Of a stretch of 64,000 bases of DNA, positions 1 through 64,000 are shown in pieces; the stretch's first letter is position 1, and every line of letters starts with the position of its first letter. The translations under genes were made by a program, and so were the position numbers. The stretch is from positions 1,116,001-1,180,000 of the forward strand of contig JACGCN010000012.1 in the NCBI GenBank assembly GCA_014905825.1. Reading direction: 5' to 3'. Source of the stretch: Lyophyllum atratum (Eukaryota; Basidiomycota; Agaricomycetes; Agaricales; Lyophyllaceae). The notes under the pieces are model-generated. The model had not been told where the DNA came from. It searched no databases and saw nothing but the letters and a program-made list of their open reading frames with translations.

Positions 1-1904
1 AGGCGATCTCTTGATTACGCAGCCCATCGATGAGATATCTTCCACGCTATTCCTTGTTGTTCCTCTCCCCTTAGCCTCAGCCGAAAACTTTGCTCCTCGG
101 TGCGTCTCTAGGCCGACCATGGCGTGGTACGGGGCATGCACTAAGCGTTTTGACATTTGGCAGTGACATCTTTAAAATGGCCTTTGTATGTTTTATGTGT
201 ATGTGCTAGGCCTTTCATTTTTGTCGGCCTCGAGGCAAAGATGACGGACGTCGCCACGAGGAACAGGTCGACGTGAACCGGTCTTTTGTTCGGGCGCTAT
301 ATTTCGGAGTCCGCGAGAACATATGAACCCTGCCTTGTCCCCACCGCCCAGCACGCCGCGACTAGAGTAAGCAAGACAACGCGTAACTCTAATATATCCT
401 TTCTTGGTGTGGTATTCAGGCTGCTCTTGCCCTCGCAAACTGCTCATTGATTTTGTAGATCTTTTATCGTTTTATCGACCCTGGTCCATGCTTTCATAAC
501 CCACCTCACCCACAGTCAGGCTCGAATACTGCGTGCCATCCTTTTACTCGGCAGGAATTATGCATTTTGGAGAGGGCCCGATGTCGGCCTCGACGGGTCT
601 CATTCCTCGCCGTCCGAATTACGCACCTGGACACACTACAGGGTCGACACGACGTGCCTGCCCTCCATTTTCTCCTTTCTCTCCTTAATTTGCGGCATTA
701 TTCAGGAAAACCCGTATGGCTGTGTATCACATTATCTGATCTCTCATCGCTATTCCCCTTGGTGCATTCAAGGAGAGATACCCTCGTCTATTTTTCTTAT
801 TATTCATGACATTGTTGTACCCGTCTACTACGTCATTCGGCATACCAGTGGGGACACGGCGCTCCAATATTTTTTCTATGCACAACCCCGCTTATTTTTT
901 CTTCTGTAGGTCCTCTTTTATGGGGTACGGTGGTGACGGGCAGAGAATCTCGCTTCGCTTCGAAGCTTTTACCCTGTCTCGCACGTTGCCCGAAAGTTCG
1001 AGAAAGGCCTCTCATGAGTCCCTTGTTTCCCCTCCTACCTTCGCTCCCCATAAATTTGTCCATACCGCCATTGGACCGAGGAAATCGCCCAGTCCTCGAA
1101 CACGGCATCTTCCACTTGGTAGACCCTACACTGATCGTGTAGCGAGCTAATCAATTCCGAGTCGGCCTTCCTTCCCGCGAGCGCCTCAACAAGGCCGAAC
1201 CTCCGTTCTACCTGGCGGTCTCCGAATTTCACAACCCGTGAAATGAGGCACTGTGGATGGGATTAAGTCATGCGCATCACCATGACCGGGGTGATTGGTG
1301 TTATCTAAGATGTCAAGGAGCGTAATGAAGTGGCGGTGCCAAGGTGAATGACTTTATTTCGCAATTCCCAAACCCCGTTGACGGTGTGGTATGATGCCGG
1401 AAATTTACTGGCAAGTGGGGCGAAGGACAAAGAGAGGATCCTCATTCAAATTCGAAATTCACTGGTTGAAGTCTTGCTGGGCCGATCAAGGACACGATCA
1501 TTAACCAAGAACCAGTTCTGTGGCCTGCGATCGTCTTTCACCATAGATTGAAATTCATGGCCGAATCATTCCATGCCTCGGACTCCGTATCGAGGTCGGG
1601 CTACGCCTAAAGTTTATATGTTTTTGACCACCCTTCGCGGTCGAACTTCCCGCGACCTTCTGGAAGTCCGGATACTAGGAGCAGCAGCACCGCGTCATTT
1701 CTATTAGAATGATGACGTTCACTTTCTTCCTTTGACTGTCGACATGAATCCCTGAACCACTCAGGTTTGAAATTCGAAAGGGTTGTGGCGGGTCGCTCCT
1801 ACAAGTTTCATGCGTACGCCGTTTCACTTCCGGAGACGAGTATAAAGTGTTCGTTGCTCACAAGTATCCAGGCCAACTCCCTCTCCTCCCCAATCGCCAT
1901 TAAT
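1..1904. other. Gene-free stretch upstream of the Zn2Cys6 gene
   Basis: I see no coding exon with family resemblance here. The short open frames on both strands are under 120 codons, overlap one another and lack any motif I recognise. The last few hundred bases presumably hold the promoter of the small Zn2Cys6 gene that starts at 1905. Confidence 0.5.
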
Positions 1905-2259
1905 ATGTCGACATACTCTTCACAAGTGAGTTTTCACTTCCTGTTTCGTGACATATTCTTATCCACCATAACAGTCCAACGCTCCGAACACCCAGAACCT
2001 CCCAGATTACCCTAGGACGCCGCGAAGGACCCCGATGGCTTGTCAATTCTGTCGAGGTACGACCAATAACACCTTTGACATTGCCCTACTGATGCTACAT
2101 AATCTACAGGTCGCAAGTTGAAATGCGACGGACTTAGACCATCTTGCTCCAATTGCAATAAGCGCGGATACCCTTGCCAGTATATTCCTGTGTACGTTTG
2201 GTCACACTGCCCTTGGCCCTTGTTCATATCCCGATTACAGGAACGCACCTCCGAATTAA
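1905..2259 (+). CDS. Miniature Zn2Cys6 DNA-binding protein (truncated transcription factor)
   Basis: Four exons (1905-1925, 1975-2056, 2110-2191, 2241-2259) with clean GT-AG introns give a protein of about 67 residues. Residues 29-57 carry a complete binuclear zinc cluster: C-x2-C-x6-C-x6-C-x2-C-x6-C, read as CQFC, then RGRKLKC, DGLRPSC, SNC and NKRGYPC. Family members bind two zinc ions and recognise CGG half-sites in promoters. Full-length relatives continue for hundreds of residues with a dimerisation region and a fungal-specific regulatory domain. Here the frame stops a few residues after the last cysteine, and I found no continuation downstream. It is either a decayed gene that kept only its 5' end or a genuine DNA-binding-only peptide. 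The start is the first ATG in frame with the cluster. Confidence 0.6.
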
Positions 2260-3720
2260 CGTTTCTACCCTATAAGTTCGCATCTCCGTCCAGGGATTGG
2301 ATGTCCGTCGGGACCCTCCAAGCTTCCAAGCTTGACATATAGATTATTATACTTGATTATCAATACTTACTTTTGTAGAGCTCGTCTCCCTTGTGCCATT
2401 ACTGTTACAGGACTTCTTGATGTTGGATTTTGTATACCTGTCATATCCGCTATCGCATAATTTATAGATGTCTTCCGTACAGGAAAACGTTCATTATCAG
2501 ATTGGTTCGTCAAGAAGATTAAGGTGACATCTCCACCACTTCGCTCTACCTACCCAGGGCAGCATGTCGGAGTCGCAGGGTTGTGAGAAAGAATGTCAGA
2601 TTTAGCTCTGATCGTCCAATCGGAATTGATCGGTAAGACTTGTCGTGAAGCAGGGATGAGGGGGAATACCGAGAGAGGATCTCAAAGGAAGGCAGTTTTT
2701 CGAGGGCACGAGATCGCGAACAAGGAAACGGATGTTCCTTTCTTCACCAGAATTCCAGGGCAGCGCCCTGCCAGGCAAAAGCGAGTGCTACACGTTTTAT
2801 CCCTACCACTCGCAATTAGGGTTGTTTCTGCTGGAGCGGCTCAAGGCTCAATGGTGAAGCCTTCCAAGTCCTGAAGGGGCTAACCACCGAGAGATTGGCG
2901 ACAGTATTCTGACTGATGAATCTCTATCAGTCTATATCGCAGTCGCCCATTATTTCAGCCGCGGTTATCTCACACCAAAATATAATACTATGCCGTATGC
3001 GCGACCGCGTTCTTCTTGTCGTCTGGGCGCTGTGCCAATTCATCTCCGCATTCCAACGCAAATTTGGGATAGAAGGGTCTGACTTTATATACCTTTACAC
3101 TTGCGATCTAAGTCAGTGGGCGCGGTAAGACCCTGGTGGCGACTGAGCTGTTAGGCGATCGCAACTCATCTTGAAGTCAGTCAGATTGAAATTTCAAAAC
3201 TTATTAACTAAAATTTGCAGCAGCCCTCATGAAATAGAAGATACATACCGCTGTCTGTCAGTGTGGACATTGGACATCGCCTATCGGTAATAACGGCAGA
3301 TGGCCGACTTTATGGTTCATTACTGTACGCGGCGACGTTATCAATGAAGCTTTAGATGTTGATAACGATATGATAGCCATTGGTAGCAAGTTCCAACTGG
3401 GTCAATTCTTGGCCTTGTTAATAGTTATAACGTTGTTGATGAGCGTTGATGCATGATGGTAGCCTGTGCTGATGACATCACCTTGAAATCCTTTCCTTTC
3501 TCCGTTCTATAACCGTGAACGACCTCAGATGGCCACCAGGAGTTCGCCCTGAGATACATCTCCCCTGTGTACTGAAACATTTCCCTCGGACGCCTTATTC
3601 AAGCACGCTCGTTTGTTTGGTTCATCAAGACCATACTTGGACAGCCACTTTGACTCGTATCACTAGTACAGCGGTGGTGTTCGAGCCAAAGGCCACCTTC
3701 GGATCCTCGAAAACCTTGCG
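2260..3720. other. Intergenic stretch with no recognisable gene
   Basis: An open frame of 93 codons at 2593-2874 and several smaller ones exist, but they show no motif, no splice pattern extending them and no family resemblance. The 3' part presumably contains the promoter of the dioxygenase gene at 3721. Confidence 0.45.
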
Positions 3721-4973
3721 ATGAAAACACTTGAATTGTTGCGACACGGTGTAGCAGGACATGAAGCATTCTATATCCCGGATTTTGTCACGGTAGATGC
3801 GCACCTTCACTGATTGTTGATCGGTGGTCTCTGACCTACTAGTTGGATGGTGATAAAGCCAGATGAAGAACGATACCTGCTTCGAAAGGTGAATGGCTTA
3901 CGGATTATCGGTCATGCTTTGTCAATATCGCTCGCAGATAACTGAAACCCCTCAACAAAAATGGAAACAATTGGCGAATCGTCGGTGAGTACTTATCACG
4001 ACCACTGAAGGCTGGACTCTCAGAATCAGCTTCACGGTTCATTTAATAGCCTACAGCTATGGGGTAAGTCAGAAGCGAATATGCACGGACTTAATTTGAT
4101 GCATTCAAATGACTTGATGCTTGACAGGGGGCGAAATTACATCCAACAATGTTCTCTTTACCCAAACAATGCCCCCATTTCTTGGAGTATAGTAAGCAGA
4201 GCTTTAGCCTTCCTCGCCAGATTATTTGTTGACAGCAGTCCTCTAGCCCCGATATTATAACACGTCTTAAGGATACGGGGGTGTTCGCCTCCTCCCCTCA
4301 TGGGGGGCCAAATCACGTCATTTTGAATGAAGTACGCGATTTCCCCTCCGAGGCTGTCCTCGCAAATGCTAAATTCGTTCCCTACAGTATCTTCCTGGTC
4401 AGGGAATCATGGTATCCACACACCGTCTGACACCCTGCGCAACTGATCGCTCACCAAATCCTGGCAGCCGCATGAGGATGGACCGACCTATCATCCTGTG
4501 GTTGCAACGATTTCCCTTGGCTCTCATTCGCTATTCCATTACTACCAATATAAACCTACAGACGATCAACAGTGGGACGGAACAGCAGTACCTCGAAACC
4601 AAGGGGGACGAACTATTGACCCAACGCCAGTCCTAACGCTGTTCTTGGAACCGCGCAGTCTCGTTATCTCAAGGGGACATATGTATACGTCCCATCTCCA
4701 CGGGTGAGCACTTTCACTATTACGAGGATGCCGTTCACTGAAGGAAGTAGCATCCGAGAAATCTCTGAAGACCGAATTTCCCGGAGCGATATAACGAAGC
4801 CACCGACCGTCACGGATCTTAACGTACATATCGCTAACTGGGAGATGCTCTCGGGAAAGGAGGCCAAGAAGGTTATGCAAGAAGGGGGGGTTCTACAGCG
4901 AGGTGTTAGGTATAGCCTGACGTGCCGCGATGTTGAACGCGTCTCGAGCGCAAAGTCTTTTGTGCGTCGATAG
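3721..4973 (+). CDS. ALKBH6: ALKBH6-like Fe(II)/2-oxoglutarate-dependent dioxygenase
   Basis: Nine exons (3721-3792, 3859-3888, 3938-3984, 4050-4063, 4128-4191, 4247-4331, 4388-4411, 4468-4703, 4751-4973) join in frame to 264 residues. The order of motifs is that of ALKBH6: an N-terminal block around AFYIPDFVT, a linker ending RRLQLWGG, then the jelly-roll core. Iron ligands are seen as H-x-D in MPHEDGP and a distal His in TSHLHG. The 2-oxoglutarate arginine lies in RYSLTCRDV, equivalent to the R-x-S-x-T-x-R signature of this subfamily. AlkB-family enzymes hydroxylate or demethylate substrates using iron, oxygen and 2-oxoglutarate; the ALKBH6 substrate is not settled, so the substrate here is unknown. 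No signal peptide, so nuclear or cytosolic. Exon 4 is only 14 nt. The length fits the family, and no frameshift is needed. Confidence 0.9.
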
Positions 4974-6646
4974 AAGACGCAATAGAAGAATTTGAATATG
5001 GCATGAACTTATTATCATTCCGTACACGACAGGGTCCAAGGAGGTTAATTTTATATCACACTGAACGACGCAGACAGATATAGATATGTGTCATAACCCC
5101 TCGACAACTCAGGAAATGGTAAAACGCTGGTTGGCCGTCAGCGAGATACGAGGGGTTTCTGAGTGAACATGACCCTCACCACCTGTTCAGATAACTGTTG
5201 ATCTGCTTGGGTATGATAGTGCTCGATCATCGCGTCACTGACCTTGATACACTTGAAGCCGATGCTCATTGGATCCCAGTGAAATATCTGATGCTGTCTC
5301 AGGCTGATACACTTACACCAATGGATGCTCTTACAGATCATCAGCACTTGCGTGTTGGATCTTTGCCAACACTCACCGTCTCCTACGTAGTTTTGCGCAA
5401 GCGAAGCCTGCCTTCGTGGTCCTCAAAACAAATATGTCTGCGCCGTTGACTTTGGGAACCTGACGATGGGCGATGGCCTCCTACGCCGTGCTGGCCATCC
5501 CTGCTTCTGGCCACCTCCATGGCGTATTCGACTGGGCTGCGCCGTTGAGCCTTCCTAGAAAGGGTATCTGACTGGGCTGCGCCGTTGAGCCTTCCTAGAA
5601 AGGGTATCTCGGGCACCGTTCGAGAGTTGATTTGCCCTCGAAATGGACAAGCGGGTGATCTCTCTGCTCTGCGGCGGTTGATTACACGTTGGACGAAGTC
5701 CGCTTGAACCTGCGGCTTGGAAGAGAAAGCCTTGCCACCGGAAACATTAAAAACTGCCAGCAATTCAGCATACATCGAGACAGTCTTGTCCGCAGTCCTT
5801 AAAAGCCTCGTCGCAGCGGGGTGCTGGTGTTGAACCCAGAACTGATGGCTCTCTCCATCTCCACGATCACGGAGCCTAGGGTGATACCATAAACAACTGT
5901 CAGAGCACATCACAAGATGATAACGTTCCATTCACAGAAGTTCATGTCTCGCCTCCTGACCATCGATGCGGCGTCGATTATTCACGCTGTGAGGTAGAGC
6001 TGAGATTCCTTCGACATTGCCCGCTGGCTCTGATTCGACGTTCTGAACTGAGTCCTGGGCTCGTAGTGGATTCGAAGATACTCGTGGTTGTTGATCAAAG
6101 CGTGAGCGGCGTTGGGATGTTCAAACCAAGTTCAAACTATACCGTGACAAACAAGTCGCGTCAAGCCTTGTCTAACCTTGTCAAGGCATACTTGTACATA
6201 CGTTGCTGCGCGGTGTCTCCTCGTTCCGCATCACTTGTTAATGTTGAGTGTGGTTCGGGGGACTGAGGAGAATTGTCACGTCCTGCACCTCTGCGACTCT
6301 GTCGGACTCGCAACCTTGATACTGTAGGCTACTAAGATTGGTCAAGGTTCACAGCGATCACGTCGCACTATTTTTCTGATACTTCAATCCCAGGGTGTTC
6401 AGATTTGCAACATTTGTAGATATATACCGTGCTGACGGTGGTCGCTATTTACGTAGAGGGTGCCGGTGATCGACGATTCAAGCTCAAGCTCCACCACGAG
6501 GGTCAACAGTGCGCTTCGCGAATGCTGCCACATGCTCCTGCCATGAACGCTGCTTCCTTCTCACGAGAACCACATATATACTTTGGCGCAGATCATAGCA
6601 TTGCACAGCTCTGATTCTGAACGTTCGCAGCCATAGTGTTGGCACA
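4974..6646. other. Gene-poor stretch containing an unassigned minus-strand frame
   Basis: A minus-strand open frame of about 180 codons (5383-5931) spans much of this stretch, but it has no motif I know, an arginine-rich low-complexity look, and covers a 40-bp tandem duplication. I do not call it a gene. The rest shows only short frames. The last 200 bases precede the secreted protein at 6647 and probably hold its promoter. Confidence 0.45.
5531..5610. repeat. 40-bp direct tandem duplication
   Basis: Two copies of a 40-base unit (5531-5570 and 5571-5610), beginning actgggctgc and ending agggtatct, lie head to tail and differ only at the last base. The near identity indicates a recent duplication. 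40 is not a multiple of three, so a real reading frame across it would be shifted. Confidence 0.95.
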
Positions 6647-8901
6647 ATGAAGGCATCAGGGGTACACTTCCTCGTGTTCTTAGTTGGTCATTTGGCAGTT
6701 GGTACAACTGCGCAGACATGGTGAGTGTTCCAGCCATGGTAGCATCTATTGAGCTTAAAGGATGCCCAACGCTGAATTTTAGGTGCGGCAAAAACTATAT
6801 GTCTACCTCGCCAGTCGTACCGCCCGGTAAGTACACACGCAAAACGTCCTTCGAATACCGACTGATAGCTTCCGTCCGCAGGTGGTCAATTTCCCATCCC
6901 AACAAAGTCAGATACACCCCTCCTATCTCTCAGATGCTCCCCAGCTATTCGACCATATCTGTTGGAAGATGCAGCCTCTACCGACGCGTCGTTTGTTTCG
7001 ATTATAGTCGATGCTCCAATGACTTTCTCTCAAATCGCGAATGCAGTCCCAATCAACTCTCATCCCGCGTCTGGTATCCTTGACGTGACCGTGTCTGTTG
7101 ACGGGAGACCACTCACACACGGCGCGGTAAGACTGAACTCTACCAAGACCTTGCTTCCGTTCTCCCTTCGCTCCTTGCAGCCACGCGCAACTCCATACAA
7201 TATCTCATGCGCAGCGACATTCGCAGCACAGACTTTCCATGCGACAGGTTCCCTTTCGTATCTCCCTAATCCTCCTTCCAGCATTGGATCCGTCACCAAA
7301 ATGGACCTGAGGACCGGAGCACTACTGGCGCGACCTGCAGATGGAAAGGGAGGTCCCTATGCTCCGGTCCTTCCAATAGGGTTCTACACACAGTTTGACG
7401 GTTACCTGGCCAAGGATTTATCGATCTCTGCTGAACTTGCAGCACAAGGGTGTTTATCCTCCTTGACTTTTGTCAATCTAACCTAAGGCTAATGACTCCG
7501 TCTAGATTCACAATTGTCCGTAGCGATAACTTGCTCTGATACCTCTATCGATGTTGACATTGCGCGCCTTAAAAGGTTCATCCGATACCGTCCTTTGGCA
7601 ACTTGACGGCCCTGGATTTAGTGCTCGACAACATGCAAGAGGCAGGTTTATACCTCATGTATGACATGCGAGGGTACGTGCTCCACGCAAATAGGTTTTT
7701 CGCCATCTGATGTCTTCGAATCAGCACTTATCAAAACAAGACATCGGTCACGGAGCAAGTTAACCGGATCAAGTCCCGACCTAATCTCCTACTTTGGTAT
7801 ACCGCTGACGAACCAGACGGGACGACTGACCCTCTCGATGCGACTATCGTCTCCTCCAATCTCATCACATCCTTGGATGGCGGAGATGGCAATGGAGGTG
7901 CCGGTTACCATCCTGTTTCGCTAGTTCTGAACTGCCAAGATTTCTTCTTCAAGTAAATCTTTCATTCTGCACTTCCCGGCTTCTGCTAATGCAACACGAC
8001 ACCCAGCGAGTACACGAGCGGTTCAGATATCGTCATGCAAGATGCATACATGATTGGCAACAACGTTACGTTCTCTAGTCAATGGGATACGGTGTGCACG
8101 AAGGATTACGGCGACTGCGGGTACGGACTTATATGTGCAGAACTTTGCTAGACGGATGTGGCTGATACACAGATGCTCTGTCTAGGTGTGACAACTGTTT
8201 GGGCAAGTTCGAAGATATATCTACCAGGATGGATGAGTTCCAAGAAAGGTTGTTTATCAATGGGTGGGACAGGACCAAAGCGGTTTGGACTGTTCCCCAA
8301 GGATTTGGGAACGAAACGTCAGTACAAAATTTTCTACTCTTCTAAACACATATTAAGCTGTACTTCACCGAAGATACTGGAAGGTATCTATCTCCCGACA
8401 CTATTTCCAAGAGTGTCGTGCGACTCATACACCTTTTTCCAGCGGTTCCCCACAGGCAAAGAGTTCGTCGTTGAGAGTATTCTTGGTATCAACCACGGTG
8501 GGCTAGGTGAATACTCTGCTTGTCTTATATTTCTTCCACCTCATTTCCCAATGTCAGGCGTAGTCTCATGGGACGATCCCACCTCGCCGGACATCAAATC
8601 TTCCGCATCCCTGCTCGCCCTTTCCTTGCCCAAGATGACACGCTTCATCCTCAGTCCAGCCGCGTCGTTCCGTCAGGTTACAGTCAACAGAGTTGACATC
8701 GGTCTTTGGACCGTTGGTTCGGAAACATTGGTTCTGGCTAGCAACATGAACTACGCAGCTGTGACCATTCGCCTGACGGATATATCCCTAAAATCGAAGG
8801 GTATAGAACAGGTGCTGGATAGTGGGGCAGTCGTAAACCATGACAAGACGGGATTCACTTTCGAATCGGTTGGCTCTGGGGCGTTCGTCGTGAAGAAGTA
8901 A
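6647..8901 (+). CDS. Secreted TIM-barrel glycosidase-like protein
   Basis: Eleven exons (6647-6720, 6783-6826, 6882-7449, 7506-7515, 7576-7673, 7725-7952, 8007-8120, 8186-8317, 8374-8383, 8443-8506, 8558-8901) join in frame to 561 residues. The N-terminus is a signal peptide: a charged start, the hydrophobic run VHFLVFLVGHL, and a small-residue end before WCGKNY. It is followed by a beta-rich domain and then a barrel-like part with LYLMYDMR, LLWYTADEPDG, VWTVPQGFG, VVESILGINHGG and VSWDDPT. I recognise this as a family of secreted agaricomycete proteins of the glycosidase superfamily. The reaction is unknown to me, though the DEPDG acidic pair and the late WDDP would suit a hydrolase. Two exons are 10-nt microexons. 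The intron after exon 4 uses the unusual donor GTCCGT. No stop or frameshift interrupts it. Confidence 0.87.
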
Positions 8902-9277
8902 GTGCACTTTATGCAACTGGGACGTCCATGCAATGCTGCGTCGGAGTATATGGGGTACATCGGAAGCTCATTCTTTCCCTTTTCTTTCTCTTCCTTTACG
9001 GTACTGCTATGTGCTGTCAAGATAGTGAATCCGAATCCGAGTCGCCAAATACGGAATCTGCGAGCGGCGCCATAATAGCACAGCCATTGTGGATACTGGC
9101 ATTTATTGCAAGAAAGCTAGGTATGTAGGCGGGCACTGCAGCTGGGAATTACTACGATGAGTATCAGATAATCGTTGTGGATCGTGGATGTGGCTCGTGA
9201 AAAGGTCGTGAAATCAAAATATGGCAGGTCGTCGGATCGTTGAGAGAATATTGGAAACGGATCATGAAAAACCGCAT
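8902..9277. other. Short region between convergent genes
   Basis: This stretch lies between the ends of the plus-strand secreted protein and the minus-strand chitinase and should hold both 3' untranslated regions and terminators. The open frame at 8928-9128 has a hydrophobic start but no further support. Confidence 0.5.
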
Positions 9278-11778
9278 CTATTTACCAAGGCTCTTGCGGA
9301 TCGCATTCTGCAACGTCAAGCCATCATCCTGTTGGACAGACTGTTAAATGACATTGAAAGCGTAAGGCGGATTTGGACGAACTTGATCAAGAGACCATGT
9401 GAAACATCCGGCCATGCCGTTCTTCTTCGCGAACGCTGCTTTGCTCGCAACGGAATATGTATCTGATCAGCAGAGCGATCAGGTGGGCCAATCGAATGAC
9501 AGAGCATAACTCAATCACCATCGTAGGTTACAACAGTCTTTTGTGCAGTATTGAACAAGAACTGGTTTAGAAACAGGTAAGCTGGCGTACATGGGCATCG
9601 CGTAAGAGGATACGCGTACCGGTGTATCACTGCAGTTGTCCCACCCTTCAAAAAGAACAGGTCGTTCGATGATACTTCAGATGCCAAAAAAATAAGACGC
9701 ATACCCATTGTGAAACCGCCACCCTCTCCGTAATTGCCATCAGCATGCTTAACGAGCGCGCCGAATTTGACGATGGCGCTGAAAGGTATCTGTTGTCCCC
9801 ACCATGATTGCAGATTCGCATTGGCAGCAACAGTCTTCAGCTCTGTCGGACGAGCATGGGTGCCGTTGAGGAAATGCATATCAGGTTCGGATGCAGGGAC
9901 CTCTGGTGCGCCATCTTCGGTTGACTCAGGGACGGATGCCAACTCCGTCTGTTGCAGGAGGAGCATGTCAGACGATGGGAGTAAACTGCCAGTGAGGGTT
10001 TTCTTGGTGCTTTGCGAAACGTAGCCGTAGAGCGGCAGGCCGAGCAACAGCTAATCGCAGCAATTGCAGCAATCGCAGTAAGCAAAGCGGAGACGTCCTG
10101 GAGAGAAAGGTATGTACAAACCTTTGAGGCAGGGAACCCAGCCGCTTTCCATTGAGCGAGACCAGCCTGGGCACTTGCCTGGGGTTGTTTGGAAGTTCCG
10201 CATAAGTTTCCTTTGGGACGAACATTCTCAGCTGAATGTGCTGTCATCGAACATTGAGATCGACATACCAAGGGGTGCATTGGGACCAGGATTAGCTGAT
10301 GCGCCCCATACGTCGTAGTTCCTGCGCAATGTGAGTGAATTGTTGATACTTTATCGCGGCGTTACAACACTTACATGATGTTAGCGTATGTCATCTGCGC
10401 CGCATATGCAGAGACATCTTTGAGGGGGCTTCCGTTTGAACCCAGCCATGGAAGATGAGGAACTGCGGCGGAGATGATCTTGGAAGCACCTGGAAAGGTA
10501 AGACTCTCTTAAGTTACCGCACGAGGCTTAGGGAAAGTTCTCGGTACCTAGAGCCGTTCGGAGAGCCTTCAGCAGGCTAAGAAGGTTCGCAGCATCTGCA
10601 GATGAGAATGGTTGTCCAGCTCCAGGTGAGTTGGGATATTCCTGGAATCGCGGATTGTCAATTCCTGATGATTCGTATAGCCAATCGACTTCTTACCCAA
10701 TCAAGATCGATTCCTGGGACCACGAACTGAGCCGCGAATAGTAACGACCGCTATAGTATGGAATACTCACCATCCAAACCATTGTTACTAATAGTGCTCT
10801 TGATCGAGTTGACCAACTTTGTACGGTTGGCAGACGATGAACATGAAGAGCTGAAATACTGACAGCCTCCCCATCCACCTAACATGAGAATTTGATCAAT
10901 CATCCTCCCCAATCCGACAGGAACATCGACAACAAACCAATAGACAGCACGACCTTGGTACCTTTGCCACTGTTATGCGCAGCAGTAGCAAGTCGCTTCA
11001 AGATAGCCTGGCTTCCTGATCCAAAAGAGAGTGCGGATGACGAATTGGGTGTGGCGAAGGCTGTTACGTATCGCAGGCATGCCGTTAGTCAAGACCGCCA
11101 CACAAGGAATTTCTAGGTGGCGACATACCGAAGAAGAGAATATCGAACTTGGAGAAATTGACTTTCTCCGGGGGGAAACTGCCAGCAGCCCAATCGACGT
11201 AGTATGCCGCAGCGATGGGCGTGGCGGCCGCTTCTACATCCCCGCCAGATGTGATGCCGAGGGTTAGCGCCGCCTTCCTTGAGAGCGTCGACGGAACCGC
11301 ATCCTCCACATCAAACTTGTGCGGGGTGGGGGCATCGTCTAGCGTGAGGAACTTCAGGAGGGCTGGGGCCTCTTTGTAGTCCGGCGACCTGAGGAGGTCA
11401 GAGAGGTACTGCGTGAGTCCGGCTTTGCGTTCAGCGATGAGAGTGTCGTCAACCCATGCTGATGGGATGAAGGTCGTTGCGAGCAGACGCTTCGGTGGGA
11501 GAGTGAAGCGGTCTTTCAATGCATCTAAATGGGTGGTGAGTCGCCATTGTACCCTAAAGTTGAAGGACTATCTTTACCATGAAGACTGGAGAACTGCGTC
11601 ATAGCCTATGTCAGCGCGATGTTCAGAGTCAGTTAGGTATAATGATTTCGCCAACCTCGGAATATCGCTTGGGCAGAACGGTATGTCTTCCATTGAGAGT
11701 TACCTGGACATTATAAAGAATGTGGGGGCGGGGGGACGAGGCAGTCGTGTGGTTATTGATAGTAATGAGGGGAGTCAT
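9278..11778 (-). CDS. PX domain-GH18 chitinase fusion protein, copy B
   Basis: The first exons run 11778-11656, 11593-11578 and 11524-11129, and further short exons follow down to a TAG at 9278-9280. The model gives about 560 residues without a frameshift. Residues 1 to about 110 form a PX domain: strands around ILYNVQVTLNG, the phosphoinositide-contacting RYSEF, then LPPKRLL, and helices with WVDD and ERKAGLTQYLSDLL. A linker of about 45 residues leads to a GH18 barrel with VVLSIGGWGG, the catalytic DGIDLDWEYP (D-x-x-D-x-D-x-E complete), MTYANIMNYDVWG, LLGLPLYGYVS and FTWSLDQDDG. GH18 enzymes hydrolyse chitin; PX domains dock on phosphoinositide membranes. No signal peptide precedes the PX domain, which points to an intracellular, membrane-associated enzyme. 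Compared with copy A it has a longer insertion after GSLLPSS. It lies head to tail about 0.9 kb downstream of copy A. Confidence 0.88.
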
Positions 11779-12681
11779 GATCAGTGGTGTGGCCGATGAA
11801 TAACAAGTTCAGAAGAGGCGAACTAGGCAATGAAGCGCATGCTATACTTATAACCGCGGTAAGTGTTGCCTCTTCAAGGCTTCTCGGGGCTCAAGATGCT
11901 CATAGGGCACCACACGACTACCGCCGATTACATAGGCATCCGCGTGTCGCATGATATGTCGCTCCAACAGAATTCAATCGCTATCTCGATTCTCATTTGG
12001 AGCAATACCACGATCGCGAAGTCCCGCGTCAATATCGACGTGTCAACAGGATGTCGCGGGAGAAACACTGGTCTTGGATGACGTCGGTTCCCGGAAAGCA
12101 ATGGGAATTCGAAGAAAGGACTAGCAGACCGGGACGCGTGGTGTCATGGTTTGGGACCATGATGGTAAGTATGTACATTCTTGTCAATGTCATTGAATTG
12201 GAAGCAAGCTGCAAAGTACGCCACACGTGATTGATGAAGAAGCAACGGCTGTCCACGGGTCCGCCAAGGTCCGCTGGGGTCCGCGCGACTGCGTTCAAGA
12301 AGTCGCCGCCTTTCTAACGAGCACATGACAATCATTCAGACAACACTAAAAGAAGCCACGTCACCTTGAAAAGCAGCGTATATATCGGGTACGCGAACAG
12401 CACCAAAAAATGGGAGACTGCGCATGTCAGTGAATGAAAAAAATCCAGAAATATCCTGACAGCACGGAGGTGCAGGAGTCCCGGTTCTAAAAAGCTCGAC
12501 CAAGAAGAATTTGGGTCGCGTCTCGAGAGGGTTGCTGAGCGTCATTGTTGACATGTTTGTATAGTATCCAGGTAGTTACGACGCACAACGATCCATTACA
12601 GCCTCCGTCCATGTACAGATAACCGCCGGGAAAATGACATGAGAAAAACATCAGACAAGGGCGAAGAACGTCATCCCCGGC
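11779..12681. other. Spacer between the two PX-GH18 genes, with a possible small minus-strand gene
   Basis: Two minus-strand frames (12554-12336, starting MSTMTLSNPLETRP, and about 12310-12029, with KGGDFLNAV and FFINHVWRTLQL) could be exons of one small gene, but I could not find a convincing splice and do not recognise either. Near 12258-12288 the motif ggtccgc occurs three times in 30 bases. The rest looks non-coding and must include the promoter of copy B. Confidence 0.3.
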
Positions 12682-14926
12682 CTAAGCTTTACCCAGGTTC
12701 GCGCGAATAATGTTGTGCAATGTCAGGCCGTCATCCTAGCCAGACAGGTTCCACCAGAAAGAAATGATGAGCGCTGGTACGAGGCGGGAGAAAAGTCCCA
12801 TATATGAATGAAAAATTCACCTGATCAAGGGACCACGTAAAGCAACCAGCCATCCCGGCTTTTTTCGCGAACTGGGTTTTCTTGGCTATACTTGAAGTAT
12901 CATCGTACGTGACCACAGTCGTTCGGCCTACGTTGAACAAAAACTGAACCAAAACAAAGGGAGAAGAAGGGTGATGATATGTCAGCTGCCGAACTAGACA
13001 TTTCAATACGGCTGGATAATCACCGGAGTATCACTGCAGTCGTCCCAACCTATCGCCACACCACGATGAGCCTAAAGTCAACAACAAGGAAAGTATTGAA
13101 GGCCCTACCACGAGTATATCCATTTGCACCAGCATAACTGCCATCGGCGTTTTTCTTCAGCGCTCCAATCTGCACGAGCTCCTTGAAGGAAATCTGCTGC
13201 CCCCACATGCCGCTGAGGTCACCAGCTGGGGCAAATGATAGGTCCTGGGGAGGGTCCCGTGGATGTGCGGCAGGGCTCGCGCACGGATCAGGCATGAGAC
13301 TTCCTGAGAGCTTCTTTGAAGTGCTCTTGGAGACATAGCCATAGAGGGCAAGTCCAAGGAGAAGCTTGGCTGCTGGGAAGCCGGCCTTCGTCCACTGAGC
13401 TAATGCAGCTTGGGCGGTCGCTTGTGGCTGTTTAGATGTTCCGCAACGGTTTCCTACAAAGAACCTAAGTTCCAGGGTTTCGTGAGACATACTGACAGAG
13501 AAGCGTACCAAGCGGTGCGTTGGGTCCAGGCTTCGATGATGCGCTATAGACATCGTAGTTCCTATTGTTATTATGTGAATATGAGCGCTCCCTGTTCCAT
13601 AGGATCACTTTCTCACATTATGTTGACGTAGGTCATTAACGCAGCGTATTGGGAAACGTCGGCCAATGGTCTGCCATCAGCGCCGCGCCAAGGCATGTGG
13701 GCGACCGCCGCAGAAATAATCTTCGAAGGTCCTAATCGAATGGTAAGTGACGTCTTAAATTCATTAGATTGAAGAACCCCACCCAGGGAAGGGCGGAGAA
13801 GCTTGAGAAGAGAGAGGAAATTCGCGGAGTCGGCTGGTGAGTGCGGGTTACCTGCACCTGTTGAGTTCGGGTACTCCTGAAAGGGAATTATGCTAAAGTG
13901 CAGCGGGGTTGTAACATATCCTTACCCAATCGATGTCAACGCCTAAAAGTCCGTTATGTTATTCTGAGGTTGATCTATTCAGGTTTGTTGAGCGTACCAT
14001 CGAGCCCAAACGAGTTGACGGCTCCAACCAAAGCGTTATTGAATTTGGTCCTGTTGGCGGCCGTGCTTGTTGCATTGCTGAACCAATGGCTACCCGCCCA
14101 ACCGCCTAGTCATCCAGGTTAACGGCGGATAGGAAGTGTCGCAAGAAATAGCTTACCAACGGATAGGACAATCTTCGTCTTCTTACCGCTTTGGCGGGCA
14201 TTGGACACGAGTTTCCTCAGCGTATCTTGGCTACCACTCTCCCAGTCAAGGGTCGAGGAAGCGTTGGGTGTTACAAAAGCTAGTGGACGCGACTTCATTA
14301 GTGCCGTTGACTTGAAGAAGCAATGTGCATACCAAAGAAGAGAATGTCAAATTTGGCAAAGTCGAGTTTGTTCGGAGGGTGACTCCAAGTACACCAAGCC
14401 GGATAGTATGCGGCTGCAACAGGTGCAGCCCTAGTGTCAGCTTCATATGATGCGGGATTGATGGTGACCATTCCGCAGGAAACCATGGCGGGCGCGCCTT
14501 GAATAGAGATAGGGAGGCTGCTGGCATCGAAAGAAGGGGAGGATAGGAATTGGAGGAATGCATCGTTCTTCTGGAATTCGGGCGTTGCATTGAGATTGTC
14601 CAAATACTCCACGAGCCCAGCTTTACGTTCGGCGATCAGCCCGTCGTCGACCCATGCAGACGGAGCGAGCGCATTGGCGAGAACGCGCTTGGGCGGAAAA
14701 AGGAACGAATCGCCCAGATAGTCTCGAAGGCCAACAAACTTGGGATGCCAAAGTGTCAACGAAAAACGCGTTCAGCAAGAGCGAAAGACATTACCTGGGA
14801 ATACCTTCGCAAAACTTCATATTGTTGGCCATTCTCGAAGGTAACCTTTACAGCGTACAAGATATGAGGGTTAGGAGATGAGGCAGTAGTGTGTTCCAGG
14901 ATAGAGATGTTCTTAATGGTCGCCAT
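12682..14926 (-). CDS. PX domain-GH18 chitinase fusion protein, copy A
   Basis: Twelve exons (14926-14795, 14738-14333, 14279-14157, 14105-13998, 13942-13926, 13876-13783, 13731-13617, 13561-13509, 13453-13109, 13049-13024, 12943-12821, 12735-12682) give 531 residues, every junction in phase. Residues 1 to about 115 are a PX domain: ILYAVKVTFENG, the phosphoinositide site LRRYSQF, the loop FPPKRVL, then WVDDGLIAERKAGLVEYLDNL. After a linker, residues from about 165 form the GH18 barrel: ILFFAFVTPN, IVLSVGGWAGS, catalytic DGVDIDWEYP with the acid Glu, VNIMNYDVYS, LGLALYGYVS and GCFTWSLDQDDG. The annotated start is the ATG of MATIKN; an in-frame TTG four codons upstream is ignored. There is no signal peptide or membrane segment. 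Expected role: chitin or chitooligosaccharide hydrolysis at an endosomal or vacuolar membrane, which is inference from the domain pair. A five-codon exon encodes part of the active-site motif. Confidence 0.92.
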
Positions 14927-15224
14927 TGGCCGAGTCAAAGGAAAGAAATGAGGAGGAGGATAACCATGTCCTCGTTATATAATCGGCGCAATAAAGTTCA
15001 TGGCTGACAGGCCCAAAAAGCCGCTCATCTCCTTTTTCAGAAGCCAAAAAAATTCAGTATTACTGATCCCCGCGATGCACTCAAACGGTCACCGGCTTCG
15101 ACCTGCGGACCTGCTGCTTCGGGTACGTCCCGCAATTTTACATTCAAGTCCTTCAAAATTGGGGTCAAGTTCTTTTGCAATGCATTGGAACGAGACCGAT
15201 GCAGAGCACTCAAGTACTCAAGGA

Positions 15225-15643
15225 TCATGGAGTCCAGCGTTCTCCATATTGTTCTCCACATGAGGCAACTCCATTTTGTCCGGGTCCGAAAAAGATCTTC
15301 TGCGTTAAAGGTTTCCGCTCCGCGGGAATTGTCTTGTAGTAAAGAAGGGACAGACGTGAAAGCAGGGGTCGGGCGCTACCATTAGGGCGGTGGTTAGTTC
15401 ATTTGTTATTCGTCTCGACCTGAAAGACGGCTTAGACAAAGGGACGCCGCATGCTAGCTTGACCAACCTCTAACAAACACGCAAATCTGATCTTTTGTAA
15501 TAGACGGACCATGCCCAGCATTTTACTTTTTGATTCGCTCGGTGGTGGCAGAATAGCTGTACCTGGAAGATAATTAGAATGAGACGCATGTCCAAGAAGA
15601 CTGCTCACCTTTCTAATCTGGCACAACTTCGAAAAACTGCCAT
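15225..15643 (-). CDS. Possible small protein of unknown function
   Basis: A four-exon model (15643-15609, 15562-15527, 15467-15380, 15332-15225) encodes 88 residues beginning MAVFRSCARLER and ending QYGERWTP. It is basic, with a start that could be a mitochondrial presequence. I do not recognise the family. The first intron has good sites (GTGAGC to TTCCAG), but the second needs the weaker acceptor AGAG, because the earlier AG would bring a stop. It sits between the 3' end of the flippase and the promoter of PX-GH18 copy A, on the same strand. Alternatively the region is just flippase 3' sequence. Confidence 0.3.
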
Positions 15644-15781
15644 GTTGAGTCAGTAGAGACGCGTTGAAAGCAACTCCCAGCATGCCCTGACGAAAAGAGG
15701 AATTCCATAGAGAGCGTCCCGTGTAATGTATCTGATACATATATTAAAACCCATTGAGAGCACCCACAGGCGAGCGCCGAA

Positions 15782-18700
15782 CTACAACAGCTTGCTCGAA
15801 GCTGCAGGCGCAATCCGACTATGTATGAGCTTGACAAAGTACAGCGGCAGCGCGCTGATGGTCACAAGCACCGCAAGCTTCCACGCAAAGACCAATGACA
15901 CCACGAACGACGTATCTACCCATGCAGCCAACATGAGCGGAGACAGTAGCACAACTAAGGAGACACGTACCGAAATATTCTGGTAGAAAGGCGATACTAA
16001 TGATGTACAAGAATAGCGTTGCGACCTCAGAAACGACCATGTAAATATGCCTGGAAAGACGCGACGCGGAGTCAGACAGGAGATCCATGGACAGCAGATC
16101 CATGGACAGCTATGTACTGAAAAGGTAGAAAGACAGTGACGTACCACGTGGTAATCTCCAGAGCAACCATGATGAGCTCGTTGAGGATGAGCGCTGTGAA
16201 TGATATCGATACAATGTGCAAGAATTCATTCTCAAATAGGACGAGCGACATGATCATGATCGCGGCACCTGTGCACCAAATCCAATCCTGGTCAGTGAAA
16301 CGCAGATCCGCGCCGTAACATCAACTCACCCTGGTACAAGCTGATCATCAACCACTGGAAGAATGTCTTATATGACAATGCTCGTCCCTATAGATAAAAG
16401 TATGTTAGGGGCAAACAGATTGCGGGCGCTATGACAAAATCGGCCACCCACCTTCGTCAACTCCTTGTACAACTCCGGATATAGCAGCGCCAGATCCTCG
16501 TTGACGTCCCGATCGAGCACAAGCGAGAAGACAGGCGCCATAGTATAAACCGTCGCATACCCTACCATCAGCCAGCCTTGATAAAGTGCAATCGGGGCGA
16601 AGTAGAAGATAGCTGAGAACACGGCCTGCATGATCGAGATGATCAAGCCGCGGTGGATAACAAACTGCGCCAACTTCGCAGAGCGCCGGTATGAGTTGCG
16701 CCCATGCCAGAGAAGGAGCTTCGTTAGGTAACTGAACTGGGTCACGGAAAAGTCAGCCGCGAGTGAGGCTTGTTTGCCTTCTTTGCCGACGATGCCTACA
16801 CCTTAATGAGAGGGTGGATCGAGATTAGGATGTGAATGAGATTAAGAGTGGAGTAACGCACCAACATCCGCAGCCTGTATCATACTCACATCGTTCCCAC
16901 CATCTCCGATGCAGCACACGCGCTTTTTGGTGTGTATCCGAATCAAGCGCGCAACATCTGCCTTCTGGGTCGGTGAACATCGGCACGCCACCACGGCAGA
17001 GAGTTTAGTGGCAATTTCGATGAACTCGTTCTTGAACAGGTTGAGACATAGCTGGACGGCGAGAAGTGAGCAGAATATAAGAGCTATTAATAACTCGAGA
17101 ATCGGACCTGCAGCGATTCTCCATCGATAACAAGACAGCAGTCGAGCTTTGATTGCAAGAACTCCAACTGGTCCCGAACCTCGTCCGAAGTCTTCACTGT
17201 TGGCACTACGTCAGCACCAAAAAAAGATCGTGAAGAGAGAACAACGTACGTCTAGAAATCTCGTGGATGTACTGATTCCTTGCCACCAGCTTCGTCGATA
17301 TCGCAATACACCTGGCCGTCTCGATCTTATCCCCAGTCAACATCCAGATCTTGATCCCAGCATTCCTCAAAATCTCCAACGTAGACCTGACGTCATCCTG
17401 CAGCTTATCCTCTACTCCAGTCAGCCCAAGCAGCTCCAAATCGCGCTCCAAAAACTCCGCTACCACCGCCGCCATGGCCTCGTTCCTGCCCTCTAGCCTG
17501 ATGCTTGCTTCGTGGTGCCGTGCCTTGAAGTCCTTGTACAGCTGGGAGCCCAGTCGCTTGCGTGCCATGACGAGCGTGCGTAGACCCTCACGCGCCATAT
17601 TCGCAGTCTCCTCCTCAAGCCAGTCGTTCCGCTGCACGATCCGAGCCATTACGACGTCTGCACCCTTTTGTAGGAATGTGATCTCGCCCGTCTGCCGATC
17701 ACGGACGACGATCCCCATGCGCTTCGATTCGGAGGTGAATGGGAAGATGTCGAGTACGTCGAAGGAGATCCGGGATCCGGAGGGTGTTTGGAGGTCGATC
17801 CGTGTACGGTCCCGGAAGACAAGAGTAAGGCCGATGGATTGTGTCCAGGTTACGATAGCAACTTCATCGGGGGAGGAAGCTTGGTAAGTCACTGTGCCGT
17901 CGTCGTTGGTGACTGGGGTGACCTGGACCAGTATGTCAGGCATGTCAGGCAGGAAGATGTATTCGAAACCTACATTGTGACATAGAGCTAGGCTGAGCAC
18001 GACATCGCGAACACGAGATGACATATCTCTTCTTCCTCTTGTGGCCAGCTGAGCACCAGTAGATAAGGAACCTTGCCTCGCATGCGCTGCTTCACCACGT
18101 TAGAAACATATGTCTTGATATAAGCTGAGATCGTACACACCTGGTTCTGCTGCTCCAAAAGCGACCTCAAGCTGATGCGCAACCTCATCCATAGAATCAA
18201 AGCCATAGGACATGGTACCCATATGCAGCTTCTTCATCTCCATTTCTGAACAGCCGTGTCAGCATTGCTCTCATTGACATTCCCAAACTCGACATACCGT
18301 TTTGCGTCAAGGTTCCCGTCTTATCGCTCAGCAAGTACTCAATTCGCCCAAGTTCCTCCGGTAGTGTACTCGTCCGCACAATCGTATTCGGTATCTCGTT
18401 GTCATTCATGATCTGCTGCGCATAGACTGTTTTTCCCATATCAAGGTTAACACGTAAACTGTCGAACTGTGAGCTCGATCCATGAATGACAGGGAACTAA
18501 CATACCTGATCGGGATGATGGAGGAGAAGAGGATCAAGAATCTGAACACATAGATGTACCATGGGCCGCGAAACCCGTTCAGCGCGACGAGCACAATCGA
18601 CAATATGAAAGTGACAGCGCACAGGATCTATATGCCACGATGAGAATGAGAAGAGGTAACCACAGAAAGACGACTTACCTTTGCCAGGTTGTTGATCTCT

Positions 18701-20202
18701 AAATCCAGTAGTCCGATCTTCGTTTCCGGGTGACTCGTGTTCATCACGGCACGCGTCTCCGGTCCTGTATATACAACGAATCCGACCGCGGAGCCCGCAG
18801 CTAAGACTGTATTGGCCCATAGCACATTCTCGACGGTCAACGGTGACACCGAAGGTCCAACTTCAGAGTCACTATTCTGCGGCGAGTGGTTGAGTGTGAA
18901 CGTGCCAACGAAGGAGTGGATATCTTTGATGGGGGAGTCCGCTAAAGTCCTTCTTTCGCATCAATTTAAATAGGACGACGTAGAAAGACTGCACTCCTTA
19001 CCGTAAATTTCAGCATCAAGTTTAATGAGCGCTGATTCATCGAGCTTCTGGCATTCGGGCACTGCAACGCGCAGCTTCCAATCTGTTTCACCATCCAGTT
19101 GATCTGTGCGGATGAAGCAAGTCCCTGAGGCGTCGGACGTGTGTAAGAGGACAAGGTCGGCAGGCACCCGCTGATTCTTTTCCAGGTGGACAAGGTCGCC
19201 CACACGCAGGTTTGAGGAAGGCACGGACCGCGTGTGCAGATAGGCGTCTTCGCGAGCTAGAACGGAGGAGGAATCGTCGGGTGGCGGTTCCAGAATAAGA
19301 TATTTCTGGGAGTTGGCTTCTCGGTCTCGGAGGTGGCGTTTGTAGTCGTCGTAGGCCTCCTTGCCCATGGTAACGATGAGGACAAATGCGAGTGGTGCGA
19401 TATACGTCACAATATAGCCTGTAGACGCGTCAGCGGCGGCTCGGGAAAACGAAAGAGATATGCTAACCTATCTTGAGGGCAGGGATAAATTGGGAAAGGG
19501 CGACGAGGAGGAAGTACAGGTTGAAGAAGAATTTGAATTGCTCGTAAAACACGATGGGCAGGAACGTAAAGGCGTTATATTTCTGATTCCGTACAATGTT
19601 CGGGGGAAAGCGTGATTGTATTTTATCTAAGGAGGAATCGGTCAGAATTTGCAAGGCCAGAATTATCAGCAGACACAGTTCAATATACTCGCAGCATCTC
19701 TCTTCCGACATGTACAGAGTACAGGCAGGAGGTTGATATCGAGTGCATGGGGTGCATAGATAATCACAGCAAAACGAACAGAACGTACCTGGTGGTCTGA
19801 AGGGTATCGTACGCGAACTGTCTTTCGAGATAGCACGTGGCGTCTTGCGTAGCATGGGAGTAGGCAGCTGCTGCATTATGAACACCACGCGCAGCAGTCA
19901 TGCGACTATTCACGTACCTGAGGCGTCCCCGGCTCGTCCTCCTCAACCTCAAATTCTTCGGCGTAGTCTCCTCTCCTAAGCAACCCCGCCTCTTCCTCTG
20001 GATCATCAACATATCTGTCGTTCCGTGTCCGCTTTCCTGCACGAAGGTTATGTCGCGAAGACGATGAGGCAATGGCCGCGATCCTGTTGGGTAGTGGCAT
20101 AGTCTGTGAATCGGTTGATAACGGCGATTCCGAGTCCGAAATAGGTATATAGTTTGCGCGAGCCTTGCTTCTTCGAATTGAGTGTAAGGGGATGTCCGAC
20201 AT
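15782..20202 (-). CDS. NEO1: P4-type ATPase, NEO1/ATP9A class phospholipid flippase
   Basis: Many short introns split the gene. The pieces read in order: an acidic N-terminus from ATG at 20202 ([11 protein letters not shown]), [18 protein letters not shown] with the first membrane pair near 19.5-19.6 kb, the actuator motif DGETDWKLR (P4 version of the TGE loop, near 19.1 kb), the phosphorylation site [11 protein letters not shown] (near 18.3 kb), the nucleotide domain with [10 protein letters not shown] and [17 protein letters not shown], the hinge [11 protein letters not shown] (near 16.9 kb), and six C-terminal membrane segments ending near [12 protein letters not shown]. The short N-terminus and C-terminal wording are those of the beta-subunit-independent NEO1/ATP9 class. 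These enzymes flip aminophospholipids to the cytosolic leaflet of Golgi and endosomal membranes at the cost of ATP. All signature residues are present. A 15-bp tandem repeat at 16083-16112 lies in an intron. Confidence 0.93.
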
Positions 20203-20508
20203 GGGCTAGTTGGTAGTGACCAGAAGCAAAGTAAACCCAAGGCAAGGTATTCCTTCCTGAGGTCCCTCTCAGAGGTAATACACCTTAAAAGTGACCCAAA
20301 ATGAAGGACGGCCGACCTACGAGTGGATGGCAAGGGAAGGCTGCAAGGAAGTCGGCTGCCGGGCGGGTGATGTGACTGGTGCAGAAGTGGAATGCGTTGT
20401 TGTGGACTGTTGTGTACAGACCCGAGCAGCCAAGCTCGCGCAATTCCCAACTTAGGCCAACTTTTGCCAGTACGAAGTATCTCTGTTTCTGAGTTCTCGG
20501 TGTTCAAC
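20203..20508. promoter_or_regulatory. Shared bidirectional promoter region
   Basis: The flippase (minus, ATG at 20202) and the MPP6-like gene (plus, ATG at 20509) are divergent, with 306 bases between start codons. Both promoters and both 5' untranslated regions must fit here. I see no clear TATA box. Confidence 0.5.
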
Positions 20509-21365
20509 ATGGCGGCAAAGACGATCAGTACAAGTACCCTTGGCCTTCGTTTCATGCAAAATGCTCAACGTGCGAAACAACTGAAGGAAGTTGAGGTTGA
20601 AAGAGCGACTGTACAGGACAGTGCACAGTGGGAAGTTGATCAGAAGGTTCGAGAGGCTTGGGGGACTGTATCCTTTTCCAATTTGTTAGTAACTTTTTTT
20701 TATTATTATCTATGCTACACATCTTATCGACATTTCCAGGCAAACCGTTGCACAGGAGACATCTTACCTTCCGTTCTTATTTTCTTCCGAACCAGCCTCT
20801 TCTTCATCAGAAGCCGCCCATAAACCGAAAGGCCGGCGCGTTTTCAACAAACACGGAGTGGAGGAAGTACCGCAGGAGGTGAGCAGTGATCTCCAAACTC
20901 TGTTTCTTCTAATAGTCCGTACAGAAGGAGACAGAACCTACACCGGCTGCTTCACCTGATGATCACAAGCGGTCCAAAGTGCATCCTCGCCCCAAAACTA
21001 TCTCTGGCGGCTCTGGCGGTCTCTTTGGCTTTCCCGAGAAACAGGAGCCGAAACTGAAAAATATGAAAACAGCCAAACAGGCCATCTACGACAACGCCGG
21101 CGTGGGCGAGGACCTGCATCGCGCCAAACCGCAACTTAAACTTGAGCCGACACCTGCTGCGAAACCCGTGTTCCTTAAACCCGCTGGCGTCGATGATCCG
21201 CCAGAGGTCAAATTCCTGAGCTCAGGGATTACCAACCCAAATGCGGACACCGACATCATTCAGGGTGGACGGAGCAAAAAGGTCAAACGGGAACGCTCGA
21301 AGACCAGCCAAGCAGATGGCGAGGACATAAAACCCAAGAAGAAAAAGAGGAAGAGCGAGACATGA
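20509..21365 (+). CDS. MPP6: MPP6-like nuclear exosome cofactor (M-phase phosphoprotein 6 family)
   Basis: Exon 1 runs 20509-20684; the second exon starts with QTVAQETSYLPFLF after an intron ending in TTTCCAG; the third starts KETEPTPAA and ends at TGA 21363-21365. Near the N-terminus STLGLRFMQNAQR matches the conserved MPP6 block that binds the exosome, followed by a helical acidic/basic stretch. A middle motif GRRVFNKHG, the segment GGLFGFPEKQEPK and a lysine-rich tail (KPKKKKRKS, a nuclear localisation signal) complete it. MPP6 helps dock Mtr4 and Rrp6 onto the nuclear exosome and is needed for 3' trimming of 5.8S rRNA. The protein is about 240 residues, low-complexity and hydrophilic as expected. 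It is divergent from the flippase gene. Confidence 0.78.
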
Positions 21366-24300
21366 TCATTGTTACGCGCGTTCGGTGGGTCACCCGCGAG
21401 TGTTGTATACATCCTTCACCGAGCGTTTACGAATGCGCATATACAGCTTATATGACAACCCCTCGCCGGGCACCCCGCGTAGCTCGCAGCCTTGCCAGAT
21501 GGAAGAGATGGTCCGCTGCTGGCCCTGACATCACATGAATTCGAATTAGATCCTGTTGGTGGCCACGATCTCGGAGCACGCCTCATGATCTCACCATCCG
21601 ACCGCGCTGTAGCCATCTTGTGCTATTGCGCACATATGTATATGGATATGGATATAGCAGGCGTTTAATTAATCGCCGTTATCGACGGAACGGTTGTTCA
21701 TTGCTCGTTCATTCCTAAGCTGGGCGTATCAGTACAAGGGCCTAGATTTGATATGCATATACTAGGTACGTAACACCACCACTACCGCATCTCTTCGACG
21801 GTCAATTTGGCGCACCATAACGTCCTCGCCGATGTGATCGAGACCTTGACGTAATCCAGTGTATCGTCAACAGATGCATCCTTTGAAACTCCTTTGGAAG
21901 ATGGTGTCCACGGACGTATAACTAAGTAATCCAACCTGGCATCCTTCCATGCAGGGACAGTGTCCAGTCTCAGTCTGATTGAAAAAGCGTCGTTCTCGAG
22001 TCGTTCTTGCACGGGAAGTTAACGAGGCCCAGTTCATCGGGTTACGATGGAACGGCTCATTGTCAGGGGCGGAGTATAGGGGGTCCGTGATGCCATGAAG
22101 CACGGGCGGAGGATTGGATTTCATCCATAGATGCATGGGGCAGAGCATTGTCTCGGCCCTATCTGGAGGATCCGATGTGGAGGCGAGCCGGTTCGCTAGA
22201 GGAAAGGTACAGGAAGCAAGAAGGAGAGTGCAAGACGTCGTTGAGAGGCGCAAGAACCAGACTGTCAAATGAAATGTCGCCGTCTCGCGGAATAAACACA
22301 TTAAGCGGATCCGACATAATCTCCACTATAATATGCAGTCTAGTAATCCTGCAAGAATACAGTCGGCCCTGTGCGTGTGCACGGGCATGGGGAGAATGTC
22401 CGTCGCCAGATGGAATAACAAATAGAAAGAGATGAGATCCGGGCATGGCGCTTGCGTACTTGTGGCGAATAGATAACACCTGCAACGAAGGGTGAGAGCC
22501 TTGGACTTGCAGACTTATTGCACGGTCCAGACGCTAAGAACTTGTGGGAGGGGAGAAATATCCCCAGATTCTTGACGGTAGAACCACTACTGTCGTTCCT
22601 GCTGTCCAACGTCGTCGATTGTACGTCGTTTACCGGTGATAGGTTGGCTATACGCAGTCAGATACGGATCATACAGGCGAATGTCGATTATGAGGGGTCC
22701 CAAGAGCTGACTAGTTGGCAGCTACTGTGCTTCGAAGGCACGACGTAAGTTTTAAAGAGCCCGAGACGATTGATGGGATAGCCGTAGATGCGGATGCAAA
22801 TACTGACATATCAAATACAGGATGACGATGAAACTACGTTCGTGAAGACGGCCTTTGGCGAAGTTCGGAAACCCTGAAGGGGTCGGAAGGCGGCCGCAGT
22901 GTCATATGTACGCGTAGGTGATTCGAATATGGAACCAAGTATGTTTTCCTATTTGATTTAGTACGTCCAGCGTTTACGACAACCCGAGGCTTCATGGTAG
23001 CTTCCTAGTAAAAACAGAGCAGTGTCTTTGACCAGCTGGGCTTTTCGAAGATGCTCGTCTAGACGAATGTATACGGTCACTGTGCCTTGTCAAATATAGT
23101 TTGTGGTTTGTAGTGCCATGCACCCTAGCCCAGGCTCCTGGACGGGAGTCACTCAGCGCAGGGATTTTGTCTTTGCTTGACAGCAATTCAACCGTGTCGA
23201 CGGTCCCTTGGCATGAGGCTGGCGACTCCGTCCCTCATTATTGGGGGTCTTTATGCATCTGGAAGGGGCGCAAGGGAAATTAATGGCGCTGGAATTTCGT
23301 CAGAAAGACCGAATGATTTCCCCAGATCCACAAAGTCAGCCTTACACTGCTGGGGCGAACAAAGCTACAGTGCCACAACAGGGATCTATTTGAACACGGG
23401 TCGCTGCCACCGGGGTCTAAGCATACTCGGTAAGTATACGCTTCTGGGATTCCAGAATCGATTATAGGACCAGTTCTACAGAAACTGTCTCCGCTCGGTG
23501 GTCTATAGCACCAGCATAAAGCAAGCGACCGAAGAAAGTTCAAAGGGGCTGGGCGGCGGGCCCCCTTGGCCTATGTGATGTGTACAGAATGACATCCAGT
23601 CAAGTGCACTTCTGCCTATCGGTCGACCGACGGAACTTGGCGGGAAACAGAAAGTCGATATAGGAAGCAAGCGCCCAGCGATCAGAGACGGGCTTGGGCA
23701 AAGACACAAAGCCACGAAGGCTTAGAATGGCGAGCCTCTAGTCTGTTTAATGCATAGACCGCAGAATATAAGCAGAAGCGCCTCCATAATGCCCTAACTG
23801 CCAGACTCTGGCCGGGCGACCTGCTCCTCGAAAGCACTTTTTCCCAAAGAGTATTATTATAAGCATAGAAATAAAACACGCACGAATAGATCAGAGACGC
23901 CTCTGCTCTATACGAGAGACTTCCAAAAGGCAAGTGTACGATCTGTCAGAGGAGGACCTGTGGCAGTGGCACCACCCAGACATGATGGCGACGTCACGAT
24001 GTTATGTGATGTGGCCACAAGGGATCAACCGAATTTATGCATATATTCTTCGGCAGTGATATTGCGTTTGACCAATACGTTTGTGAGGAAGCCTCTGTCA
24101 CTAGCGTTAGAGTCTGCTGTGGGCGTGGTTGGTGTGCAAAAGGCAAGGCTATGTTTGGCGTTGTGGACGCGTTCTGGAAGAAGCCCAAGGCAAATACGAC
24201 CACATCATGAATGTTCGAATTCGTCGACGTTTGGGTTCCAGGCACCCACGCGCAATACCCCCACCAGCAGTTCCTGTGGCAGCCGACGGGCAGCCCGTCA

Positions 24301-24417
24301 AGCTAAGCGCCCTGAGCAACGACTATATCTATCACTCTGCTCTGCTACTGGCGGCTCCTGAGCCTTCACAACCTCGTCACGCGGTTGGTCGGGTAGACTT
24401 CCGACTTTGGATTCCTG
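21366..24417. other. Gene-poor stretch with one possible minus-strand gene or relic
   Basis: The minus strand between about 22610 and 21782 has three adjacent frames that could be exons: one starting MDSRNDSSGSTVKNLG, one MSDPLNVFIPRDGDIS, and a last one with RLRLDTVPAWKDARLDYLVI ending at 21782. I could not connect them without a stop and do not recognise the protein. The rest, including 22800-24100, shows only short overlapping frames. The plus-strand frame at 24129-24440 (MNVRIRRRLGSRHP in its middle) may be an extra 5' exon of the membrane protein that follows. Confidence 0.35.
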
Positions 24418-26299
24418 ATGGCCGCTCTATACCTTCATAACGCGCTACATATCTCGGACTATGAGCCAACATCCTCTAATCCTCATACACGCAACGTCTC
24501 ATTAATCTCTAACGCCACACTCCAGAACACTTCAGAGTTCTCGCATCCCACTGAGCCGTTGCTCCATTCAAACACGTCGGAATCAGTTGCATACCTCGAC
24601 CTGTTGTCGCGCCAGCCTACACATCCGAGTGGCCCACGTACAACATGGACCACGAGCCTATCGCTAGATGGCGATCCAGTTAGCACGAGGGAGCGGAAGG
24701 GGTATCGGGAACACTTCGTGAAGAAGCAGCTACGGCGACTGAAATTGTACAAGGGTTCATTGGAGATCATAATGGGTACGTGGTATAGTTGGGCTTCGAA
24801 TTCTGGCTGTTGATGTAAATGTTTTTCAGGTGCTTTCGCCGTTTATAACACTGTCCGATACTTCGTTGCATTCGTGAGATACGAATCCGTCGGGGGACAG
24901 GCTGCCTCAATAGTCTTGGGAATCAGCACAGGGGCCTCCTTTGCCTTTCTTACATGCGCTTTCGTCCTATCGGTGTTCCAATCTTGTCTGTTAACGCACC
25001 ATGTTCCCCTTCGCCCACTCTTGCTTACCCGCACAGCATTTCATGCTCTTGCATCGTTCGCTCTCTTTGGACCAGCAGTTGTCAATGTGGCACTGCTTTT
25101 CGCCTGGAAAAATTCACCCATAACGGAATTAAACCTACAACGGCGTTGTCATACCGATATTGATGTTATATGGTCAGTATCCAACGCAGAATGTAAACCA
25201 CCCTCATGGGGTGTCTGGGTAGCTTTATCGCTGCTTCGCCTTGTAATAACACTTTTTATTATTGTGCGTCGCGATCCTCTGCCTGTTTTTCGAAAGCTGA
25301 ACATAGTTCTAGATTTCGTACCACTGGATTGCTACTGCGTACCACCGCGTGCGTCGACCATCGTTCTCACGATCTCGACGTCATCGACATTCTCGCGGGA
25401 TTCCGTCAGAGCCTTCTGCCTCCTCTCTATCGCCCTCCATGGCGGGTATATCAGCCTCCTCCTTTCTGGTTCCGCAACAAACCCGATTACACTCACAGCA
25501 TCAATCCTCCGAATCCACACTCCGCTCCAATCCCCATTCCAAGCATTCCTCGGGCCATGTTCAATCGCCCACCGCAGCCGCGTCTTCCTTGTATTCGGAT
25601 GATGATTCCGATTCCAATCACAGTCTCGAAATGCAAGGACAGCATGGGAGTCCCTCCAACACCCACGGGGATGTCGAGCTCAACGGTTTCCAAGACCATT
25701 TCCGCTCCCTTGTCTCTCAGATCACGCGAGAAACGGAAGAAGGACTCGAGCTGGCTGTTACCGCGTCACCGACCCAAACGTCGGACGCCCTTCCTGAACT
25801 CCCAAGAATCCCACCTGCCGTCGGTTACGACGAGTTTGGTCGCCCATATCCACCCGACGAACGTGTTTCCATCCTGAATGGGTACGTGCGGAGGATGCCC
25901 ACCATCGAGTCCATGGGCTCTCGGGAGGTCGGGAGCATGACTGCGTCAAGTGTCTACACCGATCGAGATACGATCACCACCAGTATCAGAAGTGGGCCAA
26001 TCAGCCGGCCGCCTACGCGCGCCAATACACTGTCGGCATCAGAACACAGCACTGGGAGTCGTCCGTCGAGCCGGAGCAATAGCATCACGGCAGGCGCGGA
26101 GACCCTGCTGGGTGCCGGGAGGACGACGGAGCTCGGAGAGCTGGGGGACAGAGGCCTCGTGAATAGCATGGCGGAAAGCTTGGCGAGTACCGGCTCGAGC
26201 TACCCGTCCACGATGTCCTACTATACTGCGACGAGCTTTGGCTCTGTGGGGCCTCGAGTGGGGCCTGACATGGGACCCTCGCCTGCATCGATAGGCTGA
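24418..26299 (+). CDS. Integral membrane protein with long serine-rich tail, function unknown
   Basis: Three exons (24418-24775, 24830-25263, 25313-26299) join in frame to 592 residues. The N-terminal 100 residues contain four N-glycosylation sequons (NVS, NAT, NTS, NTS) and then a basic patch (KKQLRRLKLYK). Three hydrophobic helices follow (around ASIVLGISTGASFAF, ALASFALFGPAVVNVALLF and VWVALSLLRLVITLFII). The remaining 320 residues are rich in Ser, Pro and Arg, starting with RRPSFSRSRRHRHSRG, and probably face the cytosol. I do not recognise a family. It could be a receptor-like or scaffold protein, but nothing proves that. The start is the first ATG after an in-frame stop; a model with a further upstream exon from about 24208 is possible. 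Confidence 0.62.
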
Positions 26300-26778
26300 G
26301 TACTTTTCAAACTCATGTTCTCGTTATTAGATTCTAGTCTCCGGGACTTTATGAGTTGTAATGTATCTTATATATATCTACGTACATATGTAACTACTTA
26401 TAGGCTCCAAACGATTCGCACTAACTGCGTTTCTCCACAACGGGAATTATTCGATGATATTCTCTGCCCTATGAAGAGTACTGCGAACGAGGATTTTAAA
26501 CACGGCGGTGACTATCGTGCTTCCAGAATATTTGATTTGTTCCCCGCGGGATATGCATACGGGGCGCTTCGAGAGGAACGAAAGAACTTTGCTTGCCGCG
26601 AGTTCGAGTTGAAATCCACCGTGAAGTTTTGGCTAGCATCGATCATGTCACTGTTTTGAACAGTGACCCAGCAAGCAAACTTGACATACGCGCTAGCGGC
26701 GTTCACGAAAGATTAAGGTTTGCGGTGGGTGTACGTAGCAATCCTATGTACGATATCGTCATTATGCACAAATCTTCA
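26300..26778. other. 3' flank of the membrane-protein gene
   Basis: No exon is recognisable. The open frames at 26315-26659 and 26593-26796 run through AT-rich sequence and have no motif. The 5' part should be the 3' untranslated region of the preceding gene. Confidence 0.45.
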
Positions 26779-27195
26779 TCGCACACTCAGATTTAGCTTT
26801 CGACCGTTTAACAGGATTTAGGTTTCGACCAGGCGAAGGTCTCAGAAAACGTCACCTCCGCCTCTCGATCCGGTCCCCTCTTTCGATCCAGTCCCGCTCT
26901 CGAAATGTATAAAGAGAGGATCGAAAGGCCGTTTTGAAGTAGCTCCCTTTTCCCCTCCATACTCTCACTCTCTGATACATCGTTCGGTCTTTATCTTCAA
27001 CCGCGCACTCAGATTTAGGTTTTAACCGTTTAACAGGATTTAGGTTCTGACCAGGTGAAGGTCTCAGAAAACGTCACCTCCTCCTCGATCCGGTCCCCTC
27101 TTTCAATCCAGTCCCGCTCTCGAAATGTATAAAGAGAGGATCGAAAGGCCGTTTTGAAGTAGCTACCTTTTGCCCTCCATACTCTCACTCTCTCG
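26779..27195. repeat. Tandem promoter-like repeat, two units with about 222-bp period
   Basis: Two direct copies start with cactcagattta at about 26783 and 27005. Each contains gaaggtctcagaaaacgtca, then a CG-rich stretch, then tataaagagaggatcgaaag, and ends in a CT-rich run (ccatactctcactctct). The order TATA-like box then pyrimidine-rich tract resembles a polymerase II core promoter or the U3-R part of an LTR. The copies are about 90 percent alike by eye, with small substitutions. They lie directly beside a tRNA gene. Confidence 0.8.
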
Positions 27196-27277
27196 ATTCA
27201 GGTAAGTATTCTAGTAGCGTACAGTAAAAATTGCGCGTGATGCGGCATGAAAGATGAGGAATGAAAAACAGTAGACC

Positions 27278-27361
27278 AACCATCGATGGGAGTCGAACCC
27301 ACAACCTCTGCCTTGCTTACGTAATAGGAAAGCAACGCCATAACCATTAGGCTACGATGGC
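27278..27361 (-). tRNA. tRNA-Arg(CCT) with short intron
   Basis: Read on the minus strand, an acceptor stem GCCATCG pairs with CGATGGT (one G-T pair), the D arm is closed by GCC/GGC around TAATGGTTAT, and the T arm is GTGGG-TTCGACT-CCCAT with the standard TTCGA loop. The anticodon stem TTGCT pairs with GGCAG (two wobbles), giving loop TTCCTA...A with anticodon CCT and an intron of 11 bases after position 37. Without the intron it is 73 nt, a normal size. A shorter 6-base intron with a different anticodon stem is possible but leaves an oversized variable loop. An internal B box (ggttcgactcc) is present. Confidence 0.8.
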
Positions 27362-27363
27362 TT

Positions 27364-27545
27364 GCCATTAGGTTACGATGGGTTGATGAGGAATCGGACC
27401 ATGGTGCGAGGTGTTTGTTAATTTTTTGCCGTAAATCAACGAGATTTCTCAAGATCACTAGTCATATGCCAACCTTATCGAGCACCCTTCCAGCCCCTAC
27501 CGCGGAAGCTTGTAAAGCAACGCCATAACCATTAGGCTACGATGG
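27364..27545 (-). pseudogene. Two partial copies of the tRNA 5' half
   Basis: Just upstream of the tRNA, 27364-27380 repeats the ccattaggttacgatgg part of its D arm and acceptor stem, and 27513-27543 repeats the whole 5' half up to the start of the anticodon stem. Both lack the T arm. The flanks of the second copy also resemble the flank of the intact gene, so a larger piece was duplicated and then decayed. Confidence 0.7.
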
Positions 27546-27559
27546 TCTGTGGTAAGTGT

Positions 27560-30500
27560 GCAAGGAATCTGAGCATGAGGGGCATTTTGTTGATTTTTCT
27601 GCTGTAGATGGTTCACACTTTCGCAATGGCGGAAATATCGATAGGTATCGTGTCCTGCAGGGGTAGTAGAGTCGAGTATAACATCAAGCTCAGAGTTCAG
27701 GGATCCTCTAATTCATCGCTCTGACCACCGGAATCAGTATATTTTGGGCAATCTGGTGCATGAAGACTGACGTGAGACCGTAGACGAGTCGTAAGGTGCA
27801 GCAAGTATAAGCTTGGACCGAACCTGTTCCCCATCCGGTGAGAAAATGAATATGTCCATCTAAATGCGCCCAAGTCGTGAAGTATGACGTTGACAGGTTT
27901 AGAGGGCTGCAGGATAAACTGAGGTCCCGCGCCCGAGACAGGGAATGACATCCCACGGAGCGCACGGGGACCCTAGAAAACGCCATGATAAATGGGTAAG
28001 ACTTCACCGACGGGTGTCGCGGACAAGACGGTGGCGAACAGAAAGTCGCGATAAACAGCCTGCGTCGAATGGAAACTGACCCGATCGCCGAGCTGCCATA
28101 CACACGCCCAAGTATTGCGTCGTTCAATGGGATGTCCAACGTGAGGATTACGGCAACGAAGACATACCAGGTGCAGCCCTGAGCCCGGATTCCACCTGAC
28201 GCCGACGAAGCAGTCTAAGATACAACAGTTACGGTTACGGATTGGCCAGCTTCCTTGTCGCAAGACTTTCTTACGGCAGATTAGATCATAGCGCTTGAAG
28301 TGTCAATGATGGTAGTCTCGTAAAAGGATAATGAAATTCCGACATGCACGGGTAGGTGTTATATGTGACAGAAAATGGCTTTCGAGAGGGAAATTGGCTA
28401 GGAATAGTCGAAATCGATGAAAAAACACCCACCTTTACATATTTTCGAAGGCAGTATCTCGGCATCTCGACTGGGAAGGATGAGGCTAGGTGGCTAAGAT
28501 TAGCAGAGGACTCGAACTCGAACATCGACCAAGAGAGGCTTTATGAAAGAGCCCCATGACCTCGAAAGATGGGGGCTCCACTCACCATTTGACTCAACGG
28601 TCCTACCTTGTCAGAGGCTGTGCTTTAAGGCGAAGATAGAATTAAGCCGCTCCATCCCGTAGATAAGGAGTACATCCGGATCTTGGGGATCGGGCTGAGA
28701 AACCAGCTGTTCTTCCGAGGGGATCTTCAACCCGTCAAGTGTGCGAGAATGGCGGTAGGGTAAGGAGGTCCCGAAGGCACCGTCGAACACCTAAACAGAG
28801 GTCTCGGCCGTTTAAAGAGCGATGCGGACCGTCCAAATACCCGGTCCAAAAGGACGCAGCCTTGTATGGCCTTGTGGGCAGTTGCATTGATCTGTACATA
28901 GGGGTTTGTCTCCTGCCGTGTCTGGAAGTAATTCGACCGTCAAGACTTCGAATGTTGAAAGTGAAGGATCGCAAAGCTGCAGTTCAGGAAGGATTAGGGT
29001 GGGCCGCGCTTCTTCCAGTTCATGATGTGAGAGAAAATGGCGAGTAGCCGAGGCGTCATAAGGTTTCGCAGAGCGTTGAATGGAGTTTCGGTCGTGGGGA
29101 CGTGGTATAAAAGGGTGATGAAAAGCCTCCGATGTTGTGGGGAGAATGTAACCACGCAATTTGACGCTTCTCGGGTAAGATAACAAGAACCCTGTGGAAT
29201 AGTGGAGAAAGAAGAAAGATTGGTTCTTCCTTATTTTCGAAGGCATGCTGACTGACGTACCTCGAAACATGTTCCATTCGCTGCTTAAAAGTCAGAGGAC
29301 TGTGATTTTCAAGCAATCCTAGCGCCGCCGTCAGATGTGCAAGTGCCCTGCGAAATTTCAAAAGAGTCGATGAACCTGCACTACATAAATCAGCTGGACA
29401 TACAGTTGACGGCTGACTGGGAGTTTGGGCAGAAGAGATTGATGCTTTCTGCTACCTTCCAGGAACGGATGTTTGTCGCACATTATCAAGGAAGCAACCA
29501 AGTCGTGGGCACAAAGAAGAAGTCGGAGGGCCTTGTGAGATTCATCATGCCTGATGCAGAACCACAGCCCTGCGTCCCAATGACCTATCACATCAGGTTC
29601 ATCTATAGGAACAGTTTGTTAGGACAACCCCCATTTATAAACTTCTATTCCTACAGCTAGAGTACATACCGCTGTCACGCAGGACTCAGGAGTCTGTCGG
29701 CGAAACTGGAGAGATCTTCGCTTACGTGAAAATTTTAGAAACCAGGTCCCGGCGGCCCATAGACAGAAGTAGACATGCAATCGCCCATCCACTAGACCGC
29801 CTTGCCAGGTTTTAGCGGTGTAACATCGTGAACAGTGGTGGTTGGACATTCAGTCTCCTTCAACAATTTAAAACTCAGAGAGGTCACCGTTTGAATTACA
29901 GTGAACTGCCAAACAACCGTCGATAGCCATCGATCAAGCTCAAGTTCGTCAAGGTACCCAAGTTGTCATCTGCAACGACAAGACCGTCGAGTCGTGATCA
30001 TGGTCGTCAGTCCATCGATCAAATAAGCACATTCTGACAGAGCTCACTATCCTCCGCGTTTTGGCATTATCACGAAGTATGCGCTCAATCTACCACACAC
30101 TTTTGATAGTCATGCCTCGGTTTTTTTTCACGACGGCCTGCACAATACTCAGACCCGCTCGACCAGTGTCAAGATCATCTAAATATATGGTGGGATGTCG
30201 GTACTTGGAGCTGTCTAATATGCCGACGCTATGTGTACTTCATCACTCTGTCATTACAGCTGTTTAGGAACTTTAAGGCATCGTCTGATGGCGTTCTGGA
30301 TGCAAATGTCGTTTACCGATGGTTACTCCCCATCAGGTTCGTGAGTGTTGAGTGACACGAATTGAAGACATCGATGTCAGTAACCCCACTGCCAACATAC
30401 CTCAACATTTGGGCACCAGGGACCGGAAGTCGATCGCGATCCTTGTCACGAATGATCGACGAGGATCGACCATGGGTTCCGACAATCTTGTGTAGCAGGC

Positions 30501-31147
30501 GGACCTCAAATCACCTCAGGTCCATGGAATAAGAACAGCATCTGGTCGTCCATTCAATCTCCAGTGCTACCATCGCCTTCACTGTCTTTCACCCTGTAGA
30601 AGGGTAATATCCCTGATAGGCTGTGTGGGGAGATCCTCCTCGCTCGTAGTTTCTGCAGCGTTTCGCGCTTTTATCTTTTGCCAATCAAGGCATATTAATC
30701 GAATTGGCATAGCCGACAAGTACGGCGATGAAGGATATCGAATCATTACCAGGTATAAATCACCGGCTCATCTGAGCGGTTTCTGTCAATGAAGTGTGGT
30801 TCTTGAGGAATGCTCAATACGGGGAGCTTCTTTGACAGTTCAAGATCTGATAAAAAGCATGGGACAACGTGGATAACAAATGTTGACCCTGAGACGGGTC
30901 CCCGCATAAGGTTGCTGTCACAAGCAACGCTTAGCGCTAAATTCGGACGAACGGACCTGTTACCTGTACACGGAGATCGAAATCGTTTTACTCTCTCGCT
31001 CACCTCGAATCGAACCGGTTTCGATCTACTGATAACTTCTGAACTTCTTACGCGATCAACTGTCTGCCCGCTCCGCTTGTTGATATAAATTACCCTGGCT
31101 TTACTCTCCACGATCCGCCCATACGCCCCAACCCTTCACGTACCACC
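27560..31147. other. Gene-poor stretch with no recognised gene
   Basis: Several frames of 90-150 codons exist on the minus strand (27708-28139, 28812-29270, 29056-29361) and one of 107 codons on the plus strand (29337-29660), but they overlap in conflicting frames, have no motif and no convincing splice sites. The region may hold decayed genes. The last few hundred bases precede the proline/serine-rich protein at 31148. Confidence 0.4.
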
Positions 31148-32007
31148 ATGTCTTTCCACCTCCGCCCCGTCTCTGACAGTTCGCCATCGCCCTCTCCTAC
31201 AGCTTCCACTACTCCAGCTAGCCACAGTCCATCGTCCAAGGGTCCCTCCGTCGTCCTCCCTTCACCAATGTCGTCGAACCAGACCAACGGCCGTCCACGC
31301 CGACCACTTTCTCCAAGTTCACTACGAGGTGAGTCCAATGCTGTATATAATTTTTTTTATCAACTCACGCGGATATAGACGTTGACCTCAACCATACACC
31401 CGATATGCCCCAACGAAAATACGCCGCTCCTCTGACAGGCCACGATCTCATGGCTATGTTTCCGCCGGCCCCTCCTGACATCTCACAGGAGATGCGTGCA
31501 GGCCCGACGAGCGGTTATTTTCAACGGCAAGAACGGGCATTCTTCGCACAAGCTGGGCGGGAGATCGTTCGTGTGCGAGTGGAGGTTGACATTCAGAACG
31601 GCGCGGACGGCGAGAACATCCCAACGAAAGCATCTCGTGGCAGGGACCCATCTCGTTCTTGGGCACCCCTCGGTCATGTAGCCCATCATTCCCCTGTGCA
31701 ATCAGCTTCCACCCCCGTTCCCTACCCGCATCCGCCGAACTCTAGACCGCCTCCAAGGGGGACTGCTCCTGTGACGTCTGCGCCGCTCTATCCGATCCCC
31801 TCCCATTCACCTTCCTCTCAGCATCCACCCAATCTCCATCCCACTGCATTACGTACCCCACCTCACGATAACGCCCAAATTGGTACACCGAAAAGTGAAT
31901 TCGCGTCAGATGAATACGACCCCGATGAAGCCTGGCGGCGGCCAATGCCTTATGCGGAGCGAAGGAGGGCAGGGAAACACACTCGGCGCGTGATTGTCCG
32001 GACGTGA
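31148..32007 (+). CDS. Proline/serine-rich protein of unknown function
   Basis: Two exons (31148-31328, 31379-32007) separated by a 50-nt intron (GTGAGT...ATATAG) encode 269 residues. The first 60 residues are Ser/Pro/Thr-rich and probably disordered. A more ordered block follows, with LTGHDLMAMFPPAPP, SGYFQRQERAFFAQAGREIVRVRVEVD, then a second proline-rich stretch, and an acidic-basic end (DEYDPDEAWRRPMPYAERRRAGKH). The block from GHDLM to VRVEVD looks conserved enough to be a short domain, but I do not recognise it. No signal peptide or membrane segment. The start is the first ATG after a cluster of stops. Confidence 0.7.
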
Positions 32008-33482
32008 AATTTACTTAGTACGTTTGCCATCTGATCTGAAGGCCTTCGTTTGCTTATTAGCGTCCAGTTAGAGCAACCTTGCGGCGTTTCGCCTTGAGGC
32101 GTTTATTGCGATTTTTTTTTTGGCATTTGACTCATCATCCTCATTGATCGCTACCATCATCATCTTGACCCATCATCATGCATTGTCCAGGCTTGTGTAC
32201 AATACTTGTAATTATGCTCAACACGCACACGAATTGATCGAGTTACCACACGAACCATCTGTCTGGGGATGTCGGCGAGGGTTGTTCCCTTACTCCAGTA
32301 ACCACGTTCATATAGCGTTCATTGGCTCTCATCGTCTCCGGAAGCTCGCAAGGCAACACGACTTCTGCCGGGAATTACACAATCCGACGTGGCTAACTTC
32401 GTCCGATCTGCAAATCAGTCAACAGATCAACCTGAATGATCATGATCGATAATTCGGCAATTTTATTTCTCGCGAGGCCCGGCTCCTACCGCAGATCTGA
32501 TCGCAGATTTACCCACAAAAATATGCTTCCGTCGGTGCCTGGCATCCGCCCCTCTGCTCAAGGCGACCATTGGGTATGACTCCATACCTCTGAGGCATAA
32601 TCGGAAGGATCAAGCGCTATAGACCTCATCGATGGAAACCTTGAAACACAATAATGACCTGCCGGAGCGGGAGAGAAGCTGGATTAAATCGAATTGGACC
32701 CTGACAACTCCTTCAAGACAAAATCATGGTTTGATACCCATGCATCATGCTCGGGAGTTCCGCCAAATGTGCCTTTGCTTCCCTTTCTGTGAGGCTGGCC
32801 GTAAGTGATTACCTTTTCCTTCGAAAGGACCCGATTTTACACCTTGATTGGACGGAGAAGGAAGGTCTCTTCTTAGTCCTTGTTCTTCGTTGCTTTTAAA
32901 CTTGGAAGAGAACCAGCTCGGCGATAGAAGTTCTTCTTCTTCACATAAGTTGCTCCTAAGAAGCTCTACTTGACAACGTAGCCAATTGAGCATCGGGGAA
33001 ATAGAATCGGGGCAGCATGTGCGACGCGTTCTCGTCGACACCCACGGGTGGCTCCAGTGTCTAATCGTCGATTGATATGGCGACATATTCCCGCACATTG
33101 GAGATCATACCCACGGCTTTGATGCGAGGTGCGACACCCTGTTAGGAAACTGGTCTGCTCAGTCGCCTCAATGCGTAAATACGACGAACGATGACCTGTA
33201 CAAAAGCACTGACATCCCTTGACAGATCGCGTTAAGTAAGGAGCTTACCCTGCTTCGATAGCGCCCAGCCCAGATATTCACCTAATTCCCATAAAATCCC
33301 GCGGCCAGAAGCAAAATGACCGAGACTTGCCCGCGCACGACTTATATGCTCTCAGATTGGTCAAATGCCAGCTGGCATGACGGATGATGATGTCAAACAG
33401 TCGAAACCGAGTCATTGTCATCATGCACCGCCTGGCAGATCGGTGTTTGCACCAGCATCGCAGTATGGGTCGGCGCCGCCCA

Positions 33483-33510
33483 AAGGTTCAGCATCGTGAT
33501 GCTGAACCTT
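33483..33510. repeat. 28-bp perfect palindrome
   Basis: Arms of 13 bases (aaggttcagcatc and its exact complement) surround a 2-base centre. It could extrude as a hairpin or be a binding site. A second palindrome lies about 210 bp further on. Confidence 0.9.
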
Positions 33511-33718
33511 CTTGTTGTCCAAAGTCAATTACACGCGCACGCCACGACGCATCATAAGCGGGGGCCGTAGTCTAGAGCTGCTGACTTCGGCGGACATAGC
33601 TATATCCGATGTTTTCTCGCGATGTGAGAGGTCTGGCAGGGACTGGCAGGGAGTAACAGGGATTGTGAACCGGTCGTGGGTGTTCGGCGAATCTACAGGG
33701 TCCATCAATAGCAAGGAG

Positions 33719-33741
33719 ACTTTGACATGACATGTCAAAGT
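33719..33741. repeat. 23-bp perfect palindrome
   Basis: Arms of 11 bases (actttgacatg and its exact complement) flank a single A. It follows a region with repeated gactggcaggga-like words. A shorter 14-base palindrome (atgccagctggcat) lies near 33367. Confidence 0.85.
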
Positions 33742-34598
33742 TAGCCCCGTTGACCCATACCTGTAAAACCATCCAACATCAGCCAACATCTCAGGAGCTT
33801 GCATAATCGTTCCTGCGGCCTGCGACTCTGCCAAATATGATTGACAGTTCTCGCCTAGCTAGGGAACTTGTAAACACCGGGGTGAACTGATCCGACTGGG
33901 CGCTACTGGGCGATGACGTCTATTTCGTCGTTACATATTCAAAACAGCCTGCGACAACCTGCGGGACATCGATGCAGACTGATGTCGGGATCCCTGTAAG
34001 TCTGAAGGAGGCTTTGTTTTTGTCCTTACATACCAGCGCTGCAGAATGTGCGTTACTGAAGTGTTTTGAAGGAGGGTTTTGTTGTGCTAGACCCGATTCT
34101 GACACGAACGTCAGTTCCACTGCTCCACCTTGGAGTTTCGCATGTTTTTGAATAAGTCGCCTCGAGTCCTGAGGTAACGGGCATGACACAGGACAGCGGC
34201 CGCAGCAGCTGTTACTTGTTAATCGAGTCGATCGTGATGGGGAGTATACTTATGGGCAAGGGGAGGATAAATGGACCATAGCAAAACTGATTATTACATA
34301 ATTACTGATGCCAGAATCAGTCCATCACAGTCACCTCGAGTCCCCTACACCCACTCCGATCTTCAAGCTGTTCAGCTCGACGTGCACGACTACTTTTCTG
34401 GCGCTTGGACTCCTGACTGCTGCCCTCTTGGTGATTCAGACCTCAATTCTAGTCAGTACATGTATTATGATTGAATTTTGAAATCGCATGCTAACCAAGG
34501 CATGCACGTGGATCCAAATTCCTACCTTCATCCGACTGGCGACTGTCCATCTGATCACCAAGCAGTCTAAACCGCGAAAACCCCAACTTTCCAAAGCC

Positions 34599-35792
34599 AT
34601 GTCCGATAGGAAGATGGATGAGAATGTCATTCAATTCTGCGGAGTAACAGGTGCAGGGTAAGTTGCGTGAAGTGTTCGTAGAGATCGGGTACTGATTAAG
34701 CTGCTGGTCAGGACGAGAGAAGCCCGAGAGTATTTGAAGAAATACAAGCGCGCGGACGTGGCCATAGATGCCTTCTTTAACAATCCCAACGAGTTTCCGA
34801 CATCCACGCGACATCAGCCCTCAGCTGCGCCATCAAGCAGCAAGCTCACCACGCTTTTCAATCGTTACAAAGGTACGATCGTACATCTGTCTCGCGATTT
34901 CAGGAGCGATCCCTGACTTTCGACATTCGTGCACCATAAATTAGACCCACATGCAGACGAGATCACCGTAGATGGCACAATCAAGCTATGTGAAGATCTG
35001 GCCGTCAATCCGGAGGATGTGGTTCTACTCGCTATTGCTTTCGAGCTGAAGTCACCGCAAATGGGTGAATGGAATAAACAGGGATGGATAGAAGGATGGA
35101 AAAGTCTGGGGTACGTATGTTGTTTACATTATAATGAGATGCCACGGGTCATTGAACACTCCCGATAGATGCGACTCGATATCGGCCATGACGGCCATTC
35201 TGCCAGAACTACGGCATAAACTCTCCGCAGACCCTGCCTACTTCCGGAAAGTGTACAAGCATACGTTCGATTTCGCCAGATCGGAGGGCCAGCGGAGTCT
35301 AGGTAAACCTTTCCCCCTCGTTGGAGTGCATAGATCATTGATCGAGAGATGCTTCTATACAGCTACTGATACTGCACAAGAATTTTGGAATTTGCTGATC
35401 CCACATGGGCTTGAGGGTGGTGCAGTATCTCACACGAACGTTTCCGAAGATGGAGATGTCTCTATGGAACATGAGGACGGCTGGCAGTCCGAATACCTCC
35501 AATGGTGGTTCGATTTTTTGAACGAGAAAGGGGGGAAAGGTGTAAGCAAGGACACCTGGGTCATGGTTAGCGCCTCGTCCCAATCGGGTTTTGGCGACGT
35601 AGACTAAACGTTCTGACAGTTTTTGGATTTTGTGCGGTCTATCAATTCGACCTTTACGAACTATGATATGGAAGGTGGGTTCGACCTTATCCTTATTGGC
35701 AGAGATTCTTACTCAGATTATTAGCTGCCTGGCCATCTACGATAGATGACTTTGTCAAATATGCCAAGACGCGATTAGAATCTGGAGCATGA
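34599..35792 (+). CDS. DCN1: DCN1-like cullin neddylation factor
   Basis: Seven or so exons, first 34599-34657, last ending at TGA 35790-35792, join to about 285 residues. The N-terminus is a UBA-like domain (DENVIQFCGVTGAGTREAREYLKKY). After a short linker the potentiating-neddylation (PONY) domain begins at YKDPHADEITVDGTIKLCEDLAVNPEDVVLL and continues with GEWNKQGWIEGWKSLGCDS, YFRKVYKHTFDFARSEGQRSL, WWFDFLNEK, and ends WPSTIDDFVKYAKTRL. DCN1 acts as a scaffold E3 that positions Ubc12 charged with Rub1/NEDD8 on the cullin-Rbx1 complex, activating cullin-RING ubiquitin ligases. The conserved D-x-x-D/W pattern and the final helix are present, so it looks functional. Confidence 0.92.
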
Positions 35793-38700
35793 TCACTTCA
35801 TGCGGTCTTCTTCGTTTGTTGTCCTTACTGTACATCATTGAGATTATTTGATCGTCGCTCGACGAACTGTTGTCATACTTCGTTTCAGGAGAAGATATAT
35901 CATCTCTGACATAGATCTACGGTATGTTATCTGACTCTGTCTGTCCCGTCCTGAAAGGAGAAAGCTGGGACCTCCGTTGGATGATATCACTCGCCTCTGG
36001 GGGAACCTTCTCAAGAGGATGTTCGGGAGTCTGCATGACATGACGTTTGTGGACTCCCAGACCATATGGCTTTCTGCAAAGATACCGAGATTTTGGAAGG
36101 ATCCAGGTGCGAGAGATACAAGCCTGGGATCTGGCTTGACGAGTTCAGAAGAGAAAGCTGACCTCAGGGAAGTAAACTGCGATGTGAATGTAAATGCGGT
36201 GTACGTGCACTCTATATGTGCACTGGGATACAGCAAGAAGATGATGGCCCAACCAAAAGCAGCTGAAAGCGACACGACATGGGCTGAACTGCGTCAAGCC
36301 CGCAGACCGAACTGGGCCAATGTCACCTCGTTCAAATCATATCACGAACTCTTCTCACCAACGGAGCACATTCAATGTACATAGTACTTCGGGTCAGTTG
36401 GCATGAGGAATTTTTGAGTGCCTTAACGACTCAGGAACAGTACATCCCATCCGGACTGTGCGATGCCAAGGGTAAAAATGTGTACATGGTCAAACAGAGA
36501 GCTTTCTTCGAAAACGTGGATTGCAGGAGCAATGATTCGGAAGGCGAGAAGGTACCGGATCACTTTCTAGGTCTTCAGACCTGAAAGTATGGGGCACATG
36601 CGCCATTGGTCTTCGCCAGCTTATGGACCCACCACCTGACTCGCAGCAGGACACTTAGGACAACCACCGGAGGTGTTAAGTCGCCTCTGGTACGCCGGAA
36701 TGCAGTAATCCATCAACATAGGGTAACTCAGGTTCATAGTCCGTAACACTTCCGACGTACGCATGCAGGCCTGTTACATGCAGGTTTCATTCTCTTCCGC
36801 CGAACGAGGGCGCCTTTCGGGTCAGCCTTCAGCCGCACATGTACGATATGTCCAAAAGAGCGAAATACAGGCGGTAGGAAAAGCCACGGCGAGCCGTGTA
36901 GGTTATGCGAGGGTGAAGGCCGGCTCTTTCGGATGGGGAAAGATTCGCCGTCGAAAATGAGAAACATGGAATAGCCGGCAGGTAAAACTGTCGCGGAATT
37001 GTCGAGGACCGGAGCCACTGCCACTTGTGACAAGAAAATCCATTCAAGTAACTCGGTCGACACGCCACATCGAAGTGAGTGGGAATTTCAATACAAAAGT
37101 GAAGAGAGGCTTGGCGAGCGGAAGAGTTTTGCCGTTACCAGGACATTGTGGCATGAAAAAACGTCCGGGCAGTTGACATCTGAAAGGCTGTCTCCGGCAT
37201 TTTACACGGGACTCCCAGGTTACGCGATTGTCGGTGGAAAGATTTTCGTCCTGTCGATAAGTCCTTGGAAGTCCGGGTCGAGGTACCCCTAGAAATGGAC
37301 TCTCCCGTGGTCAGGAGTCATCCCTCCTGGAAAAATCCTTCAAGGCGGTGATGGTCTAGTTAGCCCTCGAAAAGGAACATCGTCGATCTACGCCACGTGC
37401 AGACGAAGTGGGGAAATTTGCACAAAGCCAATGACGCTTCGACTGGATGAGGAATGCTGGCCTTGCCAAGGGGACAGACGCCTGGCAAGAAGCAAGGGGC
37501 GAAATGATTTGGCAAGTGTTGTCAGCATGTCGCAGTGGTGCTAGACATGCCTCTCTGGAGTTGCGGCGCACGTCTCTTGTTTGTCCCATTTGGGAATCGA
37601 TGTCCCTTCAGCAGTAACATCTCGCACTCGTTATGACAATATCAGAGTCCTGATACGAAAGGAAGGAACGGCGAGCGAAGCACGCAGATGCATGGGCAGT
37701 CACCATACCATTGCTGTGCCAAGCGCAAAAAGTTGAAAGATTCTCCCACCCCCTACAGAGATGCGTATGGCAGTGTCGGATGGAAGTCTACTCACCGCCT
37801 ACAATGACAGGACGTGCCGGCTGAGTTCAAGTCTCGAGTTCCACGATAGGCATGGCGTGGATCCCATTGCCCCCACACCTAAAGAGCCCTTGGAGTAGAT
37901 ATAACTGCCTTCGTTGCCCACGATCGAAGGAGAAAGGCTGAAATATCCCTCTTGAACGGGGAGACTCGAAGACCGGTGAAGAGAAATACAGGTATTAAGT
38001 AGAGAGGACGGAGAGGTCTGAACCATGGAGTCAGACGACATACCAAAGCGGTCAGAACTGGCTGTGTCTGCCTTACCTCTGGTGGCACAAGCATTAACAG
38101 GGCGTTACAGCCCTATCTGAAGAGATCCCCTTCAGCGACCCTGCTGCGAACCATAGCGAGACGCCGAGCAAAGACGTATCTTAATCATGTCAGCGTGAAC
38201 AGGAACTTTAATCTGCTGTGTTGAGCCAGGACTGATGGTTGAGGGATATGAGCGGATGGAAATCAAGACTTGGATTGGTATACCTACGAGACTCGAGTAT
38301 CCGCCGGAAAGGTTTCGCAGATGCGGCTGGAGATAGACCTCCCGATATAGGTAGGGATCACCTGGGATCTGTAAGGAGGTACTATGACCGGATGAGAGAC
38401 GAGATCGACAATCTGTTGCATGCAAGCCGACGCGATCTCCCATCGCACGGAAGACCGGCTGTAATTTTTAAATCGCTGACTTTACAAGTATCCTGCATCA
38501 AAATGAGTGGTTATATCTGAAGGCGTGGGTGTGGAATGACGTACTGGAGAAAAGTCAGAGAGGATGTTGGGTTGCGAGCAGAAATATCATCGATCCTCCG
38601 TATCCTCTACTGCTTATCGAATGGGCCACGACCATACTGAAGTTACATCTGCGCAATGTAGCGCTCTGGGCCGTAATACATCATACGCACTGTCGCTCCA

Positions 38701-40287
38701 GGCGGCGGCCTATGGTTTAACGTGCTTGTACGCGCGATCTGACATAGATACGCCCACGCCACCGCGCTCGCGCTGAAATCATTTGGTGAGGCGCTGATGA
38801 TATTGGCCAGATTTAAGCAACACATACCAAAGTCAGGTAGGCGAGATTCTATTCCCTGAGAAGAGATAAACACTGGCGATGTCATAAGCTCTGTCTGCGC
38901 ACGGAACCAGACGGACATGGTATCCAGCGGGGTTCTTCTGGGGTAGGTTTCGAAATTATCGTACCACCGACTCCACTTGGCACCTGGAAATCATGAACTG
39001 TCTACGCGGTGTCCGCGTATCGGGGCTGGTGGGAGCCCGCGACGCTTCTTCCACAATCTGCTGCCAAAGGCATGAAATCAATCCTGCGGTTCAAGGAAAC
39101 ATCGAAGCCGATAAACCGCCAGACTCCTGAGAAGGACCCGGCTTGCCTCTGTGATTCTGAATCGCAGTTCAGAAATAAGTATCGGCGGAGACACGGTTGG
39201 CGATTCAATATATATTGTCAGGGCTTGGGCGTGACAGCTGCCTGCAAATTCACGGACGCCATCGGCAACGGTTCGCTGCAGAGTGCTGTGATCATCCATA
39301 CGAGGATGCGAGTGATGTTCAAGATGCTCACCAATACTAAGCGTCTAGCGGTGAGAACCACCGTGCCCTCCCAGAATCTAATTGGTTATATGCTGCGCAG
39401 GTCAGGTGCATCAAAATTTCTCCACTGAGCGGGCTGACACGATGGTCACTTACCGATGATTTAATCAGAAAAACCACCGAGACGAGGTAATCAATCCTTG
39501 GCAGGTGCGATAAAGGGCCTGTTCTTCGAGAGAGACAGCAAAGGAAGGAACATTCGTCATCGGAACTACTACCAGTGCGATAGTTGGTCGGTGTCGTCCT
39601 AGGCCTATTGGCCAAAGGTACCATTGACTGCCCGCAACGCTGCGGCCTAGGATAATCAGGCTCCTGTCGCTAAGCACCAAACCCTAGGGGCACCCAAATG
39701 CGCTAAAGCATCTCACCGTCTGACTCCTACACACGCCCTGGACGGCAACCGAATACTGCGTACAGGGAGGAGGCGATGGATGTCATCTTACCTGGAGAGC
39801 CCTTGATGGATTGCATATTCAGTTCGACTGCCTCACCGCGTGCGAGTGGTGTCGAGAGGATCTGAACCAGTTTCGTGAGGTGCTGATGATGACTATGGAA
39901 TCCAAAGCTACATAGGATCACCAAAGCGGGCCATCAGGGTGGGGGGGGGCTTGAGGACAGTTCACAGCAAAGCGGCCGCCGGGAGTCGATTTTCCTGTTT
40001 CAGGGCTTTCTCAAAAAGATAGCCATCATTGACATACAGTTTGAAGCCCGGGCTCTGATTAATCTGCTCCAGAGGTATGTACATGGGGTAGCGACATCGG
40101 GTATCCGGTCCTGGATCCGTCGCCTGCTCGGACCGTCCCCCTTCATGCTTTGCCTGTACATGCGGAGGGGCGAGGAGTCCTCAGCCTTAGCCAGGCGCTT
40201 GCAGATTTGCAACCGGTGTGCAACATGTCGTAATGTCCTGAGGACACACTCTCCGACCCGTGTTACGTGCCTAGCTCCATGTTCGCC
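35793..40287. other. 4.5-kb gene-free stretch
   Basis: This is the longest stretch without a supportable gene. The best frame is 35977-36384 (+, 135 codons), followed in another frame by 36375-36584, but neither has a motif, and the minus strand is equally open there. Elsewhere frames are under 140 codons and random-looking. A run of ten G residues occurs near 39940. No terminal repeats, transposase or reverse transcriptase pieces were recognised, so the origin is unclear: either decayed sequence or non-coding. Confidence 0.4.
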
Positions 40288-40661
40288 TCACAAAGGATCG
40301 TCCGCCATTGTTAAGGAAGGTAGGAATGGCGATTCCTTCACCAAGGACAATTTTGGCGCGTCTGACCGCGTGACAATGGCTGCCAGGATTTTCGACGCGT
40401 CGCTGCAAACATGACGGGTTTGCTTGATAGGAAGACGCATATAATCAAGTTGGCTCACTCTTTCCGAACGCGTATGATACACTGTCCGCCGTCCTCTACT
40501 ATGTGCAGGATATCTATATAGAGTGCCGACGAGGTCATGCCGAAAGTTTGGGTCAATGCATCTTGAAGGGTTTTGCGGATGCGGAGGGGGTCTCGCTCGT
40601 GGTCAGCGGGCACGATGGCGATGCGAATGTAGTGATAGTCCGTAGATAACGAGTGTTGCAT
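40288..40661 (-). CDS. POP8: POP8-like subunit of RNase P/RNase MRP
   Basis: Two exons (40661-40459, 40402-40288) encode 105 residues. The core reads DYHYIRIAIVPAD, DPLRIRKTLQDALTQTFG, ALYIDILHIVEDGGQCIIRV and a final helix DDASKILAAIVTR. This strand-helix-strand-strand order with D-P-L at the helix start is that of the Pop8 / Pop5-Rpp14 fold. Pop8 is a small protein of the nuclear RNase P and RNase MRP particles that process pre-tRNA and pre-rRNA. The size fits. The intron has donor GTGAGC and acceptor TTTGCAG. The gene is divergent from the DHHC transferase, with 169 bases between starts. Confidence 0.78.
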
Positions 40662-40830
40662 TACGATGCGCAGAACGTACACCGCGATGGGGATGATGCC
40701 TTTGAAGGTGGCAGTTGTCAGAATAACAGAAGCCAAACAACTGAGGTTGTCGATGTACGTCATGTACGGCGTCTTCCACCGTGTGTAGCAGCCCACCCCC
40801 CACGGTACCCTCCCCTCTTAGGCTCCTCTA
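40662..40830. promoter_or_regulatory. Compact bidirectional promoter between POP8 and DHHC genes
   Basis: Only 169 bases separate the two divergent start codons, so transcription of both genes must be driven from here or from inside the 5' parts of the genes. No TATA box is obvious. Confidence 0.5.
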
Positions 40831-43480
40831 ATGAGCCAACCAAGTGCAAAAGGGCCCCGGACCGCTCCACCGACGTGTTGCGGTGTCATTGAGGAGGCTG
40901 CCTATCGCAGCCGGGAGAAAAGGGCAGCCCGCACGAAACCGCAACCATGGATTGTGCGGAAGCTTATGGTCGCGTTTACCCTCGGTATCATGGGGTATTC
41001 GGCGTATGTGTTTGTTGGAAGGTTGTGTGTGGATATGATCAGGCGGAGGGACGGTGTAGGAGGGTCAAGAGGCACCGGGAGTGAGTTACGAATTTCCTGA
41101 CACTTTCATTCTCCAACACGTTGCATGCATCTGTGTGGGCGTTGCATGGCCCATATGGAAGATGGTTTACCGCCGACGTCCTTATGTTACGTTGGTGAGC
41201 GAGGAGTTCAGATGACATTGTCCATTCTTCTGTCCTTCATCATAACTCATGGCACCTAATAACGCAATCTTTCATAGTCGCCCTCCTCGTAGTGTTCTCT
41301 ATCCTTTTCTTGTGGATGATGTGGGCGTATGTGAAGGTCAATATTGCAACATCGATGTCCCTCAACTCGCAGTGCTGACATGTATGAACAGGTCATATGC
41401 ACATCCCCAGGATACGCCAAAGATGCAAGTTTGATCCCCCTTCTCCCCCCTTAAAGACTCACCTGCTTGCAGTATACCCCAAAATGTGATCGACCGCCAA
41501 ACCCCGAGCCCCAGCCCTTCACCCCCTACGACCACGACGTCGAAGGCATCCGATACTCACACTCCCGTCCCTCCCACTCGCACGCCCCCTCGCGCGATAC
41601 CGACCGTGAAAGTATCGGCGGGCCTTCTTACGAGAACATCCCAGCACGCGCGCCTACCAACGCTCCAGAGTCATCTCTTAATGCAAACCTGAATTCGAAC
41701 GGGGTCGGGAAAGGAACCAGAGACACAAATAATATACCCACACAACCTACGCCCACATACGGGAGAGAAAAATCCCCAGCAGAGTACATCTCGAGGAGAC
41801 CGCCGAAGACGCCCATCTTGTGCCCACATCACCGGTATTGTGCCATCGACGAGATCGTGAAGCCCTATAGAACGCATCATTGTCGAAGTTGTGGAACGGT
41901 ATGCCGCGCGTGTAGCATCGTCTCTTTTTGCGCGCTAATGGCTCGATACAGTGTATCTTGAAGTATGATCATCATTGCCCTTGTATGTGACTATTTCTTG
42001 ACATTTCATAATCTGTGTTCATGATATGGTGCAATAGGGATCGGCCAATGCGTCGGCGCACGGAACCACAAGGTGCACGCATACAGCCCACCTCCTGTCT
42101 CAGATCCACTTATCCTGCTCATCTATCCAGTTTTTCCTGAACTTCGTGCAGGCTGCCTCAGTATATGCGGTCTACGTCTGCGTCGTATTCATCATCTTCC
42201 TCGCCCGCGCTGTTAACTCCCCTAATGGGACCCTCGATCCGCAGTGGATCGTCATCATCGCACTGTATGTGTCTTTCTCACTTTTTTGAACCTCTTACTC
42301 CGTACCTTTTGGCGCATATATTGACGTTGGCTGACGTCGTCTTCAACTCTCAGATCTGGAATATTCGGACTCTTCACAACGCTTCTGCAGGTCACCCACA
42401 TACGTCTGATCTGCCTCGGGCAAACGACGGTCGAAAGCATGATGGCACGGAGCATGCGGCATCGCGAGGACAGGACGATGAGCGATGTTTTGGGGACGTG
42501 CGCAATCCTGTGAGTACTGTCTACTTTTTTATATCGAAGGCTGGTGCTGATTGCCCGTGCAGAGGAAAACGTCGAACAAGGCGTCGCTGGGACGCAGAGT
42601 GGGGCCGGATCGACCAGGAGGGCAATATCTGGTGGCTTGGGAGTGGGATGGAGGGCTGGAAGGATGTTATGGGAAGGAATCCTTGGGGTTGGTTCTGTGA
42701 GTCCCTTCTCATCTTGCTTGGTCTTTCGAATTCGTGTTCCTGTCCCTTCTCTTGGTTCCTCTCCGGATCGACTGGGTCCTGGAGCATCCACACCGATCGC
42801 ATGATCCGTCTCGCTTATGCTCGCAGCATCGCGTCTTGCCCTGCGGCGTCTAATTCATTTTGTGGCGACGGAGGCAATTTGCATCTGGGTCGATATCAGT
42901 GGAGCAGGTATCGAGGTACCGATGAAAGCGCATACACCCCGTATGTCCTGGTGACCGTCGATGTTGTTTTTTTCCCAATCACCTGTCGTCGTCGATGCTC
43001 AGTGCGCACCTCCTGTGTACACGTGCCTCGCAGTCAAGGTGAATGGTGCCCTGGCCTTCCGGGGGGTTCGTGCCTGCTCGTGTGCACGCGGTGGCCGGTG
43101 TCTATTGTACAGGGTGCGGCGTTGTGGGGTGACAGCATCTGCACCCTACAACGAGGTTTCACCAGATCCCTTCGGGGTTAGAGATAAGCGGCAACTAGAT
43201 GCCTGTCCACTTCTGTGGAGATAACGTCTGGGTGTCGTCCTCGTGCCATGTCCACCTGCGAATCCGCATGAATTCCGATGGGCATTTGCACACATCCCCG
43301 CTGCTTCTCTTACTGTTCAGTCTTATCTCTGCGATGAGGCGAATAGATGCTGACAGCCAACCCTTTACAGTGCCAATAGGAAGGAGCTTGAACGACGGCT
43401 TGACATACCCTGTGAATCCGCGCTTTGATGAACAAGGTATCTGGCGAAAGCGAAGCGAATGGCCACAGGAACTGCGATAA
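40831..43480 (+). CDS. DHHC-type protein S-palmitoyltransferase
   Basis: Exons begin 40831-41080, 41278-41336 and 41392-41424, then continue from 41473, with the stop at 43478-43480. Membrane segments: LMVAFTLGIMGYSAYVFV, IALLVVFSILFLWMMWAYV, then after the zinc domain FFLNFVQAASVYAVYVCVVFIIFL and WIVIIALSGIFGLFTTLL. The cysteine-rich domain reads [33 protein letters not shown] with the catalytic DHHC intact. Such enzymes transfer palmitate from CoA to protein cysteines on cytosolic faces of membranes. Odd points: about 110 residues of Pro/Ser-rich linker between TM2 and the zinc domain; one intron (41425-41472) uses a GC-AG pair; and the last intron is about 670 nt, far longer than its neighbours, before a conserved-looking C-terminus (LPIGRSLNDGLTYPVNPRFDEQG). 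If that long intron is wrong, the protein ends earlier. Confidence 0.85.
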
Positions 43481-43953
43481 GGATCGTCTCATGTTTCTTT
43501 TCTTCCCTTTTCTCTTTTTCTGTACTAAACAAATGCCTGGAGGAGGTTCAAGCTGTATTTCTTTTACATCGGTCGTTAGACATCTATACGGGACGGTTTA
43601 TCTCCAGTTCTGTGTCGCATAATTGCTTCTATATCTACAATACCATACGGCATACTTGTCAAACGGTGTCATCATGTTCTGGAAAACTGAAGAACAGAGA
43701 ACTCGGGGGTGACTCGACTTCTGAATATGATCCGATTGCATATCCTGAAAAGGTGCGTCCGGTGATGTGGTGGAAGCGGAGCGATGACGTGAGTTTGACG
43801 GACATTCCAGGATGGCCCGACGTCGACGGGCGGAGCAAGCGATTTTGAGACTTGAAAGGCCCGGCTCATCAATATCCATTTCCACAATCTTGTGACTCTA
43901 CCACCATCATCACTGAGCATATTCGGCGCGACACACACCATACACAGAATACT

Positions 43954-46250
43954 ATGGCTCCTACTGCAATTGCTCCCAGCGTATCCAACGGGAACCATGG
44001 CACACACCATGTTGTGAAGCCCGCTCCTGCTGCTGCCAACAAATCTAAGCCAGAGATCCATCTGACATCGGCGGACGTTATCCATCTCGAGCACGAGTAT
44101 GGTGCGCACAAGTGAGTATCGTTCCCCCTCTCTCGTCCGCCAGGGTTCTTGTCGACGCCCCACGTCCAATTACCCTTTGCGAAACAGTGACGAGTGACCC
44201 ACTGGCTCCGCGATGTCCCTGTCCGATGTCCGTGAAGGAGAGATGAGCAGCAGCAGTGTTCGATCCGGGGCGGGGAGGCAGCATCGTATCGTCATTACGA
44301 TCAATCATGTTCTTCCTTCTCCTCCACCTTTATATCCCTCGACCTCGGCTGACTATCGCCCTGCGCCCTTTTGGCCATTAGCTACCACCCCCTACCCGTC
44401 GTGTTCGACTCCGCGAAAGGCGCAAAGTGAGTTTTAATCGCTGTTGGGTCGGGTCGTCTTCCATAAATGGGCGCGTGCTGATTGGCTGCTGATGACTGGT
44501 AGGGTATGGGACCCGGAAGGCAAGGAGTACATCGACATGCTGTCTGCCTATTCGTAAGCTTCTCTCCCCCTCCGATCGGTCTCAGATCTGATCCTCGTCG
44601 TGTCCACAGGGCGGTGAACCAAGTGCGTGCAGTTCTTTCCACCCGGATCTGCGCATATCGAGCCTTACACTCTATCTAGGGGCACTGCCACCCACGGATC
44701 GTCGCCACGCTCGTCGCGCAGGCGCAGAAGCTGACTCTGTCCTCGAGGGCCTTTTACAACAGCACCTTCGGTGCCTTCGCCAAGCAGATCACGGAGATGT
44801 TCGGGTACGACATGGTCCTCCCCATGAACACCGGTGCCGAGGCAGTCGAGACCTCCGTGAAGCTCGCACGCAAATGGGCGTATATGCGCAAGGGCGTTCC
44901 GGAGGGAAAGGCCATCGTCCTCAGCGTCGAGGGGAACTTCCATGGGAGGACCCTCGGGATCATTAGGTGCGTTGGGTGCAAGTTACCTTTGGAGTTGGCG
45001 AAGGGATGATTGACTTTGTGGCTTTGTGCGTGTTGTGTTACTGTAGCATGAGCACTGACCCGGAGAGCCGGACTGGCTTCGGACCGTATCTTGAAGGTGT
45101 TGGTCCGACCTTTGTGGACAACGGCGAGACTCGCACGATCCGTTTTGGATCTGTGGAGGATCTTGAGCGTGCGCTCGAGCTGTATGGTGAGAACGTCGCT
45201 GCGTTCCTTGTTGAACCCATCCAGGGCGAGGCAGGGTAAGTTCCCATGTTCTCTTTTGCTAGTCATCATCTCATACAGTCCACGTATAGCATCGTTGTCC
45301 CTGAGGACGGGTACCTCACGAAGGTGCATGCATTGTGCAAGAAGCACAACGTGCTCCTGATCTGCGACGAGATCCAAACAGTAAGCCGTCCTATTACTGT
45401 TGTACTATTGACCGCTAACCCGACACGATAGGGCCTTTGTCGCACTGGCAAGATGCTCGCCTCCCAGTATGACGATATCCGTCCGGATATGGTCCTACTC
45501 GGGAAAGCCTTATCGGGAGGAGGTAAGTTACCTCGTCATTGCACGTCATGGCTGGTCACTTAGAAGATCTACGACAGTCTACCCAGTGTCCGCAGTTCTT
45601 GCTGACAAGGACATCATGCTTTGCATCCGTCCCGGCGAGCATGGCAGCACCTACGGCGGGTTCGTCAATCGTCGTCCTTGTAATTCGGACACCTGACTTA
45701 TGTTCCATGATAGCAACCCCCTTGGCTGCGCTGTCGCGATGACCGCCCTGAACGTCCTCGTTGAAGAGAAGCTCGCGGATCGTGCCATGATGCTCGGCGA
45801 GCTCTTCCGCTCCTCCGTCCTCGCGCTCAAGTCCCCGCTCGTCGCGACTGTTCGAGGCCGCGGCCTCCTCAACGCCGTCGTCATTGACGAGTCGAAGAGC
45901 AGCAAGGGTCGTACGGCATGGCAGTTCTGCCTCTTGCTGAAGAGCAGGGGCGTACTAGCCAAACCTACGCACGTTAACATGTACGTGTTCTGACGTTCTA
46001 CCCCGCCACATGCGTCTGACGAGGCCGCGATGTAGCGTGCGCTTCGCGCCCCCGCTGGTCATCTCTGAAGAGGACTTGAAGAAGGCTGTGAAGATCATCG
46101 GGGAGTGTCTTGAGGATCTCGATAAGGTATGTCTCCTCGTGTTACGCCCCCTTCGAGTTGGGAATTCCTCCTTACGTAGCCTTTTAGCTTGATGACATCC
46201 CTGGGGAGGAGCAAAGCGAGAAGGGGCATGTCGATACTGTCACGAACTGA
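43954..46250 (+). CDS. CAR2: Ornithine aminotransferase
   Basis: About ten exons from ATG 43954 to TGA 46248-46250 give about 460 residues. Landmarks in order: [65 protein letters not shown] (cofactor phosphate loop), [23 protein letters not shown] with the pyridine-binding Asp, and [15 protein letters not shown] with the Schiff-base lysine. The enzyme moves the delta-amino group of ornithine to 2-oxoglutarate, giving glutamate-semialdehyde, and belongs to arginine catabolism and proline synthesis. There is a 40-residue Ala/Asn/Lys-rich N-terminal extension but no clear mitochondrial presequence, in line with the cytosolic fungal enzymes. All key residues are present. Confidence 0.95.
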
Positions 46251-47011
46251 ATGGGTCGATGGTGAGACGTGATTTGCGGCATCGGCTACCTTTTCTTCTT
46301 TCTTCTTCTTCGCGCCTTTTGCCTTGGGGGTTGTCCTGTCCTGTGCTTGAAACTATCTCCGGCTTCGACCTATGGGACATTTACCACATCCTGCATCACT
46401 AATCACACATCACTACCATCTCCTTTCGTCGTTGTATTACTACCCTATCATGTAGTATCTCAAAGTATGTTCCTACCTCCACTTTCTTTTTACTAGCGGC
46501 ATGTATCCCCAGCTATTGGACCCCCCTTCCCTGTCGTATGATAGGTTTACGGTATACCAAGCCTGCGACAGAATTTTTGCGATTGGGTTGGATGAGCTGG
46601 TGGTGCTTGGACTGAGTGGACGTGGTGCTTGCTGGTCTTCTGACATTCGTGGATGTACCAGGGGACTTGTCTTGACTGGAGACTGAAATTACCGGCCATT
46701 TTCGACTAGGAAGCGATCATCACCAAATTGTTCGACGGTTACATTAATATTGACAATAGCAAGTTGAACGTCAAGATGATCATCCTTGGACAGCTACATG
46801 TACAGCAAGTAAAACACTCATCATCCTTTCACGACAAGGATCGCCTTGTGCTCTTAACCGACAGGGGCCAACTGCAAAAGATATTTCGTGGTCAAGGAGA
46901 TATCAGATTCTTGTAGATTCTTGTGGGCGCGGATAGGCGCTGAGTTCCTGCCACTTCCGAACTTGAGTCAGTGTGCACGCGTTACTTACTGGGTGTTCCT
47001 ACTCGAGTAAG
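46251..47011. other. 3' flank of CAR2 and start of the cassette array
   Basis: After the aminotransferase 3' region, sequence from about 46500 matches the tail of the repeated cassette: it includes the word gtatgataggtttacggtat and the cgtgg..tgcttgctggtcttctgacattcgtgg block seen again near 47950 and 53200. No intact gene is present, so this is a remnant of a further cassette copy. Confidence 0.6.
46501..46600 (+). repeat. Cassette-tail repeat, orphan copy
   Basis: This is one of four copies of a roughly 100-base block (others at 47838-47935, 53095-53180 and 63130-63236) that encodes, in one frame, YDRFTVYQACDR-like peptide. The other three copies lie downstream of a DUF6914-type gene; this one has no such gene upstream, which suggests a lost or rearranged unit. 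Confidence 0.75.
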
Positions 47012-47659
47012 ATGAAGAAATGCAGGTCTTTACATCGTACTTTCAGATCTCTCGCTGACTATTTCCTAGTTGGTGCACTCCTAGGCCGTAGCAAGCCCCG
47101 CCTCTACATGGCTCTCTACCCCAGGGGTGGGCAGCCTCCAGGGGGCGTCAAGTATCATACCGCTCTACTGCTCATTCCCAAAGGCGCGGACCCGGAATCG
47201 GACGAACCAAATGCCAGTCGCTATCACGTAACCAATCCGCTTGTCGGCGGTCAGCAAGTTTGGCAGTTCGACCCTGGCAGGACGTGTACCCAGACTCAGA
47301 AACCGGGTGCTTTGATTTTGTTAGGGAAGGTAGTCGCATCCGCGTCGCAGATGGAGAAGATTTTGTGCGAGGTCCCTGTCGTCAACGATGATCCAGCGTG
47401 GCGCTGCCGCCACTGGGTGTGGTCTGCGGTCGATGTGCGAACCTTTAGCAATTGTAAAAAAAGTCATTGTCTCTGACTGTTTCTCCTTACACAGGCTCTC
47501 GTTGTGGCGGGTGTAATCGCGCTGCTTTCGCCACCCAATACCATTTGGGATATCGGCGTGGCATTTGCGGACGCGAATCCTGTGGATCCTGAAACCGGTG
47601 TTATCCCTACCTGCACAACGAAAGGAGAGCTCACGAAGTCCGCTCTGGAAGGCGCTTGA
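47012..47659 (+). CDS. DUF6914-type protein, cassette copy 1
   Basis: Two exons (47012-47434, 47495-47659) encode 195 residues. The core reads PRLYMALYPRGG, GGVKYHTALLLIPKGADPES, RYHVTNP, QQVWQFD, LILLGKVVASASQMEKILCEVPV and, after the intron, ALVVAGVIALL. This is the pattern of the basidiomycete family I know as DUF6914, in which a conserved Tyr-His and several strands form a small alpha/beta domain of unknown function; resemblance to papain-fold proteins has been noted for similar patterns, but I cannot verify it. The start codon is uncertain, because copy 2 has a stop at the equivalent upstream position. The donor GTGCGA is conserved between copies. Confidence 0.62.
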
Positions 47660-48476
47660 AGCTGCTCGTTATCACTCCGATGGCTGTCCTCGCCGCTTCG
47701 CCTCAGTCTGTCTGTTATCCTCTCAAACCGTCGTTGCATTTTACTCAATCATCTGTTGCGAATGTATCCTGACGAAAATGTTGGATCAGCGCCTTTCCTC
47801 AAATTTTGTCTCCCTTCACTTTCTTCTTACCCAAATGTGTCCCCGACTAATGGATCCCCTGCAGTACGATAGGTTTACGGTATACCGAGCCTGCGACCGA
47901 ATATGTCATTTCGTTGAACAACCAAATATTGCTTGAAACTAAGTAAACATCGTGCTCGCCGCTCTTCCGACACTCGTGGATTTCATAACAACGGACTTGC
48001 CTTGACCGAAGAAGATACCTTGCGAGACATTGGGCGGGGTGCGCTTCTCCTGCGACTACAATGTCCGTTCCGTTTCCCATCCACGGTCGAAACATTTGTT
48101 GACATGGAGGAGGAGCGAGTGCAAAGGGAGTTTCGCGAAGGCCGCTTGAAGCTTCGTCACGGTAGGATTGTCGGCCAATGCGATAGGGACGGCAAGGTCG
48201 CCGTTAGATCTCGTACGGGTGGGCTTGAAAGGAAGTATAGGTTACTGCGTAGATTACTTTGATCCCCCCACGTCCCTGTTGGTTGTCGTGTAAACTTGTC
48301 AAGTTTCAAGGACTCAGCCGCCTGGCAAGAATGATAATGACACATTCATGGCGCAGTACATCTTATCCAAGTTTAGCGCGAAAACGTGAGTGTCAAGACT
48401 CAAGGTGTCCATTCTGTCTCGAGTCTCGACTGTTCTCTGTTGCTGTGCCGCCAGGTAGATAACGATGTCCCTATTC
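47660..48476. repeat. Cassette spacer, unit 1
   Basis: The stretch is nearly identical to 52815-53726. It holds a cassette-tail repeat (47838-47935), then a block that is open in both directions: plus-strand frame 47933-48262 (VDMEEERVQREFREGRLKLRHG) and an opposed frame beginning ADNPTVTKLQAA. In unit 2 the plus frame is interrupted by a stop, so neither is a safe gene. It ends with the 3' flank of the APH copy. Confidence 0.6.
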
Positions 48477-48900
48477 CTAAAATCGTATGAGAACTGCCCC
48501 GACATCCCGCTCAATAGCCAATTCATCTGGATAAGAATCCATGATACGGTGAAACAGTTCCCACCAGCTAGCGGTATCGAAGCCGCCACGGTAGCCCATT
48601 ACATACTCCCAGTACTCTGGTCGCCACCCCGCCGTCTCCCAATCTATGATTCCTACGATTTTCCCATCCTTCAACATGATGTTATGCGGTCCGAAATCTC
48701 CATTGGTGAAAACAGTCCTGTAGACTCGCCCAGAAGTCTTCTCGAAGCTGTCGCGATATTTTGGATAGTACTTATACAGGTCTTCGTGGCCCAAGAATCG
48801 CTGAAATTCATCCACTGTATCGAAAGGACCCCAGTGACTTGTTACCCATGGCGTTGTGAGTGGTGGCCGCGTCTGATTTGGAGGAAAAGGCTGATTAACC
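48477..48900 (-). pseudogene. Truncated APH-like kinase, cassette copy 1
   Basis: Only the C-terminal half of the kinase is present: GPFDTVDEFQRFLGHED, RVYRTVFTNGDFGPHN, GIIDWETAGWRPEYWEY and WWELFHRIMDSYPDEL, ending at a stop at 48477. The catalytic loop differs from the full copies (NGDFGPHN instead of HGDLGPHN), losing the conserved His. The N-terminal ATP-binding half is missing; the sequence diverges before about 48840. The gene is dead or at most a fragment. Confidence 0.8.
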
Positions 48901-50137
48901 GAGTGCCGGCAAAGCAGTCATAAGGTAAAAAGGACCACCCTATGGGCCGTCCCGATTATTTACAGACATGGCTGGGCGTGATAAATGTCAGTCGCACATT
49001 GAAGATAGAATAGAAAGGCGCAAACCTCGTATGTCTGCAAAATACAAGTGATTCGTTACGAACCACGTACAGAGGTGGCAGAGTACAAAGTGAAATCAAG
49101 TTGCTGGTATCGATTTTGCTCGCGAGACTAGTAGAAACGCGCAATGAAACAAAGAACAGCGAAGACTCGGTCAGCCACAGTAGATAGATTACAAGATGCT
49201 GCTGCTTGAGGTAGTAGAGCTGATCTTGCGCCTCGCAACGGGGACCTGGACAGCTAATACACCCGCGAGAACTTGTGCCACTTCAGTCGTGCGTCGGCGC
49301 CCAGGACGGCGCGGAACTGATTGATGACCTTCATATCCTGCGCCATGTCTAGGTGCTTTTGCTTTTGATTGGAGCCGATAACGAAACATGGCCTAACACC
49401 GTCGTTGATATCGAGGTGTTCTTCGTCATAAACGCGGACAAGTCGTCGATGGCCTACAGGAAGCTTGCCTGGATCTCATTCATGGCAAGTGAATGCCTGT
49501 GATGCCTCGCCTCACCGACGGCAAATTCGTTTTCATCGGCCCACTTAATCAGATCATCTACTGTGAAGCACTAGCCAAAGGCGCGAAGTGGGACTCGGGC
49601 GCCTTCGGGATAGCGAGGTGTAGAGGGTGGTGGGGGTGTGGGAAGTTCGAATGTAGTCAGATTGCTCCTGTGCTGAATGTGAGTAGCGGGGGCGACACAA
49701 GGAGTGTGTGCGACCTACATGGCGAGTTAAGTGTCCCGTAAATTCGTAGAAGGGTGGAAAAGTGGTGATTTGTGGTCGATGCGGTCGTGCACTGGGTTTG
49801 GGGTCCGAACGCTATCGGGCCCGAGAGCAACGTCAGGGTCAGTGTCTTCCAGCCGAGTGTGCCGCGACTGCAGAACATTCAACACCGTTTGCACACAGTC
49901 CTCCAGCAACACCACCACCAGGTAAAACTCCCAATGCAGGGACCTCAACACGAATCTTCAATTCTCAGACAAGAGTTCTTACCTTAGCCACCTGGCAAGA
50001 ATAATTACGACACATTCATGGCAGATTGAATGTTATCCAAGTTTAGCGCGGAAATACGAGTGTCAAGACCCAAGGTGCCTATTCTGTCTCAACTGCTCTC
50101 TGTTACTGCACACAGGTAAACAACAGGGGTTCCTATT
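48901..50137. other. Unique spacer inside the cassette array
   Basis: Between the truncated kinase and unit 2 is sequence with no counterpart elsewhere in the window until about 49986, where homology to the kinase 3' flank resumes (agccacctggcaagaata). A minus-strand piece around 49500-49200 reads GVRPCFVIGSNQKQKHLDMAQDMKVINQFRAVLGADARLKW in one frame if taken in parts; it looks like the relic of a protein-coding gene but is broken by stops. Confidence 0.4.
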
Positions 50138-51108
50138 TTACGATCGTATAAAAACTTGCCCGAGACACAGCTCAACAGACAATTCATCCGGATAAGAATC
50201 CATGACGCGGTCAAACAGTTCCCACCAGCTAGGGGGAACCCAGCCACCGAAGTAGGTCGTTGTATACTCCCAATACTCTGGCAGCCACCCCGCCCTCTCC
50301 CAATCTATGACACCTACGATCTTCCCATCCTTCCACAAGATGTTATGCGGTCCGAGATCTCCGTGGGTGAAAACAGTCCTGTAGACTCGTCCAGAGGTCT
50401 TCTCGAAGCTGTCGCGATATTTTGGAAAGTTTTTATACGCGTATTCGTGACCGCAGAACCGATGAAAGTCGTCCACTGTATCGAAAGGACCCCACGGCTC
50501 CTGCGCCAGCCTCCAATCAATACAGGTTTTGCCATCAACGCCCTGCACCTTTCCTGGTGCCGGAGGCTTGAGAGCGCGGAGCTCATCGATATAGCCTTTG
50601 AGCTGGTGCATGGAACTAAGCCTTTCCTGTTCATTCAGATCGCGCCAAACGTCGGAGAGCAGAGGAGCATCGATGTAGTCCATGACGAGCCAGGTCTCGC
50701 CGCGCACGGAAAAGACATCGTGTACACGTGGTACGGGTATAGAGGTGTTTTCGGCGATGAAACGCAGGGTCAGAGCGTCAGTGAGTCGAACATGGTTTGC
50801 GTCACCATGCTTCACAATGGTGTCATGATTGAGTCGGACGACACTGGCCAAGGGAGACAGTTTGTACCGATGTATCCCTAGCTTTATTCGTATATTAAAA
50901 AGTAGCAAGTCAACGCCACGCAGTTCGCGAAGGTGAGTGAGATCAGGCACTGGTCGATGCTTCAAAGACGAACTTTGGACTGCGACAACTCGGGATGTGT
51001 CCGATATCCCTGGTGAGAGCTGGTTCAATCCGTGTCTAGCGCTAATGAGTTTCCAGCCAGGTAAATGAGTGGAAGAGCCTAAGAAACGTACTTCTGTGAA
51101 TCTTGCAT
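50138..51108 (-). CDS. APH-like small-molecule kinase, cassette copy 2
   Basis: Exon 1 is 51108-51092 (MQDSQN) and exon 2 is 51041-50138, giving about 306 residues. Motifs of the aminoglycoside phosphotransferase/choline kinase-like fold: KLGIHRYKLSPLASVVRLNHDTIVK (nucleotide lobe), IPVPRVHDVFSVRGETWLVMDYIDAPLLSDVW (hinge), FTHGDLGPHN (catalytic loop H-x-D-x4-N) and GVIDWERAGWLPEYWEY (metal-binding Asp). Fungal relatives are numerous and mostly uncharacterised; substrates may be small hydroxylated compounds. There is no signal peptide. It is divergent from DUF6914 copy 2 about 1.1 kb away. All catalytic residues are present, so it looks active. Confidence 0.88.
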
Positions 51109-52190
51109 GTTGAGGAAGGGAGTCAAACCGCGTGGAGAGAGAAGGTTTGCGTCGGACAAGGTAAGTTTATAATCGGACCGTTTGGACGTTGGAAGCGGAC
51201 AGCGAAACTAGCGGCCATTTCCGACCAAGAAGGGTCTTACACAATCAGAGTTGTTCGAGGCTTCGAGCATCACATTGACTCACATTGATAACAAGGACCG
51301 TCAACATGATCATCTTTGGACAGCTATACAGCAGGCAGCGCTCATCATTCTTCCCGAAACCAGAAAAAAACCGCCTTGTGATCCTAAGCGGCAGGGGCCA
51401 ACTACACAAGATACCTCGTGGTCAAGGAGACATGGGGAGATATCAAATTCTTGTGGGTGTAGGTAGGCGCTGAATTTCTGTCAGTCTTGAGCTCGAGTCA
51501 GTGTGCACGCGTTACTGGGTATTCATATGCTCCATCTGTATCTTACGGGGCTTTCGTTGCGCTCTAGCCCCTGCCTTCCTGCCCTCCTTCCTGATCCTTG
51601 GGTCGAAAATTAATTATAGCGCCTACATGCCGCCTATCAACAAACGACTTCTATCTTCCTATTACACTGCCGCATCTCTAGCTATGCTTCTAAAGGCCCC
51701 GTTGGTCTGGTTAGCACAACCCTGTGTCACGGTGGTCGCTCAACCTAGCCTTTCACTCGCAGCGCCGCCTTTTCGCCATACGGCGAGTACAGGAATTCTA
51801 TTGCGAGATTTCCCGTCAGGTGGACATGGAATGGGTACCGCGAACCACGATATAGGACAGGTACACTTCCTCGTTCCGTGGGTGTGATAATTGGTTTTCA
51901 TCATATTGACTCATCCTAGCCTCGTGTAATATTTACAGAACGATGCTAGCGAGATATCAGAACAAGGGTGACCCGACTTTGGAAATCTCAAAGGCTATCG
52001 CGATCTACGATGCAGGGCGTAAGAGCGCTGCGGGTACGATTTGGAGCATGCACAGCGTTTCTCATCAGTGGACTGATCGTTTTCCATGGTATATAACTTG
52101 GATACCTGCCCCCCACTTCTCCCATCGTTCCTCCCCCATAAACTTCTGGCTATAAGATGAATAAATGCGAGTGTTGACATCGTTTTTTTA
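51109..52190. promoter_or_regulatory. Divergent intergenic region of cassette unit 2
   Basis: The 1.1 kb between the kinase start and the DUF6914 core holds both promoters. The block gtaagtttataatcgga ... gttggaagcggacag at about 51161-51210 is the uninterrupted version of the site into which the LINE has inserted in unit 3. The plus-strand frame 51501-51887 is cysteine/leucine-rich but unsupported. Confidence 0.5.
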
Positions 52191-52814
52191 TATCTCCCGC
52201 TGACTATCTCGTAGTGAGCGCACTCGTCGGCGGTGGCAAGCCCCGGCTCTACATGGCTTTCTACAGGAGGGGGCAACAGTTTCCTGGGGACGTCAAGTAT
52301 CATACCGCTCTGCTGCTCATTCCCAAAGGTGCCAACCCGGAATCGACCGACCTACTTGCAATTCGCTATCACGCAATCAATCGCATTGCCGACGGGCAGC
52401 AAGTTTGGAAGTTCGAAACCACCAACACCCGGCTCACGACCCATTTACTGTGTGGTTTAGTTTTTCTAGGGAAGGTGGCCATATCCTCGTCGGAATTGGA
52501 GAAGATTATGGAAGAGGTCCCCGTTATCAATGGCGATCCAGTGTGGCGCTGCTGCCACTGGATATGGTCCGCCGTCAATGTGCGCCCCTTCTTCCTTTTG
52601 CGATCGTAAAAGAATCATTGTCTCTAATGCTGTCTTCTTTATACAGGCTCTGGTCCGAGAGGGTGTTATCGACGCAGTGCCTTCGTCACCCGAAACCATT
52701 TGGCAAATGGGAATGGATTTCGCGGACGAGAATCCTGTGGATCCTACAACCGGTATCATCCCAACCTGCACAACGACAGGAGATCCCACGAGGTCCGCTC
52801 TGGAAGGGGCTTGA
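52191..52814 (+). CDS. DUF6914-type protein, cassette copy 2
   Basis: The coding core runs 52214-52579 and 52647-52814 and yields about 178 residues: PRLYMAFYRRG, GDVKYHTALLLIPKGANPES, RYHAINRI, QQVWKFE, CGLVFLGKVAISSSELEKIMEEVPVINGDPVWRCCHWIW, then after the intron ALVREGVIDAV and a C-terminus TCTTTGDPTRSALEGA almost the same as copy 1. The 5' end is unresolved: the frame opens right after an acceptor-like GTAG at 52211-52214, so an upstream exon with the ATG is likely. It shares the intron position and donor GTGCG with copies 1 and 3. Function unknown. Confidence 0.6.
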
Positions 52815-53726
52815 AGCTGCTCATTGCGACCACAATAGTTCTCTCGCGGTGTCAATTTCACGGCGATGGCAGAGGCTCCCCGATGTTCCAAACCTCAGTG
52901 TCTGTTTGATGTTTTGATTGTATTACCATCCATGTATTCCTCCGTTCTCGTCTCAGTCTATCTTTTGTAGTCTCAAACCCGACCTTGTAATTCCTCCAAT
53001 CATATGTTGCAAATGTATCATGATGAAAGTGTTGGATCAGCGCCTTTCCCCAAATTTTGTCTCCCTTCACTTTCTTTGTACTCACACGTATCCCCGACTA
53101 ATGGATCCCCTATAGTACGATAGGTTTACGGTATACCAAGCCTGCGACAGAATATGTCATTTCGTTGAACAACCAAATATTGCTTGAAACTGAGTAAACA
53201 TCGTGCTCGCCGCTCTTCCGACTCCACTCGTGGATATCTCTATAACAAAGGACTTGCCTTGACCAAAGAAGGTATCTTGCGAGACATTGGCCGGGCTGCG
53301 CTTCTCCTGCGACTCTAATGTCCGTTCTGTTTCCCATTCTCGGTCGAAACATTTGTTGACATGGAGGAGGAGCGAGTGCAAACGGAGTTTCGCGAGGGCC
53401 GCTTGAAGCTTCGTCACGGTAGGATTGTCGGCCAATGCGATAGAGACCGCAAGGTCGCCGTTAGATCTCGTACGGGTGGGCTTGAAAGGAAGTATAGGTT
53501 ACTGCGTAGATTACTTTGATCCCCCCACGTCCCTGTTGGTTGTCGTGTAAACTTGTCAAGTTTCAAGGACTCAGCCACCTGGCAAGAATGATAATGACGC
53601 GTTTATGGCGCACTGCATCTTATCCAAGTTTAGCGCGAAAACGTGAGTGTCAAGACCCAATATGTGTCTATTCTGTCTCAATTGCTCTCTGTTGCTGCAC
53701 ACAGGTAAATAACAGGGGTCCCTATT
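52815..53726. repeat. Cassette spacer, unit 2
   Basis: The stretch is a close copy of 47660-48476 with scattered substitutions and small insertions. It contains the cassette-tail repeat at 53095-53180. The plus-strand frame seen in unit 1 has a stop here (ctctaatgt), while the minus-strand frame 53435-53157 is open for 92 codons. Confidence 0.65.
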
Positions 53727-54691
53727 TTAACATCGTGTAAAAACTTGCCCGAGAACCCGCTCAACAGATAATTCATCCGGATAAGAATCCATGATGCGGT
53801 CAAACAGTTCCCACCAGCTAGGGATATCGGGGCCACTAAAGTAGCTCGTTGAATACTCCCAATACTCTGGTAGCCACCCCGCCCTCTCCCAATCTATGAT
53901 ACCCACAATCTTCCCATCCTTCCACATGATGTTATGCGGTCCGAGATCTCCATGTGTGAAAACAGTCCTGTAGACCCGCCCAGATGTCTTCTCGAAGCTG
54001 TCGCGATACTTTGGGTAGTTTTTATACACGTATTCGTGGCCGCAGAATTGATGAAAGTCATCCACTGTATCGAAAGGACCCCATGGCTCACGCGCAAGCC
54101 TCCAATCAATACAGGTGTTGCCGTCAACGCCCTGCACCTTTCCTGGTGCTGGAGGCTCAAGAGCGCGGAGCTCATCGACATATCCTTTGAGCTGGTACAT
54201 GGAGCTGAGCCTTTCCTGTTCATTCAAATGGCGCCAAACGTCGGAGAGCAAAGGAGCATCGATGTAGTCCATGACGAGCCAGGTCTCGCCGCGCGCAGAA
54301 AAGACATCATGTACACGGGGTACGGGAATAGAAGTGTTTTCGGCGATGAAATGCAGGGTTAAGGCATCAGCGAGTCGAACATGGTTCGGGCCACCATGCT
54401 TCACAATGTTGTCGTGATCGAGTCGGACGACAATGGCAGCCCGCTTGTACCGATATATCCCTAGCTTTATCCGTATATTGAAAAGTAGCAAGTCAGCACC
54501 ACTCAGTTCGCGAAGGTGAGTGAGATCAGGCTTTGGTCGATGCTTCAAAGACGAACTTCGGACTACAACAGCTCGGGATGTGTTCGATGTCCCCGGTGAC
54601 AGCTGATTCGATCCGTGTCTAGCGCTAATGAGTTGCCAGCCAGATACACGAGTGTAAGACCCTAGGAAACGTACTTCTGTGAACCTTGCAT
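53727..54691 (-). CDS. APH-like small-molecule kinase, cassette copy 3
   Basis: Exon 1 (ATG at 54691, MQGSQN) and a second exon ending at TAA 53727-53729 give about 305 residues, a close paralogue of the kinase at 50138-51108. The hinge LVMDYIDAPLLSDVW, catalytic loop FTHGDLGPHN and metal site GIIDWERAGWLPEYWEY are intact. Differences cluster near the nucleotide lobe (KLGIYRYKRAAIVVRLDHD) and close to the C-terminus. Its promoter region has been interrupted: the LINE begins about 80 bases upstream of the start codon, which separates the kinase from its DUF6914 partner and may alter its expression. Confidence 0.88.
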
Positions 54692-54773
54692 GTTGAACGT
54701 TGAGGAACAGACCGCATGGAATGGAGAAAGAGGGTCTGCGTCGGGCGAGGTAAGTTTATAATTGGATAGTGAT

Positions 54774-54796
54774 AGTGATAGTGATATTACCCACGG
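54774..54796 (-). repeat. Simple-repeat 3' tail of the LINE
   Basis: About four units of a hexamer (tagtga on the plus strand, so tcacta on the element strand) lie exactly at the inferred 3' end. Short repeats of this kind replace poly(A) in several non-LTR clades. Confidence 0.8.
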
Positions 54797-54978
54797 GCGG
54801 TCCCGAAGTGGAACATGTGGGGGTCCGTGCTACGTACGTGCATCAAGTGTACGCTACGGGCGTTAGCTAATCATTGCCGCTATGATATACGGGATCGCAC
54901 GGGTTAATGTAGCTACGCGCATTTGCAAAACAGATGCAGATGTGTTGTAAACGAGAAGAAATAGCACGAGCGTCACAG

Positions 54979-57900
54979 TCATGCAGCCACAGACGGTATG
55001 AGAAGGGGAGCGCTATCAAAAAGTGCGAAGATGTCGAATATGTATTCAGCGAAGAGAGGGCATAACCCACGGTCACTAACGAGGTGAATAATGAACTGGG
55101 AGGCAGGGGGAGATTGATATGCGATCAGGAGGTCGGGGCGTAACTGTAGGACGGTGTGTATAAATTGCCGTCGCAGAGGCCTCAGGTTGGGGTGGCCTCT
55201 ACAGGCAAAGAGAGCATGCGGTTCGTCCTCCACGGAAGATTCACAGAAGCGGCACAGTCGACGATGTCGCTCAATGTGGGGACGGCCTGAGACGTGGCGA
55301 CGAAGTTGCTCGATTGCTAAGCAGTGGTCTGATAGAAGAAAACGTGTGATGGCGACACGGTGACGAGGGTTAGGAATTCGGAGGTATGGCTGCAGACGAT
55401 ACGTGGTGACGTCGTGATTCCCGACTTGAAATACCAATTTAGTGGAGGAGTTCCAGAGGTCAATGAGGTGCCGCTTTGCGACAAGAGAAACTTCGGAGGC
55501 AAGTTTGGGTGCGCGCGCAGTAAGGTTGCCGAGGGTGAGGTGAAGAGGGTAGGGCAGGGAATTCAGAGTGTGGAGTAAGCCGCTGATCCAGCAAGACTTC
55601 CCATGAGTCGCAAGCAGGAAAGAGTCACGCAGAGCGCAGGATGCAAGATGATGTCGAGGTAGGTTCAGGGCGTAGATAAGATATCCAATTGACAGCATCA
55701 GTCGACGATACTTGATGGGGAGAATGCCTGTCTCGGTGAATAGAGGGTGTAAGACAGAGCGACCGGAGACGCGCAGCAGTCGGCGCAAGAATGAATGCTG
55801 AACGCTTTCGAGGTCTTTAAGGCCGACGCTGTCAACGTCAACGATAATTTCGCAGCCGGAGGTTAGGTGAGGGTCGACGCGTGCCATATAGAGTATCCTG
55901 CCGTCTGCAGGTGGCAGGGCGCCCAGGAAAGAATCGATGGCAAATGTCGCACCGGAGATACTCCGAGCAGCAGATGCCTTTGAAGCTAAGTGGGCGCGGA
56001 ACATGTGCTTATGGCGGAAGTCAAAGGTGATGCCGACGTAGGTGTATGACGTGACGTGCTTGATAGGCTCGGAGTTCATGAACATGGTAGGGATCGGATG
56101 TCGATAAGAGCCTGCGAGAGCCCACTCCGATTTGACGATGCTGACAATCATACGATTGATCGAGCACCATCGGCACAGGGCATCAAGTTGCGACTGAAGG
56201 CCAGTATGCGAGGTGGAGAAAAGGACGATGTCGTCGGCTTGTTCTACATGGGAGACGGGACAGCCATTCAAGCAAACATCGTGAGGGTGATGGGGGAGAT
56301 GGAAGTCGGAGAAGAAGACATTCCATAGACCGGGGGAGGCGGTGTCGCCAGTCAGCAAGCCAATTAAGGACGAGAACGATTCAGAGATTTCCCCCCCAGC
56401 ACGGACGATGTACCGCATCTCTGCATACAGGTTCCGTAGCCAATCAAATATAGGACCCGAGACGCCCTTCCCATACAGCTTGGACCAAAGGGTGGGTAAG
56501 TCTGTCGAGGGAAAAGCGTTCTTGAGGTCGACGAACGCAATGAATAAAGGCAGTCCATCGGCTTGAGCGCGTTCAATGGCGCAGCGTAGAATGAAGGAAT
56601 TATTGTTGGTACGGTACCGTGGTCTGAAGCCATTCTGCGTGTCAGGCAACACATGTTCAGCCTCCGCCCAGTCGCGAATGCGCTTGTCAACAAGGAGGGT
56701 GAGGAGTTTGAGCATACAGGATTGAAGACCGATGAGACGGTAGCTGTCAGGATTGGTGCCGTCCTGATTTGTTTTCAGAATTCCGATGAGAACTGTGTGA
56801 AGCCATGGACCAGGGGTGCGACCTGAGTCAATGCATGCCTGGAGTAGAGGTAAGAGGCGCTCGTTTGGGATGTTGACGATCAAGGAGTACGAAACCCCGT
56901 CTGCGCCCCTCGCGCTTTTAGGACTATGCTTTGCAAGTTTCGCCTTGGCCCATTGCAACTCGCCGATAGTGAAGGGGGAGCTGAAAAAGGAACCTGAGGT
57001 ACGGTCTACGGTGGTGACAGGGAGAGCGTCGGCGAGGGACCGTGCAGCGGCATGGGCTCGGACATCAAACACGGGTGGAGGAACGGGCAGCGGATTGATT
57101 CGGGCTCGGAAGACATGGTAGAGCTGATGCGCGGTGACTTGCAGGGGACGAGATTTAGGATCAGTCCATTTACGAATGAGATTCCAGTATTCTCGATTCG
57201 TTTGACAGGATTTTAGATCCTGCAGATTGCTAACCTTCGCCGCGCGCTCGGCAGCTCGCCCCCGGTGAGCATCGAGATTAAAGTCGATATAGTCAGGAGA
57301 GACGTTGTCGACGTCTTTAGAGGTCGGAGGTACAGCCAATGAAAGTGACGTGGAGACTTTAGGTACTGTGGTTGTGGGAGGGGGTGGTTCAGAAATAACA
57401 CGTGGTTGCGGGCCTCGCGACGGGATGTGGTACACGAGGGAGTCGTGCCGTCGGGTACACGCGGCGTTAGCGAGTAACCTTCCCTCCAATTGATGCACCA
57501 CGCGGGGGGAGGCATGCAGAGGTAGGAAATCCACGGATGCAGCGCGTGCAATAAGGAATTGCACAATGAGGGCGAGAATATCTCCGTTCGAACACTGCCA
57601 GCCTTGGGACATATGTCGAGAAGCGAAGAAAACCAGTGTTCGAATTAGACCTTTTGATGATGAATATAAACGTAGGGGGACATCAGGAGGGGAATGTTGC
57701 AGGACGAAAAGGACAGCAGCCGCTGAAGCCCTGGCGTCGGTCTGTGTACCTGTGATCCGGTGACCGATGTTGCGGTGGCATTTCGGCCCATAGTACACAC
57801 CGAAGGCAGCCACGGGAGGCCCATTGTCGTACCGGTGGCATGTGGAAGCGGTGTAGACGCTAACAGGTGGGACAGTGTCATGCGCCTGACCATATAACGC

Positions 57901-58899
57901 CGAAGTTGCGTCTTCGACAGGGAGGGCGGAGGTTAAGGTGGCCTCAAGGATAGTGTTCAAGTTTTGCGTCGCGTGGTCTGCAGGAGGACCCGCTAATAGC
58001 TGTGTCAACAATTTGCGGGCGTTGGAGGCCTTAGGAGGCTGGGAGGTTTCGGGCGTGACGCGAACGTAGTAAGTGAGACGAAGTTGGGCATGGTCGGACC
58101 ATCGACTTTGAAGAAAGTTGAGAGAGCGAGGGCGTAAGAGAGTGATCATAGCAGTATTGGCTAAGACGTAGTCGACGACCGCAGATCCACCTGGTTGAAA
58201 CGAGGTAAACGATCCTTGCTGTGATGCGTCAAACAGTGTTCCGTTCAGTATCGCAAAAGACTGGTCGTTGCACATAGCTAAGACGCGATTACCACGAGCG
58301 TTGCGCACCGGGTCTGGAGAGGATCTCGGGAGCGCAGTGGTGGTCGATTGGGCGGACGAGATGCGGGCGTTAAGATCTCCGATGATCATCACCGGGCCAG
58401 AAGAGATGGCAGAGATCGTTGTGACGGTACTGAACAGGCGCTCTTCAGGGTTGATGTCAGTCCACTTGTACCAATTGGAATTCGGAGGAGGGAGGTAACA
58501 GCAGGCGATAATACATTCAGCCAGTCGAAGAACGAGGAGATCTGGCGCGCAGAGATCCGTCATGAGGTGTATATCCAAAGACGACTTAAACACAGCGGCG
58601 ACTCCACCCCTCTGTGAGTCCCAGTTGGGAGATAGAGGTCGAGAGACTGCGAAGATAGAGAACCCATCTGGGAGTTGCAAGCAGTTCTCCTGAGAGGGAC
58701 GAAGCCATGTTTCGAGAAAGAAGGTGACGTCGTGTTGTTGTATTAAGGTAAGTATCTCGGATTGCGTACTTTTAAGCGCCAGATTACCATGGAGGTTCCA
58801 TGCGCAAACATGTAGACTAGGACGGAAGTTAAAGTGATGTATAGTAACATGTCGGAAAAGTCCTACCCCCGGAAGTCCCTTCCCCTGATGAGCTCGAGG
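54979..58899 (-). CDS. LINE ORF2: endonuclease, RNase H-like domain, reverse transcriptase
   Basis: The open frame has more than 1300 codons. The APE endonuclease comes first: WNLHGNL, FLETWL with the catalytic Glu, GDLNAR and SDHAQL. Counting from a TTG at 58680, residues 270-415 resemble RNase H (VYTASTC, GPKCHRNIGHRITGTQTDAR, LYSSSKG, GWQCSNGD), but the four catalytic acids are replaced. The reverse transcriptase spans about 595-900 with FVDLKNAFPSTD, GLLTGDTASPG and QADDIVLFS, so its acidic triad is present. A C-x2-C...H-x4-C finger (CRFCESS...HALFAC) sits near the end. There is no ATG before the endonuclease: the frame opens after a TGA at 58900-58902 and overlaps the end of ORF1 by 37 bases. 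Confidence 0.93.
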   Translation of the reverse strand, partial: PRAHQGKGLPGVGLFRHVTIHHFNFRPSLHVCAWNLHGNLALKSTQSEILTLIQQHDVTFFLETWLRPSQENCLQLPDGFSIFAVSRPLSPNWDSQRGGVAAVFKSSLDIHLMTDLCAPDLLVLRLAECIIACCYLPPPNSNWYKWTDINPEERLFSTVTTISAISSGPVMIIGDLNARISSAQSTTTALPRSSPDPVRNARGNRVLAMCNDQSFAILNGTLFDASQQGSFTSFQPGGSAVVDYVLANTAMITLLRPRSLNFLQSRWSDHAQLRLTYYVRVTPETSQPPKASNARKLLTQLLAGPPADHATQNLNTILEATLTSALPVEDATSALYGQAHDTVPPVSVYTASTCHRYDNGPPVAAFGVYYGPKCHRNIGHRITGTQTDARASAAAVLFVLQHSPPDVPLRLYSSSKGLIRTLVFFASRHMSQGWQCSNGDILALIVQFLIARAASVDFLPLHASPRVVHQLEGRLLANAACTRRHDSLVYHIPSRGPQPRVISEPPPPTTTVPKVSTSLSLAVPPTSKDVDNVSPDYIDFNLDAHRGRAAERAAKVSNLQDLKSCQTNREYWNLIRKWTDPKSRPLQVTAHQLYHVFRARINPLPVPPPVFDVRAHAAARSLADALPVTTVDRTSGSFFSSPFTIGELQWAKAKLAKHSPKSARGADGVSYSLIVNIPNERLLPLLQACIDSGRTPGPWLHTVLIGILKTNQDGTNPDSYRLIGLQSCMLKLLTLLVDKRIRDWAEAEHVLPDTQNGFRPRYRTNNNSFILRCAIERAQADGLPLFIAFVDLKNAFPSTDLPTLWSKLYGKGVSGPIFDWLRNLYAEMRYIVRAGGEISESFSSLIGLLTGDTASPGLWNVFFSDFHLPHHPHDVCLNGCPVSHVEQADDIVLFSTSHTGLQSQLDALCRWCSINRMIVSIVKSEWALAGSYRHPIPTMFMNSEPIKHVTSYTYVGITFDFRHKHMFRAHLASKASAARSISGATFAIDSFLGALPPADGRILYMARVDPHLTSGCEIIVDVDSVGLKDLESVQHSFLRRLLRVSGRSVLHPLFTETGILPIKYRRLMLSIGYLIYALNLPRHHLASCALRDSFLLATHGKSCWISGLLHTLNSLPYPLHLTLGNLTARAPKLASEVSLVAKRHLIDLWNSSTKLVFQVGNHDVTTYRLQPYLRIPNPRHRVAITRFLLSDHCLAIEQLRRHVSGRPHIERHRRLCRFCESSVEDEPHALFACRGHPNLRPLRRQFIHTVLQLRPDLLIAYQSPPASQFIIHLVSDRGLCPLFAEYIFDIFALFDSAPLLIPSVAA
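57436..57867 (-). other. Degenerate RNase H-like domain within ORF2
   Basis: This segment keeps the RNase H layout: first strand, G-Q-T followed by an R-A-rich helix, L-x-x-Y-S-S-S-K, G-W-x-x-x-N-G, and an H...N-A end. At the active-site positions it has Ala for Asp (YTAS), Ala for Glu, Ser for Asp (YSSSK) and Asn for the last Asp. It lies between endonuclease and reverse transcriptase instead of after the latter. Confidence 0.65.
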
Positions 58900-60170
58900 T
58901 CATCGATATCAGCAGAAATGGGACAGAATCTGGGTGGTAAGTTTGGGTCGTCTGCGTGCATCGTAGCCATATGCCCCATGCCAGGAGGTGGGAGGGACGT
59001 GAATTGGTGGATGAAAGAGGAGGACAGGTGACGATTCCTGAAACGAATACTAAGAATCGTAGTGTTGCTGTTCCATCGACCAGCGCTAAGGACGTTGCCA
59101 TCAACGAAGTTAGACATTTTGGTAACAATTGCGCGTGCGATGGCCAATGAGTTCCCGTTGGGGGCGACGGGGTGTATAAGAACGTCACGGTCGTCAATTA
59201 CCACCCTGGACTTTTTATGGAAACCGCTGTCGTCTTCATGAGCACGCTTCTGTCCCGGGTGCATGCCCTGGATTCCGTAGGAAGGCCCGGCAGCTGTGCG
59301 CCCATCGTTCGGGTTGAACGGGGCGGAAGGGTGGTTGAAGTGGGGGGACGTATCGAGCGCAGGGGAAGGGATGTATGAGGGAGCGACGGAAGGAGGTGGA
59401 GCGGAGGCGCGCGTAACGACGGGGGAGGTGCGCATAGTGTGAATATCTTGGCGTAGACCGTTAACAGCACGAGAGAGGTTGTTAACGTCTTTACCATACG
59501 CGACGACGGTGTTACAAAGTTTATTGAATTGTTCGTTAGTGCGCAGAGCGTGGTCGAAGCCAGACCCTACGTTCGAACGTTGGGGCGCGGACCCATAGTC
59601 TTGAATAAGTTTAGTAAGGCGCTCATTACGGTCGTCGGTGGAAGTGGTGAGGGACGATAATTCATCTTCCAGCTTTTTGATGTGGGAGGCGAGGACGGCG
59701 TCGTTGTGGAATGCACGATGAAGCTCATCGCGGGCCGTAGTTGTACGAGGAGAGGAGAGAGGCAGTGTGATCCCAACGACGTCGACCATGGAGCGGTCGT
59801 ATTCGGTAATGAGAGAAGGTTGGGCAACGACATTCTCCGTTGAAGTCGAAGGTTCAGTAGGAGAGTCTATCACGGCGCGGGAGGATGCAGTTTGCTTTCG
59901 GATTGGCCTGGCTTTACCTTTGCCTTTAACTGTCGCAGACGAGATCGCCAGGGAGCGACTGCCGTTGCTAGGCTGAGCGTCCTCTTCGCCCCCGAGAGCC
60001 GCAGCAGAGGGTGCGATGGAAGGTGGAACACCAACGCTTTGACAACTATTCTGTGTATGGTCGAGCGGGTCGTCAAACTCGCCGCTCGGAGGTGTTGAAG
60101 GACCCTCCTGTTCGAGAGGGGTAATGCTGGGGAAACGAGGGAGAGAGGGCAGGCGGGGAGTGTCAGACAT
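58863..60170 (-). CDS. LINE ORF1 protein
   Basis: 435 residues from ATG at 60170 to TAG at 58863-58865. The N-terminal third is Pro/Ser-rich, the middle carries a helical region with HIKKLEDELSSL and a second amphipathic stretch (VNNLSRAVNGLRQDIHTM), suggesting coiled-coil trimerisation. The C-terminal domain (RDVLIHPVAPNG ... TTILSIRFRNRHLSSSFIHQF) looks like a small alpha/beta, RRM-like fold. ORF1 proteins of LINEs bind the element RNA. The stop codon directly follows a run of five G residues, and the next frame over continues into ORF2. Confidence 0.8.
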   Translation of the reverse strand: MSDTPRLPSLPRFPSITPLEQEGPSTPPSGEFDDPLDHTQNSCQSVGVPPSIAPSAAALGGEEDAQPSNGSRSLAISSATVKGKGKARPIRKQTASSRAVIDSPTEPSTSTENVVAQPSLITEYDRSMVDVVGITLPLSSPRTTTARDELHRAFHNDAVLASHIKKLEDELSSLTTSTDDRNERLTKLIQDYGSAPQRSNVGSGFDHALRTNEQFNKLCNTVVAYGKDVNNLSRAVNGLRQDIHTMRTSPVVTRASAPPPSVAPSYIPSPALDTSPHFNHPSAPFNPNDGRTAAGPSYGIQGMHPGQKRAHEDDSGFHKKSRVVIDDRDVLIHPVAPNGNSLAIARAIVTKMSNFVDGNVLSAGRWNSNTTILSIRFRNRHLSSSFIHQFTSLPPPGMGHMATMHADDPNLPPRFCPISADIDDLELIRGRDFRG

Positions 60171-60502
60171 CAGGGGCGGGAAGAAGCACGGTAGTGGCGG
60201 GTAAAGGAGGGCAGTCTAAATAAAGGTCTACGGCGGCGGTGACGACGCATCGAATGGTGCTAGAATGTTAAGGACTTTTGGGTCGCCGAGACATGATGAC
60301 ATTGTGGTTGAGGCATGTTCCGTATAAAGGCCTATCAGCACTCACTTAGTAGGGGAACAGGCAGGAGGCAATGAAAGATACAATTGAACGGTAGCGGACG
60401 GGAATGTAGTACTTTTAATTAGTGTTACGGCGGGAACGTAGGATAAAGCTTTAAGTATCAATTTAGACGGGAAGCTCGTGATCATTTAACTAGGGCGGCA
60501 TT
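60171..60502. other. Spacer between the two ORF1-like genes of the LINE
   Basis: 332 bases with no open frame of note. If the downstream ORF1 has its own promoter or is reached by re-initiation, the signals would be here. Confidence 0.5.
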
Positions 60503-61903
60503 TTATTTGGAGAGGAGAGCGGAAGCCATAGGATCGTCGGCGACGGCGTCCTCGGCAAGAGTCGCAGAGATGAGGGAAGAGTCTGGAATGGTCGAGGAAG
60601 CGAATGCGGACATGAAATCGTGCGCAAGCGTACGAGTGTGGAATCGAAGGCTGATGGTGGTAGGGTTATGCGGGAGACGTATGGCAGTGCGAACACTATC
60701 CGGTTGGAGTTTCGGCAGACACTGGAAAAGCAGATAAACAAGATGCATCGGGGGCTCGTCGGGGGTGACGTTGCGGACGAGTACGTCTCGGGGTGTGATA
60801 TGCCTTCGTCGACGCAAGTAAGCTGCGGAGGACCTTGCTCGGGCCAACCGTGACATGTGGGAACGACGGGAGCGAGAAGGGAACTGCTCGTCGTACGCAG
60901 ATGGACCATCCTGGGATCCTTGTGCAACACCCATGGTGGGTTCGTCAACAGGTGTCGGAGGCGAAGGGGCACGGGTTGACGTTATAGCAGGACGCAGCGG
61001 AGATTGGAGGTGAAGGGAGTGGACGACCTCATCAACATTGGTGTCGACGACCCCAAGATCGCGTCGAAGAGACGAAGATTCGGTCGAGAGTCGACGCAAA
61101 TCAGCTCCGTGGGACGCGACAGTGTCGAAGAGGTCCTTGAGAGACATCGCGGGAGCCGCAGCATTACCGGGATTTGCTGTAGATGACGGGTCGTTGTGAA
61201 GAAGGGCCATGACGGCGGAGTGCCGCCGGTGCATCGTGTGACCGAGGTAGTTAACCAGTTCTCCGAGCTGGTGGACGTCGTGGGCAAGGACGGACACGCG
61301 GTCGACGGGCTGGTGGTCATGTACCGGTGATGGGACACGTGGGGGTGCAGGGGCCTCAGCATGCAGGCGCGGGATGAGATGAATGTGAGTGGACGGTACA
61401 GGGGATGGGGAGGCATCGTGAGAGGTAGCCCGTGACACGACGCCATTGGCTATAGCACGCTCGGCCTCGAGTGCATCCATTGCGGTCTGAATAGGGTCGG
61501 GATCAAAGGGCGAGAGCGAGTGGGAGGAGACGACGGTAGGGGAAGCGGAGGAGACCGTTATGGGGGATGCCTGTCGTTGAGACGCCATCTGGTGGGGGGA
61601 GTAAGGGGTCGGACGTGCAATGTCGGCGTGATAAAGGACTCCGTCCTGCACAGGAGAACGTCGTGGAATCGAGTGACGCAACTGTCGGGAGCGGCAGTGG
61701 TAAAGGACTCCATTCTGCGCAGGGGAATGTGATGGAAGCAAGTGACGCAGCCGGCGCGAAAGCCCCGGGGGAGCACGGTGACATAGCCGGTTGCAGTGGA
61801 TAGGCATACCGTAGTGATAGGGTGATGCGCGCTTCTGCACAGGGGAATGTTGTGGAATTAGTGACGCAGCTGTCGGGAAAGGTCCAGCAGAGCGCAGCGG
61901 CAT
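60503..61903 (-). CDS. Second ORF1-like protein of the LINE (ORF-A)
   Basis: 466 residues from ATG at 61903 to TAA at 60503-60505. The layout mirrors ORF1: a Pro/Ser/His-rich N-terminus, a helical middle (LGELVNYLGHTMHRRHSAVMALL and LRRLSTESSSLRRDLGVVDTNVDEV), and a C-terminal domain starting RDVLVRNVTPDEPP and containing TISLRFHTRTLAHDFMSAF, which aligns by eye with RDVLIHPVAPNG and ILSIRFRNRHLSSSFIHQF of ORF1. The first 90 residues are encoded by imperfect repeats, and the natural start may be later, for example at MASQRQASPITV. A nucleic-acid-binding role is inferred. Confidence 0.72.
   Translation of the reverse strand: MPLRSAGPFPTAASLIPQHSPVQKRASPYHYGMPIHCNRLCHRAPPGLSRRLRHLLPSHSPAQNGVLYHCRSRQLRHSIPRRSPVQDGVLYHADIARPTPYSPHQMASQRQASPITVSSASPTVVSSHSLSPFDPDPIQTAMDALEAERAIANGVVSRATSHDASPSPVPSTHIHLIPRLHAEAPAPPRVPSPVHDHQPVDRVSVLAHDVHQLGELVNYLGHTMHRRHSAVMALLHNDPSSTANPGNAAAPAMSLKDLFDTVASHGADLRRLSTESSSLRRDLGVVDTNVDEVVHSLHLQSPLRPAITSTRAPSPPTPVDEPTMGVAQGSQDGPSAYDEQFPSRSRRSHMSRLARARSSAAYLRRRRHITPRDVLVRNVTPDEPPMHLVYLLFQCLPKLQPDSVRTAIRLPHNPTTISLRFHTRTLAHDFMSAFASSTIPDSSLISATLAEDAVADDPMASALLSK
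61630..61880. repeat. Imperfect tandem repeats near the ORF-A start
   Basis: Three diverged units of about 60-110 bases share the words ctgcacagg.gaa, gtgatgga/gttgtgga and agtgacgcagc. They encode the low-complexity N-terminus of ORF-A and may be length-variable between element copies. Confidence 0.6.
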
Positions 61904-62063
61904 AGGTGGGTGAAGTGGTTAAGCATGTGATATGGTTAAGGTGAGACATTTCTACGGACACAGAACGGAGGGTGGGCTCGGTACTCTCCCAATGTGAGTG
62001 AAGGAGAATACATGTGGGCTGGCTATGGCGTGTGTACGAAATGGGCTATGCACGAGAAAGTAT

Positions 62064-62150
62064 GAACACGTCGGACATGCAGGAACACAAACACATCGGA
62101 CACGAGGGAACACAAGCACGTCGGACACGAGAGATCACGAGCACAGCGGA
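62064..62150. repeat. Minisatellite in the LINE 5' region
   Basis: Three to four units of about 25 bases with the shared word cgtcggaca and flanking aacacaa/gagg repeat imperfectly. They lie upstream of ORF-A on the element strand; repeats in the 5' untranslated region of LINEs can carry promoter activity. Confidence 0.65.
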
Positions 62151-62529
62151 AGGCAATCCAGGAATCGGGGCGGGTCTACAGAGCGAGCAACGGTGTGAGC
62201 AACCGCCTCAGTACGCCGGCACCCGTCGTCTCCGGTATGTGGAGAGCAGGCAACAAGGCGGATGAGGTTCGTGCGCCGTGGTGCAAAGAACTGTTCCATA
62301 CGCTCACGACCTTTCATGCTCCTACGGTTTGGAGGGATCTAACGTGGGACGGCCATTACAGACATAACCCCAATCAGTAACTCGTAACGCAGATCGTCGT
62401 CCGCAGTTTGCGAGGCAGGGAATGCGTTAAGACGGGTTTTATCTGGTTTTTGAGTTTTTGATGATGGATACGTTGGAAGCGGACAGTGAAACTAGCGGCC
62501 ATTTCCGACCAAGAAGCAAATTGTTCAAG

Positions 62530-62860
62530 CAGAGATCCCCGTCGCAACTGGAGAAGATTTTGAGGAAGGTCTCTGTCAACAACGGCGATCCATCGTGGCG
62601 CTGCTGCAACTGGGTATGGTCTGCGGTCGAGGTGCGACCCTTTAGTGATCGTAGAAAAATCGTTGTCTCTGACTGTGTCTCCTTATACAGGCTCTCGTCA
62701 ATGCGGGTGTAATTGGTGCACTGCCTGCGCCACCCGATGCCATTTGGGATATGGGCATCGCATTCGCGAAGGCGAATCCTATGGATCCTGTAACCGTATC
62801 ATCCCTACTTGCACAACGGAAGGAGAGCCAACGAGGTCCGCTCTGGAAGGCGCTTGAAGC
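62530..62860 (+). pseudogene. DUF6914-type pseudogene, cassette copy 3
   Basis: The remaining piece starts inside the gene (QLEKILRKVSV, WRCCNWVWSAV) and includes the intron at the conserved position, then ALVNAGVIGAL and MDPVT. The N-terminal half is missing: the sequence jumps from the cassette promoter block (ccgaccaagaag, about 62513) straight into the middle of the gene. One G is missing relative to the other copies after gtaacc near 62792, so the C-terminus is read in the wrong frame. Confidence 0.8.
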
Positions 62861-63236
62861 TGCTCATTACGACCACCATAATCCTCTCGCGGTGTCAATT
62901 TCACGGCGATGGCAGAGGCTCCCCGATGTTCCAAACCTCAGTGTCTGTTTGATGTTTTGATTGTATTACCATCCATGTATTCCTCCGTTCTCGTCTCAGT
63001 CTGTCTTTTGTAGTCTCAAACCCGTCGTTGTAATTCCTCCAATCATATGTTGCAAATGTATCACGATGAAAGTGTTGAATCAGCGCCTTTCCTTAGAGTT
63101 TGTCTCCCTTCACTATCTTCCTACCTACATGCATCCCCGAATAATGGACCCCATGTCGTACGATAGGTCTACGGTATGGCAAGCCTGCGACAGAACTTGT
63201 CACTTCATTGAGAAACCAAGTTCTGCTAGAAACTGA
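62861..63236 (+). repeat. Cassette spacer and tail, unit 3
   Basis: The sequence repeats the 3' flank of the other DUF6914 copies (ccgatgttccaaacctcagt, then tgtctgtttgatgttttgat) and ends with the fourth copy of the tail block at 63130-63236. Homology to the array stops near 63240. Confidence 0.75.
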
Positions 63237-64000
63237 GTAAGCAAAGACCCTTTGAGACTCTGCGCCACTACGTGAAGTTGCCCCTCTGATGGTAGCATCA
63301 TCTCAGCGCATGTCATGTTCGACACTGCTATGCTGAACCTATTCCGATCTCCTAAGTATAGTATGCCGTTGAGATGAAGTGATACATCAGATTCATAAAT
63401 GAGCTCGAGAGTACAGTTTCATGAAAGAAGAACTTTCTAAATACGCGCAGATGACGCGTATGAAAGGATATTATTCTTCACGATAGGTGTTATGCTTCGT
63501 CTTTGAGACGTACATACGAGACGAGAGTAGGTTAGAGTATATTTGTTACTGCTGCACCGTTATTTACGACGATTGTGAGGCACCTAGTGAGGCCAGCCCT
63601 AACCAGGGAGAGCCGGCCGAACAAATGCCTTGATGGTGAGTTGGTCTGCCCCTCTATTAGCAACTCCTTACTCGATTGAATATGTCGAGTATGGAGTGAA
63701 TTAGGAGGGGGTTGTCGGGTGTCGGTCAGACATATATCGCAGCGAATTGTCTCGGTATAAATTCAGAAAAATGTCGAAGGAAAAGTCCTGGGTAGTATAT
63801 CGTTTTGAGGGACTGGGATGGGATGGTTTGGGAGAATTCAGCAGCGCAAAATATGATTTGAATGGATTTTAGAAAAAAGGGTATATGGGAGGAGGACCCT
63901 GGCGAGATGTTTCCGATTTTAAAGGAATTGTCCTTTTGAGACAGTAGCATGTGATCTGAACATCGCCACAACTGGGGTCGAAGAATCACGAAGTTCGGAG
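63237..64000. other. Gene-free end of window
   Basis: No exon, repeat or RNA gene recognised. The minus-strand frame 63726-63989 is AT-rich and unsupported. Confidence 0.45.

What the first reader, a model, noticed from the sequence alone, without database searches (positions are those of the whole stretch)
9278..14926. PX domain fused to a GH18 chitinase, present as two tandem genes
Both genes, rebuilt across about a dozen introns, begin with a phosphoinositide-type PX domain (RRYSQF / KRYSEF and PPKR motifs) and continue into a GH18 barrel with an intact D-x-x-D-x-D-x-E. Neither has a signal peptide, unlike secreted cell-wall chitinases. A membrane-docking intracellular chitinase would suggest a role at endosomes, vacuoles or chitosomes, such as turnover of chitin or chitooligosaccharides during trafficking or autophagy. 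The function is inference; the domain order is seen in sequence. I do not know whether this architecture is already described in agaricomycetes.
Basis: partly seen in the sequence, partly recalled or inferred. Interest (0 to 1): 0.85.

Follow-up and report, generated by a model that had tools for sequence, protein, structure and literature searches.

The report
Tandem PX-domain chitinase genes in mushroom
Two neighbouring mushroom genes each join a membrane-lipid-binding PX domain to a chitinase-type enzyme; the join is real, but the same architecture occurs in many mushroom-forming fungi and has been mentioned in print, while its function is still open.

Summary
Two head-to-tail genes on the minus strand (A 12682-14926, 12 exons, 531 aa; B 9278-11778, 15 exons, 559 aa) each encode an N-terminal PX domain and a C-terminal GH18 barrel. 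My spliced proteins equal two Lyophyllum atratum database proteins letter for letter. In both genes one unbroken exon spans PX end, linker and GH18 start; a second haplotype keeps all 25 introns and both frames (dN/dS 0.21 and 0.14). The architecture is not new: 117 of the 120 listed database hits carry both Pfam domains, and a 2021 paper mentions PX-domain chitinases of Ganoderma and, citing 2016 work I could not read, Phanerochaete (there expressed but chitinolytically inactive). Added here: the sampled PX-GH18 proteins form one clade; presumed PI3P-pocket and catalytic residues are nearly invariant; many, not all, PX-less relatives show a secretory leader; the pair is an old duplication; and a linker motif (ED[AVI]xP...PSTLS-like) is in 42 of 42 non-A-type and 0 of 28 A-type rows. 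Best reading: a cytosolic GH18 enzyme recruited by PI3P to endosomal or vacuolar membranes. Lipid binding, substrate and role are unproven.

The parts
12682..14926 (-). Gene A (A-type PX-GH18), CDS of 12 exons, 531 aa, stop included
   Evidence: Splice; exon table; identical to P0001; Pfam; second haplotype
9278..11778 (-). Gene B (non-A-type PX-GH18), CDS of 15 exons, 559 aa, stop included
   Evidence: Splice; exon table; identical to P0057; Pfam; second haplotype
14535..14926 (-). Gene A PX domain, residues 1-112 (one intron, after RRYSQ)
   Evidence: Pfam PX residues 31-111 E 6.5e-10; best solved-chain match is a designed CISK PX, E 2.8e-6; secondary structure
12685..14423 (-). Gene A GH18 barrel, residues 150-531 (introns included)
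13874..14001 (-). Gene A catalytic motif DGVDIDWE (residues 256-263), interrupted by two introns
   Evidence: conservation
14333..14738 (-). Gene A exon 2, one open exon joining PX, linker and GH18 start (residues 45-180)
11328..11778 (-). Gene B PX domain, residues 1-112 (two introns)
   Evidence: Pfam PX residues 31-107 E 3.7e-10
11274..11306 (-). Gene B linker motif EDAVPSTLSRK (residues 120-130), absent from gene A
   Evidence: ED[AVI]xP and PSTLS-like patterns each in 42 of 42 non-A-type rows and 0 of 28 A-type rows; low model confidence, no firm structure
9281..11219 (-). Gene B GH18 barrel, residues 149-559 (introns included)
   Evidence: Pfam GH18 residues 152-544 E 8.4e-53
10639..10774 (-). 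Gene B catalytic motif DGIDLDWE (residues 255-262), interrupted by two introns
11129..11524 (-). Gene B exon 3, one open exon joining PX, linker and GH18 start (residues 47-179)

Best explanation
Each gene makes one polypeptide: a PI3P-type PX domain, a flexible linker of about 35 residues, and a chitinase-type GH18 barrel. The protein has no signal peptide, so it is made in the cytosol, where the PX domain holds it on PI3P-bearing membranes (endosome, multivesicular body, vacuole, autophagosome). The barrel is catalytically competent by sequence. I think it most likely works after membrane traffic or cell breakdown brings it to its glycan: vacuolar or autophagic recycling of endocytosed wall chitin and chito-oligosaccharides, or release when hyphae lyse. 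The lineage arose when the GH18 barrel of a secreted chitinase came to lie behind a PX domain in place of a signal peptide, early in Agaricomycetes, and later duplicated into A-type and non-A-type copies. Shown here: domains, fusion in one exon, conservation, one clade among the sampled rows, duplication, linker-motif difference. Inferred: PI3P binding, location, activity, substrate, role, and the secreted ancestor.
Against: Chitinase activity was reported absent for the P. chrysosporium PX-chitinase (second hand), although the P. sordida row here (P0069) has every catalytic residue checked. No lipid-binding, localisation or transcript data. Chitin is not known to exist in the cytosol (established knowledge), so the membrane face where PX docks is not where polymer chitin lies. 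The vacuole or autophagy step is inference only. The secreted ancestor rests on a leader seen in only 12 of 24 PX-less basidiomycete rows of the nearest group.
Confidence: 0.5

Rival explanations
1. Unconventionally exported chitinase: the PX domain brings the enzyme to an endosome-rich export site at septa, clamps or tips, from which it leaves the cell without a signal peptide and trims wall chitin, as Cts1 of Ustilago maydis does with the help of the phosphoinositide-binding protein Jps1.
For: No signal peptide, intact barrel, phosphoinositide-type domain. A basidiomycete precedent exists for unconventional chitinase export that depends on a phosphoinositide-binding partner (PMC12167484, passages seen).
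Against: Cts1 has no PX domain as far as I recall, and Jps1 shows no similarity to known phosphoinositide domains. No secretome evidence was examined. Sequence relation to Cts1 was not tested.
Confidence: 0.2
2. Not a chitin hydrolase: the barrel acts on another GlcNAc-containing glycan (for instance cytosolic free N-glycans) or is a dead, lectin-like barrel on a membrane anchor.
For: Second-hand report of a chitinolytically inactive PX-chitinase in P. chrysosporium. Weak matches to endo-beta-N-acetylglucosaminidase models: TIM-barrel_EndoS in 10 of 70 rows, Endoglyc_H E 1.6e-9 for A but far under its cut-off.
Against: Catalytic D, D, E and the Y-D and W of the active site are kept in 69-70 of 70 rows, which a dead enzyme would not need. 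The nearest solved structures are chitinases. The GH18 part is under purifying selection between haplotypes, dN/dS 0.20 and 0.10.
Confidence: 0.25
3. The PX domain no longer binds lipid but serves as a protein-interaction or folding module.
For: Not all PX domains bind lipid strongly (established knowledge). Lys61 is Asn in Hypsizygus A (P0004) and Arg82 is Ser in Guyanagaster (P0018).
Against: Four pocket positions are each kept (Y/F and K/R allowed) in 69 of 70 rows, while neighbouring PX positions vary freely.
Confidence: 0.08
4. Gene-model artefact: a PX gene and a neighbouring GH18 gene wrongly joined.
For: Splicing is inferred from sequence, with no RNA-seq available here.
Against: One exon without intron spans both domains in both genes; second haplotype keeps it; 117 of 120 listed hits carry both domains.
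Confidence: 0.01

Closest known systems
PX-domain chitinase of Phanerochaete chrysosporium (Karlsson, Stenlid, Lindahl 2016, Fungal Ecology; not held, known only as cited in PMC8097845)
   Same: PX domain and chitinase in one agaricomycete protein, as cited; a protein of a related species (P. sordida, P0069) lies in the same clade as the window pair
   Different: Different species. Reported as chitinolytically inactive; activity of the Lyophyllum pair is unknown. I could not compare the sequence itself.
PX-domain modular chitinase of Ganoderma boninense (PMC8097845, passages seen)
   Same: PX plus chitinase; up-regulated during the oil-palm interaction according to the paper
   Different: Expression only; tandem arrangement and linker motif not discussed in the passages seen
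RmChi1, Rhizomucor miehei GH18 chitinase (PDB 5xwf, 5yuq, 7fbt)
   Different: No PX; no Mucoromycota row listed has PX in the precomputed column, and several show a hydrophobic leader
PX domains of Sgk3/CISK and, more weakly, Vps5-like, SNX7, SNX16 and p40phox proteins
   Same: PX profile and the R-[RK]-Y-S-[EQD]-F, PPK and ERK motifs (designed CISK PX E 2.8e-6, Sgk3 E 0.001, the rest E above 0.01)
   Different: Their other domains are kinase, BAR, SH3 and the like, none a glycoside hydrolase (recalled)
Ustilago maydis Cts1 with Jps1 (PMC12167484, passages seen)
   Same: Basidiomycete chitinase that leaves the cell unconventionally; phosphoinositide recognition matters
   Different: There lipid binding lies in a partner protein without a known phosphoinositide domain; here it would be built in

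Membership tests
PX domain (PF00787) | Profile match above the curated cut-off | tested here: met
   39.9 and 40.6 bits against 21.6; 70 of 70 rows at E 0.001 or better
PX domain (PF00787) | PX fold | tested here: inconclusive
   The model has the expected order: strands 4-13, 23-30, 35-40, helices 42-52 and 76-95. The fold searches were filled by GH18 barrels, so no structural PX match was obtained.
PX domain, PI3P-binding type | Pocket residues Arg, Tyr, Lys, Arg (mapping recalled from p40phox and SNX3) | tested here: met
   R41, Y42, K61, R82 in A and the aligned residues in B; each kept (Y/F, K/R allowed) in 69 of 70 rows
PX domain, PI3P-binding type | Measured phosphoinositide binding | not testable with these tools
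   Needs a liposome assay
GH18 (PF00704) | Profile match and barrel fold | tested here: met
   189.8 and 180.5 bits against 29.6; structure matches for A
GH18 (PF00704) | DxxDxDxE with SxGG, xYD and the C-terminal Trp | tested here: met
   Present in A and B; D259 69/70, D261 69/70, E263, S219, Y334, D335, W510 70/70; the first Asp D256 62/70
GH18 chitinase | Hydrolysis of chitin | not testable with these tools
   Second-hand report of inactivity for a relative
Agaricomycete PX-GH18 clade | PX N-terminal to GH18 in one protein, no leader, one clade | tested here: met
   117 of 120 listed hits with both domains; clade of the sampled rows 100/99 and 95/95
Fungal GH18 subgroup A-III | Grouping with reference A-III sequences in a tree | not tested
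   No labelled reference was used; the taxon pattern described for A-III (basidiomycetes, early fungi, a few Sordariomycetes; PMC8042737, passages) resembles the hits
ENGase of GH18 type | Match above a curated ENGase cut-off | tested here: inconclusive
   Endoglyc_H 37.3 bits against 300 for A, TIM-barrel_EndoS not listed for A or B at E 0.001; no fungal ENGase reference was compared
Cts1-type unconventional export | No signal peptide and found outside the cell | not testable with these tools
   No leader; export: no data

The most novel reading that the evidence does not exclude
A change of side kept across much of a fungal class: early in Agaricomycetes the GH18 barrel of a secreted chitinase lineage was placed behind a PI3P-binding PX domain, turning an outward-facing wall enzyme into a cytosolic, membrane-recruited one that has been kept since with both lipid pocket and active site intact. 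After an old duplication the two copies parted by linker: non-A copies keep a short linear motif around EDAxPSTLSRK that would couple the enzyme to a trafficking or kinase partner, and A copies lost it.
Probability: 0.35. Interest if true: 0.6.

Novelty: already known. Interest (0 to 1): 0.36.

Why it matters
If the PX domain docks an active chitinase on endosomes or vacuoles, mushroom-forming fungi have a built-in link between phosphoinositide membrane identity and wall-glycan turnover that the PX-less relatives seen here lack. It would give a handle on how hyphae recycle wall material during autolysis, fruiting and septation. The pair in one genome, with and without the linker motif, is a natural comparison for what that motif does. 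The fusion itself, however, is common and was already annotated and mentioned in print.

Tried and rejected
Chance or artefact: rejected (one exon across both domains, second haplotype, exact database match). Novel architecture: rejected. Two independent fusions for A and B: rejected, since all 11 introns of A are at the same place and phase in B and all 54 PX rows form one clade.

Literature: ten searches in open-licence PMC papers only. PX domain + GH18 + chitinase gave 0 papers, PF00787 + PF00704 gave 0. Of the 9 papers with 'PX domain' and 'chitinase' I saw passages of one (PMC8097845) and only the listing of the rest. Karlsson 2016 is not held. Passages only, too, of PMC8042737 (no 'phox' or PF00787), PMC2614207 (no 'phox', 'px-domain' or 'phosphoinositide'), PMC13220806 (no 'phox') and PMC12167484. 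No search was aimed at Coprinopsis alone or at the linker motif.

A hydrophobicity test for signal peptides did not separate the groups cleanly (2.2 or more in 15 of 121 PX rows and 78 of 101 PX-less rows), because PX strand beta-1 is itself hydrophobic. A longest-uncharged-run test gave 10 or more in 15 of 118 PX rows and 78 of 94 PX-less rows; the 15 are ordinary PX N-termini by eye. Seven rows (P0003, P0007, P0009, P0032, P0046, P0052, P0091) were left out of the PX side of that count, and PX-less rows not starting with M or of 360 aa or less out of the other. In the tree only 12 of 24 PX-less basidiomycete rows of the nearest group show a leader by eye; of the other 12 most start at or near the barrel (perhaps cut gene models), so the 'secreted ancestor' rests on those 12 and on the outer groups. 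VIA and Foldseek lists were filled by GH18 barrels, so no PX fold match was obtained that way. NCBIfam gave only matches under the cut-offs. The model of B shows no confident structure for the linker motif.

Dropped rows: alignment A1 holds 70 of the 120 listed proteins (chosen by me for spread of species), A2 holds 49; trees used 78, 77, 57 and 70 rows; the Tilletia row P0231 was removed from the second tree as a long branch. Each homologue list shows the best 120 only (of 663, 327 and 1262). Against a class-wide claim: rows listed from Hymenochaetales-type genera (Schizopora, Rickenella, Phellinidium) and Ceratobasidium have no PX (scanned); whether those genera also own a PX-GH18 gene was not tested.
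Full report
OBSERVATION. The interval 9278-14926 holds two genes on the minus strand, head to tail, with 903 bases between them. I spliced each by GT..AG introns. Gene A runs from ATG at 14926 to the stop ending at 12682, 12 exons, 531 aa. Gene B runs from ATG at 11778 to the stop ending at 9278, 15 exons, 559 aa. The two proteins are 55% identical over 560 alignment columns; by domain 58 of 109 in PX, 3 of 37 in the linker, 240 of 380 in GH18. Pfam finds PX (E 6.5e-10 and 3.7e-10) and GH18 (E 1.2e-55 and 8.4e-53) in both, all above the curated cut-offs.

IS THE FUSION REAL? Four independent points. First, my spliced proteins are identical, letter for letter, to two database proteins named Lyophyllum atratum, P0001 and P0057, which also points to the organism. 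Second, A exon 2 (14738-14333, residues 45-180) and B exon 3 (11524-11129, residues 47-179) each run without an intron from inside PX, through the linker, into the barrel; the PX and GH18 parts share an exon and cannot be separate genes. Third, the assembly holds a second haplotype (G000:C81, L021): all 25 introns keep GT at the start and AG at the end, both frames are open, and protein identity is 495 of 531 aligned positions (A) and 540 of 559 (B). dN/dS is 0.21 for A and 0.14 for B; for the PX parts 0.09 (A) and 0.27 (B), for GH18 0.20 and 0.10; the short linker gives 1.26 in A, on few changes, and 0.27 in B. Fourth, 117 of the 120 listed database hits carry both Pfam domains in their precomputed annotation, the window's own two proteins included. 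One of the three exceptions, P0052, scores for PX in my own scan (it is one of the 70 of 70); the other two, P0007 and P0091, have odd or short N-termini and were not scanned. In the window's own genome the only PX-GH18 genes that I found are this pair and its allelic pair (six-frame searches that score only the best candidates).

WHERE IT OCCURS. Named hits span Agaricales, Polyporales, Gloeophyllales, Auriculariales and others (orders assigned from my own knowledge); one search adds Ramaria (P0277, PX E 2.7e-7). A search with the Mucoromycota chitinase RmChi1 (120 of 327 listed) gave 11 rows with PX in the precomputed column, the named ones all Agaricomycetes and none from Mucoromycota. A search with a Tilletia relative (120 of 1262 listed) gave 16 named rows from Tremellomycetes, Dacrymycetes, Ustilaginomycotina and Pucciniomycotina, and none has PX in that column; I scanned 9 of these 16 with Pfam and found PX in 0 of 9 (eight at E 1; P0231 at E 0.001). 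So within what was listed the fusion is confined to Agaricomycetes. Absence elsewhere is not proven, because each list shows only the best 120, and listed rows from Schizopora, Rickenella, Phellinidium and Ceratobasidium (Agaricomycetes) also lack PX.

HISTORY. In a tree of GH18 domains only (77 rows), all 54 PX rows form one clade, support 100/99; with a wider set of basidiomycete relatives (57 rows, 23 of them PX) the clade still stands at 95/95 (bootstrap not fully settled). A PX-less Fomitopsis protein (P0247) is its sister there: a loss, an earlier branch or a cut gene model. Many PX-less relatives start with a hydrophobic leader, often followed by a long Ser/Thr-rich stretch, for example Cryptococcus, Apiotrichum, Sporobolomyces, Phaffia, Calocera and Sympodiomycopsis; by eye 12 of the 24 rows of that group in the tree have a leader, and most of the rest begin at or near the barrel. 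I read this as a secreted ancestor whose N-terminus was replaced by PX; the polarity is inference.

THE PAIR. All 11 introns of A are shared with B in position and phase, and B has three more, so an already fused, intron-rich gene was duplicated. A-type copies form a clade of 28 of the 70 rows of A1 (SH-aLRT 99, quick tree) and of 19 rows at 100/98, the named ones all from Agaricales genera (my assignment). In the tree, 12 of the 14 species for which I included two copies from records of equal contig length have one A-type and one other copy; Mycena kentingensis and Piloderma have two close copies instead. Equal contig length is only a proxy for lying on one contig; direct neighbourhood is seen in the window and suggested by consecutive locus tags in Tricholomella (P0007, P0103). 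The duplication is therefore old, and the two copies often stay on one contig.

A CONSERVED LINKER MOTIF. The linker between the domains is poorly conserved and of low model confidence. Yet two patterns in residues 96-200, ED[AVI]xP and P[ST][TM][LF][STP], are each found in 42 of 42 non-A-type rows of A1 and in 0 of 28 A-type rows. The strict heptapeptide PSTLSRK is in 30 of 70 rows. In alignment A2 the Glu is invariant and D, P, S, T, L and R are at least 90% conserved over 49 rows. The motif is in Auriculariales and Ramaria, so it is probably ancestral and lost in A. Its role is unknown; no claim of an established motif class is made.

WHAT IT PROBABLY DOES. Shown: one polypeptide, PX plus GH18, no leader, both functional sites kept across many agaricomycetes. 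Inferred: cytosolic synthesis, recruitment to PI3P membranes, hydrolysis of chitin-like glycans once traffic or lysis brings enzyme and substrate together. Against activity stands one statement, read second hand in PMC8097845, that the PX-chitinase of P. chrysosporium was expressed but chitinolytically inactive. The conserved active site argues that it has some substrate. Export without a signal peptide, as for Cts1 of Ustilago maydis (PMC12167484, passages), is the main rival for the route, and a non-chitin substrate the main rival for the activity.

NOVELTY. The architecture is known: visible in databases for many species and mentioned in print for two. The detail on clade unity, conserved pocket plus active site, old duplication and the linker motif is computed here; in the searches listed under Tried and rejected I saw no paper that reports it, but none was aimed at those details and most subscription journals are not in that library. 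I therefore score it as already known, with moderate interest for the unsolved function.

Noticed in passing
window about 15800-19900, minus strand: Exons of a P-type ATPase, the next gene upstream of gene A that I recognised (Cation_ATPase E 1.2e-7 and haloacid dehalogenase-like Hydrolase E 6.4e-7 in the 17209-18099 frame; flippase-like stretches by eye in neighbouring frames). No functional link is claimed.
   Followed up: partly
window 50138-51166 and 53727-54755, minus strand: Two kinase-like open frames of the APH phosphotransferase family (E 5.3e-15 and 6.5e-14), much alike by eye, probably a duplicate pair.
   Followed up: partly
window 54979-60215, minus strand: A LINE-type element next to the second APH-like gene: a 1306-aa open frame with endonuclease and reverse transcriptase domains and a 450-aa frame just before it.
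   Followed up: partly
G000:C81:306400-313200 (L021): The assembly holds two haplotypes: the same gene pair is present with exons about 91-100% identical.
   Followed up: yes
window 11274-11306 (gene B) and homologues: Linker motif around EDAxPSTLSRK, its two patterns in 42 of 42 non-A-type and 0 of 28 A-type rows; role unknown.
   Followed up: partly
proteins P0247 (Fomitopsis) and P0262 (Rhodofomes): GH18 proteins of Polyporales without a PX match; P0247 is sister to the PX clade: PX loss, pre-fusion branch or cut gene model. P0262 was not in a tree.
   Followed up: partly
protein P0106 (Marasmius crinis-equi): PX-GH18 with both Asp of the DxDxE core replaced: dead copy or gene-model error.
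   Followed up: no
PX-less relatives P0288, P0289, P0297, P0298, P0308, P0224: Database models from six species begin MAYYPDW at the first barrel strand; perhaps missing 5' exons, but PX-less enzymes without a leader are not excluded.
   Followed up: no
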